From the NCBI RefSeq assembly GCF_024231755.1, contig NZ_JAAEQH010000112.1:1-64000 (forward strand): 64,000 bases of DNA. The letters are read 5' to 3'. This stretch comes from Neptuniibacter sp. GTDB lineage: Bacteria > Pseudomonadota > Gammaproteobacteria > Pseudomonadales > Balneatricaceae. The notes under the pieces are model-generated. The model saw nothing but the letters and a program-made list of their open reading frames with translations. It did no database searches and was not told where the DNA came from. Below, one piece after another: positions 1-64,000 of this stretch. A program made the position numbers and the translations under genes. The stretch's first letter is position 1; every line of letters starts with the position of its first letter.

Positions 1-2
1 AA

Positions 3-278
3 TCCTTGTCCGTTACGACTGTCCCTGCCGTGTTCTTAGTTGATCCGCCTAATGTCATTACTCCTATTGGCCAAGGCGCAATGAGCCTTGATGAGCTCAA
101 TAATCGAATCATTCTTGCAGCTCATCAAGCCGGTTGGATTGACGATCAAACTTACTATGCCACCAGACCTGTTCAACCCGGCGTGTCACTCGCGATGTCA
201 GCCCAAGAGCTTAACGAGAAGATATTGCAGGGCCCTGAGTTCCTTGTTCGCTATCTGCGTGCACAAGGAGGGTTATAA
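3..278 (+). CDS. traF: Conjugative pilus assembly protein TraF, C-terminal part
   Basis: The reading frame is open to the left window edge, so only the last ~92 codons of a larger gene are seen. TraF is a periplasmic thioredoxin-fold protein of F-type type IV secretion systems needed for pilus assembly. The visible residues Thr-Val-Pro-Ala near the start, followed by Phe-Leu-Val-Asp-Pro, look like the cis-proline loop and next strand of the thioredoxin fold. The stop lies 2 bases before traH, and the traH ribosome-binding site (AAGGAGGG) is inside the last codons, so the two are translationally close. Assignment rests on this motif and on the fixed traF-traH-traG order of SXT/R391 elements. 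Confidence 0.8.
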   Translation, partial: SLSVTTVPAVFLVDPPNVITPIGQGAMSLDELNNRIILAAHQAGWIDDQTYYATRPVQPGVSLAMSAQELNEKILQGPEFLVRYLRAQGGL

Positions 279-280
279 CG

Positions 281-1669
281 ATGAAAAAAGTATTCCAAGT
301 ATCGCTAATCGCCTGTGCGATTGGTTTTTCGTCTATGAGCCAAGCAAGCTTACAACAGGAGATGAACCAGTTGTTTGGTTCAATGACCAACAGCACTGCG
401 CCTGGTGTATTCGAGAGTCAGCGGCGTGGCGTTATATCTGGCGGAAGCGTTGTTGTTCGTAACAGGATCATGAATGAGAACCTCGTCTCTATGGTGCCAC
501 CGTCATTCCAAGCCGGTTGTGGCGGCATTGATATGTTCGCTGGAAGTTTGTCATTTGTTAACGCGGATCAGTTTGTTCAGTTACTTCGCTCTGTAGCAGC
601 AAATGCCAAAGGGTACGCATTCCAATTGGCGCTCAGTGCTATGTGTGAGAAATGTTCCCAGCACATGGAGACTCTGCAAAAGAAAATTCAGCAGTTGAAC
701 GAGTATTTTGGCAATTCCTGTCAAATGGCTCAGGGAGTCGTGAACGATACCTTGGCTGCTTTTGGTAAAAAGGGGCAAACAGAAGCCAGCATGTTGAGCT
801 CACTTAAAGGGGCTGGAGACATTTTTACCAGTTGGAGTGAATCCAATGGTAAGAACCCTTACGAGAATGCTTCAAGTGTCGCGGCATCTGATGTGAACAA
901 AACGATTAAAGGCAACTTGGTTTGGCGAGCACTGAAACGTCACTCGGCATCAAGCTGGTTTGCATCGGGGGATGACCGTTTTCTTGAAGCGGTTATGTCC
1001 GTGACGGGCTCGATCATCGTTGGTGATTTAGCGAATGCGGCTGATGGTCAAGGTAAAGCCCCAAAACTGACCAGACTGAATGGCAATAAAGTGACTATTG
1101 AGCATCTAATTCATGGCGGTAACGTCGCTATGTACCGATGTGACACAGTGACGCAAGACGGTTGTCTGAACCCGACAATTACTAACGTGACTCTTACTGG
1201 GTTATCAACCCAGGTAGAAAATTTACTTCTAGGTACAGGTTCTAGTAACGGCATTATTTTTAAATTTGCTCGAAATACAGGGGCAGCTAGCACCACTGAA
1301 AAAGCTTTTATGACCTCGGCTCCTGCAAGCATTGGCGGCATGATTCGAACACTTTCTGCATTAAATGAAGGGGCTGCTAGGTCGTTTGCTTCAAGAGCTG
1401 CGCCATTTATTGCTGTTGAGATGGCCCGAGCATTGGTTGAAGACATGCTCAATGCAGCTAGAAGTACCTCCGGTGTGGAAGATCATGCCTATGCGAAGTT
1501 ATTAACGGAAGACCTTGAACGTGCACGTCGCCAAATCAATGAGGAGTACGCTGCGTTGCAGCGAAGATACGGCTCAGAGCAAGAATTGCTGGCGCATTTT
1601 AACCAGGTGATTCAGACCATTCGCAAACAGCGTTATTACACCGTTAAATCTACGGCACTGGGGGAATAG
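281..1669 (+). CDS. traH: Conjugative pilus assembly protein TraH
   Basis: 462-residue secreted protein of the F-type conjugation system, working with TraF and others in the periplasm/outer membrane for pilus extension and retraction. A signal peptide is clear: Met-Lys-Lys, a hydrophobic stretch and a likely cut after Ser-Gln-Ala at about residue 22. The mature part has a Cys-Gly-Gly-Ile-Asp segment and a Cys-x2-Cys pair (CEKCSQ) typical of TraH, with a charged helical C-terminus. The ATG has a strong AAGGAGGG site 8 bases upstream. It sits 2 bases after traF and 3 bases before traG, so the three form one transfer operon. Confidence 0.93.
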   Translation: MKKVFQVSLIACAIGFSSMSQASLQQEMNQLFGSMTNSTAPGVFESQRRGVISGGSVVVRNRIMNENLVSMVPPSFQAGCGGIDMFAGSLSFVNADQFVQLLRSVAANAKGYAFQLALSAMCEKCSQHMETLQKKIQQLNEYFGNSCQMAQGVVNDTLAAFGKKGQTEASMLSSLKGAGDIFTSWSESNGKNPYENASSVAASDVNKTIKGNLVWRALKRHSASSWFASGDDRFLEAVMSVTGSIIVGDLANAADGQGKAPKLTRLNGNKVTIEHLIHGGNVAMYRCDTVTQDGCLNPTITNVTLTGLSTQVENLLLGTGSSNGIIFKFARNTGAASTTEKAFMTSAPASIGGMIRTLSALNEGAARSFASRAAPFIAVEMARALVEDMLNAARSTSGVEDHAYAKLLTEDLERARRQINEEYAALQRRYGSEQELLAHFNQVIQTIRKQRYYTVKSTALGE

Positions 1670-1672
1670 GTC

Positions 1673-4600
1673 ATGTGGGAGATCTATTCCATCGGGGATT
1701 CGGCATTTTTAGAGCAGGTCTTGAACGCTGTCGCGATGATTACTGGTACAGGCGACTTTACTTCAATGGTTCGCATTGGCTTGCTCATTGGGGTATTGAT
1801 GGTCTCTGTTCAGGCCTTAATGCAAGGCGGTCGTGGCATTAACTTTCAACACGTTTTAGTCTCATGGTTAGTCTTTGCAACCATGTTTGGACCCAGTACC
1901 CGAGTGAGCATTGAGGATGCGTACACGGGGCAAGTTCGAGTGGTTGATAATGTGCCCATCGGTGTTGCTGCCGCAGGTAGTACGATTTCAACTGTTGGCT
2001 TTCAAATCACGCGATTGTTTGAAACGGCGTTCTCAACTCCCGCCATGACGGAATACGGCTTTGCATCCAGTTTACAGTCACTGATTAAAGTGAGAAAACA
2101 GGTGATGGATCGCTCTGGGTTGGGTGATGCAAATCGTGTCGGCGGCTCGGATATCGAGCAATCGTGGTTTAACTACATTAAAGAGTGCACCTTGATTGGT
2201 ATCGACATTGGCCAAAAGAACCTCGATCAGGTGCTGAGTGATCCTAACCCGATGACTGCGATTAGGTTTGATTCGCGCATTTATGGCACGCGCATCATGC
2301 TCAGTGGTAGCAGTAGCGATCTGGACTGCACCGATGCCTATAGCCAACTGAAACTCATGACAGAATCAACCTTCATTCCGAGGCTTAAACAGGTTCTGTC
2401 AGCCTCATTGGGGACTTCGTCAGCCACTGACACTGATGACGTGATCCGAAATGCACTAAATAACCTTGGTTTGGCTTCGGTTAACACCCAAGAGTACATG
2501 ACCGCGTCAGTGCTTTTGCCTATTTATGAGCAAAGCGTGACCGGCAAGTATATGGATGATCAAGCTTTCACCGCCGCCGTTATGGTTAACCAAGCGATTG
2601 AACAGCGCAATACACAATGGGCGGCGGAGCAGACTCTTTTCCAAAGTATCGTTCGTCCGATGATGACGTTTTTTGAGGGTTTCATTTACGCCATCACCCC
2701 TTTGATGGCCTTTGTGATAGCCCTTGGCCAAATCGGGATGCGAATGGCTGGGAAGTACTTGTTAATCCTGCTTTGGATTCAACTTTGGATGCCTGTCATG
2801 GCCATCATTAACCTGTATATTCATTTAACCGTTGCAGGGAAAATGTCGGCTCTTGATGCCTTTGCAGGTACAGAAGTGCCATCTTTTGCCGGGATGATGC
2901 AGATGGATTCAGTGCTGCAAACCTGGATAGCTACTGGCGGCATGTTGGCGTCGAGTGTTCCGGCGATTTCGCTCATGCTCGTGTATGGCTCAGCAATAAC
3001 CGCTACCCACTTGGCTGGTCGTCTTCAAAACGGTGATGCCATTGATGAAAAGCTGGCAAGTCCAGATGTCGTGAAAAATGCTCCGGTAATGCAATCACAG
3101 TCAATGTTCCAAAATTCAGCCCTTACGGGTTCTGCTATGACCGGCGCGTCAAACCTACTAAGCAGTTTCTCTGTCGGAAACGCAGTGGGTTCAATGGTCG
3201 GCTCTGCAAAAGAATCCATGACTCAGGCAACCCAAGCCTTTAGTCGTCAGGTTGGGAATACCATGAGTCGAACTTTTGGTGAAAAGCTAAGTTACGACAA
3301 CCTGTCTTCGGTTGGACGTCAGATCGGCTCATCTAACTCCGCATCTAGCGCCGTTGTTAATCAGGTTACGGATGACCTGCAAACACGGTATGGTTTCGGA
3401 GACGATAAAAAAGACGCTGTACGTGGCTTGGTATCTGGCGTGTTATCGGGAGGCCTAAGGGTCGGTGGCGATGGAACTATTACGAATCCCGGTGAGAAAG
3501 AAGTTGCTGATAAGGGTTTTCTTGGAAGGCTTCTTGGCACTGGCGGCAATGATTCTCCACAGGGCAACTTGCCAGGAGTCGAAAAGCCAGACTCATCTCG
3601 TGTACCAAAACTATCAAGGGTACGAGCAGGCTTGGATTTAGGTGGTAACTTTAGTGGCCAAGTTGAGTCATCAGAGGGCAGTTCTCGATCTACGACCGCA
3701 AATACGCTCACTGGGGAGATGCAAAGCTTGGCATCAAGTGATTCACGACGTGCAGAGTATCGCGATGCAATGGTTAAGGACCTTTCAGATTCAAGACGTT
3801 CTGGCGTTGAAATGTCCTTGTCTAACCAAGACTATCAGTCTCTTCAGAGTTCAGCACAAGACGTTGTCACGGCATCAAACCGCTTTAGTGAGCTCGATCA
3901 GGCCAGCTACAGTCTATCAGGACAAAGGAACACGGATGGTTCGACGTTAACTCGATTAGCAGCGGATAATCCTGAAGTCATGGATTATTTAGGTCGCTAT
4001 ATGAACCAGCATGTTGAAGCAGGTAACCGATTACGTGAAAACCTTCCAATGTATCAGCGCTTGCTACCTGATGATAATCAGGCGTATGTGGCCGCAGCTA
4101 TGGAGTCTTTAACCTATAGCAACTCCTCAACGCCCGCTGAACGAGACAATGATTATCAAGCAGCAATGACTGTTATGGCCATGGCTACCGGAGCCGATTT
4201 ACGATCAATTCAACCGCGCTCTAATGAAGGCTTGTCATCAGCTGCACCTACTTTTGGTGGTGCTCAAAGCCAAGTTGAATCGGGTGTATTGGGCGGCTAC
4301 GAGGATGCAGCAACAGTTCAAACTCAGTTCAACGCAGCTCAATCGGCTTACCAAACCAATCTGTCTGGTATAGATGGACAGTTGAATGCGCATCAGCAGC
4401 AAGCCCAACAGGCCGTAGCTACTGACACAAGTACCTATCAATCTGAACTAAACAGTGAAGCTGGATCTCAGTGGCGATCACGTATTATGGCTGATGATAG
4501 CGGAGTTTCTGGTGCTGAAATGTTCTTCAACAGCGCCAGTGCTATTGGTGATTTCAGTGGCAAGCATACTGATGCAGCTCTGCATACCCTGAATCACTTT

Positions 4601-5242
4601 GGCGAAGACTATGAGAGTTACAAAGAACAAGCGCTTGAAGATCCTGGCTCACGAGGTTTCTTGCACAACGCTACTGTGGCCAGCAAATCAACCTGGGATG
4701 GCTTAAAAGCCGCCGTTGATGCCGGAACCTCTTTGGAAAACCCATTGACGGCGTTTAATGATGCATACAGTGGATCGAGTTCGCAGTATGCCTCCGAAGT
4801 AAACTGGGGCACTAAGTCTGAAGCCATGTTGGCGGGGGCATTCGGTGCGGCAGTTAATAATCGATATGGTGAGTTTCTAGAGCAGTATGCTGATGATTTT
4901 AAACAGGAAGCATACAGCGAAGGGCAGAGAATGGGATTGACCCCGATTCAAAGTCAAGTTTTCGCTCAAGCTTTCAATGAAGGTTTGGCGGGGCGCGTTT
5001 TCAACTCTGAAGACTCATCGAGTTGGTCGCCTGAAATGCTTGGTCTAAGGGAGCAAATGCTAAATGAGTATCGTCAAAAGGATGAGAGTGGCGCTTACAT
5101 CTCTGACAGTGTGTCTGATGAAGATAAAGCATTTGTGGATAAGCAGATTGCAGTGATCTCAAATGCATCCCTTGCGGGAGATTATGCTCAGAACAACTTG
5201 ATCGATATTAGGGCATATAACCAGGCATCAGGAAATAAATAA
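1673..5242 (+). CDS. traG: Mating-pair stabilization / entry-exclusion target protein TraG
   Basis: 1189-residue inner-membrane protein. The N-terminal ~450 residues hold several membrane segments (around residues 33-50, 340-385 and 410-440), as in F TraG. The rest is a long Ser/Gln/Ala-rich region. TraG acts in mating-pair stabilization and, in the donor, is the partner recognised by Eex of a recipient carrying the same element type. Residues 606-608 (bases 3488-3496) read Pro-Gly-Glu; published work on SXT and R391 assigned exclusion specificity to these positions, and I recall PGE as the SXT version. The gene starts 3 bases after traH. In this element a mer operon separates it from eex. 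Confidence 0.95.
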   Translation: MWEIYSIGDSAFLEQVLNAVAMITGTGDFTSMVRIGLLIGVLMVSVQALMQGGRGINFQHVLVSWLVFATMFGPSTRVSIEDAYTGQVRVVDNVPIGVAAAGSTISTVGFQITRLFETAFSTPAMTEYGFASSLQSLIKVRKQVMDRSGLGDANRVGGSDIEQSWFNYIKECTLIGIDIGQKNLDQVLSDPNPMTAIRFDSRIYGTRIMLSGSSSDLDCTDAYSQLKLMTESTFIPRLKQVLSASLGTSSATDTDDVIRNALNNLGLASVNTQEYMTASVLLPIYEQSVTGKYMDDQAFTAAVMVNQAIEQRNTQWAAEQTLFQSIVRPMMTFFEGFIYAITPLMAFVIALGQIGMRMAGKYLLILLWIQLWMPVMAIINLYIHLTVAGKMSALDAFAGTEVPSFAGMMQMDSVLQTWIATGGMLASSVPAISLMLVYGSAITATHLAGRLQNGDAIDEKLASPDVVKNAPVMQSQSMFQNSALTGSAMTGASNLLSSFSVGNAVGSMVGSAKESMTQATQAFSRQVGNTMSRTFGEKLSYDNLSSVGRQIGSSNSASSAVVNQVTDDLQTRYGFGDDKKDAVRGLVSGVLSGGLRVGGDGTITNPGEKEVADKGFLGRLLGTGGNDSPQGNLPGVEKPDSSRVPKLSRVRAGLDLGGNFSGQVESSEGSSRSTTANTLTGEMQSLASSDSRRAEYRDAMVKDLSDSRRSGVEMSLSNQDYQSLQSSAQDVVTASNRFSELDQASYSLSGQRNTDGSTLTRLAADNPEVMDYLGRYMNQHVEAGNRLRENLPMYQRLLPDDNQAYVAAAMESLTYSNSSTPAERDNDYQAAMTVMAMATGADLRSIQPRSNEGLSSAAPTFGGAQSQVESGVLGGYEDAATVQTQFNAAQSAYQTNLSGIDGQLNAHQQQAQQAVATDTSTYQSELNSEAGSQWRSRIMADDSGVSGAEMFFNSASAIGDFSGKHTDAALHTLNHFGEDYESYKEQALEDPGSRGFLHNATVASKSTWDGLKAAVDAGTSLENPLTAFNDAYSGSSSQYASEVNWGTKSEAMLAGAFGAAVNNRYGEFLEQYADDFKQEAYSEGQRMGLTPIQSQVFAQAFNEGLAGRVFNSEDSSSWSPEMLGLREQMLNEYRQKDESGAYISDSVSDEDKAFVDKQIAVISNASLAGDYAQNNLIDIRAYNQASGNK

Positions 5243-5302
5243 AACAAGGAGTAGAAGCTCAAGGCTAACGAAGTTTTATGGCTTAATTACGTAGATAGGG
5301 AT

Positions 5303-5334
5303 ATATTTCTCCGTACTTAGATACGGAGAAATAT
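5303..5334. promoter_or_regulatory. MerR-type operator dyad upstream of merR
   Basis: A perfect inverted repeat with 13-base arms (ATATTTCTCCGTA and its complement) and a 6-base centre ends 5 bases before the merR start codon. Its core, CTCCGTA...TACGGAG, is the same motif MerR binds in classical mer promoters. Because merR here is not divergent from merT, this dyad probably lets MerR control its own gene. The -35/-10 elements for merR are not clear by eye. Confidence 0.75.
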
Positions 5335-5339
5335 AACAC

Positions 5340-5729
5340 ATGTACACAATTGGAAAATTAGCCGAACAAGCTAGTATCAATGTTGAGACTGTTCGTTATT
5401 ACGAACGACGTGGTCTTATAGAAAAACCTGAAAAACCGCATCTAGGCTACCGACTTTATCCTTTGGCAACATTAAACCGAATAAAATTCATTAAACGTTC
5501 CCAAGATCTTGGGTTCACTTTGGAAGAAATCTCCAATTTACTCAGCCTTAATGACACTCCCTGTATAGAAGTGCAAGAAATGACTTTACACAAGCTTGCA
5601 AGTGTGAAAGCCAAAATAGCAGGTCTTCGCCGCTTAGAAACCGTTCTCACAGAATTATTGAATGAGTGTAATTCTAATACTAACCAATCCCACTGTCCCA
5701 TTATTGATTCCCTACTTCCTGAAGATTAA
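5340..5729 (+). CDS. merR: Mercury-responsive transcriptional regulator MerR
   Basis: 129-residue regulator with an N-terminal winged helix-turn-helix typical of the family (ETVRYYERRGL around residues 16-26). Three cysteines at 75, 110 and 119 have the same spacing (35 and 9) as the Hg(II)-binding Cys82/117/126 of Tn501 MerR, so it should sense mercuric ion. It represses the mer promoter without mercury and activates it by DNA distortion when Hg(II) is bound. Unlike Tn21/Tn501, merR lies upstream of and in the same direction as merTPCA, with an operator dyad in front of it and another in front of merT. Confidence 0.95.
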   Translation: MYTIGKLAEQASINVETVRYYERRGLIEKPEKPHLGYRLYPLATLNRIKFIKRSQDLGFTLEEISNLLSLNDTPCIEVQEMTLHKLASVKAKIAGLRRLETVLTELLNECNSNTNQSHCPIIDSLLPED

Positions 5730-5748
5730 TAATGAGTCAAATTTTATC

Positions 5749-5780
5749 TTGACTCCGTAGTTGGGTACGGGGTTTAAGCT
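5749..5780 (+). promoter_or_regulatory. merTPCA promoter with MerR operator
   Basis: A -35 hexamer TTGACT (5749-5754) is followed by the dyad CCGTA-GTTGGG-TACGG (5755-5770) and, 19-20 bases from the -35, a TTAAGC/TAAGCT -10 candidate. This matches the Tn501/Tn21 PmerT layout (TTGACTCCGTAC...GTACGG with an over-long 19-base spacer) that MerR untwists when mercury is bound. One arm has a single change from the classical sequence (GTAG for GTAC). merT starts about 35 bases downstream. Confidence 0.85.
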
Positions 5781-5813
5781 TGTTTTACTAAAGTACGATA
5801 AGTAGAGTGAGTT

Positions 5814-6161
5814 ATGTCAAAAAGTAATCCCAACTTTCCAATCATCGGCGGTGTTATTGCCGCTATTGGCGCTGGTCTTTGCTGCGCTGGTCCTTTCGTC
5901 TTGTTGCTGCTAGGCGTGAGTGGCTCCTGGATTGGTAATTTAACCTTGTTAGAACCTTATCGTCCCATTTTTATCCTGCTGGTTTTAGCCTTATTTGGCT
6001 TCGCAGGCTGGAAGGTCTATCGCCCCGTCGAGGACTGTGAGCCAGGCACCGCCTGTGCAGTTCCTCAAGTGCGAAAACGTCGGCAGGTGATCTTTTGGTT
6101 AACGGCACTGACTGCGTTGGTTTTAGTCACCAGTAATTATTGGATTGTCTGGTTTGCCTGA
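5814..6161 (+). CDS. merT: Mercuric ion transporter MerT
   Basis: 115-residue inner-membrane protein with three hydrophobic segments (about residues 10-35, 50-66 and 92-112). A vicinal Cys23-Cys24 pair sits in the first helix, and Cys75 and Cys81 lie in the cytoplasmic loop. In MerT these thiols take Hg(II) from periplasmic MerP and pass it inward to MerA. First structural gene of the mer operon, under the promoter just upstream. Confidence 0.95.
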   Translation: MSKSNPNFPIIGGVIAAIGAGLCCAGPFVLLLLGVSGSWIGNLTLLEPYRPIFILLVLALFGFAGWKVYRPVEDCEPGTACAVPQVRKRRQVIFWLTALTALVLVTSNYWIVWFA

Positions 6162-6220
6162 TGACGATTTCTAACCTTTTATTTTGATTAAATCTTTATG
6201 GCTTGCTCTTGGAGAAAATT

Positions 6221-6496
6221 ATGAAAACACTCGCCCTAATGTCCCTGTTCGTACTGACCAGCCTGAACGCTTTAGCTGCCCCGAAAACAGTTACTTTGGA
6301 AGTCCCAACCATGAACTGTGTGACCTGTCCCTTTACCGTGGAAAAAGCCTTACAAAAAGTCGATGGCGTCAGTAAAGCCGAAGTGACCTTTAAGACCAAA
6401 CTGGCGGTGGTCACCTTCGACGACGAAAAAACCACGGTAAAAGCACTGACCGAAGCCACCACTAACGCGGGTTATCCGTCAACGCTCAAGGAGTAA
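6221..6496 (+). CDS. merP: Periplasmic mercury-binding protein MerP
   Basis: 91-residue precursor starting at the ATG at 6221, which has GGAG 6 bases upstream. Residues 1 to about 20 form a signal peptide ending Leu-Ala-Ala. The mature ~70-residue domain is a ferredoxin-like heavy-metal-associated fold with the metal motif Met-Asn-Cys-x2-Cys (bases ~6310-6327). MerP binds Hg(II) in the periplasm and hands it to MerT. An in-frame extension upstream to 6203 is possible but would spoil the signal peptide, so it is rejected. Confidence 0.95.
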   Translation: MKTLALMSLFVLTSLNALAAPKTVTLEVPTMNCVTCPFTVEKALQKVDGVSKAEVTFKTKLAVVTFDDEKTTVKALTEATTNAGYPSTLKE

Positions 6497-6505
6497 AGCA
6501 TAGAA

Positions 6506-6919
6506 ATGCTAATACGGTTACTGACCCGGTTCGGCGATAAGATTAGCTCATTGGGCGCGCTGGTTTCTGCTATGGGATGCGCCATGTGTTTCCCGGCCAT
6601 TGCCAGTCTGGGCGCTGCGGTAGGACTGGGTTTTCTCAGCCAATGGGAAGGTCTGTTTGTTAGCACGCTATTACCCCTGTTTGCCTGGATTGCCTTGGTA
6701 CTCAACGGACTTGGCTGGTTCAGCCACCGGCAATGGCACCGTAGTGCGCTGGGTGTGGCCGGCCCCATTTTATTGCTGTTATCGCTCTATCCGTTTTTCC
6801 AGTACGGCTGGAGCAGCTATGTCACCTATTCAGCATTAGGCCTGATGGTTGCCGTATCGCTTTGGGATATTTTTTCACCGGCGAATAAACGCTGTGATGA
6901 TGACAGCTGTGCTGTTTAA
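6506..6919 (+). CDS. merC: Mercuric transport protein MerC
   Basis: 137-residue inner-membrane protein with four hydrophobic segments and the MerC cysteine pair Cys25-x2-Cys28 in the first, plus Cys130 and Cys135 near the C-terminus. MerC is an additional Hg(II) uptake protein found in some mer operons. AAGGAG at 6488-6493 serves as the ribosome-binding site. It lies 9 bases after merP and 37 bases before merA, clearly in the same transcript. Confidence 0.93.
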   Translation: MLIRLLTRFGDKISSLGALVSAMGCAMCFPAIASLGAAVGLGFLSQWEGLFVSTLLPLFAWIALVLNGLGWFSHRQWHRSALGVAGPILLLLSLYPFFQYGWSSYVTYSALGLMVAVSLWDIFSPANKRCDDDSCAV

Positions 6920-6947
6920 CACGACGCAATGCCTGACTACTATTTGA

Positions 6948-8630
<1,683 letters not shown>

Positions 8631-8735
8631 CGAACTTGAGTTGATCCGTATTCATTGATGGAAATGGCATTTTTCATTCGTAGTACGAAAGTGCCAATCA
8701 ATTTTTTGAGTATAAGTAAAAAAGCAGTCAATTTA

Positions 8736-9167
8736 CTATGACCTTGTTTTTTTAGGGAGGATAGATGAGCGACCATCTGCAAATTCGTTTACCCAGTACC
8801 AATATTTTTTTTCGCTCAGGCTTAGTTCTCGACCGGTATCTTTCAGTTGTCTTTGAAATAAATGGATTAGTCCGCTTAAGCCTAAGAAGGCTAAACCGAC
8901 ACATAAAATTGTCCAACTCGCTTGCCAATATGCGATTGCTAAAAACATAGTGGTGATGGTTATAAGGCCGATAGGACTAGCAATTGCTTTGAATCCCAAG
9001 TAGCTGAAAAAAACGATGGTGCAAATCAGAAATGGCAAAGCCGCTAACTTGGCAGATGCCGTTAATATTTCTGAGGGAAAAAAATGAGCCGCAGCCAAAG
9101 TCGCCAGAAAAAGCCCCAGTGATATAACCCAGCAGCGTGCTGGTAAAGATTTAAGTAATTTTATCAT
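8736..9167 (-). CDS. eex: Entry exclusion protein Eex
   Basis: 143-residue membrane protein if started at the ATG at 9167; an in-frame GTG at 9188 is less likely. Hydrophobic segments at about residues 7-28, 37-55 and 58-95 are followed by a charged C-terminal tail. In SXT/R391 elements, Eex sits in the recipient inner membrane and blocks redundant transfer by recognising donor TraG through its cytoplasmic part. The position between traG and setC and the size fit Eex. The sequence itself was not matched to a remembered family motif, so the call relies on context and topology. Confidence 0.75.
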   Translation of the reverse strand: MIKLLKSLPARCWVISLGLFLATLAAAHFFPSEILTASAKLAALPFLICTIVFFSYLGFKAIASPIGLITITTMFLAIAYWQASWTILCVGLAFLGLSGLIHLFQRQLKDTGRELSLSEKKYWYWVNEFADGRSSILPKKTRS

Positions 9168-9221
9168 CTTAGTACTCTCAAAGTGCACGGGCGGTGCACA
9201 ATCAAATCATGCATCAGCATT

Positions 9222-9755
9222 TTAGTTCTCAAAAAGTGCTCTAGTGGTTTGCTCGGCCATAATCTCGCACACAGGACATTTAAGCTGAATGCGCTGTTGA
9301 GATACCGTCAAATACAGACTGCCGCATCGACACCGGTGTAAGGATGCTAGCTGTGATCTTAAATCACGAGCTAGAACCCAACCTTCATTGATGGTCAGTT
9401 TTTTCCAGGGGATCTCAGCTGGAAGATCTGCTTCTTTTCTTGCAACCAAATACGCATCGTAAGCCTTCATCAAAGCATCGATATTTAATTGCTTGTAGAC
9501 ATTATCACCACCAATATTGACATAAAGCGCCATAAGCAGGGAGCCTTCAACTAATGCTCTTCTGCTTTTGACGATGGCATCAGATTCTGGCAATTGACCA
9601 GGACAAGGTGACTTGCCAGTCACTTCTTTGTGGAGCCTTCTGATAATGTGGATTGGCAAACCTGTATCGAGCGCGATAATGGTTGTTCGAAATCCGTATT
9701 TAATAAGCAGCGAGGCTCGGGTAAACAGCTCACTTTTGGACAGGTTATCAATCAT
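9222..9755 (-). CDS. setC: FlhC-like transcriptional activator SetC
   Basis: 177 residues, homologous to flagellar master regulator subunit FlhC. The zinc-ligand arrangement near the C-terminus is visible as Cys-x-Cys-Gly (CRCGSLYL) and Cys-x2-Cys (CPVC). In SXT/R391 elements, SetC and SetD form the complex that switches on int, xis and the transfer operons. The start overlaps the end of setD by 4 bases (ATGA), so the two subunits are translationally coupled. The gene is the distal end of the leftward operon governed by the croS-side promoter and SetR. Confidence 0.93.
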   Translation of the reverse strand: MIDNLSKSELFTRASLLIKYGFRTTIIALDTGLPIHIIRRLHKEVTGKSPCPGQLPESDAIVKSRRALVEGSLLMALYVNIGGDNVYKQLNIDALMKAYDAYLVARKEADLPAEIPWKKLTINEGWVLARDLRSQLASLHRCRCGSLYLTVSQQRIQLKCPVCEIMAEQTTRALFEN

Positions 9756-10051
9756 GCATCCCCCTTGTTGTTTAGGGTTGATAATAAATAAGCGATTCTT
9801 GGGATACCTGTGCCTTTGCTCTTCACCATCTCAATCAGTTGGCTTTGGTTACCCCTTGGTTGAAACAGCATGAATGATGAGGTCGCCACTCGTTGCAGGT
9901 CGTCAACACCGGCATTAATAAGTGCATCCACCACGTCGCGTGTAAGTCCAAAGCGCAAGACCGCCTCTTGCGGATCAATGCGCGCCAATTCCCGTGCTGC
10001 GTGCAGGTACGCCAAGTTTAATTGATAGAAGTCTTGTTGATTGGTTGTCAT
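9752..10051 (-). CDS. setD: FlhD-like transcriptional activator SetD
   Basis: 99-residue homologue of FlhD, aligning along its length (N-terminal LNLAYLHAARELA region, central MFRLG-like segment, C-terminal IxxLLSTLN). It partners SetC to activate ICE excision and conjugation genes. It overlaps the upstream transglycosylase gene by 4 bases and setC by 4 bases. Confidence 0.92.
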   Translation of the reverse strand: MTTNQQDFYQLNLAYLHAARELARIDPQEAVLRFGLTRDVVDALINAGVDDLQRVATSSFMLFQPRGNQSQLIEMVKSKGTGIPRIAYLLSTLNNKGDA

Positions 10052-10596
10052 TGACGGACCTCCAGTTCATGTAAAATATTGCGATAAATAGAAAGCACTC
10101 TTTGCCCATACCAGCGTGCACGCTCTTCGTTCCAACTGTGATAGCGGCCTATGCCAAGCTCTAAATCGTTAGGTGAAGACTTGATTGCTTCGGCCAAAAT
10201 ACTGGAGCCGACGGTAAGGTTGGTGATGGGGTCTAGCAGTTCCGCCGCTGAGCTCACCCGATGCCCATGCCAATGCAAATTGATTTGCATTAGGCCAATA
10301 TCGAGCTGGTATTTTTCACTCTCTTGCAGTGCTTGGTTTAACAGTTGCTCCGCTTCTGTCTTAGATTTGGCGTAGGTTGCATTTGAACCATTGCGAATTG
10401 CGTATGGCCATGGACTGGTCATGTTAAGACCTCGATGTGAGGCCGACTCAGCCAAGGCAACGGCGTAGAGCATGACTGGATCAATACCAACACTTTGTGC
10501 TGCTTTTTCCCACTGATAGCCCGGAAACGCATAGACTGAAGTGCTTGCGGACATGGCTATCACTAGGGCAATGGTTTTTGCTTTAATCGTTTTCAT
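10048..10596 (-). CDS. Lytic transglycosylase-like protein of the ICE regulatory operon
   Basis: 182-residue exported protein with a signal peptide ending near Val-Tyr-Ala (about residue 23). The soluble-lytic-transglycosylase signature is present: a catalytic Glu in the ALAES segment (about residue 50) and the GLMQIN motif around residue 101. It should cleave peptidoglycan, plausibly to let the conjugation apparatus pass. SXT carries an equivalent gene just upstream of setD. Here it overlaps setD by 4 bases and the upstream gene by 14, so it is co-expressed with the activators. Confidence 0.85.
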   Translation of the reverse strand: MKTIKAKTIALVIAMSASTSVYAFPGYQWEKAAQSVGIDPVMLYAVALAESASHRGLNMTSPWPYAIRNGSNATYAKSKTEAEQLLNQALQESEKYQLDIGLMQINLHWHGHRVSSAAELLDPITNLTVGSSILAEAIKSSPNDLELGIGRYHSWNEERARWYGQRVLSIYRNILHELEVRQ

Positions 10597-11245
10597 TTTT
10601 GTCCTCTAATTGATTTCCGAGAAGCGCCTGAATGGCTTTCGGGCTTATTCTTTTTAATGGCACTGCGCTAAAGTCGGCGATGCCTCTCGTATAAACTTGT
10701 GCCGCTTTTGACCAGTCGCCTACGGCAACAGGCGCTTGCATATCAAATCCTTTTTGCTGGTTCTGATGGTCTGCAATACCCTGTAATAGCCTTGGGTATT
10801 CACCCACTTCGTCCCGTAGCAAGTAAGCCTGGTAGCGTGTTAAAAACTCTTTTTGCTTAAAGGGGTATTCCCTGTCATCAACCTTGCAGAGTTCAACCCA
10901 TCCACCCATGTCTGAAATCACGCGGTGGATAAGCGCATCGTCAAACATCACGGATGTCCAAGCGCCAACCTGACGAACAGCCTTGTCAACTTTGTTCCAA
11001 GCAACCATGGCTCTTGAACCCGAGTTGCCATCGATATGCTTGATGACGTCAGCGGGCTTTGGAAAAAATTGCCCAGTATCCGGTGATTGAATATGCCGAG
11101 TCAGACCGATTCGCACTTCTTCAATGCTATAAGCACGAAGGGCTTCAAATGCGATGGATAGCAATTGCGGTGATACGCTTTTGCCATACATGGCCCAAGC
11201 TGCTCCCCAAACTTCAGCAAACTCGCGTTTATCAACCTCCTGCAC
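10583..11245 (-). CDS. Conserved SXT/R391 protein of unknown function (DUF6475-like)
   Basis: 220 residues when started at the GTG at 11245, which has GGGAGG nine bases upstream. A longer TTG start at 11311 lacks a ribosome-binding site and would overlap the preceding gene by 80 bases. The protein begins near a conserved-looking EFAEVWGAAWAMYGK segment and is helical and soluble, with no catalytic motif seen. It resembles the replication-associated family seen in SXT elements between the Cro-like gene and the transglycosylase. Function unknown. It overlaps the upstream gene by 14 bases. Confidence 0.8.
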   Translation of the reverse strand: MQEVDKREFAEVWGAAWAMYGKSVSPQLLSIAFEALRAYSIEEVRIGLTRHIQSPDTGQFFPKPADVIKHIDGNSGSRAMVAWNKVDKAVRQVGAWTSVMFDDALIHRVISDMGGWVELCKVDDREYPFKQKEFLTRYQAYLLRDEVGEYPRLLQGIADHQNQQKGFDMQAPVAVGDWSKAAQVYTRGIADFSAVPLKRISPKAIQALLGNQLEDKNEND

Positions 11246-12101
11246 TTGAACGAACCTCCCGAATACCCGGTCCGGCCCAGCTTTCAGCAATGCGGCGATT
11301 GCTTTCTTCAATATTCAATTGGTGATTGCTGCCCTTTAGGCTCGTCGATGATTGCTGTACTTCATCAATGCGAACGTACTCGTCTTCCCATTGCCGGTTT
11401 AAAAGCCAGTTATGTGGCATAGGGGTCTTAGTCCGATCTTGATACTGCAATCGGTTTTCTCGTTGCTCTTTCCAGCGTGTTAGCACTTCCAAGGCGAGTT
11501 CATGGTCTTCATTGAGGCCCATGCGTAGCCATTCTTCTTTGGCTTTCGCTTTTTTTTCTTTGCGTATTTGTACATCCCAGAAGTCTTCAAACTGTATGTG
11601 GTCAACAGTTTTAACTGTTGGTTTATTGCTTCCCTCAGAGTCATCCGACCGTTGAGAGTCCCTTACCGGGTTGCCATCAGGCATAAACAATGATGAAAAT
11701 TCTTCTGGTAGCCGAGCTTGAAAAGCGGCAAGAGATTTCAAAAGTGATACCATACCAATGAAGTCGGCAGGTACATCTTTAAGCAACCGAAAGGCTGCTT
11801 TACCTTGGTTTGGGTTTTCGATTGGGTTGTGCTTCAGAAAGCTCCGAATCAAAGTCCAACCGGATTCCTCGCAACGAATGAGGAACTGATCTTGTTCTAA
11901 CTCATTTAGAGCCTTGGCAACCTGTTGCTCATCCCAGTTCAAGTCAGAAGCGACGTAACCAATCGGCAATCGAAAGCAGCCAAGCAAATTACAATGTGGG
12001 CATGTAAGCAAATACAGTCCTAGCAACTTCGCTGAGTCACTCCAGGACAAAACGTTTTGCTTTAGCCAAAAGCGGGTATAGACCTTGCCATAATCACGCA
12101 T
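11232..12101 (-). CDS. Conserved ICE protein with phage replication-O-like N-terminus
   Basis: 289 residues. The first ~110 residues look like a winged-helix domain of the phage replication initiator type (LGLYLLTCPHCNLLGCFRLP followed by a two-helix recognition region). The C-terminal half is charged and contains a segment ending in FxxFWxxQIRKEKKAKA. It is a standard member of the SXT/R391 operon between croS and the transglycosylase gene. No experimental function is known to me. The gene contains a SetR-operator-like palindrome at 11605-11618. Confidence 0.75.
   Translation of the reverse strand: MRDYGKVYTRFWLKQNVLSWSDSAKLLGLYLLTCPHCNLLGCFRLPIGYVASDLNWDEQQVAKALNELEQDQFLIRCEESGWTLIRSFLKHNPIENPNQGKAAFRLLKDVPADFIGMVSLLKSLAAFQARLPEEFSSLFMPDGNPVRDSQRSDDSEGSNKPTVKTVDHIQFEDFWDVQIRKEKKAKAKEEWLRMGLNEDHELALEVLTRWKEQRENRLQYQDRTKTPMPHNWLLNRQWEDEYVRIDEVQQSSTSLKGSNHQLNIEESNRRIAESWAGPGIREVRSSAGG
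11605..11618. promoter_or_regulatory. Intragenic SetR/CroS operator-like palindrome
   Basis: The 14-mer ACAGTTTTAACTGT, flanked as CA...TG, lies inside the upstream ICE gene. It differs at one position from the best operator in the croS-setR region (ACAGTTTAAACTGT). It is about 0.8 kb downstream of the leftward promoter region, so bound SetR could add a roadblock or loop. Binding is inferred from sequence only. Confidence 0.55.
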
Positions 12102-12156
12102 GGAGGTACTCGCTTTTGTATTTACGTAAAATGCTGACCATTACTTGCCCTTAATC

Positions 12157-12408
12157 CTACTGGTTACTGGCTTTCAGCTCGCTTTGGCATTCGGGGTAGA
12201 TGTCCGGTCTTAACTGAGATCGGGTTACCTGTCCTTGCGTAGCTTGTTCGATGGGTAAAACGAATTCAGCGGGAACACGCCCTGATTTATTCAACCAAAA
12301 CCAGACGTTTTGCTGTTTTGAGTTGATGGCTCTTGCTAATGCTGATTGCCCGCCGACCAAGTCAATGGCACGGCGGAGATGTTTTTGTGTCGTTTTGAAC
12401 ACTTCCAT
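12157..12408 (-). CDS. croS: Cro-like repressor CroS
   Basis: 83-residue helix-turn-helix protein. The segment around residues 17-50 (GGQSALARAINSKQQNVWFWLN) matches YdaS/Cro-type recognition helices. In SXT/R391 it is the Cro counterpart to the CI-like SetR and helps switch the element to the transfer state. The ATG at 12408 has AGGAG upstream. First gene of the leftward operon that ends with setD and setC, and divergent from setR across an operator region. Confidence 0.88.
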   Translation of the reverse strand: MEVFKTTQKHLRRAIDLVGGQSALARAINSKQQNVWFWLNKSGRVPAEFVLPIEQATQGQVTRSQLRPDIYPECQSELKASNQ

Positions 12409-12421
12409 ACCGTCTCCTGTT

Positions 12422-12512
12422 ACAATAATAACTGTTACAAGATTGAATGTTACAGTTTAAACTGTAGATAAGTCAACAGTTAAAATTGTTGAAAGACTAC
12501 AGTTTTATTTGT
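12422..12512. promoter_or_regulatory. SetR/CroS operator cluster between divergent croS and setR
   Basis: Four related 14-base palindromes fit ACAGTTnnAACTGT: 12422-12435 (ACAATAATAACTGT), 12452-12465 (ACAGTTTAAACTGT, perfect), 12476-12489 (ACAGTTAAAATTGT) and 12499-12512 (ACAGTTTTATTTGT). Start-to-start spacings are 30, 24 and 23 bases, close to two or three helical turns. They lie between the croS and setR start codons, so they should overlap both promoters. Published SXT work placed four SetR operators in this intergenic region, which this agrees with. Confidence 0.88.
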
Positions 12513-12525
12513 AGAATGCGGGCTT

Positions 12526-13173
12526 ATGAAAACTTTATCCGAACGACTAAACCATGCCTTGCAGCTTACTGGGGTAACTCAGTCTGAGTTGGCTCGTCGC
12601 ATTGGTATCAAACAGCAGTCGATCAGCCAGATTTGCTCTGGTAAATCGGCTAGGTCTCGTTACACCATGCAGATCGCGGAGGCGCTTCGCGTGAATGCTC
12701 ATTGGCTCGCCACAGGTGATGGCGAGATTGGCTTGGGGGTCGGTAATGTAGAAGTCGGGCCTGATATTAAGGGAAGAATTCCTCTCATTAACTGGGTTCA
12801 GGCCGGTGATTGGACTGAAATAGCGGAGGGATTTGCCCATGAAGATGCTGAGGAGTGGCGTGAAGTCACTGGGAAAGCACATGAGGGTTGTTTCGCACTT
12901 CGCGTAAAAGGCGACAGTATGGAAAATCCAAGCGGAAAAAAATCCATACCTGAGGGGGCAGTGATCGTTGTTGATCCTGAGTTACCTTACTCTTCAGGTT
13001 CATTGGTTGTTGCGCGTTTGGATGATTCGAAAGAAGCAACCTTTAAGCAGTTGGTTATTGATGGTGAACAGAAGTATCTAAAACCTTTGAACCCGCAATA
13101 CCCTGCAATACCGATCAACGGCAACTGCACCATCATCGGTGTAGTACGACAAGCTATCATCGATTTCTGGTAG
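12526..13173 (+). CDS. setR: CI-like repressor SetR, self-cleaving (S24 peptidase)
   Basis: 215-residue repressor that keeps the ICE silent until SOS. Residues 17-40 form a helix-turn-helix (TQSELARRIGIKQQSISQIC). The C-terminal part is a LexA/CI-type peptidase with the Ser nucleophile in GDSMEN and a Lys in the EATFKQL segment. The expected autocleavage bond is Ala93-Gly94 in WVQAGDW, matching the Gly94 position known from non-cleavable SetR mutants. RecA-stimulated cleavage would relieve repression of croS through setC. Little ribosome-binding sequence precedes the ATG. Confidence 0.95.
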   Translation: MKTLSERLNHALQLTGVTQSELARRIGIKQQSISQICSGKSARSRYTMQIAEALRVNAHWLATGDGEIGLGVGNVEVGPDIKGRIPLINWVQAGDWTEIAEGFAHEDAEEWREVTGKAHEGCFALRVKGDSMENPSGKKSIPEGAVIVVDPELPYSSGSLVVARLDDSKEATFKQLVIDGEQKYLKPLNPQYPAIPINGNCTIIGVVRQAIIDFW

Positions 13174-13429
13174 CGAAGGAATTTGTGGTTTAGCCACAGT
13201 TGTTCATTAGCTGAAGAAGCAACGATTGCAAACAGCTACAACTGAGCATTGGTGCACGCTGAGAGTAAATGGTAACCGATTAGATAACCATTGATTGTTT
13301 ATAAAGTCAAGATCAGCGAAAATAGCGGCCAATTACGATTAACACGACGGATTTGACAAGCGAAGAACTGAAAAGAGAGTACTTCCAAAAGTGTGTACAA
13401 ATCCGTGTACAAACTAAAAGAATTTATAC
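13174..13429. other. ICE terminal non-coding segment upstream of prfC
   Basis: No gene is seen. The stretch holds an imperfect dyad (AATGGT...ACCATT, 13268-13292) and an isolated TTGACA (13353-13358) with no convincing -10. A 12-base-period direct repeat, GTGTACAAA, lies at 13393-13401 and 13405-13413, just before prfC. In SXT the element end supplies the promoter and first codons of the interrupted prfC, so the prfC promoter should lie here. The direct repeats could instead be integrase arm sites. Confidence 0.5.
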
Positions 13430-15016
13430 ATGGCAAACCAAGATTTTCTTAATGAAATCAATAAGCGAAGGACCTTTGCTATCATCTCCCACCCCGATGC
13501 GGGTAAAACCACCATTACTGAAAAACTGTTGTTATTCGGGCAGTTGATTCAGCAAGCGGGTAGCGTAAAAGGGAAAAAAGGTGATCGTATGGCTACATCT
13601 GACTGGATGTCGATGGAGCAGGAGCGTGGTATCTCGATCACCTCGTCGGTGATGCAGTTCCCGTATAACGGTCGAATGGTTAACCTGCTGGATACTCCGG
13701 GCCACGAAGATTTCTCTGAGGATACTTACCGCACCTTAACGGCGGTGGATTCTGCGTTAATGGTTGTGGATGGTGCGAAAGGTGTCGAAGATCGAACCAT
13801 TAAGTTGATGGAAGTTTGTCGCCTGCGTGACACACCTATTTTTTCATTCGTGAACAAAATGGACCGTGAGATTCGTGATCCTATTGAGCTGCTCGACGAG
13901 ATCGAGGAAGTTCTGAAGATTGCTGCTGCGCCTATCACCTGGCCAATCGAGATGGGGCCGCGTTTTAAAGGTGTTTATAACCTTTATACCGATACGATTC
14001 ACGTCTTCCAGCCGGGCCAAGGTCATACTATTCCTGAAGATGTCCAGGTTAAAGGTCTTGAGAGTGATGAAGCAAAAGAGCTTTTAGGTGATATCTACGA
14101 AGACTTTCTTGATGAAGTTGAGCTGGTACGGGGTGCAACTCATGAGTTTGACCAAGAAGAGTTCATGGCGGGTAAACTGACCCCTGTCTTCTTTGGTACG
14201 GCTTTGGCGAACTTTGGTGTACGTGAAATGCTGAATGATTTCGTTGAGTGGGCGCCTGCACCAATGCCGCGTGCGACGTTAACCCGTGAAGTTGAACCGG
14301 CTGAAGAAAAATTCAGTGGTTTTATCTTTAAGATTCAAGCCAATATGGATCCGAAACACCGAGACCGTATTGCTTTCATGCGTATCTGTTCTGGTAAGTA
14401 CAGCAAAGGCATGAAGATGCGTCATTCACGTATCAAAAAGGATGTGAAAATCGCTGATGCGGTAACCTTTATTGCGGGTGATCGTGAGAATGTAGAGGAA
14501 GCATGGTCGGGCGATATCATCGGTTTGCATAACCACGGTACGATCCAGATTGGTGATACCTTTACAGCTGGTGAAGAGCTTAAATTTACCGGTATTCCTC
14601 ATTTTGCACCTGAAATGTTCCGTCGTGTGCGTCCGCTTGATCCTCTGAAAATGAAGCAGTTGCAAAAAGGTCTGCAGCAGCTATCGGAAGAAGGAGCCGT
14701 GCAGTTGTTTCAGCCGTTGAAAAACAACGATCTGATTCTTGGGGCAGTCGGTCAGCTGCAGTTTGACGTTGTTGTATTCCGCCTGAAAGATGAATACAAG
14801 GTTGAGTGTAAATACGAGCCGATCAGTGTGCAGACGGCGCGTTGGGCTGAGTGCGATGATGATAAGATGCTTTCTGACTTCCAGAAGAAGAATCACGACA
14901 ACTTAGCTATTGATGGCAGTGGCCTGTTGACCTATCTGGCGCCAACTCGAGTAAACCTGAGCCTTGCTGAAGAGCGTTGGCCAGAGGTTGCTTTCCGTGC
15001 AACGCGTGAGCATTAA
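13430..15016 (+). CDS. prfC: Peptide chain release factor 3 (RF3)
   Basis: 528-residue GTPase that recycles RF1/RF2 after termination. G1 is [12 protein letters not shown] (residues ~17-28), G3 is DTPGHEDF and G4 is NKMD. Beta-barrel and C-terminal domains are complete. It is the integration target of the ICE. The gene remains full length, so the N-terminal ~20 codons and the ribosome-binding region (a weak AAAAG) are probably ICE-derived. A long palindrome follows the stop. Confidence 0.97.
13470..13500. other. Probable ICE attachment site (right junction) in prfC
   Basis: SXT/R391 elements recombine within the first ~25 codons of prfC, at the conserved stretch encoding Ala-Ile-Ile-Ser-His-Pro-Asp-Ala. 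Here that stretch is at about 13477-13500 (core around ATCATCTCCCACCCCGATG). setR and the ICE end lie immediately upstream, as expected. The exact crossover cannot be defined without the left junction or an empty site. Confidence 0.6.
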
Positions 15017-15025
15017 ACTTTTGAT

Positions 15026-15049
15026 GGGGACAGATTTAAATCTGTCCCC
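15026..15049. repeat. Perfect 24-base palindrome after prfC
   Basis: Arms of 12 bases (GGGGACAGATTT and its complement) meet with no spacer, 10 bases after the prfC stop. GGGGACAGA-type palindromes recur as REP-like elements in many gammaproteobacterial genomes, so this may be a single REP copy. It could also aid transcript termination, although no T-run follows. Confidence 0.7.
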
Positions 15050-15095
15050 CCGTTCAATTTCTTGACCTGCCCTGCATAGAAATACCTCACTACTA

Positions 15096-15144
15096 GCTTG
15101 CTGCTTGCTGCTTGCTGCTTGCTGCTTGCTGCTTGCTGCTTGCA
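15096..15144. repeat. Heptamer tandem repeat (GCTTGCT)n
   Basis: Six exact GCTTGCT units (15096-15137) plus a seventh with one change (GCTTGCA, 15138-15144). It lies between prfC and the TatD-family gene and ends 23 bases before its start codon. A 7-base unit can change copy number by slippage. In this position it would alter the promoter or leader spacing rather than a reading frame. Confidence 0.9.
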
Positions 15145-15167
15145 GTTTTGCTGCATAAGCTACACCT

Positions 15168-15938
15168 ATGCAATTTATAGATACTCATTGCCACATTGAT
15201 TTCCCCGTCTTTGCAGAAAAACGATCTGAGGTTCGAGAGCGGGCCTGTGATGTTGGTGTATCCGACATTGTTGTGCCTGGGGTAACCGCTGAAAAATGGA
15301 CTACGTTACTTGATATTGCTGGTTCGCAGCCAATGTTTCATCCCGCTTTGGGTTTGCATCCTTGTTTTTTGGAACAGCATAAACCACAGAATTTGGTGCT
15401 ATTAGATGAGTTGCTGAGTAGAGGGAACATCTGTGCTGTAGGTGAGATCGGCCTTGATCTGTTTATTTCAGGGGCGGATCTTGAGCAGCAATTATTCTAT
15501 CTCGAAGGGCAGCTGGAGTTGGCTCAGAAATATGATCTGCCCGTGTTACTGCATGTCCGTAAAGCACATGATCAAATGTTAAAGAGTCTTCGATCAGCAA
15601 AGCTTTCTCGTGGCGGTATCGTCCATGCTTATTCTGGTAGTAGGCAGCAAGCTGAACAGTATCTCCAATTGGGTTTTAAGCTGGGTATTGGAGGGACTCT
15701 GACATATGAGCGGGCGAAAAAATTACGCAGTATTGTCGAGACTTTGCCGCTAGAAGGCTTTGTTCTGGAAACGGATGCTCCGGATATGCCTTTAGCAAAT
15801 TATAGGGGTGAAATAAATTTGCCGCAGCGAGTGGTCGAGGTGGCTGAAGTGATGGCGAAACTTCGTTCCTGTCCGTTGGAATTTGTGTCCGCTATCACTT
15901 CCCAGAATGCCAAACAGATTATTAAGAGCCTGCGCTAA
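15168..15938 (+). CDS. TatD-family metal-dependent hydrolase (YjjV-like)
   Basis: 256 residues of the TatD/YjjV metallohydrolase family, likely a metal-dependent nuclease. The N-terminal DTHCHID motif provides metal-binding His/Asp. ALGLHP, VGEIGLD, LLHVRKAHD, HAYSGS and ETDAPDMP motifs follow in the expected order. Proximity to prfC matches E. coli, where yjjV lies a few genes from prfC. The start codon is preceded by the heptamer repeat, and no strong ribosome-binding site is visible. The 3' end overlaps the convergent lipoprotein gene by 17 bases. Confidence 0.88.
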   Translation: MQFIDTHCHIDFPVFAEKRSEVRERACDVGVSDIVVPGVTAEKWTTLLDIAGSQPMFHPALGLHPCFLEQHKPQNLVLLDELLSRGNICAVGEIGLDLFISGADLEQQLFYLEGQLELAQKYDLPVLLHVRKAHDQMLKSLRSAKLSRGGIVHAYSGSRQQAEQYLQLGFKLGIGGTLTYERAKKLRSIVETLPLEGFVLETDAPDMPLANYRGEINLPQRVVEVAEVMAKLRSCPLEFVSAITSQNAKQIIKSLR

Positions 15939-16332
15939 ACATCTCTGTTTCGATATCAGTTAGTACTTTCCAAACAATTTTTGTTTTTTCATTTACAGGT
16001 ATCTGGAAAAAGCGGCCCTCTTGTCCAATGGCTTTTGCTTGGTAGCTGTTGTCATTTGGCTGCTTAAGGATGCGCGTTAATGAAACAGGGTAGTTTGGAC
16101 CTTTTACTTTTTGATTGTATGCCTTTTCAATCGGAACTAGTTTTGCTCTGGATGACACGATTTTTGTCATGTCTCTACATGACTTTGTATTCCCGAGGCA
16201 GAAAAAACGATACTTGGTATCAATCAGGTAATAGCTTGTGTCCGCTTCAGGTTTGTCGCGTGATGTTAGCGAGTCCATACTTACGCAGCCGCTAAGGCCT
16301 ATAAGTGCTAGAAAAATAAGAGCGGTACGCAT
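15922..16332 (-). CDS. Small putative lipoprotein of unknown function
   Basis: 136 residues with a lipoprotein signal peptide: hydrophobic residues 4-12 and the lipobox Leu-Ser-Gly-Cys with Cys16. AAGGAAG precedes the ATG. The mature part has two further cysteines close together (CLGNTKSC) that could form a disulfide, and no family I recognise. The gene lies 37 bases downstream of fabY on the same strand and may share its transcript. Its tail overlaps the TatD-family gene. Confidence 0.7.
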   Translation of the reverse strand: MRTALIFLALIGLSGCVSMDSLTSRDKPEADTSYYLIDTKYRFFCLGNTKSCRDMTKIVSSRAKLVPIEKAYNQKVKGPNYPVSLTRILKQPNDNSYQAKAIGQEGRFFQIPVNEKTKIVWKVLTDIETEMFSAGS

Positions 16333-16369
16333 ATTTGCTTCCTTTTATTTAATTCAGCTTCGGAGATCT

Positions 16370-18280
16370 TTAGCAGATATCATCAAATGGGTTATCTACA
16401 TCCAGACTGATTGGGTTGTTGTAACCTGGTAACTCAATCTGGCGGTCACTAATTTTAAGATCTTCCCCCTGAAGGACATTGTTGTCGTAGAGATATATAG
16501 GATTAGCATCTCCACGCAGTGCTGATTGGTCATAGGCTGATGCAGCAGCGCGGGTTTGTTCTAGTTTATCTCTATAACAGCTCAACTGTTCTTTGCTGTA
16601 ACGCTTCTCCAGCATGGAATTAACAACATGGGGAGCTAAAACTGGGGCGGAGGCGTTGTTGCCACCAAAGCCTTTAGAGTTCAGTAGAACAGAATCCATG
16701 CCGGTAACGCCTACCTCAATATGCTGATTGCTTAGCAGCAGATTGCTCTGATGCACATCTTCAGCAAATTCGGGTGTTGTGACGATGCCTGGAATATAAC
16801 CATATTTCCAGACTCCTAGGGATGTGCTTAGCTGATCGCCACCTGCGGTGCCTTGAGAGTGCCCCAGATAGCATTTAACTGCTGCAACCGGCCAGTTCTG
16901 GATATCAAATGCTTTAGCGGTTTCGTTAATAACGTGAGACTCTGTTACCCGGTTTTGAGGGGTACTTGTACCATGAGCTTGTACAAAACTGCGTTCTTTA
17001 AGAGACTCTTCACCCAGCATCTTTTTGATCAAAGCGGCGGATTTTGCCAGGGTAATATAGTTACCAACGCCTGGAGCAGAGATTGACTTCTTGTGACCGT
17101 CAGCATTTACAAACACCTCAGGTACTGCTCCGTAAATTTCGGCGCCAAGCTCAATTGCTAAGTCATCGCTCATCATCAAGACGAACTGACTACTCTCGCC
17201 GATAGTAAAACCACAGTTATTACCAAATGGACGGCAGGCTTTACGGTAATCCTGTTCGGAAAGCTCAGTTAGATTATCTAGAGCCAGTAGAGCTTTGTCC
17301 TCTGCCAGGGCTCCCATAGCACGGAAGCCTTCGATTATTTCTGGGGTAACGGGGGCATCGCTGCCTCCGACAAGGACAACTTTACGGCGACCTGAACGGA
17401 TATCATTTACGGCGCTGCGCAGGTTGTAGAGGAACGTTGCGCAGGCCCCAAGAGCCCCACCTGTTGTACCTACATTGCCGAGAACATATGCGTTAACAAA
17501 ATCAGCAGGCATCTGCGCGTAACCCAGAGGCATCTGCTTAGATGTAGTGCGTTTACCTATGGCTGGAAATTTGGTCAGGCCTCCAAAACCATAATCGTCT
17601 AGCTGACCAATGGAGTTGCTGGCGTAAACTGCAATCTGGTCAGGGGCTACCTTTTCCGTAATCTTCTCAAATGGAATGCCAGTTGAAGATAGGGCATCCG
17701 AGGCCGCGTAAACTGTCATCTGCAGGTTGCGTGGATGGTTGCGAGATTGGTACAGCTTACCAGGGGTAAAGCCTGAAGGCAGCTGCCCAGCGGCTTGTAC
17801 TGCAGCGGTTTTTGAATCCGGAAGAATGACGTCCATCTGACCGCTAACTTCTATATCGTATTGGCCAGGGGCTGTTTCTGTTACTTGCCAGTGTTCAGGG
17901 ACATTAACCGGCATCTGACGTTTCCGTAATCGGAATTTCAGCGTATTGTCGCCACAGTTCAGGGACGCCTGCTTGTTGAACATAACCTGGTCAACGTCAA
18001 AACAGTCTTTTTCGATGCGGCGGATCAGAGTGCTGTCTAGCAATTGTGGCTCAAGTTCTTTGATAAGCCCTTCGATTGAGTACGTCTGTCCATCCTGAGT
18101 CTGGTATTGCCCATCTTCTGACGAGGCAAGGCCGGTCAGCATTGCTAAATCTAACAGAGTCTCAGCGCGACTTTCTGGATCCAGTTTATCAAGAATCAAG
18201 CGTCGGTAAGCGTGGTGAAATGAGGCGCGTCCAGCAGGGTTAATACCCCCAAAACCAACAATGACAGGAAGCTGGGACAA
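16370..18280 (-). CDS. fabY: Beta-ketoacyl-ACP synthase FabY
   Basis: 636 residues with a TTG start at 18280, chosen because TGAGGAG lies 8 bases upstream and the protein then begins Met-Ser-Gln-Leu-Pro-Val-Ile-Val-Gly-Phe-Gly, as in Pseudomonas FabY of ~635 residues. A longer in-frame TTG at 18355 has no such site. The thiolase-fold catalytic triad is visible: Cys in GACATFLYN, His in VQAHGTSTP and His in YLGHSQGT. In P. aeruginosa FabY condenses acetyl-CoA with malonyl-ACP to start fatty acid synthesis in place of FabH. Whether fabH is also present here cannot be seen. Confidence 0.88.
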   Translation of the reverse strand: MSQLPVIVGFGGINPAGRASFHHAYRRLILDKLDPESRAETLLDLAMLTGLASSEDGQYQTQDGQTYSIEGLIKELEPQLLDSTLIRRIEKDCFDVDQVMFNKQASLNCGDNTLKFRLRKRQMPVNVPEHWQVTETAPGQYDIEVSGQMDVILPDSKTAAVQAAGQLPSGFTPGKLYQSRNHPRNLQMTVYAASDALSSTGIPFEKITEKVAPDQIAVYASNSIGQLDDYGFGGLTKFPAIGKRTTSKQMPLGYAQMPADFVNAYVLGNVGTTGGALGACATFLYNLRSAVNDIRSGRRKVVLVGGSDAPVTPEIIEGFRAMGALAEDKALLALDNLTELSEQDYRKACRPFGNNCGFTIGESSQFVLMMSDDLAIELGAEIYGAVPEVFVNADGHKKSISAPGVGNYITLAKSAALIKKMLGEESLKERSFVQAHGTSTPQNRVTESHVINETAKAFDIQNWPVAAVKCYLGHSQGTAGGDQLSTSLGVWKYGYIPGIVTTPEFAEDVHQSNLLLSNQHIEVGVTGMDSVLLNSKGFGGNNASAPVLAPHVVNSMLEKRYSKEQLSCYRDKLEQTRAAASAYDQSALRGDANPIYLYDNNVLQGEDLKISDRQIELPGYNNPISLDVDNPFDDIC

Positions 18281-18512
18281 TTCGTTCTCCTCAGGATGGA
18301 TGTAACAGAAGTAATCAATATTCAGATCTATTCCTAAAACTGCTGTAGTAAACAATTGATAGCAGTGATGGCGAGATCCTTACCTTAAACAGAACATTTT
18401 ATCGGTGTTTCATGAAACTGACTAGTTCGAAAAGAGTATTTATCTGCATAAGTCAGCGAATATTAAGTATTGAATGTATATTATCTAGGAAAGATTTTTC
18501 ACTGGAGTGGTT

Positions 18513-19169
18513 ATGAGAAAGTTTGTTGCTATTTGTGCTCTTGCGGCCGTCACTGCCGGTTGTCAGACAATTGACCCGTATACCGGTGAGCAGAAAGTTG
18601 GAAATACTGCAAAAGGTGCGGGTATTGGGGCTGCTGCTGGTGCTGTATTGGGTGCTGCGGTTTCCAGCAAAGGGGATCGTAAGAAAGGAATACTGACCGG
18701 AGCTTTAGTTGGCGGAGCTGTTGGTGGCGGTATTGGTTATTACATGGATCAGCAGGAAGCCTTGTTACGTCAGGAGCTGCAAGGCACCGGTGTTCAGGTG
18801 GAACGAGTGGGTGATTCAATTCGTCTCATCATGCCGGGCAATATTACCTTTGCATTGGATTCTGATCAGATTGCAGCCAATTTCTATCCGGTGTTGGATT
18901 CAGTGGTTAGGGTATTGGTTAAGTTTGATAAAACCGAGCTTAATGTTGATGGTTTTACTGATAGTACGGGGTCATTTGAATACAACCAGCAATTGTCAGA
19001 GCGTCGTGCAGCGCGAGTAGGGGATTATCTGGTAAATTCTGGGGTTGATCAGTTGCGAATTAATGCACGTGGTTATGGTGAGAGATACCCGGTTGCTGAT
19101 AACGACACAGCAGATGGTCGAGCACAAAACCGCCGTGTTGAAATTAATATCAGTGGTCAGCGAAGCTAG
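18513..19169 (+). CDS. OmpA-family lipoprotein with glycine zipper (YiaD-like)
   Basis: 218 residues from the ATG at 18513, which has GGAG 5 bases upstream; an in-frame GTG two codons earlier is discounted. Lipobox Thr-Ala-Gly-Cys at about residues 14-17. A glycine-zipper stretch (GAGIGAAAGAVLGAA and GALVGGAVGGGIGYY) spans residues ~35-75. An OmpA C-terminal domain follows, with the peptidoglycan-binding motif ending in NxxLSERRAxxVGDYL. It should tether the outer membrane to peptidoglycan. Apparently a single-gene unit, divergent from fabY. Confidence 0.88.
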   Translation: MRKFVAICALAAVTAGCQTIDPYTGEQKVGNTAKGAGIGAAAGAVLGAAVSSKGDRKKGILTGALVGGAVGGGIGYYMDQQEALLRQELQGTGVQVERVGDSIRLIMPGNITFALDSDQIAANFYPVLDSVVRVLVKFDKTELNVDGFTDSTGSFEYNQQLSERRAARVGDYLVNSGVDQLRINARGYGERYPVADNDTADGRAQNRRVEINISGQRS

Positions 19170-19223
19170 TCTTTAAAGCTATATAGATTCCGTAGAGCCC
19201 AAGAGGGCTCTAATTCTTTATTT

Positions 19224-20447
19224 TCAGTTTGCGATAACCAGATCGCCCGGTCTGATATTGAACTGTTCTACAGCGCCTTTTATCTGCCCCGATGCAAAAC
19301 TGTTTTGCACGTCCTTTATCACTAGTGTCTGCTGGGTATTCATTAACTGTGTTTGAGGGCGCATATCAGGTGTGTAGAAGGTTGAGCGGCGGTAAACAGT
19401 AAGTTTGTCCCCTATTTTTACACCTTGAGCAGAACCCGCTGAGATCCAGATGGTTTTATCCTGGCTATTGGTAATACGTGCGGTGAAGGGTTCGCATAGA
19501 AGATTTTCAGTCAAATCATTAACGATCTGCTGCTGAAGTTCCTGAATTTTTTGGCCGTAATCCTCTTGCGCAAAACTGGTACTGGAAAACCCTGTTTTGA
19601 TACTGGGGTCCAGGTCCCATAATCCTGCCGTTTGATAGCTTTTCTGCATGACTAAATTGCCTGAAAAACCGTCGTGAACAAACAAATCGATTGTGAATGC
19701 GCGCAGGTTACGAAGAGGTTTTTGGTTTAGGTATTTAGATCGATTATAAAGGTCTACAAAGTAGTTATCTTCATTGTAGGTACTGGGGTCAACTATGGAC
19801 ATATCTTTGATTACGCCGGAAACCACATAATTAACGTCCATCTTCTTGATATTGCTCAGCATGCTGCTGAGAGCTCCATCGCTTAATTGAGATGTGGCTG
19901 CGAGAGAAGGATCGGGGTAAAAATTGATACGCCCGGCATTTAGGGCGGTCAGGGTTTTGCTCTGGTTGAACAGTTGAGTCAGTTGTCTCGGGAAAGCGAG
20001 CGGGGCATCATGCAGGTTGCCGAGTTTAGCCTGGCCAAGGTTTTCCAGCGGGAAGGCTGCCAGAGCAAGGCTTTTTACATATTTATTGGTGACGCCATTC
20101 TTGCAGCCGGTATCAATGAGAACGTCAGCTATAATTCGGACATGAAGAATATTGCCGATCACTTTTTCATCCAAAACCTGGATGTTGCTTACCTGCCCTA
20201 GGGTGCTGATCTCCATGTTGTCGATCTCTAAAATACCGTCACGCACAACTTGGTTGCTTGAGATGAAAACTGCGGCATGCATTGATGCTTGTTGGGTGGC
20301 ATCCAGAATTGCTGCCTCACGTGCTGCAGCCAGATCGTTGTTTTCAATGATTGCTCTGCCTTCGGCTTCCACAACCGTAGCCTGCACATATCCAGTGAAA
20401 AAGAGAAGTATCGCGATGAGGCTAGTTCTGAATAAGCTATTAAACAT
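19224..20447 (-). CDS. flgT: Flagellar assembly protein FlgT
   Basis: 407 residues from the ATG at 20447, which gives a proper signal peptide (hydrophobic residues ~8-20, cut after Val-Gln-Ala). A TTG start further upstream is rejected. The order of an N-terminal, a middle and a small C-terminal beta domain fits FlgT, the H-ring component that surrounds the basal body in Vibrio-type polar flagella. It is divergent from flgO-flgP, the same partnership seen in Vibrio. A weak ribosome-binding site precedes the ATG. Confidence 0.85.
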   Translation of the reverse strand: MFNSLFRTSLIAILLFFTGYVQATVVEAEGRAIIENNDLAAAREAAILDATQQASMHAAVFISSNQVVRDGILEIDNMEISTLGQVSNIQVLDEKVIGNILHVRIIADVLIDTGCKNGVTNKYVKSLALAAFPLENLGQAKLGNLHDAPLAFPRQLTQLFNQSKTLTALNAGRINFYPDPSLAATSQLSDGALSSMLSNIKKMDVNYVVSGVIKDMSIVDPSTYNEDNYFVDLYNRSKYLNQKPLRNLRAFTIDLFVHDGFSGNLVMQKSYQTAGLWDLDPSIKTGFSSTSFAQEDYGQKIQELQQQIVNDLTENLLCEPFTARITNSQDKTIWISAGSAQGVKIGDKLTVYRRSTFYTPDMRPQTQLMNTQQTLVIKDVQNSFASGQIKGAVEQFNIRPGDLVIAN

Positions 20448-20595
20448 ATCTGCATGCCGACCGATTAAACATAGAGGAACAGTATGTGACAGTATGTAAT
20501 TGTCGCTTGGTTGTAAATGGTGCGGGAACATACTGTTTGCCAAATAATGATTATGATAGATTGTCGTTCTTAACCTGTGTGTTTGGAAGGTCTGG

Positions 20596-21393
20596 ATGAA
20601 GAAAATTTTGCTGCTGCTTCTGGTTTGTTTTCAGACTGGCTGTGTAGTGACAGAGGCGATCAAAGAAGCTGTTAATGAGCCTGTTGCTTACAAAGCGGAA
20701 GAGATTAAAACCGATGAGCAGATGGAAGCCAAAGTCCGTGAAATGGAATTTGAGTCCATAGAGGAGTACTACAAGCGTAAGCAGGCTCATCTAGATGCAG
20801 AGAGGGCCTATCTTGCGGAAAAAGATGCTCTTCTGGAAAAAGAACGTTCCTTAGTGCAACGACAGGTTGTTCAGATAGGAACTGATTCCAATGGTTTAGA
20901 TCCAATCAGTGAAGCTCTTGCACAGTTGTCTGTACAGATGAATGCCGGTCTGCAACAGAACAGGGTTAAACGCTTTCCAATGGCGGTGGTGCCATTTACC
21001 AATTTGCATAACGAGCGCAAAGTTGGGCGTTTTGGCGAGCGAATTGAGCAGGGTATGATCTATCAACTTCAGCAACATGGTTTTAATCTGATTGATTACC
21101 GTGCGGCGGGTTTGACTACTTCAGCGAAACAGCCTTTGTCAAAGCAAGACCTTTCAGCTCTGCGGGTGCGGTATAAAATCTACTTTTTGGTCACTGGTAC
21201 ATACGCCCAGCATTCGGATGGTATCGTGGTTAACGCCCGTGTTATCGATACAACAACACGGCAAGTCTTGGCTACTGGGCAAACGCATATAGCAAACTCT
21301 AGACTTGAGGGAGGGCTGCCCGGTTACAATCCATTAGAAGCCCTGAATGAGGGGATGATTATTGAAAACGGTAGCGGTCCGGTAGGTAAATGA
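20596..21393 (+). CDS. flgO: FlgO-family flagellar outer-membrane lipoprotein
   Basis: 265 residues with a lipoprotein signal (Gln-Thr-Gly-Cys, Cys16), a charged coiled-coil-like region (residues ~35-90) and a C-terminal FlgO domain (VKRFPMAVVPFTNL onward). FlgO is an outer-membrane protein that supports flagellar stability and motility in Vibrio. GGAAGG lies 6 bases before the ATG. flgP follows after 4 bases, and flgT is divergent on the other side. Confidence 0.85.
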   Translation: MKKILLLLLVCFQTGCVVTEAIKEAVNEPVAYKAEEIKTDEQMEAKVREMEFESIEEYYKRKQAHLDAERAYLAEKDALLEKERSLVQRQVVQIGTDSNGLDPISEALAQLSVQMNAGLQQNRVKRFPMAVVPFTNLHNERKVGRFGERIEQGMIYQLQQHGFNLIDYRAAGLTTSAKQPLSKQDLSALRVRYKIYFLVTGTYAQHSDGIVVNARVIDTTTRQVLATGQTHIANSRLEGGLPGYNPLEALNEGMIIENGSGPVGK

Positions 21394-21397
21394 GCTG

Positions 21398-21910
21398 ATG
21401 AAGAGTTTCCTTAAACAAATTGTTGCTGTTGTTTTAGTTGCGCCGTTGCTGGTTATGCAGGGTTGTAAAACGATGGAAGGCTCTTCGGGAACTGAGGGTG
21501 CTGAAGAATCTTTTTGGAGTGTGGATTTTTTATCCCCTTCTTCAGATGATGCTGAAGAAAAAGAGCTCCGTATAGAGGAGCCGAAAGAGCCTCATTGGGT
21601 CAGAGCTACGGGCTATGCGCCTATTAGTCTGCAGCCGGGAGCCACTCGCCAGCATAAAATTCTAATGGCGATGCGGGCATCTAAATTACGTGCCTATCAA
21701 GAGCTGGCTGGTGTAGTGCACGGGCAGTACATGTTTGGCACCACTCAAGTTAAGGATATGTTGCTGCAGAGTGATGAGTTTAAAACTGCTGTGTCAGGTA
21801 TTGTGCGTGGCGCGCGGGTAGTGAAAACATTCCCTGTGCAGGAGGATACCTATGCTACAACGCTTGAGGTTGATATGAATCAGGTGCAAAGAGCATGGGT
21901 GAGTCGTTAA
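21398..21910 (+). CDS. flgP: FlgP-family flagellar lipoprotein
   Basis: 170 residues. Lipobox Met-Gln-Gly-Cys (Cys23) is followed by an acidic linker and an LPP20-type domain starting at about residue 65 (WVRATGYAPIS). FlgP forms part of outer-membrane-associated basal disc or ring structures in Vibrio and Campylobacter flagella. It is 4 bases downstream of flgO and is followed by a strong terminator, so flgO-flgP is a two-gene operon. Confidence 0.85.
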   Translation: MKSFLKQIVAVVLVAPLLVMQGCKTMEGSSGTEGAEESFWSVDFLSPSSDDAEEKELRIEEPKEPHWVRATGYAPISLQPGATRQHKILMAMRASKLRAYQELAGVVHGQYMFGTTQVKDMLLQSDEFKTAVSGIVRGARVVKTFPVQEDTYATTLEVDMNQVQRAWVSR

Positions 21911-21932
21911 GGGATTCTGATTACCTTCGAAT

Positions 21933-21960
21933 AAAAAAGAGAGCATGAGCTCTCTTTTTT
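21933..21960. terminator. Bidirectional terminator between flgP and the DUF1244 gene
   Basis: Stem GAGAGC/GCTCTC with a 4-base loop (21939-21954) is flanked by six A's and six T's. It can therefore end transcripts from flgP on one strand and from the leftward DUF1244 gene on the other. Confidence 0.9.
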
Positions 21961-21989
21961 ATTGCTTGAATGCTTTGTTTTGCTGAGGC

Positions 21990-22283
21990 TTATTTATTTT
22001 GGGTCGCTTCAAAAGCAGCTAGTTGTTCCGGCGTCGCTTTTGTTTGGTATTTATCCTTCCAGCTGTCGTAAGGTTCGCCGTAAACCAGCTCACGTGCGGC
22101 ATCATAATCTACTTCATGACCGCGCTTTTCTGCTTCGGCTTTGTACCACTTGCTCAAACAGTTGCGGCAGAAACCAGCCAGAATCATTAGGTCGATATTT
22201 TGAACATCTTTGCGGTTGTCCAGATGTTCCAGTAAGCGGCGAAATGCAGCAGCTTCAATTTCGGTTTTAGTCTGTTGATCCAT
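21990..22283 (-). CDS. DUF1244 family protein
   Basis: 97-residue soluble protein of the DUF1244 family, recognised from the FCRNCLSKWY segment (residues ~38-48) and a YGEPYDSWKxKYQ C-terminal motif. The paired cysteines (Cys-x2-Cys) could bind a metal, but no function is established. It lies 31 bases downstream of glnD on the same strand and may be the last gene of a map-glnD transcript, ending at the bidirectional terminator. Confidence 0.82.
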   Translation of the reverse strand: MDQQTKTEIEAAAFRRLLEHLDNRKDVQNIDLMILAGFCRNCLSKWYKAEAEKRGHEVDYDAARELVYGEPYDSWKDKYQTKATPEQLAAFEATQNK

Positions 22284-22314
22284 ATCTGGTCTCTTTTTTA
22301 TTTTCGTAAAAGGG

Positions 22315-25014
22315 TTAGTTGTTCAGCTGTAGATGCTCATCCAGTTGCTGGCAGATCTCCTGCTGTAGGGTCTGACAGAGTTCCGGGTCTGAGATCGCTT
22401 GTCCGTTTTCATCGGTAATGAAGAAAAAGTCTTCTACGCGTTCGCCTACGCTGGCAATTTTTGCCTTGCGTACCGATAAATTGTGTGTGGAAAAAATACC
22501 GCCTATGCGTGCTAATAGCCCAGGCCGGTCAGGTGTGACTACCTCAAGCACGGTCTGGTGAGAGACAGAATCGTTACTGACATTAACCTGAGTTGGTGTA
22601 GCGAAGAGTTTCATCTGGCGAGGAACGCGGCGCTGAATGATTTCAGGGTAATCGTCAGGATCGTCTAACTCCTCAATTAGGCGCTGCTTTATCTTGTTCA
22701 GGTGTTCGGGGTTTTCTGAGAGTGCGGTATTATCATCAGATAGAACGGTATAGGTGTTCAGTGCTTCACCGCTGTCGGTAACGATAATTCGAGCATCCTG
22801 AATATTTAGGTGCAGTTGGTCCATGGTCGCAACAGTGGCAGCAAAAAGGTGTTGGATATCGCGGCTATAGATAAATATCTCAGTTGCACCCTCGAAAACT
22901 CGATGTGATGTCTGGCGGATCAGTACCAGAGGAACGGCTGGGTCTTTATGTTCAATGATGGCTTTGGTGTGTTCCGCAATACTTTGAGCGGTTTCCCGTA
23001 GGAAATAGTCATCACCTATTGAGGCCCATAGATCCTGAACTTCCACATCGTTAACGCCTTGTCGCTCCAATAGAACCATGGCTTCGTGCTGGATCTGCTC
23101 AATACGATCTTCTTTGTTGATAGGGTTTTCCAGGCCCCTACGAAGAGCTCGTTTTGTATCGGTGTATAACTTGCGCATCAGTGTTGCGCGCCAGCTGTTC
23201 CAGAGAGTGTGGTTCGTAGCATTTATGTCTGCAATGGTAAGTACATAGAGGTAATCCAAGTGCACAACATCACGAACCTGTTGGGCAAATTTATGGATTA
23301 CTTCCGGATCGGAGATGTCTTTGCGCTGAGCTGTCATCGACATTAGTAAGTGGTTACGAACCAGCCAGGCAATCAGGTGAGTATCCCATTTGCCTAGGTG
23401 GTGTTTTTCTCCAAACTCAAGTACATCTTCCGCGCCTAGTTCAGAGTGATCCCCGCCGCGCCCTTTAGCTATGTCATGGAACAGGGCGGCTAAATAAAGC
23501 AGTTCAATTTTAGGTAGCTGGTTTACGATGCGGTGTGCGATAGGAAACTCTTCGCGATGATCGTTGTGTCGGAACTGTCGACATTTCTGGATCACTTTCA
23601 TTGTATGTGCATCAACGGTGTATATATGGAACAGGTCATGTTGCATCTGGCCGATTATTCGGCCAAAGTTTGGCAGGTAAGGTCCTAAAATGCCGTATCG
23701 CGTCATTCGCTTAAGTTCGGTAGAAATACCTTCTGGCGAGCGCATTAGCTCCATAAATAGGCTGGTATTACGGATGTCGTTACGAAACTCTTCATCAACC
23801 TTATGTCGGTTGTTGCGTACTAGGCGGATAGTTGTTGCACGTACACCCTGAATGTTCTGATTTTGCGCCAGAAGCACAAATAGCTCCATTAGCGCGAATG
23901 GGTGATGATCAAAAACGTTTTCGTGGGTAACTTCGATAAAGTCGTTGTGAATCTGAAAGCGGTTGTTAAGGGGAACGATAACTTGTTCTTCATCAGCACG
24001 TAGAATCGCTTCGTCAAAGTGCTGTAGTAGCATGTCATTAAATTCTGACATGGTCATGGCAATTCGGTAGTACTTGCTCATGAACTGTTCTACTGCAAGC
24101 TTTCCTTCCTCGTCTTCGTAGCCAAAGAACTCTGCCAGGGCGCGTTGGTGGTCAAAAAGAAGGCGGTCTTCTCGGCGCTTGCAGATCATATGTAATGCAT
24201 AGCGAACCGACCATAGATAAAGCTCGCCTTTATTTAGGATGTCCAGCTCACTTTCGGTCAGGAAGCCATCTTCCACTAAGTCTCGGATATAAGTCGAACC
24301 AAAATGGCGTTTAGCTACCCAGCCTATAGTTTGTAGGTCGCGGAGGCCGCCAGGGGAGTTTTTAAGATTTGGTTCTAGATTGTACTCAGTGTTATTGGTT
24401 TTTTGGTGGCGATTCTTTTGTTCTCGCTGCTTGGCCAGGAAAAACTCTTTATCGGTCCAGGCGCCTTCAGATGTTACGCGTTCGTACATCTGGCTGTGGA
24501 GGTTGTCGTTGCCAGAGAGAGTGCGGGACTCGATCAGATTGGTGGCGATAGTGATATCGCTTTGTGCTTCTTTGTAGCATTCACTGAGTGTGCGTACGCT
24601 GGAGCCGATATCTAGATTAATATCCCAGAGGAGGGTTAGGAAACCGCTGATTGAGTCGTGATATTCCTCTGCATCTACTGCATCGTCGAGAAGAATCAAT
24701 AGATCAATGTCGGAGCATGGGTGTAACTCGCCACGGCCGTAGCCGCCTACTGCTATTAAGGCAATCTTGTTATCCGGCCAGTCGAACTCTTTCCAGATGT
24801 TAACCAGAATCCGGTCAATCTCCCAAGCGCGGCCATAAACTAACTTGCGAATATCTTCGCCTGCAGTAAAGCGTTCATCCAAGCTGGATTTAATCTCGCT
24901 GAGAGCTTCCTTGTATACCGGGATAGGGGAGGCTGCCTCGGCGAGTTTTTTTTGGAATTCAGGGAAATTAATAATCTCTTCTTCCGCCAGTATTTGATGA
25001 AGGGTGCTAGACAT
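22315..25014 (-). CDS. glnD: [Protein-PII] uridylyltransferase/uridylyl-removing enzyme GlnD
   Basis: 899 residues with all four domains. The nucleotidyltransferase domain carries GGYGRGELHPCSDID (residues ~90-105). An HD hydrolase domain carries HDIAKGRGGDH (~515), and two ACT domains occupy the last ~200 residues. It senses glutamine and uridylylates or deuridylylates PII (GlnB/GlnK) to control nitrogen assimilation. It lies 46 bases downstream of map on the same strand, a common gammaproteobacterial order. Confidence 0.97.
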   Translation of the reverse strand: MSSTLHQILAEEEIINFPEFQKKLAEAASPIPVYKEALSEIKSSLDERFTAGEDIRKLVYGRAWEIDRILVNIWKEFDWPDNKIALIAVGGYGRGELHPCSDIDLLILLDDAVDAEEYHDSISGFLTLLWDINLDIGSSVRTLSECYKEAQSDITIATNLIESRTLSGNDNLHSQMYERVTSEGAWTDKEFFLAKQREQKNRHQKTNNTEYNLEPNLKNSPGGLRDLQTIGWVAKRHFGSTYIRDLVEDGFLTESELDILNKGELYLWSVRYALHMICKRREDRLLFDHQRALAEFFGYEDEEGKLAVEQFMSKYYRIAMTMSEFNDMLLQHFDEAILRADEEQVIVPLNNRFQIHNDFIEVTHENVFDHHPFALMELFVLLAQNQNIQGVRATTIRLVRNNRHKVDEEFRNDIRNTSLFMELMRSPEGISTELKRMTRYGILGPYLPNFGRIIGQMQHDLFHIYTVDAHTMKVIQKCRQFRHNDHREEFPIAHRIVNQLPKIELLYLAALFHDIAKGRGGDHSELGAEDVLEFGEKHHLGKWDTHLIAWLVRNHLLMSMTAQRKDISDPEVIHKFAQQVRDVVHLDYLYVLTIADINATNHTLWNSWRATLMRKLYTDTKRALRRGLENPINKEDRIEQIQHEAMVLLERQGVNDVEVQDLWASIGDDYFLRETAQSIAEHTKAIIEHKDPAVPLVLIRQTSHRVFEGATEIFIYSRDIQHLFAATVATMDQLHLNIQDARIIVTDSGEALNTYTVLSDDNTALSENPEHLNKIKQRLIEELDDPDDYPEIIQRRVPRQMKLFATPTQVNVSNDSVSHQTVLEVVTPDRPGLLARIGGIFSTHNLSVRKAKIASVGERVEDFFFITDENGQAISDPELCQTLQQEICQQLDEHLQLNN

Positions 25015-25060
25015 CTTTACGCTCTTCGCTGCTGAATTATAGTTTAGATCTTGTACAGTT

Positions 25061-25831
25061 TTAGATCGTATCGTCCGGGCGTAATGTCAGGATTTCATAA
25101 CCGTCAGCTGTTACCAATATGGTGTGCTCCCACTGTGCTGATAAACGACGGTCAGAGGTTTCAACTGTCCAGCCATCTTTTTTGGAAAGCTTAACCTGGC
25201 GCTTGCCAGCATTGATCATTGGTTCGATTGTGAAAATCATACCTTCTTCGAGTACATCGCCAGTTCCTGCTTTGCCGTAATGAAGAACTTGAGGGTCTTC
25301 GTGGAACTCAGCGCCAATGCCATGGCCGCAGTATTCGCGTACAACCGTGTAGTGATTCTGCTCGGCATGGGTCTGAATTGTGTGGCCGATATCTCCAAGG
25401 CGTGCGCCAGGTTTGACAAGACGGATGCCGCGATACATGCATTCCAAGGTTACGTCTACCAAGCGGCGTGCGTGCGGCAGTTCCTTTCCGACAAAGAACA
25501 TTTTGCTGGTGTCGCCGTGATATCCATCTTTTATGACGGTGATGTCGATGTTGATGATATCGCCGTTTTTCAGCGGTTTGTCATTTGGTATGCCGTGACA
25601 TACAACCTGATTTACTGATGTGCAAATAGACTTTGGGAAGCCGTGGTAGTTTAGAGGAGCGGGAATGGCCTGTTGCTCATTAACTATATAGTCATGACAA
25701 ATCTGGTTCAGCTCATTAGTGGTGACACCTGGTTTTACATGGGGTTCGATCATGCCTAGCACCTCGGCTGCAAGTCGGCCTGCAACGCGCATTTTTTCGA
25801 TCTCTTCAGGTGTTTTGATTTTGATGCTCAT
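25061..25831 (-). CDS. map: Methionine aminopeptidase, type I
   Basis: 256 residues removing the initiator methionine from nascent proteins. Metal ligands are in conserved contexts: Asp in INIDITV, Asp in YHGDTSKMF, His in GHGIGAEFHE, and the Glu residues in IFTIEPMIN and AQWEHTILV. Divergent from rpsB, as in most gammaproteobacteria. Confidence 0.97.
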   Translation of the reverse strand: MSIKIKTPEEIEKMRVAGRLAAEVLGMIEPHVKPGVTTNELNQICHDYIVNEQQAIPAPLNYHGFPKSICTSVNQVVCHGIPNDKPLKNGDIINIDITVIKDGYHGDTSKMFFVGKELPHARRLVDVTLECMYRGIRLVKPGARLGDIGHTIQTHAEQNHYTVVREYCGHGIGAEFHEDPQVLHYGKAGTGDVLEEGMIFTIEPMINAGKRQVKLSKKDGWTVETSDRRLSAQWEHTILVTADGYEILTLRPDDTI

Positions 25832-25956
25832 AAGCTGTCGGTATGTCCTGTGTCAACGCTAACTAAAATAATCTGGTAGTGAATTGTAGCAATGTAGTGC
25901 GGTGAAGAGAAACAGATAGAAATAAGCTTTAAATCAGTTGGTGGTTATGGTATAAA

Positions 25957-26077
25957 TCCGCGCTCGATTTGCACATGCAAAATCTAAATGACACACACGT
26001 GCCGTCACAACATTCAGGGTGCCTTCGGGTTGGGTGTTGGGGTTCGTGGAGGTTTAACCCAATTTTAGGAAATAAAA
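25957..26077 (+). promoter_or_regulatory. rpsB leader region
   Basis: The 246 bases between map and rpsB carry no gene. A TATAAA at 25951-25956 is a candidate -10. The downstream leader has a foldable segment (CAACATTC...GTGTTG, about 26007-26038) with a TTCG loop candidate. S2 protein feeds back on its own mRNA through a leader structure in related bacteria, and this is a plausible equivalent. GGAGG at about 26047 is the most likely ribosome-binding sequence but is rather far from the ATG. Confidence 0.35.
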
Positions 26078-26818
26078 ATGGCTAAAATTACTATGCGTGA
26101 CCTGCTGAAAGCAGGCGTTCACTTCGGTCACCAGACTCGTTACTGGAACCCAAAAATGTCCAAATTCATTTTTGGCGCTCGTAACAAGATTCATATTATC
26201 AACCTGGAGCACACTCTGCCTGCACTGAATGGTGCTCTGGACAGCATCCAGAACATGGCTTCCAACAAAAACAAAGTTTTGTTTGTTGGTACTAAACGCG
26301 CTGCTAGCAAGATCGTTAAAGAAGAAGCTTCTCGTGCAGGTATGCCATACGTAAACCACCGTTGGTTGGGTGGTATGCTGACTAACTACAAAACTATCCG
26401 TCAGTCTATTCGTCGTCTACGTGATCTGGAATCCCAGAGTTCAGACGGTACATTTGAAAAGCTGACTAAGAAAGAAGCTCTGATGCGTCAGCGTGAGATG
26501 GAAAAGCTTGAGCGCTCTATCGGTGGTATCAAAGAGATGGGCGGTCTGCCAGATGCTCTTTTCGTAATCGATGTTGATCACGAGCGTATCGCTGTAAATG
26601 AAGCAAACAAGCTGGGCATCCCTGTTATTGGTGTGGTTGATACAAACAGCAACCCAGATGGTGTTGATGTAGTTATCCCAGGTAACGACGATGCACTGCG
26701 TGCTATCCAGATTTACGTTAAGTCTGCAGCTGATGCTTGCCTGGAAGGTACAGAAGCAACTGCTGGCGATAAAAACGAATTCGTAGAAGTTGAAGAGAAT
26801 CAGGCTGCGGCTGAGTAA
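26078..26818 (+). CDS. rpsB: 30S ribosomal protein S2
   Basis: 246 residues. Begins with the S2 hallmark [20 protein letters not shown] and contains [18 protein letters not shown] and [11 protein letters not shown]-like segments. First gene of the rpsB-tsf-pyrH-frr series, separated from tsf by a terminator-like attenuator. Confidence 0.98.
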
Positions 26819-26857
26819 TCTTGCTGTCAAAACAGTAGATTATTCTCTTTGACTTTA

Positions 26858-26881
26858 TGAGGGGGCCTGGCCCCCTTTTTT
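26858..26881 (+). terminator. Terminator/attenuator between rpsB and tsf
   Basis: GC-rich hairpin GGGGGCC-TGG-CCCCC (26861-26875) followed by six T's. It should reduce transcription from rpsB into tsf, as in other species where S2 and EF-Ts levels differ. Confidence 0.85.
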
Positions 26882-26925
26882 GGATTTTTTGATTAACCCG
26901 CGACTATTTATAGGGGTATTCGATA

Positions 26926-27786
26926 ATGGCGAAAATTTCCGCTGCACTGGTTAAAGATCTGCGCGACCGTACTGGTCTGGGCATGATGGAATGTAAAAAA
27001 GCACTTCAGGGTGCTGATGGTGATGTTGAAAAAGCGATTGAAGAGCTGCGTAAAGCATCTGGTATGAAAGCGGCTAAAAAAGCTGGCCGTACTGCTGCTG
27101 AAGGTGTTGTAGTAATCAAAGTTGCTGATGATTCTAGTTATGCGGTTGCTGTAGAAGTTAACTCAGAAACTGATTTTGCTGCACGTGATGAAGGTTTCCT
27201 GGCGTTTGCTGATGTTGTTCTGGAAAAAGCATTTGCTGACAAAGCTACTGATGTTGAAGCTTTGATGGCGGGTGAGTTGACCGAAAAGCGTGATGCGCTG
27301 GTACAGAAGATCGGTGAAAATATCGGTGTTCGTCGCGTATTCCTGGTTGAAGGTGGTGTTGTTGGTGCATACGTGCACAGCAATAACAAGATTGCTGCAC
27401 TGGTTCAGCTTGATGGCGGTAACGAAGAAACAGCTAAAGATATCGCTATGCATGTTACAGCGGTAAATCCTCAGGTTGTTAGCAAAGAAGATATGCCTGC
27501 TGAAGCTGTAGAGAAAGAGAAAGAGATCATTCTTGCTCAGCCAGATATGGCTAGCAAGCCTGCTGAGATCGCAGAGAAGATGGTTGTCGGTCGTATCAAC
27601 AAGTTCCTGGCTGAGAACAGCCTGGTTGAGCAGGCGTTCGTTAAGAACCCTGAGCAGAAAGTTGGTCAGGTTGCTAAAGATGCTGGCGCAACCGTTACTT
27701 CTTTCACTCGCGTAGAAGTGGGTGAAGGTGTTGAAGTTGAAGAAGTGGACTTCGCTGCAGAAGTTGCTGCTCAGCTGAACGGCTAA
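26926..27786 (+). CDS. tsf: Translation elongation factor Ts
   Basis: 286 residues. The N-terminal UBA-like domain and the TDxxF-type EF-Tu contact segment are clear ([19 protein letters not shown], residues ~9-27). The core dimer-type domains follow with [15 protein letters not shown]. It exchanges GDP for GTP on EF-Tu. Ends at a perfect hairpin before pyrH. Confidence 0.98.
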
Positions 27787-27804
27787 GTTGCTGTAAAACC
27801 TTTC

Positions 27805-27840
27805 GATTGCGCATGTTCTGCATGCGCAATCCCTCCTTTT
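27805..27840 (+). terminator. Terminator after tsf
   Basis: Perfect 11-bp stem (GATTGCGCATG and its complement, 27805-27831) with a 5-base loop, followed by a pyrimidine-rich run (CCTCCTTTTCC). It separates tsf from pyrH. Confidence 0.8.
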
Positions 27841-27883
27841 CCTGCTACACTCTCGTGATCTCAAATTCTGTGGAGATATACGG

Positions 27884-28642
27884 ATGCCTTCTACCGAAAA
27901 ACAATCAAAATATAAACGTATTCTGCTCAAATTGAGCGGTGAAGCCCTGATGGGTGAAGAGAGCTTTGGTATCGACTCCAATGTTCTGAATCGTATGGCT
28001 TTGGAAATAGGTCAGTTGGTAGGCATCGGGGTGCAGGTAGGTATGGTTATCGGTGGTGGTAACCTGTTTCGAGGCGCTGCGCTTAATGCTGCAGGGTTGG
28101 ATCGTGTAACTGGCGACCATATGGGTATGCTGGCAACAGTGATGAATGCCTTGGCAATGCGTGATGCTCTTGAACGAAGTAATATTAATACCCGTGTAAT
28201 GTCCGCTATACCAATGAGCGGTGTTGTGGATCACTATGATCGCCGTAATGCGATGCGTTATCTTAATCAGGGCGATGTGGTGATCTTTGCGGCTGGCACA
28301 GGTAACCCTTTCTTTACTACCGATTCAGCGGCTTGTTTACGTGGTATCGAAGTAGAAGCTGATGTAGTACTGAAAGCGACTAAGGTAGATGGTGTCTATA
28401 CGGCTGATCCGGTAAAAGATCCGACAGCGCGCCGTTATCGTCATCTTAGTTATGATGAAGTTTTGGAACAGCAGCTGGGTGTAATGGATCTAACGGCAAT
28501 CTGCCTGACTCGTGATCATGATATGCCTGTGCGTGTCTTTAATATGAATAAACCAGGTGCCCTGGCGAGCCTTGTAGTAGGCGGAGATGAGGGTACTCTG
28601 ATTGATTGCTGTGAGACGGTTGGAGAAAAATATGCTGAATGA
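27884..28642 (+). CDS. pyrH: UMP kinase
   Basis: 252 residues of the amino acid kinase fold, phosphorylating UMP to [13 protein letters not shown] (residues ~14-23), [10 protein letters not shown] and [11 protein letters not shown] motifs are all present. The last 11 bases overlap frr. GTG/ATG choice is simple: ATG at 27884 follows GGAGATA. Confidence 0.98.
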
Positions 28643-29189
28643 AATTACTCAGGATGCTGGCGAACGCATGCAGAAGAGCGTTGATGCTCTGGTAACAAAT
28701 TTCAAGAAAATCCGTACTGGGCGTGCCCATCCAAGTATTCTAGAAGGTGTTCAGGTTTCCTATTATGGCTCTGATGTTCCGCTAAGCCAGGTGGCTAACA
28801 TCTCTGTTGAAGATGGTCGTACGCTTTCTATCGTGCCTTGGGAAAAACCGATGGTGCCGGTAATTGAGAAGGCTATCATGACTTCTAACCTGGGTCTGAA
28901 TCCTGCTACTGCAGGTGAGAATATCCGTGTGCCTATGCCACCGCTTACTGAAGAAACCCGTAAAGGTTATATCAAGCAGGCGCGCCAGGAAGCTGAAGGT
29001 GCGCGAGTTGCTATCCGGAATATCCGCCGTGATGCAAATGGCGATCTCAAGGAGCTTTTGAAAGAGAAAGAGATTACGGAAGATGATCAGCGCCGTGGCG
29101 AAGATCAGATTCAGAAAGTTACGGATAAGCATGTTGCAGAGGTTGATAGCCTACTGGAACAGAAAGAAAAAGATCTAATGGAAATCTGA
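28632..29189 (+). CDS. frr: Ribosome recycling factor
   Basis: 185 residues when started at the ATG at 28632, equal to the usual RRF length; an upstream in-frame start at 28602 would add residues not found in the family. Contains the [13 protein letters not shown] region and the long three-helix bundle ending in [12 protein letters not shown]. Splits post-termination ribosomes together with EF-G. It overlaps pyrH by 11 bases, with GGAG inside pyrH serving as the ribosome-binding site. Confidence 0.97.
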
Positions 29190-29196
29190 TCAAAAA

Positions 29197-29220
29197 CAGT
29201 GGCGCTGCAAGGCGCCACTG
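29197..29220 (+). terminator. Hairpin between frr and uppS
   Basis: Perfect 9-bp stem CAGTGGCGC/GCGCCACTG with a 6-base loop, ending 9 bases before the uppS ATG. The following GCATTTCTC is a poor T-run, so it may be a weak terminator or a structure that limits uppS translation. Confidence 0.6.
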
Positions 29221-29229
29221 GCATTTCTC

Positions 29230-29991
29230 ATGGCAGTTGACGCAAACTCAGACAATTCAGCTAAATCAGCACCAAGGCACATTGCCATCATTATGGATGG
29301 TAATAATCGTTGGGCTAAAGAACGTCGTTTGCCGGGTTTAGCCGGGCATAAAGCGGGGGTGGATTGCGTTAAATCTGTCATTGAAGGTTGCATAGAGCAG
29401 GGTGTTGGAGCTCTGACTTTGTTTGCCTTTAGTTCAGAGAATTGGAAGCGTCCGCCTCTTGAAGTTAAGGGGTTGATGGAGCTGTTTAAGCTTGCTCTTG
29501 ATCGAGAGTCTAAAAAACTTCAGAAGAATAATATCCGTCTTCGAGTGATTGGCGATAAGAGTGCTTTTAGTCAATCTCTGCAGAAAAAGATTCAGCATGC
29601 TGAAGAACTGACAGCTGGTTGTGATGGTTTGCAACTCAATATTGCTGCAAATTATGGCGGTCGCTGGGATATAGTCAGTGCGGCTAAACGTGTGGCTGAA
29701 GCCTGTGTTGGAGGTGAACTCGCACTCTCTGATATCAGTGAAGAGCTTTTTTCAGAGTATATTTCGCTTTCAGCTTTGCCAGAGCCTGATTTGTGTATTC
29801 GTACTGGTGGTGAGCAGCGAATCAGCAATTTTCTGATATGGCAGTTTGCCTACACCGAGTTTTTCTTTTCCGATCTGTACTGGCCAGATTTTGACAAAAA
29901 CGCCCTTGGCCAGGCTATCGATAGTTATGGTCGTCGTGAACGTCGTTTTGGGCGTACCAGCGAGCAGTTAGAGGCAGAGAAGAATGCTTAA
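29230..29991 (+). CDS. uppS: Undecaprenyl diphosphate synthase
   Basis: 253-residue cis-prenyltransferase that extends farnesyl diphosphate with isopentenyl units to the C55 carrier for cell-wall synthesis. Catalytic Asp in IIMDGNNRWAKERRLPG (residues ~20-36), then FAFSSENWKRP and RTGGEQRISNFLIWQ. No clear ribosome-binding site precedes the ATG, which sits just after a hairpin. It overlaps cdsA by 8 bases. Its IPP substrate is the product of the pathway whose dxr, ispD and ispF genes are missing from these loci. Confidence 0.97.
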   Translation: MAVDANSDNSAKSAPRHIAIIMDGNNRWAKERRLPGLAGHKAGVDCVKSVIEGCIEQGVGALTLFAFSSENWKRPPLEVKGLMELFKLALDRESKKLQKNNIRLRVIGDKSAFSQSLQKKIQHAEELTAGCDGLQLNIAANYGGRWDIVSAAKRVAEACVGGELALSDISEELFSEYISLSALPEPDLCIRTGGEQRISNFLIWQFAYTEFFFSDLYWPDFDKNALGQAIDSYGRRERRFGRTSEQLEAEKNA

Positions 29992-30796
29992 ACAGCGTTT
30001 TTTAACCGCAATCGTTTTGGCGCCTTTGGCTCTGTTTGGTGTTTTTGGCCTCCCATTAGAATATTTTGTCTATCTCTTAGATATGGTCATGCTTCTGGCG
30101 GCTTGGGAATGGGCTAATTTGTCGGGCTTTACTGAAGGTAAAAAGCGTTACAGCTACGTGGCTACAATAGCTGTAATTGTAGCTGCCAGTCATGCCTTCT
30201 ACACTCTTCTACCTGTAAATGAAATTCTACTTATTTCCGTGCTATGTTGGTTTGTTGCGCTATATTGGGTTCTGAAATTTCCTGCTGGAAATGGTTGGCG
30301 CGCAGAATGGCAGAGGGCGTTGATTGGCGTTGTTGTTCTTATGCCTTGTTGGTTTGCCTTTGTGCAGCTGAAAGCCGGGGAAAGTGGTGAGTTACTCATT
30401 CTGCTGCTTTTCTTATTGGTTTGGGGAGCGGATGTCGGCGCGTATTTTTCGGGAAAGAAATTTGGCTGTAACAAGCTGGCCCCAAATGTAAGCCCTGGAA
30501 AAACCCGTGAGGGTGTTTATGGTGGGCTGTTAGCTTGTGTGATTGTGGCACTAATCTTTGCGATCTTTGAGGCCGCTTCAGTGGGGCAGGCAATTGTGCT
30601 GCTATTACTTTCGATTATTGTTGGTTGCTTCTCTGTATTGGGTGATCTGTTTGAAAGCATGATGAAGCGTTACCGTGGTATCAAAGATAGTAGTCAGCTT
30701 TTACCTGGCCATGGCGGGATCTTGGACCGCATCGATAGTCTTACTTCCGCGGCACCTTTGTTTGTCGTGGGTATGCAGTTTATAGCTACAATCTGA
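29984..30796 (+). CDS. cdsA: Phosphatidate cytidylyltransferase
   Basis: 270-residue polytopic membrane enzyme making CDP-diacylglycerol from phosphatidate and CTP, the branch point of phospholipid synthesis. The family signature is complete near the C-terminus (SMMKRYRGIKDSSQ through LLPGHGGILDRIDS, ~220-250). It overlaps uppS by 8 bases and ends 7 bases before rseP. In Pseudomonas dxr lies exactly here, and it is absent. Confidence 0.96.
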   Translation: MLKQRFLTAIVLAPLALFGVFGLPLEYFVYLLDMVMLLAAWEWANLSGFTEGKKRYSYVATIAVIVAASHAFYTLLPVNEILLISVLCWFVALYWVLKFPAGNGWRAEWQRALIGVVVLMPCWFAFVQLKAGESGELLILLLFLLVWGADVGAYFSGKKFGCNKLAPNVSPGKTREGVYGGLLACVIVALIFAIFEAASVGQAIVLLLLSIIVGCFSVLGDLFESMMKRYRGIKDSSQLLPGHGGILDRIDSLTSAAPLFVVGMQFIATI

Positions 30797-30803
30797 ATCG
30801 CCT

Positions 30804-32159
30804 ATGGAACTGCTGCATACGATTGTCATCACAATTATTACCTTGGGTATCTTAGTTACCATTCATGAGTGGGGGCATTTCTATGTCGCCAGAAGGTGTG
30901 GTGTCAAAGTATTGCGTTTTTCTGTTGGATTCGGGAAAGCAATTTATACCTGGAAAGATAAGCAGGACACCGAATATGCAATAGCTACCATCCCCTTGGG
31001 TGGCTATGTGAAAATGTTGGATGAACGCGAAGGTGATGTGCCCGAATCTCAGCTGGAACAGGCATTTAACCGTAAGCCTGTAATGCAGCGTATTGCTATC
31101 GTCGCTGCGGGTCCGTTAGTAAATCTTATTTTCGCGGTTTTTGCTTATTGGTTCATGTTTACGACAGGGGTTTCGACTGTAGCTCCCGTAATTGGCAAAG
31201 TTACCCCGGATACGCCAGCTTACACAGCTAATATCCCTTCTAATGCTGAAATTGTCTCTGTTGATGGTCATAAGACCCTATCTTGGGATGAGGTTAATTT
31301 ACGTTTAGTTGCTCGGGTGGGGGAAAGTGGCCCTCTCCTTATACAGATTAAAGAGGATGGCTCTTCATTAGTTCGAGAGTATCAGATCCAGTTATCTGAC
31401 TGGCGTGTTGATGTTGAAACAGAATCGCCCGTTACAGCTTTAGGTCTTGTACCTTGGCGTCCAGATGTTCCTGCTCAAATAGGTCGTCTGGTTAAAAATG
31501 GTCGTGCGGAATCAGCCGGTTTACAGGTTGGCGATCTTATCACTGCAGCAGATGGTGTGCCTGTTAGGGATTGGTACCACCTGGTCAGTTTTATTCAGGA
31601 AAAGCCTGAACAGCTTCTTGAGCTTGTGGTTTCTAGAGAGGACCAGGAATTAGCCCTATCTATCACACCTGCTGAGAAAATAGCAGATGATGGGCGCCGT
31701 TATGGTTTTATTGGTGCTGCTGCGCAGAGTGTGAGTTGGCCTGAAGAGTATCAAAGAACGCTACAGTATGGTTTCGTTCAGGCGGCAGTCAGTGCACTGG
31801 ATAAAACATTGCAGATGATTTCTTTAACGCTGGAATCGATTTGGAAAATGATCGAGGGCGTTATCTCTGTAAAAAACTTGAGTGGCCCGATAACCATTGC
31901 TAAAGTGGCGAGTGCTTCGGCTTCCTCGGGCTTGGAATCTTATATCAGTTTTCTGGCTTATCTGAGTATAAATTTGGGGATTCTTAATCTGCTGCCTATT
32001 CCAGTTCTCGATGGGGGGCATCTTCTGTACTATACGGTTGAGCTGGTTACAGGTAAGCCTGTAAGCGAGCGAGTACAGATAATTGGCTTAAAGATAGGTA
32101 TGGCACTGTTGTTTACCTTGATGTTTGTAGCTTTGTTTAACGACTTTATGAGATTGTGA
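30804..32159 (+). CDS. rseP: Site-2 intramembrane protease RseP
   Basis: 451 residues. Zinc motif HEWGH (residues ~22-26) lies in the first membrane helix. Two periplasmic PDZ domains follow, then the second metal-ligand motif in NLLPIPVLDGGHLL near residue 395. It cleaves anti-sigma factor RseA in the envelope stress pathway and clears remnant signal peptides. It is 7 bases after cdsA and 47 bases before the chosen bamA start. Confidence 0.97.
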   Translation: MELLHTIVITIITLGILVTIHEWGHFYVARRCGVKVLRFSVGFGKAIYTWKDKQDTEYAIATIPLGGYVKMLDEREGDVPESQLEQAFNRKPVMQRIAIVAAGPLVNLIFAVFAYWFMFTTGVSTVAPVIGKVTPDTPAYTANIPSNAEIVSVDGHKTLSWDEVNLRLVARVGESGPLLIQIKEDGSSLVREYQIQLSDWRVDVETESPVTALGLVPWRPDVPAQIGRLVKNGRAESAGLQVGDLITAADGVPVRDWYHLVSFIQEKPEQLLELVVSREDQELALSITPAEKIADDGRRYGFIGAAAQSVSWPEEYQRTLQYGFVQAAVSALDKTLQMISLTLESIWKMIEGVISVKNLSGPITIAKVASASASSGLESYISFLAYLSINLGILNLLPIPVLDGGHLLYYTVELVTGKPVSERVQIIGLKIGMALLFTLMFVALFNDFMRL

Positions 32160-32206
32160 TTAGGTGTAATCACAATTAACTATTAATGGATAATAAGACG
32201 TATTTC

Positions 32207-34519
32207 ATGAAACGCGGCATTGGATTTCTGGTAGCGCTATTTTTCTGGAGCTCACTGGCTCAGGCAAATAATTCATCTTTTGTAGTTGAGGATATTCGAC
32301 TGGAAGGTTTGCAGCGGGTTTCTCCAGGTATTGTATTCCGTAATTTTCCAGTAAATGCGGGTGATCTGGTCAGCTCTTCACAACTAGCGAAAGCTAGCCG
32401 TAAGTTATTTAAATCAGGTTATTTTGAAGATATACAGTTGCTACGGGACGATGGTGTATTAGTCCTGAAGATTCAGGAACGACCTGCTATAAGCCTGATT
32501 AAGCTAGATGGTAATAAGGTTCTAGAAGATGAGGCTCTTCTGGAGGGCTTGAGACAGACGGGACTTCAAGAAGGTGATGTTTTTAAGCGAGCAGCACTTG
32601 AGCAGATAAAACAAGATTTGGTTCGAGTCTATGCATCACAAGGCCGATATGGCGCTTCGGTTGATACTGAAGTGGAGCCTATGCCTGGAAATCGTGTCGC
32701 TCTGAATATCAATATTAAAGAGGGACGTGTTGCGACGATTCAACATATTAATATCGTTGGTAACAGTGTTTATTCAGATGAAGAGTTAAAAGAACTCTTT
32801 TCTTTGAAGCTTCCAAGCTTCTGGTCTTTCTATAAGAAAGATGACCGTTATGCTCGTCAGAAACTATCAGGTGATTTAGAGCGACTTCGTTCTTATTATC
32901 TGGATAGTGGATATGTGAATTTCTCTATCGATTCCACGCAGGTATCTATCACGCCTGATAAGAGCAATGTGTATATCACTGTGAATGTGACAGAGGGTGA
33001 AAAATATACCATTCGCGATGTGGGCGTTGCCGGCGAGATGGTTGTTTCGGAAGAAGAGCTGTTAGATGTTGTTCGAGTCGAAAAAGGTCAAACTTTCTCA
33101 CGCCGGTTGATCACTGAATCTCAGAAAGCGCTTGAGAAGAAGGTTGGGGATGCAGGTTATATGTTTGCGAATATATCACCTGCGCCTGAATTGAATGATG
33201 ATAATACGGTTACAGTTAAATTCTTCCTCAATCCAGGAAAGCGTACATATGTACGAAGAATTAACATTAATGGCAATACCCGAACTGCAGATGAAGTGGT
33301 GCGCCAGCATCTGAAACAGATGGAGGCAGGTATAGCATCCAATGAGCTTATTGAGCAGTCAAAGATAAAATTGGAAAAGACCGGGTACTTTAAGTCTGTA
33401 AATGTTGAAACGAGACCTGTTCCAGGAACTGATGATCAGGTCGATCTAGTGTATAGCGTTGCTGAACAGCAGTCTGGTTCCTTTTCTGCAAGCCTGGGCT
33501 TTTCTCAGAGTTCAGGCATTATCCTCGGCTTCCAGCTGAAGCAGGATAATTTCCTGGGTACTGGTAATAAAGTGGGTATTGGTATTTCTAACAGTGATAC
33601 CTTAACTGAGTACTCTTATAGTTTTGTAGATCCTTACTATACAGTTGATGGTGTGAGTCGAGGGTTTGAATTTTACTTCAGAGAGCGAGACTTTGACGAG
33701 GATAACACCAGTTCATTTTCGACAGATGAGTTTGGTGGTGGCATTAACTTTGGTTACCCGATTGATGATTATCAGCGCTTGAGCTTTGGCTTAACTGCCG
33801 AGCAGGTGACTGTTAATACGAATACTTCATATACTCCGGCAGAAATTACTCAATATCTGAATGATGAAGGTAATGATTACCTTAACTTTATTCTGAAAGC
33901 GGGCTGGAGTGATAATCATCTAAATAGAGGCTTTTTCCCAACGAAAGGTTATTCGCAGGGGGCTTCAATTGAGATTGGTCTTCCTGGAAGTGATCTGAGC
34001 TATTACAAAGCGCACTACAATGCTAAGTGGTATCAGCCACTGACAGATGATCGTTTCTGGGTGTTCTCATTGAAGGGGCGTCTGGGTTATGGCGGAGAGC
34101 TTGGTAGCAACGAGTATCCGTTTTATAAGCATTTCTTTGCAGGCGGTTTAAAAACCGTACGTGGTTACGAGCAAAACTCATTAGGCCCAAGGGATTCATT
34201 GGATGATCCTTTTGGTGGGGATGTAATGGTTGCAGGTGGCGCTGAATTTATCTTTCCAGCTCCGTTCGTAAAAGATAAAACTTCGTGGCGTACGTTGTTC
34301 TTTGTTGATGCGGGTAACGTGTTTGATACAGATTGCTCATCAGTTTCTACTAATTGCGAAAGTGGGGTCAAACTGGATGAGTTGCGTGTATCAGCGGGTT
34401 TTGGTTTGAGTTGGTTAACACCAATTGGGCCGTTGTCTATCGCTTTGGCAACACCGCTTAACGATAAAGAAGATGATGAAACTGAATTCTTCCAGTTCGC
34501 ACTGGGTCAGACTTTCTAA
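32207..34519 (+). CDS. bamA: Outer-membrane protein assembly factor BamA
   Basis: 770 residues from the ATG at 32207, which gives the signal peptide Met-Lys-Arg-Gly...Ala-Gln-Ala; an upstream ATG at 32186 would add seven residues. Five POTRA domains (residues ~20-420) are followed by a 16-strand Omp85 barrel ending in Phe. The VRGY-type motif in lid loop L6 is visible (TVRGYEQNSLGPRD). It is the core of the BAM complex that inserts outer-membrane beta barrels. Placed between rseP and skp, as usual. Confidence 0.97.
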   Translation: MKRGIGFLVALFFWSSLAQANNSSFVVEDIRLEGLQRVSPGIVFRNFPVNAGDLVSSSQLAKASRKLFKSGYFEDIQLLRDDGVLVLKIQERPAISLIKLDGNKVLEDEALLEGLRQTGLQEGDVFKRAALEQIKQDLVRVYASQGRYGASVDTEVEPMPGNRVALNINIKEGRVATIQHINIVGNSVYSDEELKELFSLKLPSFWSFYKKDDRYARQKLSGDLERLRSYYLDSGYVNFSIDSTQVSITPDKSNVYITVNVTEGEKYTIRDVGVAGEMVVSEEELLDVVRVEKGQTFSRRLITESQKALEKKVGDAGYMFANISPAPELNDDNTVTVKFFLNPGKRTYVRRININGNTRTADEVVRQHLKQMEAGIASNELIEQSKIKLEKTGYFKSVNVETRPVPGTDDQVDLVYSVAEQQSGSFSASLGFSQSSGIILGFQLKQDNFLGTGNKVGIGISNSDTLTEYSYSFVDPYYTVDGVSRGFEFYFRERDFDEDNTSSFSTDEFGGGINFGYPIDDYQRLSFGLTAEQVTVNTNTSYTPAEITQYLNDEGNDYLNFILKAGWSDNHLNRGFFPTKGYSQGASIEIGLPGSDLSYYKAHYNAKWYQPLTDDRFWVFSLKGRLGYGGELGSNEYPFYKHFFAGGLKTVRGYEQNSLGPRDSLDDPFGGDVMVAGGAEFIFPAPFVKDKTSWRTLFFVDAGNVFDTDCSSVSTNCESGVKLDELRVSAGFGLSWLTPIGPLSIALATPLNDKEDDETEFFQFALGQTF

Positions 34520-34529
34520 GGGATAGATT

Positions 34530-35027
34530 ATGAATTTTAAAGTTGTATTGGGTTTTGTTCTGGCATTTGGTTTGAGTCTTTCTGCTCATGCTGAAAAGAT
34601 TGCGGTTCTGGGTGTTCAGGAAGCTTTGCTAGCATCTTCAGCTGCAAGCGATTTTCGTAAGAAGCTGAAGACTGAGTTTTCTAAAGAAGAGCAGAAGGTG
34701 CTTGATCTGGAAAAGCAGGTCAAAGTTGCTCGCGATAAAGTATCCAAGAATAAAGATCTGGTATCTGCGGATGAGCTGAAGAAGCTGAAAGTGCAGTTCC
34801 AGAAAGTGTTTGCTGAATATCAGCGCTCTGGACAGGCTCTGCAACAGAAAAGAATGCAGCGTGAGCAATCATTTATTCAAGAGATGCGCCCGATACTGGA
34901 TAAAGTTATTCGTGGTCTAATTGAGAAAGAAGGCTATGACGTAGTTGTTGCCAAGCAGGCTACTCTGTTTGCAAAAAAAGAGCTGGATATCACACCAAAA
35001 GTTGTTGAACTGCTAAATAAGCAGTAA
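34530..35027 (+). CDS. skp: Periplasmic chaperone Skp (OmpH)
   Basis: 165 residues: a signal peptide cut after Ala-His-Ala (~22), a short beta core and a long coiled-coil arm (residues ~45-135) typical of the jellyfish-shaped Skp trimer. It carries unfolded outer-membrane proteins to BamA, whose gene lies 10 bases upstream. AGGGAT serves as the ribosome-binding sequence. Confidence 0.93.
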   Translation: MNFKVVLGFVLAFGLSLSAHAEKIAVLGVQEALLASSAASDFRKKLKTEFSKEEQKVLDLEKQVKVARDKVSKNKDLVSADELKKLKVQFQKVFAEYQRSGQALQQKRMQREQSFIQEMRPILDKVIRGLIEKEGYDVVVAKQATLFAKKELDITPKVVELLNKQ

Positions 35028-35036
35028 GCCCGATTG

Positions 35037-36074
35037 ATGTCGAGACAAGAATATAGCCTGATCGAGTTGGCAGAGATAATTGCTGCAGATATTCAGGGAG
35101 ATGCAAACTATAGGGTTTCTTCAATTGGGACCTTGCAGTCTGCATCTTCGGAGCAGTTGACCTTTATTGCCAATCCAAAATATCAGAAGTACCTACCGAC
35201 TACGCAGGCAGGCGCTGTTATTCTTTCCGAGCAGGACCTCTCTTATTTCTCTGGTAATGCTTTAATTACAGCAAATCCTTATCTTGCTTATGCTCGGTTG
35301 AGCCAACTGTTTGCTCGTGACGTATTACTGTCTGCAGGTATTTCCCCTTCAGCAGAGGTGCATCCGTCTGCACAGATCAGTGGCTCTGCTACTGTCGCTG
35401 CTGGCGTTATTATTTCCGAAGATGTGAGAATTGCTGACAATGTAGTTGTAGGGCCAAATACTGTAATTGGCGCTGGCTGTATCGTTGGGGAAAATAGTCT
35501 TCTACAGGCAAATGTTACGCTTTATCCTGATGTGCATATCGGCAAAGAATGCTTGGTTCATAGTGGCGCGGTACTGGGTGCTGATGGCTTCGGTTTTGCC
35601 AATGAATCTGGTAAGTGGGTGAAAATTGCGCAGCTCGGTGGTGTGAGAATAGGTGATAATGTTGAAATTGGCGCCTGTACCACAATTGACCGAGGAGCGC
35701 TCGATAACACCGAAATTGGCAATGGTGTGATATTAGATAATCAGATCCAAATCGCCCATAACGTACAAATTGGTGAACATTCTGCCATTGCGGGCTGTAC
35801 CGCAGTTGCCGGAAGCACTAAAATTGGCGCAAATTGCACAATCGCCGGAGCATGTGGCATTACCGGTCACTTAGAAATTGCTGCTGGAACACATATTACT
35901 GCTATGTCCTTGGTTACTAAATCGATCAAAGAGCCAGGGGCTTATTCATCAGGCACTGGGATGTTGCCTACGAAAGAGTGGAAAAAAAGTGTTGTACGTT
36001 TCCGGCAGTTAGATGACTTATCCCGCCGCTTAAAGTCTCTAGAAGAAAAAGTTTTGAAAAGTAAGGGTTCTTAA
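35037..36074 (+). CDS. lpxD: UDP-3-O-(3-hydroxyacyl)glucosamine N-acyltransferase
   Basis: 345 residues from the ATG at 35037; a TTG directly before it is discounted. An N-terminal uridine-binding domain is followed by a left-handed beta-helix of hexapeptide repeats (residues ~100-300) and a C-terminal helix. The catalytic His is in [12 protein letters not shown]. Third step of lipid A synthesis. Nine bases after skp and 2 bases before fabZ. Confidence 0.96.
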
Positions 36075-36076
36075 AA

Positions 36077-36514
36077 ATGATGGACGTTAATGAAATTCGG
36101 GAATACCTCCCTCATCGCTATCCGTTTCTGCTAGTGGATAGGGTGATTGAGCTTAACAAGGGAGAGTCCATTGTTGCGTACAAAAACGTTACCGTAAATG
36201 AACCATTCTTCAATGGCCATTTTCCTGATCATCCTGTGATGCCTGGTGTACTCATTGTTGAGGCGATGGCGCAGGCTGCTGGTATCCTAGGTTTTAAAAC
36301 CATGGATAAAAAGCCTCAGGACGGTTCAATCTACTACTTCGTAGGCTCAGACAAACTGCGTTTTAAGCGACCTGTAGTTCCGGGAGATCAATTGAAGCTG
36401 GAAGCTAAGGTGATCTCAGAGCGTCGTGGTATCTGGAAGTTTGACGTGCATGCATCTGTTGAAGGTGATACCGTAAGTTCAGCAACAATTCTTTGTGCCG
36501 ATAGAAAGGTTTAA
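36077..36514 (+). CDS. fabZ: 3-hydroxyacyl-ACP dehydratase FabZ
   Basis: 145-residue hot-dog fold enzyme. [13 protein letters not shown] contributes the active-site His (residue ~12), and [20 protein letters not shown] contributes the catalytic Glu. Dehydrates 3-hydroxyacyl-ACP, competing with LpxA/LpxD for the same acyl-ACP pool. The first two codons are both ATG, and either could be the start. Confidence 0.97.
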
Positions 36515-36517
36515 GCA

Positions 36518-37288
36518 TTGATAGATTCCCGTGCCATTATAGACCCAACGGCTAGGCTTGCAGATGATGTGCAGGTTGGCCCTTGGTCAATTATAGGGCC
36601 AGATGTAGAAATCCGGTCGGGAACCGTGATTGGTCCCCATGTTGTCATCAATGGACCGACTACGATTGGTGAAAACAACCGTATTTTTCAGTTTGCATCA
36701 GTGGGCGAAGATTGCCAGGACAAAAAATATGCGGGTGAACCTACCACGCTAGTTATCGGTGATAACAACGTCATTCGTGAAGGCGTAACTATCCATCGCG
36801 GTACCGTTCAGGATGCAGGCACCACCATCATCGGATCCGATAATCTTTTCATGGCTAACGTACATGTGGCTCATGATTGCATTGTTGGTGACAACGTGAT
36901 TATGGCTAACAATACGGCAGTTGCAGGCCATGTACACGTAGGTGATTGGGCTATTCTAGGTGGCTTTACAGCGGTTCATCAATTCTGCAAAATCGGTCCG
37001 CATGTTATGTGCGGCACGTGCTCAGTAGTCTTAAAAGATATTCCTGCTTATGTCATGGCAAACGGCAATACCGCAGCTCCCCATGGCATTAATACTGAAG
37101 GCCTCAAGCGTCGAGGCTTTAGTAAAGACGCTATTGCCAATATCCGTAAAGCGTACAAAATTGTTTACCGCAGTAAATTAACTACTGTACAGGCATTAGC
37201 GCAGTTGCAGGAAATGGTCGCAGATTGTCCGGAAATATTGCCACTTATCCAATCCATTGAGAGTTCTTCTCGCGGCATTATCCGCTAG
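36518..37288 (+). CDS. lpxA: UDP-N-acetylglucosamine acyltransferase LpxA
   Basis: 256 residues with a TTG start at 36518, giving Met-Ile-Asp-Ser-Arg-Ala as in E. coli LpxA. Hexapeptide-repeat beta helix (residues ~5-185) with catalytic His in HVAHDCIVGDN (~123), then a helical C-terminal domain. First committed step of lipid A synthesis. Three bases after fabZ. Confidence 0.96.
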   Translation: MIDSRAIIDPTARLADDVQVGPWSIIGPDVEIRSGTVIGPHVVINGPTTIGENNRIFQFASVGEDCQDKKYAGEPTTLVIGDNNVIREGVTIHRGTVQDAGTTIIGSDNLFMANVHVAHDCIVGDNVIMANNTAVAGHVHVGDWAILGGFTAVHQFCKIGPHVMCGTCSVVLKDIPAYVMANGNTAAPHGINTEGLKRRGFSKDAIANIRKAYKIVYRSKLTTVQALAQLQEMVADCPEILPLIQSIESSSRGIIR

Positions 37289-37296
37289 GTGTGCCT

Positions 37297-38454
37297 ATGC
37301 CAAATCCATTGCGCATAGGCATAGTGGCGGGCGAAGCATCGGGTGATATTCTCGGTAGCGGACTTATTAAATCCCTAAAAAAACGTTTCCCTGATCTCTC
37401 TGTAGAGGGTATCGGCGGCGATCTAATGATTGCGCAAGGCTGTAAATCTCACTATCCAATGGATCGGCTTTCGGTAATGGGGTTGGTAGAAGTTTTAGGT
37501 CGATTACCTGAATTACTGAAAGCGCGTAAAAAGCTGGTCGAGTATTTCATCGAGAATCCTCCTGATCTTTTTATAGGTGTGGATGCACCTGATTTTACGT
37601 TGGGTATGGAAGCGAAATTAAAGCAAGCAGGGATACCAACAGTTCATTATGTCAGTCCTTCAGTATGGGCTTGGAAAAAGAAACGTATCTACAAGATTAA
37701 AAAAAGTACTGATCTTGTTTTAAGCCTATTTCCTTTCGAAGAAAAACATTATGCACCTACTCAACAACGAATAGCTTTCGTAGGGCACCCGTTAGCAGAT
37801 TCAATACCCAAAATGGTAGATGCTGCTAAAGCGCGATCCCGTTTTGCTGTCAAAGAAGGTGAAAAGGTTATCGCTATTCTGCCGGGAAGTCGGGGTAGTG
37901 AGCTTAAATATCTGGCAGAACCTTTTCTGGAAACTGCTCGATGGTTATCCGAACGCATAGAAAATGTACGTTTTGTTGTACCTGCTGCGAATGCTACAAG
38001 GCATGACCAGTTACATAGCTTAATTGCAGAGAACTATTCGGACCTGAATATCCAATTAGTAATAGGGCATTCGCGTGAAGTCATGGCAATTGCTGATGCT
38101 ATCTTGATAGCATCCGGAACAGCTACATTAGAAGCGACTATTCTAAGAAAACCAATGGTTGTGGCTTATAAAATGGCATCGTTAACCTATGCTATTTATT
38201 CGCGAATGGTGACATCTAGATTTATCTCGTTACCTAACCTTTTGGCTGATAAAGAGCTGGTGCCTGAAATATTACAGGATCAAGTTAACCCTGACGTTCT
38301 TGGTCCTGCTGTTCTGAAAGCTATAGAAGACGAAGAGTACAAAACGATGCTTGCCAAAGAGTTTGCTGGCATTCATGCGAGCCTGCATCAGGATGCGGAT
38401 GAAAAGGCAGCGGATGCAGTGGTCGAGCTGCTGCGCGATAAAGGTGTAATCTGA
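37297..38454 (+). CDS. lpxB: Lipid A disaccharide synthase LpxB
   Basis: 385 residues from the ATG at 37297, preceded by TAGGTG at 5 bases; a GTG at 37291 is possible but lacks a site. GT-B glycosyltransferase (family 19) with IVAGEASGD near the N-terminus, [14 protein letters not shown] in the middle and [10 protein letters not shown] in the nucleotide-binding half. Joins two acylated glucosamines to form the lipid A backbone. The stop overlaps the rnhB start (ATGA-type). Confidence 0.96.
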
Positions 38455-39053
38455 TGCAGAGCTTAGGCTTTGATTTTAGCGCTGGGCTGTTAGTTGCAGG
38501 TGTAGACGAAGTAGGCCGCGGCCCGTTGATTGGAAATGTGGTTGCTGCTGCAGTGATTCTTGATCCAGCTAAGCCTATACAAGGTTTGGCGGATTCTAAG
38601 AAACTGAGCGTGAAAAGGCGCGAACAGCTCTATGTCGAGATCAAAGAGAAAGCGCTGGCTTGGTGTGTAGCATCAGCCTCACCGCAAGAGATTGACGAGA
38701 TTAATATTCTTCATGCTTCTATGCTGGCGATGAAAAGAGCTGTCGAAGGTTTGCCTGTCTCAGCAGAATTTGTCTATGTGGATGGTAATCGTTGTCCTGA
38801 TCTGACTTGTCCTAGTGAGGCCGTGGTAAAAGGTGATAGTAAAATCCCAGAGATAAGCGCTGCTTCTATTCTTGCTAAGGTAGACAGGGATAACGAGATG
38901 GCTCTTCTGGACAAAAAATTTCCGCAGTATGGCTTCGCTAAGCATAAAGGTTACCCTACTGCTGCTCACTTTGAGGCTCTGGCCGAACATGGGCCGCTGC
39001 CTCAGCATCGTCGCAGCTTTAAACCCGTTCGTGAATTGATAGAAACCGAGTAA
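38454..39053 (+). CDS. rnhB: Ribonuclease HII
   Basis: 199 residues. Catalytic Asp-Glu in [10 protein letters not shown] (residues ~16-25), a further Asp in YVDGN and Asp in AKVDRD. Removes RNA and single ribonucleotides from DNA. Overlaps lpxB by 3 bases and is followed by dnaE after 11 bases. Confidence 0.97.
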
Positions 39054-39064
39054 TTACCCTGTTT

Positions 39065-42000
39065 ATGACTGATCCCAAGTTTATCCACCTTCGAGTCCAT
39101 ACTGAGTTTTCTCTGGTTGATGGTCTGGTACGTGTAAAAGAGTTGGTGGCTGCGGCGAAAGAGGCAGGAATGCCTGCTGTTGGTATGACCGATCAGACGA
39201 ACTTCTTTGGTTTGGTGAAGTTTTTTAAGGCAGCGACAGGTTCCGGGATCAAGCCTATCAGTGGTTCAGATCTATGGGTTGAAAATAGTGATGATCCAAC
39301 TGCTGAACCGCATCGGTTAACACTACTGGTTCGTAATGCCGAAGGTTACTTGAACCTAATGGAGCTGATCTCGCAGGCTTATGGCGAAGGTCAGAATATT
39401 ATTCCAGATATGGCGCTGGTAAAGCCTGAATGGGTTGAGGCCAAATCAGCCGGATTGATTGCGCTGTCCGGTGCAAAAAAGGGTGAGGTTGGCAGAGCTA
39501 TTCTGGCGGATAAAGGTGATGCCGGTGATATCCTGCAGCGCTGGATGAAAGTATTTCCAGATAGCTTCTATCTTGAAGTGCAGCGCACAGGCCGAGTGGG
39601 TGATGAACAGGTTGTACATGACTCTGTTGAGCTGGCAAAACAATATGGTTGTCCCTTGGTGGCGACCAATGATGTGATGTTTGTTAAGCCTTCGGATTTC
39701 GAGGCTCATGAAGTACGTGTTTGCATTAACCAGAGCCGTACGCTTGAAGATCCTACTCGCCCTAAAGATTACAGTGACCAACAGTACTTCCGTTCGCAGG
39801 AAGAGATGGTTGAACTGTTCAGTGATATCCCTTCTGCGATCTATAACAGTGTTGAGATAGCTAAACGCTGCAATATCGAGATTGAGATAGGTACATACTA
39901 CCTTCCGAAGTACCCGATCCCTGAAGGGATGCTGATGGATGATTTCTTCCGTAAAGTTACCTATGACGGTTTGGAAGAGCGTCTGGCAATCCTGCTTGAT
40001 AAAGATGATCCCGAGTATCAGTCTAAGAGACAGGAATATATTGATCGTCTGGAATTTGAGCTGGATATCATTATTCAGATGGGTTTCCCGGGTTACTTCC
40101 TGATCGTAATGGACTTTATCAAGTGGGGTAAAGAGAACGGTGTTCCTGTAGGGCCTGGACGTGGTTCTGGTGCTGGCTCACTCGTGGCTTACGCGCAGAA
40201 AATTACAGACCTAGACCCACTTGAATATGATCTGCTTTTCGAGCGATTCCTTAACCCTGAACGTGTATCCATGCCTGACTTCGATATCGATTTCTGTATG
40301 GATAACCGCGATAAAGTAATCGATTATGTGGCCCGTACTTATGGTCGTGATGCGGTATCTCAGATCGTAACCTTCGGTACTATGGCTGCGAAAGCGGTAG
40401 TGCGAGATGTGGCGCGTGTACAAGGCAAGCCGTTTGGTCTTGCAGACCGACTATCGAAGCTTATTCCTTTCGAGCCTGGCATTACTCTTAAGAAAGCCTT
40501 GGACCAGGAGCCTATGCTAGGTGAGTTCATTGAGTCCAGTGAAGAGGCTCAAGAAATCATGGAGATGGCCTATAAGCTTGAAGGTGTGACCCGAGGTGTA
40601 GGTAAACATGCCGGTGGGGTGGTAATTGCGCCAACCAAACTGACTGATTTTGCAGCCACTTATTGTGATGAGGAAGGTAATGGCCTGGTAACCCAGTTTG
40701 ATAAGGGTGATGTGGAAGATGCAGGTCTGGTTAAATTCGACTTCCTGGGGTTACGTACCCTGACGATCATCGATTGGGCGCTACAAACGGTTAACCGAAT
40801 TCGAGATAAAAATGGAGAAGAGCCTCTCGACATTGCTCTGATCGATCTGGAAGACAGGAGAACATTTGATCTTCTGCAGGCTGCAGAGACAACTGCGGTA
40901 TTCCAGCTGGAATCCAGTGGTATGAAAGATCTGGTCCGTCGCCTTCTGCCATCACGTTTTGAGGATATTGTCGCGCTGGTAGCGCTATTCCGACCAGGAC
41001 CACTGCAATCAGGCATGGTGGATGACTTTATCAACCGTAAGCATGGTCGTGCTGAGATGGCATGGCCACACCCTGATTACCAGTTGGACTCCCTGCAGCC
41101 AGTGTTGGAGCCTACCTACGGCATTATCCTCTATCAGGAACAGGTAATGCAGATTGCCCAGGTGATGGCGGGTTATACCCTGGGTGGCGCGGATATGTTG
41201 CGTCGAGCTATGGGTAAGAAAAAACCTGAGGAGATGGCGAAGCAGCGTGCCTCTTTCCTGGATGGTTCGGAAGAGAATGGCATCAATCGTGATCTGGCCG
41301 GTAATATCTTTGACCTAGTGGAAAAGTTTGCTGGATATGGTTTTAACAAATCTCACTCTGCCGCTTATGCACTGGTCTCATATCAGACTGCATGGTTGAA
41401 AGCCCATTACCCGGCGCCGTTTATGGCGGCAGTAATGTCTTCAGATATGCAGAATACCGATAAGGTAGTGATCTTCATTGAAGAGTGCCGCAATATGGGT
41501 ATTCCACCTGCCTTGCCGAATGTGAACACCGGCGAATATATGTTCACGGTTAACGATGAAGGTGTCATTGTTTATGGTCTTGGGGCCATTAAAGGGGTGG
41601 GTGAAGGTCCAATAGAGGCGATAGTCGAAGCCCGTGCTGAAGGTGGTCCTTTTAACGACCTGTTCGATTTCTGTGAGCGTGTCGGAGCAAAAAAACTAAA
41701 TAAACGAGTTTTGGAAGCATTGGTACGTTCCGGTGCTGTGGATTGCCTCGGTGCTGAACGTGCAATTCTTTGGGAAGCAATCCCGGATGCATTAAAGGCA
41801 GCTGATCAGGCTGCTAAAAACCAGGATGCAGGTATGTTTGACCTCTTTGGTGAGGTTGAAGCTGAATCTGATGCCTGTTCTTATGAAGATTATAAGAATG
41901 TACGCCCTTGGACGGATAAAGAGCGTTTAGTCGGGGAGAAAGATACATTAGGTTTGTATCTGACGGGGCATCCGATTGATGAATACGAGTCCGAACTTAA

Positions 42001-42556
42001 GCACTTTATCAGTAAGCGCATCGTTGAGCTGCAGCCAGCTCGAGGGCAGACACAGAAAATGGCTGGTCTCGTTGTAGATCTCCGTCTGAAGAAGACTAAG
42101 AAGGGCGATAATCTGTGTTTTGTTACTCTCGATGATCGAAGTGCACGTATTGATGTTACGCTGTTTGGTGATACCTATGATGAAGTGCGTGAGATAGTCA
42201 GTAAGGATGCGGTCCTTGTGGTTGAAGGGGAAGTGGCTGAAGATCATTTCTCTGGAGGGATGAAGGTTCGTGTTAATAAGGTGCTCAGTATCCCTCAGGC
42301 AAGAGCGCAGTATGCTTCAGGCGTGCAAGTGCTTTGTGATGAAAAACAGTTGGCTGGACGTAGATTAAAAGAGCTAGAAGAGCTGCTTAACGCTCATAAA
42401 GGTAATGGCTCTCTCCCGCTTAAACTTCGCTATCAGCGTGCCGATGCTGCTGCGACCCTGGTTTTAGGGGATCATTGGCAGGTGCAGGCCAGTGATGATT
42501 TGCTGATTGCCCTGATGGATAGGTTTGGCCATGACTCAGTAGCGCTGACCTATTAA
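39065..42556 (+). CDS. dnaE: DNA polymerase III alpha subunit
   Basis: 1163 residues. An N-terminal PHP domain (HLRVHTEFSLVDG), the polymerase palm with the catalytic PDFDIDFC motif (~400) and GPGRGSGAGSLVAY are followed by the tandem HhH and OB-fold domains. Replicative polymerase of the chromosome. It is followed by a 114-base gap before accA that shows no clear terminator. Confidence 0.98.
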   Translation: MTDPKFIHLRVHTEFSLVDGLVRVKELVAAAKEAGMPAVGMTDQTNFFGLVKFFKAATGSGIKPISGSDLWVENSDDPTAEPHRLTLLVRNAEGYLNLMELISQAYGEGQNIIPDMALVKPEWVEAKSAGLIALSGAKKGEVGRAILADKGDAGDILQRWMKVFPDSFYLEVQRTGRVGDEQVVHDSVELAKQYGCPLVATNDVMFVKPSDFEAHEVRVCINQSRTLEDPTRPKDYSDQQYFRSQEEMVELFSDIPSAIYNSVEIAKRCNIEIEIGTYYLPKYPIPEGMLMDDFFRKVTYDGLEERLAILLDKDDPEYQSKRQEYIDRLEFELDIIIQMGFPGYFLIVMDFIKWGKENGVPVGPGRGSGAGSLVAYAQKITDLDPLEYDLLFERFLNPERVSMPDFDIDFCMDNRDKVIDYVARTYGRDAVSQIVTFGTMAAKAVVRDVARVQGKPFGLADRLSKLIPFEPGITLKKALDQEPMLGEFIESSEEAQEIMEMAYKLEGVTRGVGKHAGGVVIAPTKLTDFAATYCDEEGNGLVTQFDKGDVEDAGLVKFDFLGLRTLTIIDWALQTVNRIRDKNGEEPLDIALIDLEDRRTFDLLQAAETTAVFQLESSGMKDLVRRLLPSRFEDIVALVALFRPGPLQSGMVDDFINRKHGRAEMAWPHPDYQLDSLQPVLEPTYGIILYQEQVMQIAQVMAGYTLGGADMLRRAMGKKKPEEMAKQRASFLDGSEENGINRDLAGNIFDLVEKFAGYGFNKSHSAAYALVSYQTAWLKAHYPAPFMAAVMSSDMQNTDKVVIFIEECRNMGIPPALPNVNTGEYMFTVNDEGVIVYGLGAIKGVGEGPIEAIVEARAEGGPFNDLFDFCERVGAKKLNKRVLEALVRSGAVDCLGAERAILWEAIPDALKAADQAAKNQDAGMFDLFGEVEAESDACSYEDYKNVRPWTDKERLVGEKDTLGLYLTGHPIDEYESELKHFISKRIVELQPARGQTQKMAGLVVDLRLKKTKKGDNLCFVTLDDRSARIDVTLFGDTYDEVREIVSKDAVLVVEGEVAEDHFSGGMKVRVNKVLSIPQARAQYASGVQVLCDEKQLAGRRLKELEELLNAHKGNGSLPLKLRYQRADAAATLVLGDHWQVQASDDLLIALMDRFGHDSVALTY

Positions 42557-42670
42557 TAGGTTAGCAATAAGTAGCTGAATTCTGTTCACCGATTAAACGG
42601 GTCTGGTCCTTAAAGCAGCAAAAAGGTAAACTTTGCACAATTTTTTCACTTCAAATATAGAAGAGTCATA

Positions 42671-43630
42671 ATGAATCCGAACTACCTGGATTTTGAACAG
42701 CCTATTGCAGAGCTGCAGGCAAAAATTGAAGAGCTACGTCTTGTAGGGGATTCAGCTGAGCTGAATATCTCCGAAGAGATTACGCGTCTGGAAGACAAAA
42801 GCCGTAGCCTGACTAAAACTATCTTTACTGATCTGTCTGCATGGCAGATCTCCCAGTTGGCACGTCACCCGCAGCGCCCATATACACTGGATTACATCGA
42901 TTACATTTTTGAAGAGTTCGATGAAATTCATGGGGATCGACATTTTTCTGATGATCAGGCAATCGTTGGTGGTATTGCACGCTTGGATGAGCAGCCAGTG
43001 ATGATTATTGGTCATCAGAAAGGCCGCGGTGTGCAGGAGCGACAGAAGCGTAACTTTGGTATGCCGCGTCCTGAAGGTTACCGTAAAGCGTTGCGCCTGA
43101 TGGAGATGGCAGAACGTTTTAAAATGCCAATTCTTACCTTTATTGATACACCGGGTGCTTACCCTGGTATTGATGCAGAGGAGCGTGGTCAGTCTGAGGC
43201 GATTGCGTTTAACCTCGCTAAGATGTCACAGCTGAAAACTCCGGTTATCTCAACCGTTATCGGTGAAGGTGGTTCTGGTGGCGCATTGGCGATTGGTGTC
43301 TGTGATGAGCTGATGATGCTCAACTACTCTACTTACTCTGTAATCTCCCCGGAAGGTTGTGCCTCTATCCTGTGGAAAAGTGCAGAGCGTGCTTCTGATG
43401 CAGCTAAAGCGATGGGGATTACATCCGACCGTTTGCATGAGTTAGGTTTGGTTGATCAGGTAGTCAGTGAGCCATTAGGTGGTGCACACCGTGATCCTGC
43501 TCTGATGGCTGCTAACTTGAAGCGTCATCTTGCAGAAACTTTGGATAAGCTGTCTGCTCTTCCTGTAGATGAGCTGCTGGAACGTCGTTACCAGCGTCTG
43601 ATGTCATACGGTTTTGGTGGTGAGCAATAA
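42671..43630 (+). CDS. accA: Acetyl-CoA carboxylase carboxyltransferase alpha subunit
   Basis: 319 residues. The crotonase-like core has [17 protein letters not shown] and [11 protein letters not shown], which form the carboxybiotin and acetyl-CoA sites. Works with AccD to make malonyl-CoA. Its end overlaps the likely tilS start. Confidence 0.97.
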
Positions 43631-44939
43631 GCTCAATACCGAAACAGTTCTACAAATTTGCGAGCGCAACTTTTCGAAAGCGCTCGCAAATTTTACCTCC
43701 TCTCACAACGTAAATCGTTGGCTGATCGCACATAGTGGTGGTCTGGATTCCCAGTTACTTCTGCATGTTTCTGCCCGGCAAATTCCTGCTGAAAACCTTT
43801 TGGTTGTTCATGTTAATCACCATCTACAACCGCAAGCAGATGATTGGGCTGAGTTTTCAACTGCTGAAGCGCAAGCTTTAGGGTTGTCTTCAATAGTATT
43901 GGATGTCCATCCCGAAGGCCGATCTGAACAGGCGGCAAGAGATGCGCGTTATACCGCAATTGAGCGGTTGATTCAGGCAGGTGATTGTGTGTTGTTTGGT
44001 CATCATGCAGATGATCAGGTCGAAACTATTCTTTATCGGTTGTTACGCGGAGCCGGACTTTCAGGTATGTCTGGCATGCCTGTCAGTAGAAGCTTAGGGA
44101 CAGGGCAATTATTGCGCCCGCTATTAGGTTGTAGCCGAGATCTATTATCCGCTGCGGTAGAGGCTTTAAATCTGCGTTTTATCCAAGATCCAAGTAATCA
44201 ACAATTGGATTATGACCGTAACTACCTGCGCCAGAAAATTTTTCCGCAATTGAAGGCGCGTTGGCCAAGTCTGCTGGAGCGTTGGCAGAGCAATGCTGAT
44301 CATGTGGCAGAGGCTGATGCCCTACTGCAGATTTATTTGGATCTAGATCTTAAGAAGTGCAGTCCTGAACCTGAACAGTTGGATATTGAGCTGTGGCAGC
44401 AGCTGGAGCCTGTGCGTCGTAAAGCGCTGTTACGTTATTGGGTGAGCAGAGTTGCGGGGCCTCGGCTCAATGAAAAGCAGGTTGCTGAGATAGTTGCTAG
44501 CGTTATTGGAGCGAAGCCTGATGCAAATCCAGTGTATAAATTAAAGAATGCGCTGCTGGGACGTTTCCAGAACAAACTATACCTATTGCCCAAAGTTGTG
44601 GAGGTTAAAGATAACCTCTCTATACAAGCGGATGGCCAATACGATTTGGGAGATGGTGTGCTCACCATTTCTGGCCTTCCTGCAGGGGAGGTGTTGAATG
44701 TCAGGCGTAGACAGGGAGGGGAAAATTGTTATCCAGTAGGGCGGGGAACCGCAAAATCAGTGAAAAAACTGCTGCAAGAGGCTGTTATACCGCCTTGGTT
44801 TAAAGAGCATTGGCCGCTTGTTTTTCGAACAGAAAAAATTGTTGCCATTCCTGGAATCTGTGTGTGTGAAGAAAGTTATGCAGAAAAGGGTGAGTTTTCT
44901 GTCTTATGGTGTCCCTTTTCGTTGTCTGATCTCTCCTGA
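43620..44939 (+). CDS. tilS: tRNA(Ile)-lysidine synthase TilS
   Basis: About 439 residues. The ATP-pyrophosphatase P-loop SGGLDS is at residues ~40-45, followed by HHADDQVET and a C-terminal tRNA-binding domain. Converts C34 of tRNA-Ile(CAU) to lysidine so AUA is read as isoleucine. The start is uncertain: TTG at 43614 and GTGs at 43617 and 43620 all lie inside the end of accA, and none has a good ribosome-binding site. The accA-tilS order is conserved. Confidence 0.94.
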
Positions 44940-44954
44940 TTTGCTATCCTGTAG

Positions 44955-46637
<1,683 letters not shown>

Positions 46638-46693
46638 TCAAATTTAGGAATGGAGGCTGAAGCCTCCTGAACGAACAAAATCTGGAGTTTTAA

Positions 46694-47992
<1,299 letters not shown>

Positions 47993-48020
47993 TAGCCGGA
48001 CTTTTAATAGTCTGATATAA

Positions 48021-48047
48021 AAAGGGGGCAATAAGCCCCCTTTTTTT
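48021..48047 (+). terminator. Terminator after eno
   Basis: Stem AAAGGGGGC/GCCCCC with a 5-base loop, followed by seven T's. It lies immediately before ftsB, only 14 bases from its start codon, so ftsB expression needs read-through or a promoter inside this short gap. Confidence 0.9.
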
Positions 48048-48060
48048 ACTGATTCTGTTT

Positions 48061-48351
48061 ATGTTTCGTTGGCTGATTTTTCTTCTTATTCTGTTGTTTC
48101 TCGCCCTACAGTATCGTCTGTGGTTTGGAGAGCCGAATCTGCGTGATATCTGGAGTTTAGATGCCAGAATAGAGCTGCAGCAGGATATCAATGAAGAGTT
48201 GAGTCAGCGCAACAGCGAGCTGGAAGCTGAAGTCCAGGATCTGAAAAAGGGACATGCGGCGCTCGAAGAGCGTGCCCGTAGTGAGCTGGGGATGGTGAAA
48301 GAGGATGAGACCTTCTTCCAGTTAGTTGAGCCGGTACAAGAGAAAAAATGA
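48061..48351 (+). CDS. ftsB: Cell division protein FtsB
   Basis: 96 residues: one N-terminal membrane helix (residues ~3-20), then a leucine-zipper-like coiled coil (~35-75), as in FtsB of the FtsQLB complex. The usual neighbour eno is upstream. In most gammaproteobacteria ispD and ispF come next, but here truD overlaps by 4 bases. Confidence 0.93.
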   Translation: MFRWLIFLLILLFLALQYRLWFGEPNLRDIWSLDARIELQQDINEELSQRNSELEAEVQDLKKGHAALEERARSELGMVKEDETFFQLVEPVQEKK

Positions 48352-49394
48352 CTAATCTGCCCGTTGATTTTAAGTATCTGCATGGCGAACCTGAATGTTC
48401 TGCGGTTATCCGCAGTGAGCCAGAAGATTTTCAGGTTGTTGAGCAATTAGGTTTTGAGCCCGAGGGAGAGGGTGAACATGTTTTTCTCTATATCCGTAAG
48501 CGTGGTGAAAATACGGATTGGGTAGCGCGTCAACTGGCTAATTTTGCTCAAATCAGTCCACGTGATGTGAGCTATGCAGGAAAGAAAGACCGTCATGCCG
48601 TTACTGAGCAGTGGTTTTGCGCGAAGTTTCCGATCAAGCGTAATCTTAACTGGAAGCTGTTTGGTGGTGACTCCATTCAGGTGCTTAAGTCTGTTAGGCA
48701 TCCAAGAAAGCTTCGTTTAGGTACTTTGCAGGGTAATCAGTTTCGCCTTCGCCTCAGAGAGGTGACTAATATGGCATCGCTTCAAGAGCGGGTGGCGTTA
48801 GTTGCTGAAAGCGGGGTGCCAAATTATTTCGGAGAACAACGTTTTGGTCATGATTACGGTAATCTGACAAAGGGTATAGCTCTGCTGAAAGGGGAGATTC
48901 AGGAGCGGCAACGGAATAAAAAAGGTATTTATATATCGGCGGTTCGTTCTTGGCTGTTTAATCATCTTTTATCTACACGCATTGAGCAGGGGATGTGGGA
49001 TACTCTGTTGAGTGGCGATGCATTGATGATTGCGGGTAGCCAGAGTTGCTTTGTTGAGGAAGAGATAACTCCTGAATTGTGTCAGCGTTTGATATCCGGT
49101 CAGGTTCATTTGACCGGTCCAATGTGGGGGCGCGGTGAGATGCTTCCCGCTGCTGATGCTGAATCCTGGGAGCGTGATGTTGCTGGTGCTTGGTTAGAAT
49201 TGACAGGGCTATTGGAGCAACTTAGTTTAAAGCAGGAGCGCAGAGCTTTACGCTTAATGCCAGCCCAAATAAATCTTAATCCCATTAGCGATACAGAGTG
49301 TTGGATCGAGTTTGAGCTGGCCTCTGGAACTTTTGCTACCAGTGTACTTAGAGAGCTTTGTGTGACAACTGTGGCAAAAGCCATGGCAGAGTAG
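48348..49394 (+). CDS. truD: tRNA pseudouridine(13) synthase TruD
   Basis: 348 residues. The catalytic Asp is in the GKKDRHAVTEQWF motif (~residue 80), and the family FGEQRFGHDYGN region is present. Modifies U13 of tRNA-Glu. The start overlaps ftsB by 4 bases (ATGA). surE follows after 12 bases. Confidence 0.95.
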   Translation: MTNLPVDFKYLHGEPECSAVIRSEPEDFQVVEQLGFEPEGEGEHVFLYIRKRGENTDWVARQLANFAQISPRDVSYAGKKDRHAVTEQWFCAKFPIKRNLNWKLFGGDSIQVLKSVRHPRKLRLGTLQGNQFRLRLREVTNMASLQERVALVAESGVPNYFGEQRFGHDYGNLTKGIALLKGEIQERQRNKKGIYISAVRSWLFNHLLSTRIEQGMWDTLLSGDALMIAGSQSCFVEEEITPELCQRLISGQVHLTGPMWGRGEMLPAADAESWERDVAGAWLELTGLLEQLSLKQERRALRLMPAQINLNPISDTECWIEFELASGTFATSVLRELCVTTVAKAMAE

Positions 49395-49406
49395 AGATAA
49401 CTATAA

Positions 49407-50156
49407 ATGAAAATATTAATCTCCAACGATGACGGTGTTCATGCACCGGGTCTTGCTGCATTAGCGAAGGCGTTGTCGGAAGTAGCAGAGGTGCTGGTGA
49501 TTGCCCCCGATCGTAATCGTAGCGGTGCCAGTAACTCATTGACTTTGGATAGACCGCTTGAAGCGTTTATGCATGAGAGTGGCTTTATTGGCGTTAATGG
49601 AACTCCTACAGACTGTGTGCATCTAGGGAGTTCCGGTATCTTTGGCTTTGAGCCAGATCTGGTTGTTTCGGGAATCAATGCAGGTCCCAATCTTGGGGAT
49701 GATGTTATTTATTCCGGTACAGTTGCTGCAGCTATGGAAGGTAGGCATCTGCGCTATCCTGCTATTGCTATCTCATCCTCAAGTTTTCATCCGCAGCATT
49801 ATGATGTTGCAGCTCAGGTTGCTAAGGATTTGGTGGCGAATATACAGCAGCTTAATTTAGCTCCGAGGACTGTGCTAAATGTAAATGTCCCGGATTGTCC
49901 TTCGGAAGATATTAAAGGTATTCATATAACCCGATTAGGGCACCGTTCTGCTGCAGATAAACCAGTTGAAGCGGAAGACCCCAGAGGACAGGTTCGTTAT
50001 TGGATTGCAGGTGCGGGTCCGGCTGCCGATAAAGAGCCGGGTACCGACTTCTTTGCTCTTGATGAGCAATATGTTTCTATTACCCCCTTACATACTGATA
50101 TGACGCAATATTCCGGCATGGATAATATTGGGGAGTGGCTGGAGATTAGTTCTTGA
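49407..50156 (+). CDS. surE: 5'/3'-nucleotidase SurE
   Basis: 249 residues. [12 protein letters not shown] at the N-terminus holds the metal-binding Asp-Asp pair, followed by [10 protein letters not shown] and [13 protein letters not shown]. Survival protein hydrolysing nucleoside monophosphates, in the conserved truD-surE-pcm-nlpD-rpoS order. Overlaps pcm by 4 bases. Confidence 0.97.
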
Positions 50157-50821
50157 ACGATCAGCAATTACGCGGAATAGGGATGACTTCGCAGAGAACC
50201 AGGGATCGTTTGATCAACCGGTTACGTGAGCAAGGAATAAAAAGTGAGACGGTGCTAGATGTTATGCGCCAAACTCCTCGACACATTTTTATAGATGAAG
50301 CGTTATCCCATCGTGCCTATGAGGATACTGCTTTGCCTATTGGTTATAACCAGACTATTTCCCAGCCGTTTATCGTGGCTCGCATGACTGAAACGCTATT
50401 GGAGGCCGGTCCTCTTAAGAGAGTTCTAGAAGTGGGAACGGGGTCTGGCTATCAGACTTCTATTTTGGCGCCTTTGGTGGGTGAGTTGTATAGTGTTGAA
50501 CGGATTCGACCTTTGCAGGAAAAAGCGCGTAACCGCCTGAAACTATTAGGTCTGAATAATACTCATCTCAAGCATACTGATGGAGGTATGGGCTGGCCCG
50601 CAAAAGCACCTTTTGATGGTATTCTCGCGGCTTGTGCGCCGGAAGAGGTACCGGAAGAGCTGAAGCAGCAGCTTGCTGTTGGTGGGCGTTTGATTATTCC
50701 TGTGGGTGGCAGTGAAAATCAGGAGCTAAAACTGGTAGTAAGAGAGTCAGAAACTGAATATACAACTCAGGTTCTAGAATGCGTTAAATTTGTTCCTCTC
50801 TTGAGTGGTACGGTTCGATAA
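50153..50821 (+). CDS. pcm: Protein-L-isoaspartate O-methyltransferase
   Basis: 222 residues from a TTG at 50153, with GGAG 8 bases upstream. An ATG at 50183 (Met-Thr-Ser-Gln-Arg-Thr) matches the usual family start and remains possible. SAM-binding motif [15 protein letters not shown] is at ~residue 95, and the [14 protein letters not shown] loop is characteristic. Repairs isoaspartyl residues in aged proteins, fitting the stationary-phase setting next to surE and rpoS. Confidence 0.95.
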
Positions 50822-50831
50822 CGGAGATGTA

Positions 50832-51773
50832 ATGCAGAAACAACGCTCCTTACAAGAGTACTTGGCTCTGTCAGGAAAAGGGATGATGATGGGGGCGGCG
50901 GATGCTGTGCCTGGTGTATCTGGTGGTACCATTGCTTTTATCACTGGAATCTACGAAGAGCTCATCTTTTCGTTAAAGCAGTTTGGTCCAGATGCACTGA
51001 TGATGCTGTTCAAGCAGGGGCCTGCGGCTGCATGGAAGCATGTTAATGGTTCATTCTTGCTGACCCTGTTAGCCGGCATTATTTTCAGTCTTGCGACTAT
51101 CTCTCGTGCTGTTCTGTTCTGGTTGGATAATTACCCTGAACTGCTCTGGTCCTTTTTCTTTGGTCTTATTTTAGCGTCGGTGTGGTCTGTATGCCGACAT
51201 ATAGAGCGTTGGGAAAGTAATGTCTTTACCGCATTTGTAGCGGGTACTGTAGTCGCATATTTGGTGACGTCCATATCACCTACGACAATTGAGGTGACGC
51301 CGCTGTTTGTTTTCCTATCGGGTATGGTGGCTATATGTGCGATGATTCTTCCGGGAATATCTGGGAGTTTTATTTTATTGCTGCTCGGAATGTATACCCC
51401 CGTACTTATGGCAATTAAGAACTTCGAGGTTTTTACTCTAAGTATTTTTGCCTGCGGCTGTGTGATAGGTCTATTAAGTTTCTCACGTGTGCTAAGTTGG
51501 ATGTTCAGCTCTTTTAAAACCACCACGCTGGCACTATTAGGTGGGTTTATGCTGGGTTCTTTGAACAAGGTTTGGCCTTGGAAATATACAACGGCTTATA
51601 CAATTGATCGCCACGGTGAGCAGATTCCTTTGGTGCAGGAAAATATCTCCCCTCTCTCGTTTGAATCTTTAACCGGTCAGCCTGCATTTCTGGCATATGC
51701 TGTTGGCTTGATGATTCTGGGTGCGGGTGTGGTTTACCTGTTGGAGCGATTTGGCCGGAGGTCTGAGGTATAG
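50832..51773 (+). CDS. DUF368 membrane protein, PopT-type polyprenyl-phosphate transporter
   Basis: 313 residues from the ATG at 50832, with GGAG 5 bases upstream; the upstream GTG at 50805 is discounted. Polytopic membrane protein of the DUF368 family, recognised from MMGAADAVPGVSGGTIAFITGIYEE at the start (split here: AADAVPGVSGG and TIAFITGIYEE). DUF368 proteins have recently been described as transporters that return undecaprenyl phosphate across the membrane (PopT). It lies 10 bases after pcm and 4 bases before nlpD, so it is in the stationary-phase operon. Confidence 0.85.
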   Translation: MQKQRSLQEYLALSGKGMMMGAADAVPGVSGGTIAFITGIYEELIFSLKQFGPDALMMLFKQGPAAAWKHVNGSFLLTLLAGIIFSLATISRAVLFWLDNYPELLWSFFFGLILASVWSVCRHIERWESNVFTAFVAGTVVAYLVTSISPTTIEVTPLFVFLSGMVAICAMILPGISGSFILLLLGMYTPVLMAIKNFEVFTLSIFACGCVIGLLSFSRVLSWMFSSFKTTTLALLGGFMLGSLNKVWPWKYTTAYTIDRHGEQIPLVQENISPLSFESLTGQPAFLAYAVGLMILGAGVVYLLERFGRRSEV

Positions 51774-51777
51774 TCAG

Positions 51778-52632
51778 GTGTATCTGAAGCAGGGAGTAAC
51801 GATTGCACTTTGTATACTGCTGGCTGCATGTGGTGGAAAAACCTATGCGCCGGTTAGTGATCGTTCCCTTGGTACAGATTCCCGACCCAGTCCCAATCAA
51901 TATGTAGTTCGCAAGGGTGATACACTCTATTCCATAGCGTTTCGTTATGGGCTTGATTACCGTTCTCTGGCGAAAATCAACGGTATAGACAAGAGCTACA
52001 GCATCTATCCAGGGCAGCGCCTGAAGTTACGCAACCTAGACGTTGTACCGACCGGTGAATCCATAGTTCGAGACGCTTCTGCCGGGGGCACGAAGGTTCG
52101 CCCTTCAGATCAGGTGCAAGCTAAGCCACCTATCAAGAAACAACCCTCGGCAGTAGTAACTTCAGCAAGTAAACAGCAGGTTAAAAAAGCTGTTGTATCA
52201 AAAAAAGTTGAACCAAAGCGTTCTTCGCCCCCTCAAAATCCTCAAGTAACAGCTACAGGTCCGATTGATTGGCGTTGGCCTGCGTCAGGAAAAGTGATCG
52301 CTCATTATAGAACCAAAGGGACTGTAAATAAGGGGATTAATATAAGTGGCAATAAGGGGGATCCGATATATGCCGCGGCTTCTGGGAAGGTTGTGTATGC
52401 TGGGAATGGCCTTCTCGGGTACGGTAATTTAGTAATAATTGATCACAATCAGCAATTTTTAAGTGCTTATGCACATAACAGTCGTGTTTTAGTTAAAGAA
52501 AGTGATATGGTTAAAGTAGGGCAGAAAATAGCAGAAATGGGGAGCAGTGGTGCTGACCGTACTATGCTTCATTTCGAGATTCGACGGGACGGCAAGCCCA
52601 TGAATCCGCTGAAGTTTTTGCCAAAAAAATAA
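51778..52632 (+). CDS. nlpD: Lipoprotein NlpD, activator of cell-wall amidase
   Basis: 284 residues with a GTG start at 51778, preceded by GGAGG and GAGG. A longer in-frame start at 51721 would run inside the DUF368 gene and spoil the signal. Lipobox Leu-Ala-Ala-Cys is at about residue 18. A LysM domain follows (VVRKGDTLYSIAFRYG, ~residues 45-90), then a Pro/Lys-rich linker and a degenerate M23 (LytM) domain from ~180. NlpD activates AmiC-type amidases at division. The rpoS promoter usually lies within this gene. Confidence 0.93.
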   Translation: MYLKQGVTIALCILLAACGGKTYAPVSDRSLGTDSRPSPNQYVVRKGDTLYSIAFRYGLDYRSLAKINGIDKSYSIYPGQRLKLRNLDVVPTGESIVRDASAGGTKVRPSDQVQAKPPIKKQPSAVVTSASKQQVKKAVVSKKVEPKRSSPPQNPQVTATGPIDWRWPASGKVIAHYRTKGTVNKGINISGNKGDPIYAAASGKVVYAGNGLLGYGNLVIIDHNQQFLSAYAHNSRVLVKESDMVKVGQKIAEMGSSGADRTMLHFEIRRDGKPMNPLKFLPKK

Positions 52633-52700
52633 TTACTATAAACCATAACAATAAAAATATTAATTGCTAGAAGCGCAGTGAAAGCTTAAGGGGTCGGTTA

Positions 52701-53702
52701 ATGGAAAATATTGAAAACGACTGTGAAACGGATGTTCAGGATTTAGCACTTGAGAGCGAAGATAAACAGGAAAATGAAGCTGAAGAGACTTCAAAGAAGC
52801 AACCTGAATTTCTCAATAGTGGCAGGGGCAGAGGAAGTATGGCGCATAAGGACCTACTTAATGCCAAAAACCTGGATGCTACCCAGCTCTATCTAAATGA
52901 GATAGGTTTCTCTCCTCTGTTGAGTGCAGAGGAAGAGGTGTATTTCTCTCGTCTTGCATTGAAGGGAGATGAGGCTGCACGCAAGCGTATGATTGAGAGT
53001 AACTTGCGACTGGTGGTTAAAATCGCTCGTAGGTATATCAATCGCGGCCTGACACTTCTTGATCTGATCGAAGAGGGTAACCTGGGTCTGATTAGAGCGG
53101 TTGAAAAGTTTGATCCAGAGCGAGGTTTTCGCTTCTCCACTTATGCAACTTGGTGGATTCGCCAGACTATCGAGCGGGCGATCATGAATCAGACCCGTAC
53201 AATACGTCTGCCTATCCATGTTGTAAAAGAGTTAAATGTCTATCTTCGTGCTGCGCGTGAGCTGGCGCAGAAGCTTGATCATGAGCCTTCTCCTGAGGAG
53301 ATCGCTGAGCTGGTGGATAAGCCGGTTGAGAATGTGGAAAGAATGCTGGGTCTTAATGAGCGAGTCAGCTCAGTAGATACCCCGATGGGTAAGGATTCAG
53401 ATAAATCTCTACTGGATACTATCCCTGATACGGTTTCTTCCGATCCCGCCACCTTGCTGCAAAGTTCTAACATCAGCGGGAATCTTGATAAATGGCTCGA
53501 TATGTTGCCGGAGAAACATGCTGAGGTACTATCGCGCCGTTTTGGTCTGCGTGGTTATGAGATGAGTACGCTGGAAGAGGTAGGTAAAGAGATTGGCCTT
53601 ACCCGTGAACGAGTTCGTCAAATACAAGTTGAGGCACTGCGTAAGCTACGTGATATCGTAGAGAAAAACGGTTTGAGCGGAGAGGATCTCCTGCAGCAGT
53701 AA
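52701..53702 (+). CDS. rpoS: RNA polymerase sigma factor RpoS
   Basis: 333 residues. An acidic N-terminus, then sigma regions 1.2-2 ([17 protein letters not shown] to [17 protein letters not shown]), region 3, and region 4 ending in the helix-turn-helix [20 protein letters not shown]. Master regulator of stationary phase and general stress. It is in the conserved position after nlpD and ends at a clear terminator. Confidence 0.98.
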
Positions 53703-53716
53703 TAGTCTTTACGAAT

Positions 53717-53745
53717 AAAAAAAACCGCCATTTGGCGGTTTTTTT
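53717..53745. terminator. Bidirectional terminator after rpoS
   Basis: Stem ACCGCCA/TGGCGGT with a tiny loop, flanked by an A-run on the left and seven T's on the right. It ends rpoS transcripts and may also serve mutS, whose stop is on the other strand about 55 bases away. Confidence 0.9.
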
Positions 53746-53802
53746 ATGTTTAATGAATCTCATCGTGAGGTGTGAACCCACCAATACCGCGGAGGCGGCA
53801 GT

Positions 53803-56388
53803 CTAGTGAATCATCCCTTTTAGTTTATAGACCAGATCTAATGCCTGACGTGGAGTCAGGTCGTCTGGGGAAACTTTTTTTAGTTCCTTCACCGCTTTAG
53901 GTTCCGGTGCTGCAAACATATCATTCTGCACGGGTGGCGGAGGTGAGCTGAGCTGCGCGCCTACGCTGACATCCTGTTCCAGCTGTATCAGCTTGGTTTT
54001 GGCTTGTTGAATAACATGTAATGGAACTCCTGCCAGTTGCGCTACTTGCAAGCCATAACTTTGGCTGGCGGGACCATCTTTTACCTCATGCAGAAATACG
54101 ATGTGGTCGTTATGTTCTACAGCAGTTAGGTGTACATTGAAAACGCTTGTGGCCTGGTCAGGCAGGCTTGTCAGCTCAAAGTAATGGGTTGCAAACAGGG
54201 TAAAAGCCTTGGTTTCGCGGGCAAGGTTATCAGCGCAGGCCCAGGCCAGTGATAAGCCATCAAAAGTGCTGGTGCCTCGGCCTACTTCGTCCATCAAAAC
54301 CAGACTGCGCTCTGTCGCGTTATGCATGATGTTGGCTGTCTCGGTCATCTCAACCATAAAGGTAGAGCGACCGCCGGCTAAATCATCCGAAGAACCCATG
54401 CGGGTGAATATTTTATCGACGATGCCGATGGTAGCAGCTGATGCGGGTACATAACTGCCTATGTGTGCCAACAGCGTAATCAGGGCTGCTTGGCGCATAT
54501 AAGTAGATTTACCGCCCATGTTTGGACCGGTGATAATCAGCATTTTTCGTTCGTCGTGCAGATCCAGGTCGTTAGCAACGAATGGATCGTCTAAAACTGT
54601 TTCGACAACAGGGTGGCGGCCTCGCTGAATTTTTATCTGTGGCTCATCGGTTAATGTAGGGGGTGCATAATCAAGAGATGTTGCTCGTTCTGCTAGATTG
54701 TTTAGCACATCCAGTTCAGCAATTGCCGCAGCGGAATCCTGCAGTTCTGGAAGCTCTGAGGCTAAAGTTTCCAGTAAATCATCGTAGAGTGCTTTTTCCC
54801 TGGCTAAAGCTCGGCTCTTTGCGGACAAAGCTTTATCTTCAAACTCTTTCAGCTCTGGGGTGATATAGCGCTCGGCATTTTTCAGGGTCTGGCGGCGGAT
54901 GTACTCGGCTGGCAGCTCGGCATTCTGCGCTTTACCAATCTCGATAAAATAGCCATGAACTCGGTTATAGCCTACTTTAAGGGTGGCTATGCCGGTGCGT
55001 TCCCGCTCTCTGGTTTCAAGGTCGATAAGGTAGGCGCCGGCATTTTCACTAATACCACGTAGCTCATCTAGCTCGGAGTCAAAACCTTCAGCAATTACGC
55101 CACCGTCACGGATGACGACAGGAGGGTTGTCGATGATAGCGTTGGTTAAAATCTCTGCCAGTTTGGGGAACTCTGAAATCTGTTCGGCCAGCTCAGCAAC
55201 AAGTGGTGCTTGGGTTTCGTTCAGTAGTTGTTGGATCTCTGGCAGAATCTGCAGGGCAGTTTTAAGGCGTTCAAGGTCCCTCGGGCGTGCAGAGCGCAGT
55301 GCTATGCGCGCAAGGATGCGTTCGCTATCACCTATCAGTTTCAGTTGCTGCTGGATATCTTCAAAGCGGTAGCCTTCTTGCAGCCATTGAATGGATGCTT
55401 GTCGGGCCAGAAGTGTTGTTCTGTCTTGCAAAGGCCTGTGCAGCCAGCGACGAAGCAAGCGACTACCCATTGGGGTTCTGCATTTATCGATAACTTTCGC
55501 CAAGGTGTTGTCAAAACCACCAGAAAGGTTCTGATCGATCTCGAGGTTCTTGCGGGTAGCTGCATCTAAAGCTACGCAGTCATTATGCTGTTCTATCTGA
55601 ATGCGGCGGATGTGGGGCAATGCTGTGCGTTGGGTGTCTTTTGCATACTGCAGTAGACATCCGGCTGCGGTGATTGCTACAGACAGATGATCGCAACCAA
55701 AGCCTCCCAGGTCTTTTACTTTGAATTGTTGGCAGAGAAGATCGTGAGCAGTGTCAGCTTCAAAATGCCATGGGGCTTGAGGGCGAAGACCTTTATGGGT
55801 TTCCAGAAGTTTTCCTAAAGAGGAATCTTCATTGTAGAGTGTTTCTGAAGGGCGAAGGCGCTCGAGTTCGCTCATTAACGCGTCTTCGTTATCAACTTCC
55901 ATCAGGCTGAATCGGCCTGATGCTATATCAACGATGGCAAAGCCAAAGTTATCTCCAATCTGATTTAGGGCAACAAGAAGGTTGTCTCTGTTTTCATCCA
56001 GTAGAGCTTCATCGCTGACTGTGCCGGGTGTGATTATGCGTGCTACGGCCCGTTCTACAGGGCCTTTACTTGTGGCAGGGTCGCCTATCTGTTCGCAGAT
56101 CACGACTGATTCCCCGGCTCGGACTATCTTTCCTACATAGGCTTCGGCAGCATGATAGGGGATACCGGCCATAGGGATCGGTTCACCAGCAGATTTGCCT
56201 CGTGCGGTAAGGGATATATCCAGCAGTTCAGCGGCTTTTTTTGCATCATCAAAAAAAAGTTCGTAAAAGTCACCCATGCGATAAAACACCAGCTGATCCG
56301 GATGTTGTGCTTTGATGCGTAGATACTGTTGCATCATTGGGGTGTGCTCTGTTTTTTGAGCTGTTGCTTTACTTTTTTTAGATGTCAT
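53803..56388 (-). CDS. mutS: DNA mismatch repair protein MutS
   Basis: 861 residues. Mismatch-contact motif [11 protein letters not shown] (residues ~34-44) contains the Phe-x-Glu, and the ATPase has Walker [16 protein letters not shown] and [12 protein letters not shown]. The C-terminal end has a helix-turn-helix/tetramer region. It recognises mispairs and recruits MutL. Convergent with rpoS and divergent from the KorA-like gene. Confidence 0.98.
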
Positions 56389-56490
56389 ATTTTCTGGCTT
56401 GTTAATATAAAACAGAGTGTTGGCTTGAACGGTTCAATGTCAGCTTTGGAGGGGAATAGGCTGTTAGTATAAGTCAATTTGGAGATTGTC

Positions 56491-56526
56491 TGCACACTAA
56501 ATTTTTAATGACTTTTGGGGTGTGCA
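56491..56526. promoter_or_regulatory. Inverted repeat in the mutS/korA-like divergent region
   Basis: Exact 7-base arms TGCACAC (56491-56497) and GTGTGCA (56520-56526) are separated by 22 bases. They lie 66 bases upstream of the KorA-like start codon, near a TACTAT -10 candidate at 56532-56537. It could be an operator for the adjacent regulator. This is only a pattern observation. Confidence 0.4.
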
Positions 56527-56591
56527 ATTGGTACTATAGCGCGTATTAGGACTTCGGTTCCAAGCATAGCTAAGAGTTTTTTGGAGGTTTC

Positions 56592-56882
56592 GTGAGTATC
56601 ACACCTGAACAGTTTGAGGAAGGAATTAGTAATACTCGAGTTAATTCTGCTGTAATTAATGCTGCTCGAGCCGTAGTGTATGGTCAGGTATCTTGTGAAG
56701 ATGCAGCTGACCAATATGGTGTTAATTCTAAATCTGTTGCAAATGCAATCAGCCGCGCAGAAGAAGAATATGCGAAACAGCCCGAATATCAAAAGTATAC
56801 TGTTCATGTGCCATCAGAGCAGATGTCCAGCATATCGGCAATGCTTAAGTCCCTTGGATGTAAAATAGTTAAAAAATATTGA
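56592..56882 (+). CDS. KorA/TrfB-like DNA-binding protein
   Basis: 96 residues with a GTG start at 56592, preceded by GGAGG. It resembles the TrfB/KorA repressor of IncP plasmids: an ITPEQFEEGI N-terminal start, an invariant Ala-Arg segment, and a helix-turn-helix at ~residues 36-58 (EDAADQYGVNSKSVANAIS). The C-terminal tail differs from KorA. Such proteins are usually plasmid regulators, but this one stands alone between mutS and pncC with no plasmid genes. Its targets are unknown; self-regulation is a guess. Confidence 0.7.
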   Translation: MSITPEQFEEGISNTRVNSAVINAARAVVYGQVSCEDAADQYGVNSKSVANAISRAEEEYAKQPEYQKYTVHVPSEQMSSISAMLKSLGCKIVKKY

Positions 56883-57234
56883 GTAAATCCGGGCATCGAC
56901 AGAGTCGAGATTATATTCTCAGTTGATGCCGGATAATCTGATTTTTCGGTGCTGTTTCCTACAATCCAGCTCCAGTAGAAATTTGCTAGCCTGTAATCTT
57001 CCTTCTCCATCTGCCCCACCTCTGCGCTGGTCACACCTCATATCGATGATCTATCGATACACTTTATCTCTGCTTTAAATATGGCGCAAAATGTTAGACT
57101 GGTCCTCATGGTGCATCGATTCGATGAATAACTGTTGCATGCTTTGTACACACTAGCGCCTCAAAAAATTATCAATAAAAGAGATATGTTTAGTGACCAT
57201 TATCGGAATGGAAGCTTTTTGGTAGGGAGTAGAT
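56883..57234. other. Non-coding region between the KorA-like gene and pncC
   Basis: 352 bases with no convincing gene. An imperfect hairpin (GGGCATCGAC...GTTGATGCC, 56890-56931) follows the KorA-like stop and may be a terminator, though without a T-run. ATCGAT-containing short dyads occur at 57042-57058 and around 57116-57126. The pncC promoter is probably in the last ~120 bases but was not identified. Confidence 0.5.
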
Positions 57235-57717
57235 TTGACTATGAATGAGATTGTCTACCGGATTGCAGAGGGTTTAACTAAGAGATCCTACTATCTGGCA
57301 GTGGCTGAATCTTGTACAGGCGGCTGGATCGCGCAAGAAATGACAGCAGTAGCGGGTAGTTCTGAGTGGTTCGATTGTGGATTTGTTACATACAGCAATG
57401 AGTCAAAGCAGAGGATGCTGGGAGTGGCACATAATACCTTGGAGCAGAATGGTGCTGTTTCTCAAGCCGTTGTTGCTGAAATGGCTGAGGGTGTGCTCAG
57501 TAATAGTCGGGCTAGTATTGGCGTTGCAACCAGTGGAATAGCAGGCCCTGGTGGTGGTAGTAATGATAAGCCTGTGGGTACTGTATGGTTTGCCTGGGCT
57601 GAAGAGGGTAAGGCTACACGTACGGAAAAAATGATTTTCTCCGGTGATCGTGAATCCGTGAGAAAACAAGCAGTTAGTCATGCCCTTCAGGGAATTTTAA
57701 AGAACTTATCATCTTGA
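57235..57717 (+). CDS. pncC: Nicotinamide-nucleotide amidase (CinA C-terminal type)
   Basis: 160 residues of the short, CinA C-terminal-domain family. AESCTGGWIAQ (residues ~24-34), FVTYSNESKQ and SGIAGPGGGSNDKPVGTVWFAW are all conserved. Deamidates NMN to nicotinate mononucleotide for NAD recycling. The TTG start fits AGGGAG 5 bases upstream; an ATG two codons on is the alternative. The pncC-recA-recX order is typical of gammaproteobacteria. Confidence 0.95.
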   Translation: MTMNEIVYRIAEGLTKRSYYLAVAESCTGGWIAQEMTAVAGSSEWFDCGFVTYSNESKQRMLGVAHNTLEQNGAVSQAVVAEMAEGVLSNSRASIGVATSGIAGPGGGSNDKPVGTVWFAWAEEGKATRTEKMIFSGDRESVRKQAVSHALQGILKNLSS

Positions 57718-57747
57718 GGGTTGCAATCCGGGATTCTTGTGAAATAA

Positions 57748-57767
57748 TACTGTCCATACATACAGTA
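57748..57767. promoter_or_regulatory. LexA (SOS) box upstream of recA
   Basis: TACTGTCCATACATACAGTA matches the CTGT-N8-ACAG SOS box, with perfect TACTGT/ACAGTA arms, 40 bases before the recA ATG. It indicates LexA-controlled recA, the same RecA activity that should trigger SetR cleavage in the ICE. Confidence 0.95.
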
Positions 57768-57807
57768 TTTTTCAACGCAACGTGAATCTATTAATACAGG
57801 GTTGAAG

Positions 57808-58848
57808 ATGGACGCGAATCGCAAAAAGGCGCTGGATGCAGCGTTAGGCCAGATTGAAAGACAGTTCGGTAAAGGTGCAGTAATGCGCATGGGGGATCAG
57901 CCACGTGAAGCGATCCCGTCAGTTTCCACTGGTTCTCTTGGCCTGGATATAGCTCTGGGTATAGGTGGTTTGCCTTACGGTCGTATCGTAGAAATCTATG
58001 GGCCTGAGTCTTCAGGTAAAACCACGCTGACTTTGCAGGTAGTTGCTGAAGCACAGAAACAGGGTAAAACCTGTGCCTTCGTTGATGCGGAGCATGCTCT
58101 TGATCCTATCTATGCTGAGAAGCTAGGTGTAGATGTAGATGAGCTTCTGGTATCTCAGCCGGATACGGGTGAGCAGGCGTTGGAGATCACCGATATGTTG
58201 GTTCGCTCCAATGCGGTTGATGTGATCATCGTTGACTCCGTTGCTGCCTTGACACCGAAAGCAGAGATTGAAGGTGATATGGGTGACTCCCATGTTGGTC
58301 TGCAGGCGCGTCTGATGTCTCAGGCGTTACGTAAACTGACCGGTAATGTGAAAAGCTCAAACTGCTTGCTGGTGTTTATCAACCAGATTCGTATGAAGAT
58401 CGGGGTAATGTTTGGTAACCCTGAAACCACGACAGGTGGTAACGCGCTGAAGTTCTACTCCTCTGTGCGCCTTGATATCCGTCGTACTGGTGCGGTTAAG
58501 CAAGGTGATGAAGTGGTAGGTAACGAAACCCGCGTTAAGGTTGTTAAAAACAAGGTTTCACCACCGTTTAGACAGGCTGAATTCCAGATTATGTATGGTG
58601 AGGGTATCTACCATATGGGAGAAGTAATCGATCTGGGTGTGAAAGAGGGATTGGTTGATAAATCGGGTGCTTGGTACGCTTACAATGGTGACAAGATTGG
58701 TCAGGGTAAAGCTAATGCAGCTAGATTCCTTGAAGAAAATCCTGCTGTTGCTAATGAGATAGAATCTGAGATTCGCAAACGTTTGCTCTCTAATCCAGTA
58801 GCCGAAGAGAGTGAAGAGGATGCCTCAGAAAATCTGGATCTGATATAG
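57808..58848 (+). CDS. recA: Recombinase RecA
   Basis: 346 residues from the ATG at 57808; the in-frame TTG two codons earlier is discounted. Walker [11 protein letters not shown] (~67-76), [11 protein letters not shown] and the L2-loop region GNPETTTGG are present, and the acidic C-terminus ends ENLDLI. Homologous recombination and SOS co-protease. Controlled by the LexA box upstream and ended by a hairpin before recX. Confidence 0.98.
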
Positions 58849-58899
58849 AAGATCCAGATACAGAGTCTCAAGAGATTAGCTCTTAAATAGATATTACTA

Positions 58900-58932
58900 A
58901 GGCCTCCGCTGTAACAGCTGGAGGCTTTTTTT
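58900..58932 (+). terminator. Terminator between recA and recX
   Basis: Hairpin GCCTCC-GCTG...CAGC-GGAGGC (58902-58925, one bulged base), followed by seven T's. recX starts only 11 bases later, so it is likely expressed by read-through, as known for E. coli. Confidence 0.88.
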
Positions 58933-58942
58933 ATGGTGAAAT

Positions 58943-59404
58943 ATGGTCGAACAGGTAACAGAAAAGGACCTTTGGAATAAAGCAATTCAGCTATTGTCGA
59001 GAAGGGAATACTCTCGGGGAGAATTAACCCAAAAACTTGGGAGGATGGCTGAAGGATTATCTATAGAGTCGGTGTTAGGTTCGCTTGAGGAGGAGGGTTA
59101 TCTTTCGGATCAGCGTTTTACAGAAAGCTTTATTCGAATGCGTATAGGGCAGGGCCATGGTTTGATCCGTATTCGTTTTGATCTGCAGCGTAAGGGTATC
59201 GCAAATGATCTTATGCAGACTGTATTCGAAGATATGGATATAGATTGGTATGAGTTGGCTGTTGAGCAGTATCGGCGCAAGTATTCGCAGCCCTTTTCAG
59301 CAGGAGATTATAAAGAGCGTTCTAAAAGGATGCGCTTTTTAAGTCAGAGGGGTTTTTCAATGGATGAAATTCAGCACGCTGTGGCTTCTGATCATGAGGA
59401 TTAG
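58943..59404 (+). CDS. recX: Regulatory protein RecX
   Basis: 153 residues made of three-helix repeats. LLSRREYSRGELTQKL (residues ~12-27) and YLSDQRFTESFIRMRIGQGHG are RecX hallmarks. Limits RecA filament extension. It starts right after the recA terminator and has no independent promoter visible. Confidence 0.93.
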   Translation: MVEQVTEKDLWNKAIQLLSRREYSRGELTQKLGRMAEGLSIESVLGSLEEEGYLSDQRFTESFIRMRIGQGHGLIRIRFDLQRKGIANDLMQTVFEDMDIDWYELAVEQYRRKYSQPFSAGDYKERSKRMRFLSQRGFSMDEIQHAVASDHED

Positions 59405-59617
59405 GAAGGCGGTAGCCTCCGATTTTAGCTGTTTTGTATAAAACTCCCTTCTAAAGCCAGCCCTTCTTGCTGGCGACAAAAACATTCGAACAATTTTCGA
59501 ACACGATATATAATGTTGCGCCCTTAATTGTGGTGATTTTATGCCGCTGATTGGTGAGTGAGGCCGGTTAGTGGTTCTATCTGATTGGATACGTATACGG
59601 TTTATCTAATGAAATAC

Positions 59618-62173
59618 ATGACAAGTGCCGAGATTCGCCAAGCATTTCTAGATTATTTTAATCAGCAGGGACATGAGGTTGTAGCGAGTAGCTCCCTTAT
59701 TCCTGCTAATGACCCTACTCTGATGTTTACTAACGCAGGTATGGTGCAGTTCAAGGATGTGTTTTTAGGCACAGATAAACGTAATTATACCCGTGCAACA
59801 AGCTCTCAGCGTTGTGTGCGTGCTGGTGGTAAACACAATGACCTGGAAAATGTAGGTTATACCGCACGTCATCACACATTCTTTGAGATGCTGGGTAACT
59901 TCAGCTTTGGTGATTACTTCAAGCAAGATGCAATTAACTTTGCATGGACTTTCCTGACAGAAGTAATGGGGTTGCCAAAAGAGCGCCTGTGGGTAACCGT
60001 ACATCATTCTGATGATGAAGCTGAGCGTATCTGGAAAGAGGAAGTTGGCGTAGATCCAGAGCGTTTCTCTAAGCTGGATGAAGATAACTTCTGGTCTATG
60101 GGTGATACAGGTCCTTGTGGTCCATGTACTGAGATCTTCTTTGACCACGGTGCTGACGTTTGGGGTGGTCCTCCGGGAAGCCCTGAAGAAGATGGTGATC
60201 GTTACATCGAGATCTGGAACGTTGTATTTATGCAGTACAACCGCAGTGCCGATGGTGAGATGACACCGTTGCCTAAACCTTCTGTGGATACGGGGATGGG
60301 CCTTGAGCGAATTGCTGCAGTAATGCAGAACGTTCACTCAAACTATGAAATTGATATGTTCCAGAATCTGTTAAAAGCTACTGCTGAGGCAGTAGGCACT
60401 ACAGATATGGATAATAAGTCTCTGCGCGTAATTGCTGACCATATCCGTTCTTGTTCTTTCCTGATTGTTGATGGTGTTCTGCCTTCTAACGAAGGTGCTG
60501 GTTATGTGCTACGCCGTATTATTCGTCGTGCCGTACGTCACGGAAATAAGCTGGGCGCTAAAGGTGCGTTCTTTAATCAGTTGGTGGCTGCGCTGGTTAA
60601 AGAGATGGGCGAAGCATATCCAGAACTTGCCGATAAGCAGGCTCAGGTCGAACGTGTGTTGTTGAAAGAGGAAGAGCAATTCGCGAAGACGCTGGATCAT
60701 GGTATGCGTCTGTTACAAGAAGCCATCGATAATCTTGACGGTACAGTGATACCGGGTGAGACAGTATTTAAGCTATACGATACCTATGGTTTCCCACACG
60801 ACTTGACGGCTGATGTGGCTCGTGAGCATGAGCTGACGATCGACGAAGAAGGTTTTGAGCGTGAGATGGAAGCTCAGCGTGAGCGTGCTCGTGCAGCAGG
60901 TAAGTTCTCAGTAGATTATAACGATGCGATCAAACTGGATGGTGAAACCAGCTTTACTGGTTATGAAAACCTTTCAGGTGATTCCTCATCTGTTGTTGCT
61001 CTCTTTAAAGATGGTGAGTCAGTAGATGAACTGCAGGCTGGGGATTCTGGTCTTGTTGTTCTGGATGAAACGCCTTTCTATGCAGAATCTGGTGGCCAGG
61101 TAGGAGATACTGGTTCTTTGGCTTCTGGTTCTGTTTCCTTTGCGGTAAATAACTGTACCAAAGAGGGTAAAAACAACCTTCATCACGGTAGTGTTGAAAG
61201 TGGCACTCTGAAGGTGGGTGATAAGGTTGCTCCTAAGGTTGATTCTGTGCGCCGTAAAGCTATAGCTCTAAACCACTCTGCCACCCATTTGTTGCACGAA
61301 GCATTGCGAGTGGTTTTGGGTGAGCATGTTCAACAGAAAGGCTCTCTGAATGATGACCAGCGTCTGCGTTTTGACTTCTCCCATTTCGAAGCGGTAACTG
61401 CGGAACAGATCGCAGAAGTAGAGCGGATTGTTAACGATCAGATTCGTGATAACAGCGAAGTTGTAACCGAAATTATGGAGATTGAAGCGGCCAAAGCTAA
61501 AGGCGCTGCCGCACTCTTTGGTGAGAAATACGACGATGAAGTGCGTGTTCTATCCATGGGTGGTGATTTCTCTATAGAGCTTTGTGGCGGTACTCATGCT
61601 AAACGTACAGGTGATATTGGCTTGCTAAAAATCACCTCTGAAGGTGGTGTTGCTGCAGGCATTCGTCGTGTTGAAGCTGTTACTGGTGCAACTGCGTTGG
61701 ATTTCTTTGCGGAACAGAAAACGCAGTTCGAGCAGAAGTTGCAGGAACAACAGGGTAAAACGCGTCAGCTTGAGAAAGAGCTGGAGCAGATGAAGGCTAA
61801 GCTTGCTGCTGCAAAAGGTGCTGATCTGATCAGCAATGCAGTAGAGGTTAATGGCGTAAAAGTTCTGGCTGCTAACTTGGAAGGTGTTGAGCCTAAAGCG
61901 TTGCGTGACACCATCGATCAGCTGAAGAATAAGCTGGGTAGCGGTATTGTGGTTCTGGCAACTGTTTCTGATGATAAAGTAGCCTTGGCTGCAGGTGTTA
62001 CCAAAGATCTGACGGCTAAAGTAAAGGCGGGTGATCTGATCAAAGAATTAACTGCTAAGCTGGGTGGTAAGGGCGGTGGGCGTCCTGACTTTGCTCAGGG
62101 TGGTGGTACAGATCTGGCAGCACTCCCGGCTGCGTTGGAATCTGTTACAGGGCTGGTTGAAGCAGCTGTTTAA
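59618..62173 (+). CDS. alaS: Alanyl-tRNA synthetase
   Basis: About 851 residues from the ATG at 59618 (Met-Thr-Ser-Ala-Glu-Ile-Arg). An ATG at 59609 would add three residues, and a TTG at 59585 is unlikely. Class II core with [12 protein letters not shown] and [16 protein letters not shown], an editing domain with HSATHLLH and CGGTHA, and the C-terminal C-Ala oligomerisation domain. No clear ribosome-binding site. The upstream 210 bases hold a GCCAGC/GCTGGC hairpin (59457-59475) and a TATAAT at 59509-59514, the likely promoter. Confidence 0.97.
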
Positions 62174-62191
62174 TCCGGAAGGGCTGAATAT

Positions 62192-63427
62192 ATGGCGCTT
62201 TATGTTCAAAAGTACGGCGGAACCTCAGTGGGGAGCGTCGAGCGCATCGAAGCGGTTGCGGACAAGGTTCAAGGCTTTAAACAGCAGGGGCACGATATTG
62301 TTGTCGTAGTTTCTGCTATGAGTGGTGAGACTAATCGTTTGATAGGTTTGGCTAAAGATATTCAGTCAAACCCTAATCCGCGTGAAATGGATGTATTGGT
62401 GTCCACTGGTGAGCAGGTGACCATAGCATTGCTATGTATGGCGCTAGCTGAGCGTGGCGTTTCTGCAAAATCTTATACCGGTAGCCAGGTTAAAATTCTC
62501 ACTGATAGTGCGCATACAAAGGCACGAATCCAGGATATTGAGGTTTCTTCTATGCAGAAGGATCTTGAGTCTGGGAATGTGATTGTAGTAGCGGGCTTTC
62601 AGGGGGTTGATGATCAGGGCAATATAACAACGCTAGGTCGTGGTGGATCTGATACTACTGGAGTGGCGTTGGCTGCTGCTCTTAAAGCGGATGAGTGTCA
62701 GATCTATACTGATGTTGATGGGGTCTATACAACGGACCCGCGTGTAGTTGAAGGGGCTCGCCGCCTCGAGCAGATCACTTTTGAAGAGATGCTGGAGATG
62801 GCAAGTCTGGGCTCTAAAGTCTTGCAGATAAGAGCCGTTGAGTTTGCCGGTAAATATAAAGTTCCACTTCGTGTTCTTTCGAGCTTTCAGGATGGACCGG
62901 GCACTTTAATTACCATAGAGGATGATGCAGCTGTGGAAAAACCAATTATTTCCGGTATCGCGTTTAACCGTGATGAGGCTAAGCTGACAGTGATGGGTGT
63001 TCCTGATGTGCCGGGAGTTGCTTCCCGTATTCTAGGGCCTGTCAGTCGTGAAAATATTGAGGTTGATGTTATTGTGCAGAATGTGGCTGCAGATAACACA
63101 ACAGATTTCACTTTTACGGTACACCGTAATGATTATGATTCTGCTGAGAAGGTTCTTAATCAGGTGGCTGAAGAGCTGGGGGCGCGTGAAGTGGTGGGTG
63201 ATAACAAGATTGCCAAAGTATCTATCGTAGGGGTGGGTATGCGATCTCACGCAGGCGTAGCAAGCAAAATGTTTGATGCGTTGGCTGATGAAAATATCAA
63301 TATACAGATGATCTCAACTTCTGAGATTAAAATATCTGTAGTGATTGCTGAAAAGTATCTGGAACTCGCAGTTCGTGCTTTGCACTCTGCGTTCGATATG
63401 GATGTTAATGATTCTGTAAGCGAATAA
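62192..63427 (+). CDS. lysC: Aspartate kinase
   Basis: 411 residues, monofunctional. Kinase motif VQKYGGTSVGSVERIE at the N-terminus, LGRGGSDTTGVALAAAL, then two ACT domains (residues ~265-411) for feedback control by lysine and/or threonine. First step of lysine, threonine and methionine synthesis. It lies between alaS and csrA, as in Pseudomonas. Confidence 0.96.
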   Translation: MALYVQKYGGTSVGSVERIEAVADKVQGFKQQGHDIVVVVSAMSGETNRLIGLAKDIQSNPNPREMDVLVSTGEQVTIALLCMALAERGVSAKSYTGSQVKILTDSAHTKARIQDIEVSSMQKDLESGNVIVVAGFQGVDDQGNITTLGRGGSDTTGVALAAALKADECQIYTDVDGVYTTDPRVVEGARRLEQITFEEMLEMASLGSKVLQIRAVEFAGKYKVPLRVLSSFQDGPGTLITIEDDAAVEKPIISGIAFNRDEAKLTVMGVPDVPGVASRILGPVSRENIEVDVIVQNVAADNTTDFTFTVHRNDYDSAEKVLNQVAEELGAREVVGDNKIAKVSIVGVGMRSHAGVASKMFDALADENINIQMISTSEIKISVVIAEKYLELAVRALHSAFDMDVNDSVSE

Positions 63428-63519
63428 TGCGCTTATAATGAAAAGCTGGTCTATATTAAGACTAGCTGTTGTACATAGGCAGCGTTCTGGCAGGGAATTG
63501 GATTGATGCCAGTCTGTTT

Positions 63520-63539
63520 ACTTGTCTAGTTTGACAAGT
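63520..63539 (+). promoter_or_regulatory. Stem-loop in the csrA leader
   Basis: Perfect 7-bp stem ACTTGTC/GACAAGT with a 6-base loop, 32 bases before the csrA start. The right arm contains TTGACA, which could also be a -35. A CTGGCA...TGCCAG dyad lies just upstream (63487-63512). Either may shape csrA expression. Confidence 0.4.
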
Positions 63540-63571
63540 TCGCCTGGGATGTTTTTAGGAGATTCTACGTC

Positions 63572-63760
63572 ATGTTAATTCTTACTCGCCGTGTGGGCGA
63601 AACTCTAATGGTCGGTGATGAAGTCACTGTTACTGTTCTCGGTGTTAAAGGTAATCAGGTACGTATTGGTGTGAATGCACCGAAAGATGTTTCTGTTCAC
63701 CGTGAAGAGATCTATCAGCGCATCCAGCGCGAAAAGGCTGAAGAGGGAAATCAAGGATAA
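63572..63760 (+). CDS. csrA: Carbon storage regulator CsrA
   Basis: 62 residues, the full family length, beginning [18 protein letters not shown], with [22 protein letters not shown] further on. The RNA-binding Arg of this segment is present. Binds GGA motifs in mRNA leaders to control translation and stability. Its own ribosome-binding site is AGGAG, itself a GGA. Followed by tRNA-Ser and tRNA-Arg genes, a conserved order. Confidence 0.98.
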
Positions 63761-63820
63761 TTTTTTTTAATATCCTCTTTTCTTTTTAAAATCAGTTCTG
63801 TATATTACGCGCTCGTTGTT

Positions 63821-63910
63821 GGTGAGCTGGCCGAGTGGCTGAAGGCGCGCCCCTGCTAAGGGCGTATAGGTTTACCCCTATCGAGGGTTCGAATCCCTCG
63901 CTCACCGCCA
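63821..63910 (+). tRNA. tRNA-Ser (anticodon GCT)
   Basis: 90 nt with a long variable arm, typical of tRNA-Ser. Acceptor arms GGTGAGC/GCTCACC close perfectly, GGTTCGAATCC forms the T arm, and CCA is encoded. The anticodon GCT is at 63855-63857 in loop CTGCTAA, reading AGC/AGU. Confidence 0.98.
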
Positions 63911-63919
63911 TTTTGATGT

Positions 63920-63996
63920 GCGCCCGTAGCTCAGCTGGATAGAGTACCTGGCTACGAACCAGGCGGTCAGAGGTTCGAATCCTCTCGGGCGCGCCA
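63920..63996 (+). tRNA. tRNA-Arg (anticodon ACG)
   Basis: 77 nt cloverleaf. Acceptor arms GCGCCCG/CGGGCGC, anticodon ACG at 63954-63956 in loop CTACGAA, T arm GGTTCGAATCC and encoded CCA. A34 would be edited to inosine to read CGU, CGC and CGA. 9 bases after tRNA-Ser. Confidence 0.98.
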
Positions 63997-64000
63997 TCTG

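Follow-up and report, generated by a model that had tools for sequence, protein, structure and literature searches.

Replacement of the MEP pathway by the mevalonate pathway is a known kind of event in bacteria, and the available passages of PMC13001223 give the mevalonate route as used by 12.03% of 4,249 bacterial species and name IPP and DMAPP as feedback inhibitors of DXP synthase (DXPS, encoded by dxs). A mevalonate cluster is already in print for Marinobacterium jannaschii DSM 6295, M. litorale, and M. stanieri S30; it has the gene order of the 'Candidatus Liberibacter' cluster, of which it is the closest relative (>50% identity), and the available passages of the paper concerned treat neither MEP gene loss in Marinobacterium, nor its family-wide extent, nor the state of dxs (PMC5291501). 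No literature on mevalonate in Neptuniibacter was found, and the mevalonate pathway literature on the Oceanospirillaceae, in its available passages, includes another genus that was reported to be without the pathway. For DXPS of Pseudomonas aeruginosa, a construct in which residues 206-245 were replaced by six glycines had comparable kinetics, and the passages available describe the DXPS loop as poorly conserved and as not shaping the active site (PMC10504544). No publication on dxs in MEP-less mevalonate genomes, or on a DXPS that has lost the loop naturally, appeared among the matches listed in a search that had most subscription journals outside its scope.

This paper describes a window, i.e., the whole stretch of 64,000 nucleotides of DNA that was analysed, together with the genome it belongs to and the relatives of that genome. 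With the bacterial MEP-to-mevalonate replacements in the available passages of PMC13001223 it has in common the difference in pathway, the presence of the mevalonate genes in an operon, and a probably horizontal origin of these genes; unlike those, it concerns an entire family of marine gammaproteobacteria in which the junctions at conserved loci are clean, and the main text of that source, as far as available, nowhere uses the word gammaproteobacteria. The new element is a retained DXP synthase with intact catalytic residues and a missing surface loop in a family without the MEP pathway. Family-wide, this amounts to a natural experiment in which an essential pathway has been exchanged and the absence of its genes can be recognised at conserved loci; the two roles of DXP synthase, in isoprenoid synthesis versus that of vitamins B1 and B6, are set apart, and attention is drawn to a DXPS loop that is given no role in the cited passages.

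MEP Genes Missing at Two Conserved Loci

The features of the two junctions in the window are as follows.

29230..29991, + strand: uppS, consumer of isoprenoid precursors (TIGR00055, 292 bits, cut-off 110)
29984..30796, + strand: cdsA, left of the lost dxr site (NF008635, 209 bits, under its cut-off of 385)
30797..30803, no strand: 7-base gap between cdsA and rseP, dxr missing (from the ORF ends)
30804..32159, + strand: rseP, right of the lost dxr site (NF008046, 495.5 bits, cut-off 477)
46697..47992, + strand: eno (TIGR01060, 674 bits)
48061..48351, + strand: ftsB (NF002058 FtsB, 122.3 bits, cut-off 101)
48348..48351, + strand: ATGA overlap of ftsB and truD, the ispD-ispF site of other gammaproteobacteria (from the sequence)
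48348..49394, + strand: truD (TIGR00094, 203 bits, cut-off 172)
49407..50156, + strand: surE (NF001489, 361 bits)

According to NCBIfam profiles, the gene order in the window is pyrG-eno-ftsB-truD-surE-pcm-(transporter)-nlpD-rpoS. The first-pass annotation had stated that ispD and ispF are both missing between ftsB and truD and that ftsB runs into truD through a 4-base ATGA overlap. Both statements were borne out by the sequence and the profiles, as the 3' end of ftsB (...GAGAAAAAATGA) is read directly at 48351 and the ATG of truD at 48348. That all other genes of the conserved order are kept stands in so far as the expected genes are present, but one extra gene, encoding a transporter, lies between pcm and nlpD. 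This gene, at 50805-51773, encodes a polyprenyl-phosphate transporter (NF052564, 421 bits, cut-off 400). For the NlpD/ActS-like protein upstream of rpoS, the best NCBIfam models score under their own cut-offs. The proposed loss of MEP genes at a second locus was confirmed as well, with rseP starting 7 bases after cdsA and without dxr in between, and the same holds for the presence of uppS, the consumer of isoprenoid precursors, because of which these precursors, IPP included, must still be needed.

The junction between ftsB and truD was surveyed in 80 named TruD loci, with distances taken from BLAST ends. A distance of 5-145 bases was found in 21 of these, belonging to Neptuniibacter, Pontibacterium, Marinobacterium, Amphritea, Nitrincola, the Osedax symbiont Rs1, and an Oceanospirillaceae MAG; among the remaining 59, the distance amounted to 1180-3778 bases in 50 loci and no ftsB was found in nine. 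Start codons could be resolved for 19 of the 21 short-junction loci, giving a spacing of -8 to +120 bases and a 4-base overlap in ten, in one of them via a second candidate start. Since 21 of 80 named loci display short spacing too, the junction without ispD-ispF is neither a chance nor an assembly product. The short-junction loci include M. jannaschii DSM 6295 (L010), one of the strains with a published mevalonate cluster, and an M. stanieri strain other than S30 (L008). The TruD of the window shares 75% and 74% identity with two entries from Neptuniibacter, and the window is therefore regarded as Neptuniibacter-like. NCBI taxonomy places Neptuniibacter in the Oceanospirillaceae; the GTDB family name of the group is presumably Nitrincolaceae. 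The family of the window in the genome sample (f1) and the 21 short-junction named loci appear to represent one family.

Loss of the MEP Pathway in the Genome and the Family

The window's genome (G000) is a Neptuniibacter-like MAG of 384 contigs that is 88.7% complete and 5.9% contaminated, in which no match for IspF (PF02542) or Dxr (PF02670) was detected. Its sole PF01128 match was rejected as IspD, the protein being GlmU (TIGR01173, 624 bits). Profile searches found IspF in 0 of 116 family genomes, including single-contig genomes and 97 genomes with at least 90% completeness and at most 5% contamination, versus 306 of 341 genomes in the order sample, so the IspF search works. For Dxr, 44 family genomes covering 16 genera were screened as a panel and gave no convincing match, a count from which one fragment match in G007 (E 7.6e-4, in a 486-codon frame) was dismissed. 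The search for ispF elsewhere in the genome and the family, for ispD elsewhere in the window's genome, and for family genomes that keep the MEP pathway, judged by IspF in the 116 and by Dxr in the panel, thus returned none of these.

That the MAG consists of this many contigs would fit an alternative in which gaps in the assembly, or relocation, account for the apparent lack of ispD, ispF, and dxr, the MEP route still being functional. This alternative is very improbable and was rejected for ispD and ispF: both junctions are continuous within the window, the single-contig relatives agree with the losses seen in the MAG, and the only IspD candidate is GlmU. Furthermore, a second-type Dxr (DXR-II), as described in the available passages of PMC3847144, would leave IspF unreplaced.

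A Mevalonate Operon in the Window's Genome

Contig C210 of the window's genome carries the genes mvaA-idi2-mvaS-GHMP kinase-mvk-mvaD on one strand, between tolC and polB.

Contig C210: HMG-CoA reductase, mvaA (PF00368, 286 bits, cut-off 27; TIGR00533, 282 bits, under its cut-off of 442)
Contig C210: IPP isomerase, idi2 (TIGR02151, 386 bits, cut-off 281)
Contig C210: HMG-CoA synthase, mvaS (TIGR01835, 520 bits, cut-off 360)
Contig C210: second GHMP kinase (TIGR00549, 149 bits, cut-off 163; TIGR01220 for PMK, 40 bits, cut-off 166)
Contig C210: mevalonate kinase, mvk (TIGR00549, 179.5 bits, cut-off 163)
Contig C210: diphosphomevalonate decarboxylase, mvaD (TIGR01240, 289 bits, cut-off 171)

Five of the six proteins pass a curated cut-off for their own enzyme and the second GHMP kinase does not; 11 of its 12 PDB matches are named mevalonate kinase (best E 2.9e-12), and it is probably the phosphomevalonate kinase, as assigned by its position only. 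HMG-CoA reductase (HMGR) was found in all 116 family genomes and HMG-CoA synthase (HMGS) in all 44 panel genomes. The six-gene order is kept in the 12 longer family loci that were read, one of which (L119) has approximately 3.3 kb between mvk and mvaD. Among 30 short HMGR loci, mvaA is adjoined by idi2 and mvaS in 25, and the other five represent a second, longer HMGR without these neighbours. Broken HMGR frames occur as two pieces in G017 and G019 and as a TAA within the match in G053, and the HMG-CoA synthase of G019 has a TGA inside its frame. Gain of mevalonate genes, which the first-pass annotation had wished to see matched with the MEP losses, is therefore seen as a complete-looking operon in the window's genome and as family-wide HMGR, and its proposal of pathway replacement is supported by these data together with the absence of IspF and of a convincing Dxr. 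As the swap is family-wide, it cannot be mapped inside the family.

In the explanation that we consider very probably correct, the six-gene mevalonate operon would have been gained by an ancestor of the family to which the window belongs, the group around Neptuniibacter and Marinobacterium. The operon is predicted to provide IPP and DMAPP from acetyl-CoA, which would make the MEP route redundant, and the genes past DXP could then have been deleted cleanly, i.e., dxr from between cdsA and rseP and ispD-ispF from between ftsB and truD. DXP synthase would have stayed beside ispA, DXP being needed for vitamins, namely for pyridoxal phosphate (through PdxJ) and thiamine. Relieved of isoprenoid supply, the enzyme would finally have shed 20-38 residues from a flexible loop at its surface, with the catalytic residues preserved. 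The loop would either have been of no further use once its role in MEP-linked control or hand-over had ended, or have vanished passively.

It is improbable, albeit less so than an assembly gap, that IPP is made via mevalonate while other MEP genes (ispE, ispG, or ispH) are kept for signalling or redox purposes. An incomplete MEP pathway beside a complete mevalonate pathway does occur in some Streptococcus and about half of the Enterococcus species (available passages of PMC13001223), but without Dxr and IspF no cell-made substrate should reach IspG, as judged from general pathway knowledge. Under the favoured replacement of the whole route past DXP, fosmidomycin and other drugs directed at the MEP pathway would be expected to leave the family unaffected.

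IspF Absence and Mevalonate Genes in the Order and the Class

The order sample of 341 genomes contains 35 IspF-negative genomes (20 listed and 15 inferred by subtraction), of which 15 belong to the family of the window and 13 to a second family (f39); all of these 28 have HMGR. G327, the single IspF-positive f39 genome of the sample, possesses Dxr and gave no match for HMGR. Two further genomes, G332 (f6) and G439 (f8), have neither IspF nor Dxr and possess a mevalonate operon of the same six genes (L144 and L145), with mvaA being 70% and 67% identical, which suggests horizontal spread. The other five IspF-negative genomes of the order (G166, G231, G256, G380, and G440) are 64-75% complete. 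HMGR was also found in 78 IspF-positive order genomes (108 HMGR positives minus 30 that are IspF-negative); hence, HMGR alone proves no mevalonate route and was rejected as sole marker of the swap. In a class-wide draw of genomes of at least 90% completeness, the window's own excepted, IspF was found in 303 of 370, so its absence is not rare in the class.

A Retained DXP Synthase

DXP feeds the synthesis of pyridoxal phosphate (via PdxJ) and of thiamine, ispA-dxs is a usual gene pair, and E370 is an active-site residue of Escherichia coli DXPS further to those given below. In the window's genome, dxs (592 codons; TIGR00204, 747 bits, cut-off 466) directly follows the gene for farnesyl diphosphate synthase, and a strong DXPS match (265-310 bits) as well as PdxJ were found in all 44 family panel genomes. 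Because dxs is kept, the loss of the MEP pathway begins after DXP.

The residues H49, R99, H299, D427, H431, and E370, in columns chosen by motif rather than from an aligned E. coli sequence, are identical in 19 of 19 family DXPS and in 6 of 6 other DXPS with an altered loop. The first five of these constitute the active-site network of E. coli DXPS in the available passages of PMC12633525. The family DXPS is presumed to be still active, and it apparently serves vitamin synthesis only.

The profile match of the family DXPS is interrupted: its first piece ends at position 187-197 in all 44 panel genomes and, among the matches listed, a second piece resumes near 221-233 in most of them, versus a single piece of about 380-425 bits in full-length, loop-bearing DXPS. 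The best PDB match to the retained enzyme is P. aeruginosa DXPS (PDB 8a29 set; 818 bits, phmmer), and the phmmer alignment places the natural gap where the region was removed from the P. aeruginosa construct. In that construct removal was by design, whereas here it is natural and, in the genomes read, confined to those in which Dxr or IspF was not found.

The Surface Loop and the MEP Pathway

The loop, taken as the segment between the NDNxMSIS motif and LFEEL, was compared in 58 DXPS sequences from 57 genomes. Of the 24 IspF-positive genomes read, 23 have a loop of 55-56 residues, whereas in all 19 family genomes read it spans 17-35 residues, i.e., 20-38 residues are missing. Lengths of 26, 27, 30, and 14 residues were found in G332, G401, G646, and G572, respectively, all of which are IspF-negative, and in G346, which has neither IspF nor Dxr, the loop consists of 48 residues with a dissimilar sequence. 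Among the IspF-positive genomes, the one that deviates is G317 (f16), a single-contig genome with a loop of 43 low-complexity residues, a weak IspF match (E 2.6e-29), no Dxr match, and a mevalonate cluster (L149, L161); weaker IspF matches (E about 1e-33) were also obtained in G470 and G533, whose loops are intact. Expressed by Dxr, 24 of the genomes read are without it, and 23 of these have an altered loop, the lone intact one being that of G231 (74% complete, no IspF); with Dxr, the loop is intact in 10 of 10. Expressed by IspF, it is altered in 24 of 32 negatives and 1 of 24 positives. Taken together, these counts point to a possible tie between the loop and MEP duty.

Among 66 IspF-negative class genomes, 55 are without a real DXPS (best match E 9.5e-14, read as other thiamine enzymes by frame length and score), two have a loop-less DXPS, and in nine the loop is present. 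The last group comprises eight full-length DXPS with an intact loop (G447, G506, G542, G631, G640, G668, G716, and G761) and a DXPS fragment in G610 whose match covers the loop. These genomes are possible counter-examples; gaps or missed IspF may also account for some of them, since G447, G542, G640, G668, and G610 have IspF-positive family members in the class draw, and G631 and G716 have one in another genus.

The view that the segment of 55-56 residues is largely dispensable for catalysis, serves the MEP pathway, and was shed repeatedly in vitamin-only DXPS is attractive and yet rather unlikely. Within that reading, the role of the loop would most likely be control by IPP and DMAPP or hand-over towards Dxr, and the former appeals because both compounds inhibit DXPS by feedback. 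If it were true, these natural, vitamin-only, and probably feedback-free DXP synthases would reveal the purpose of the loop, and feedback-free DXPS would be of interest for isoprenoid and vitamin engineering; as loop-less constructs exist, the question should soon be testable.

There is not far from an even chance that the swap is real and that the loop was lost passively or once, in that a loop-less DXPS was passed on along with mevalonate operons or a loop of generic role was trimmed under relaxed selection, which would reduce the link between loop and MEP pathway to a by-product of shared ancestry. The eight IspF-negative genomes that keep the loop are consistent with this. Speaking against it, the loop is constrained where it is present: in 31 loop-bearing DXPS its length is fixed, its mean identity is 52% versus 60% elsewhere, and L220, K238, and P243 (G207 numbering) are among the positions identical in all 31.

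Phylogeny of DXPS bears on both readings. In a 46-row tree built with the loop columns removed, G646 nests inside loop-bearing DXPS (99/88) and G346 pairs with the loop-bearing G327 (99/97), so that supported branches require at least three changes for altered loops and at least two for short loops, which disagrees with a single loss. However, the AU test does not reject one clade of all short-loop DXPS (p 0.14), the DXPS of G332, a genome with the same operon type, groups with a family member (95/98), and in a 56-row tree, which includes the very long G572, G646 falls outside the loop-bearing group and two changes are enough. The family DXPS form one clade in an 18-row tree and not in the 46- or 56-row trees, which points to long-branch artefacts or to transfer and speaks against taking a purely vertical inheritance of dxs for granted. 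When genomes are labelled by IspF, supported branches yield four independent pairs, of which about 1.5 agree, 2.5 show no difference, and none oppose; labelling by Dxr, in a table that leaves out G231, yields two, both agreeing. These pairs are too few for significance in the paired tests of loop versus label. The association between loop and MEP pathway is thus strong in counts but no more than suggestive in evolutionary replicates.

Mevalonate Genes and DXP Synthase in Family f39

In f39, 10 of 11 DXS-less genomes have PdxJ (G153, G189, G217, G244, G267, G288, G365, G383, G417, and G434), yet no recognisable DXP synthase, which weakens PdxJ as the reason for keeping dxs in the family of the window. 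Elsewhere, G480 (f86) has IspF (E 3.8e-63) and a DXP synthase match at transketolase level only.

In each of the 13 IspF-negative f39 genomes, HMGR is matched within a frame of 752-995 codons. PF01154 matches one of these 13 and was rejected as a universal HMGS marker. The three f39 loci that were read (G417, G401, and G346) carry at least a fused HMGR-mevalonate kinase. In G417 (L147:10386-14957), the fusion joins an HMG-CoA reductase of the NAD type to mevalonate kinase in 752 residues, and its gene immediately precedes cdsA-rseP-bamA, where no dxr is present. Beside the window, this is the one place where the cdsA-rseP junction was read.
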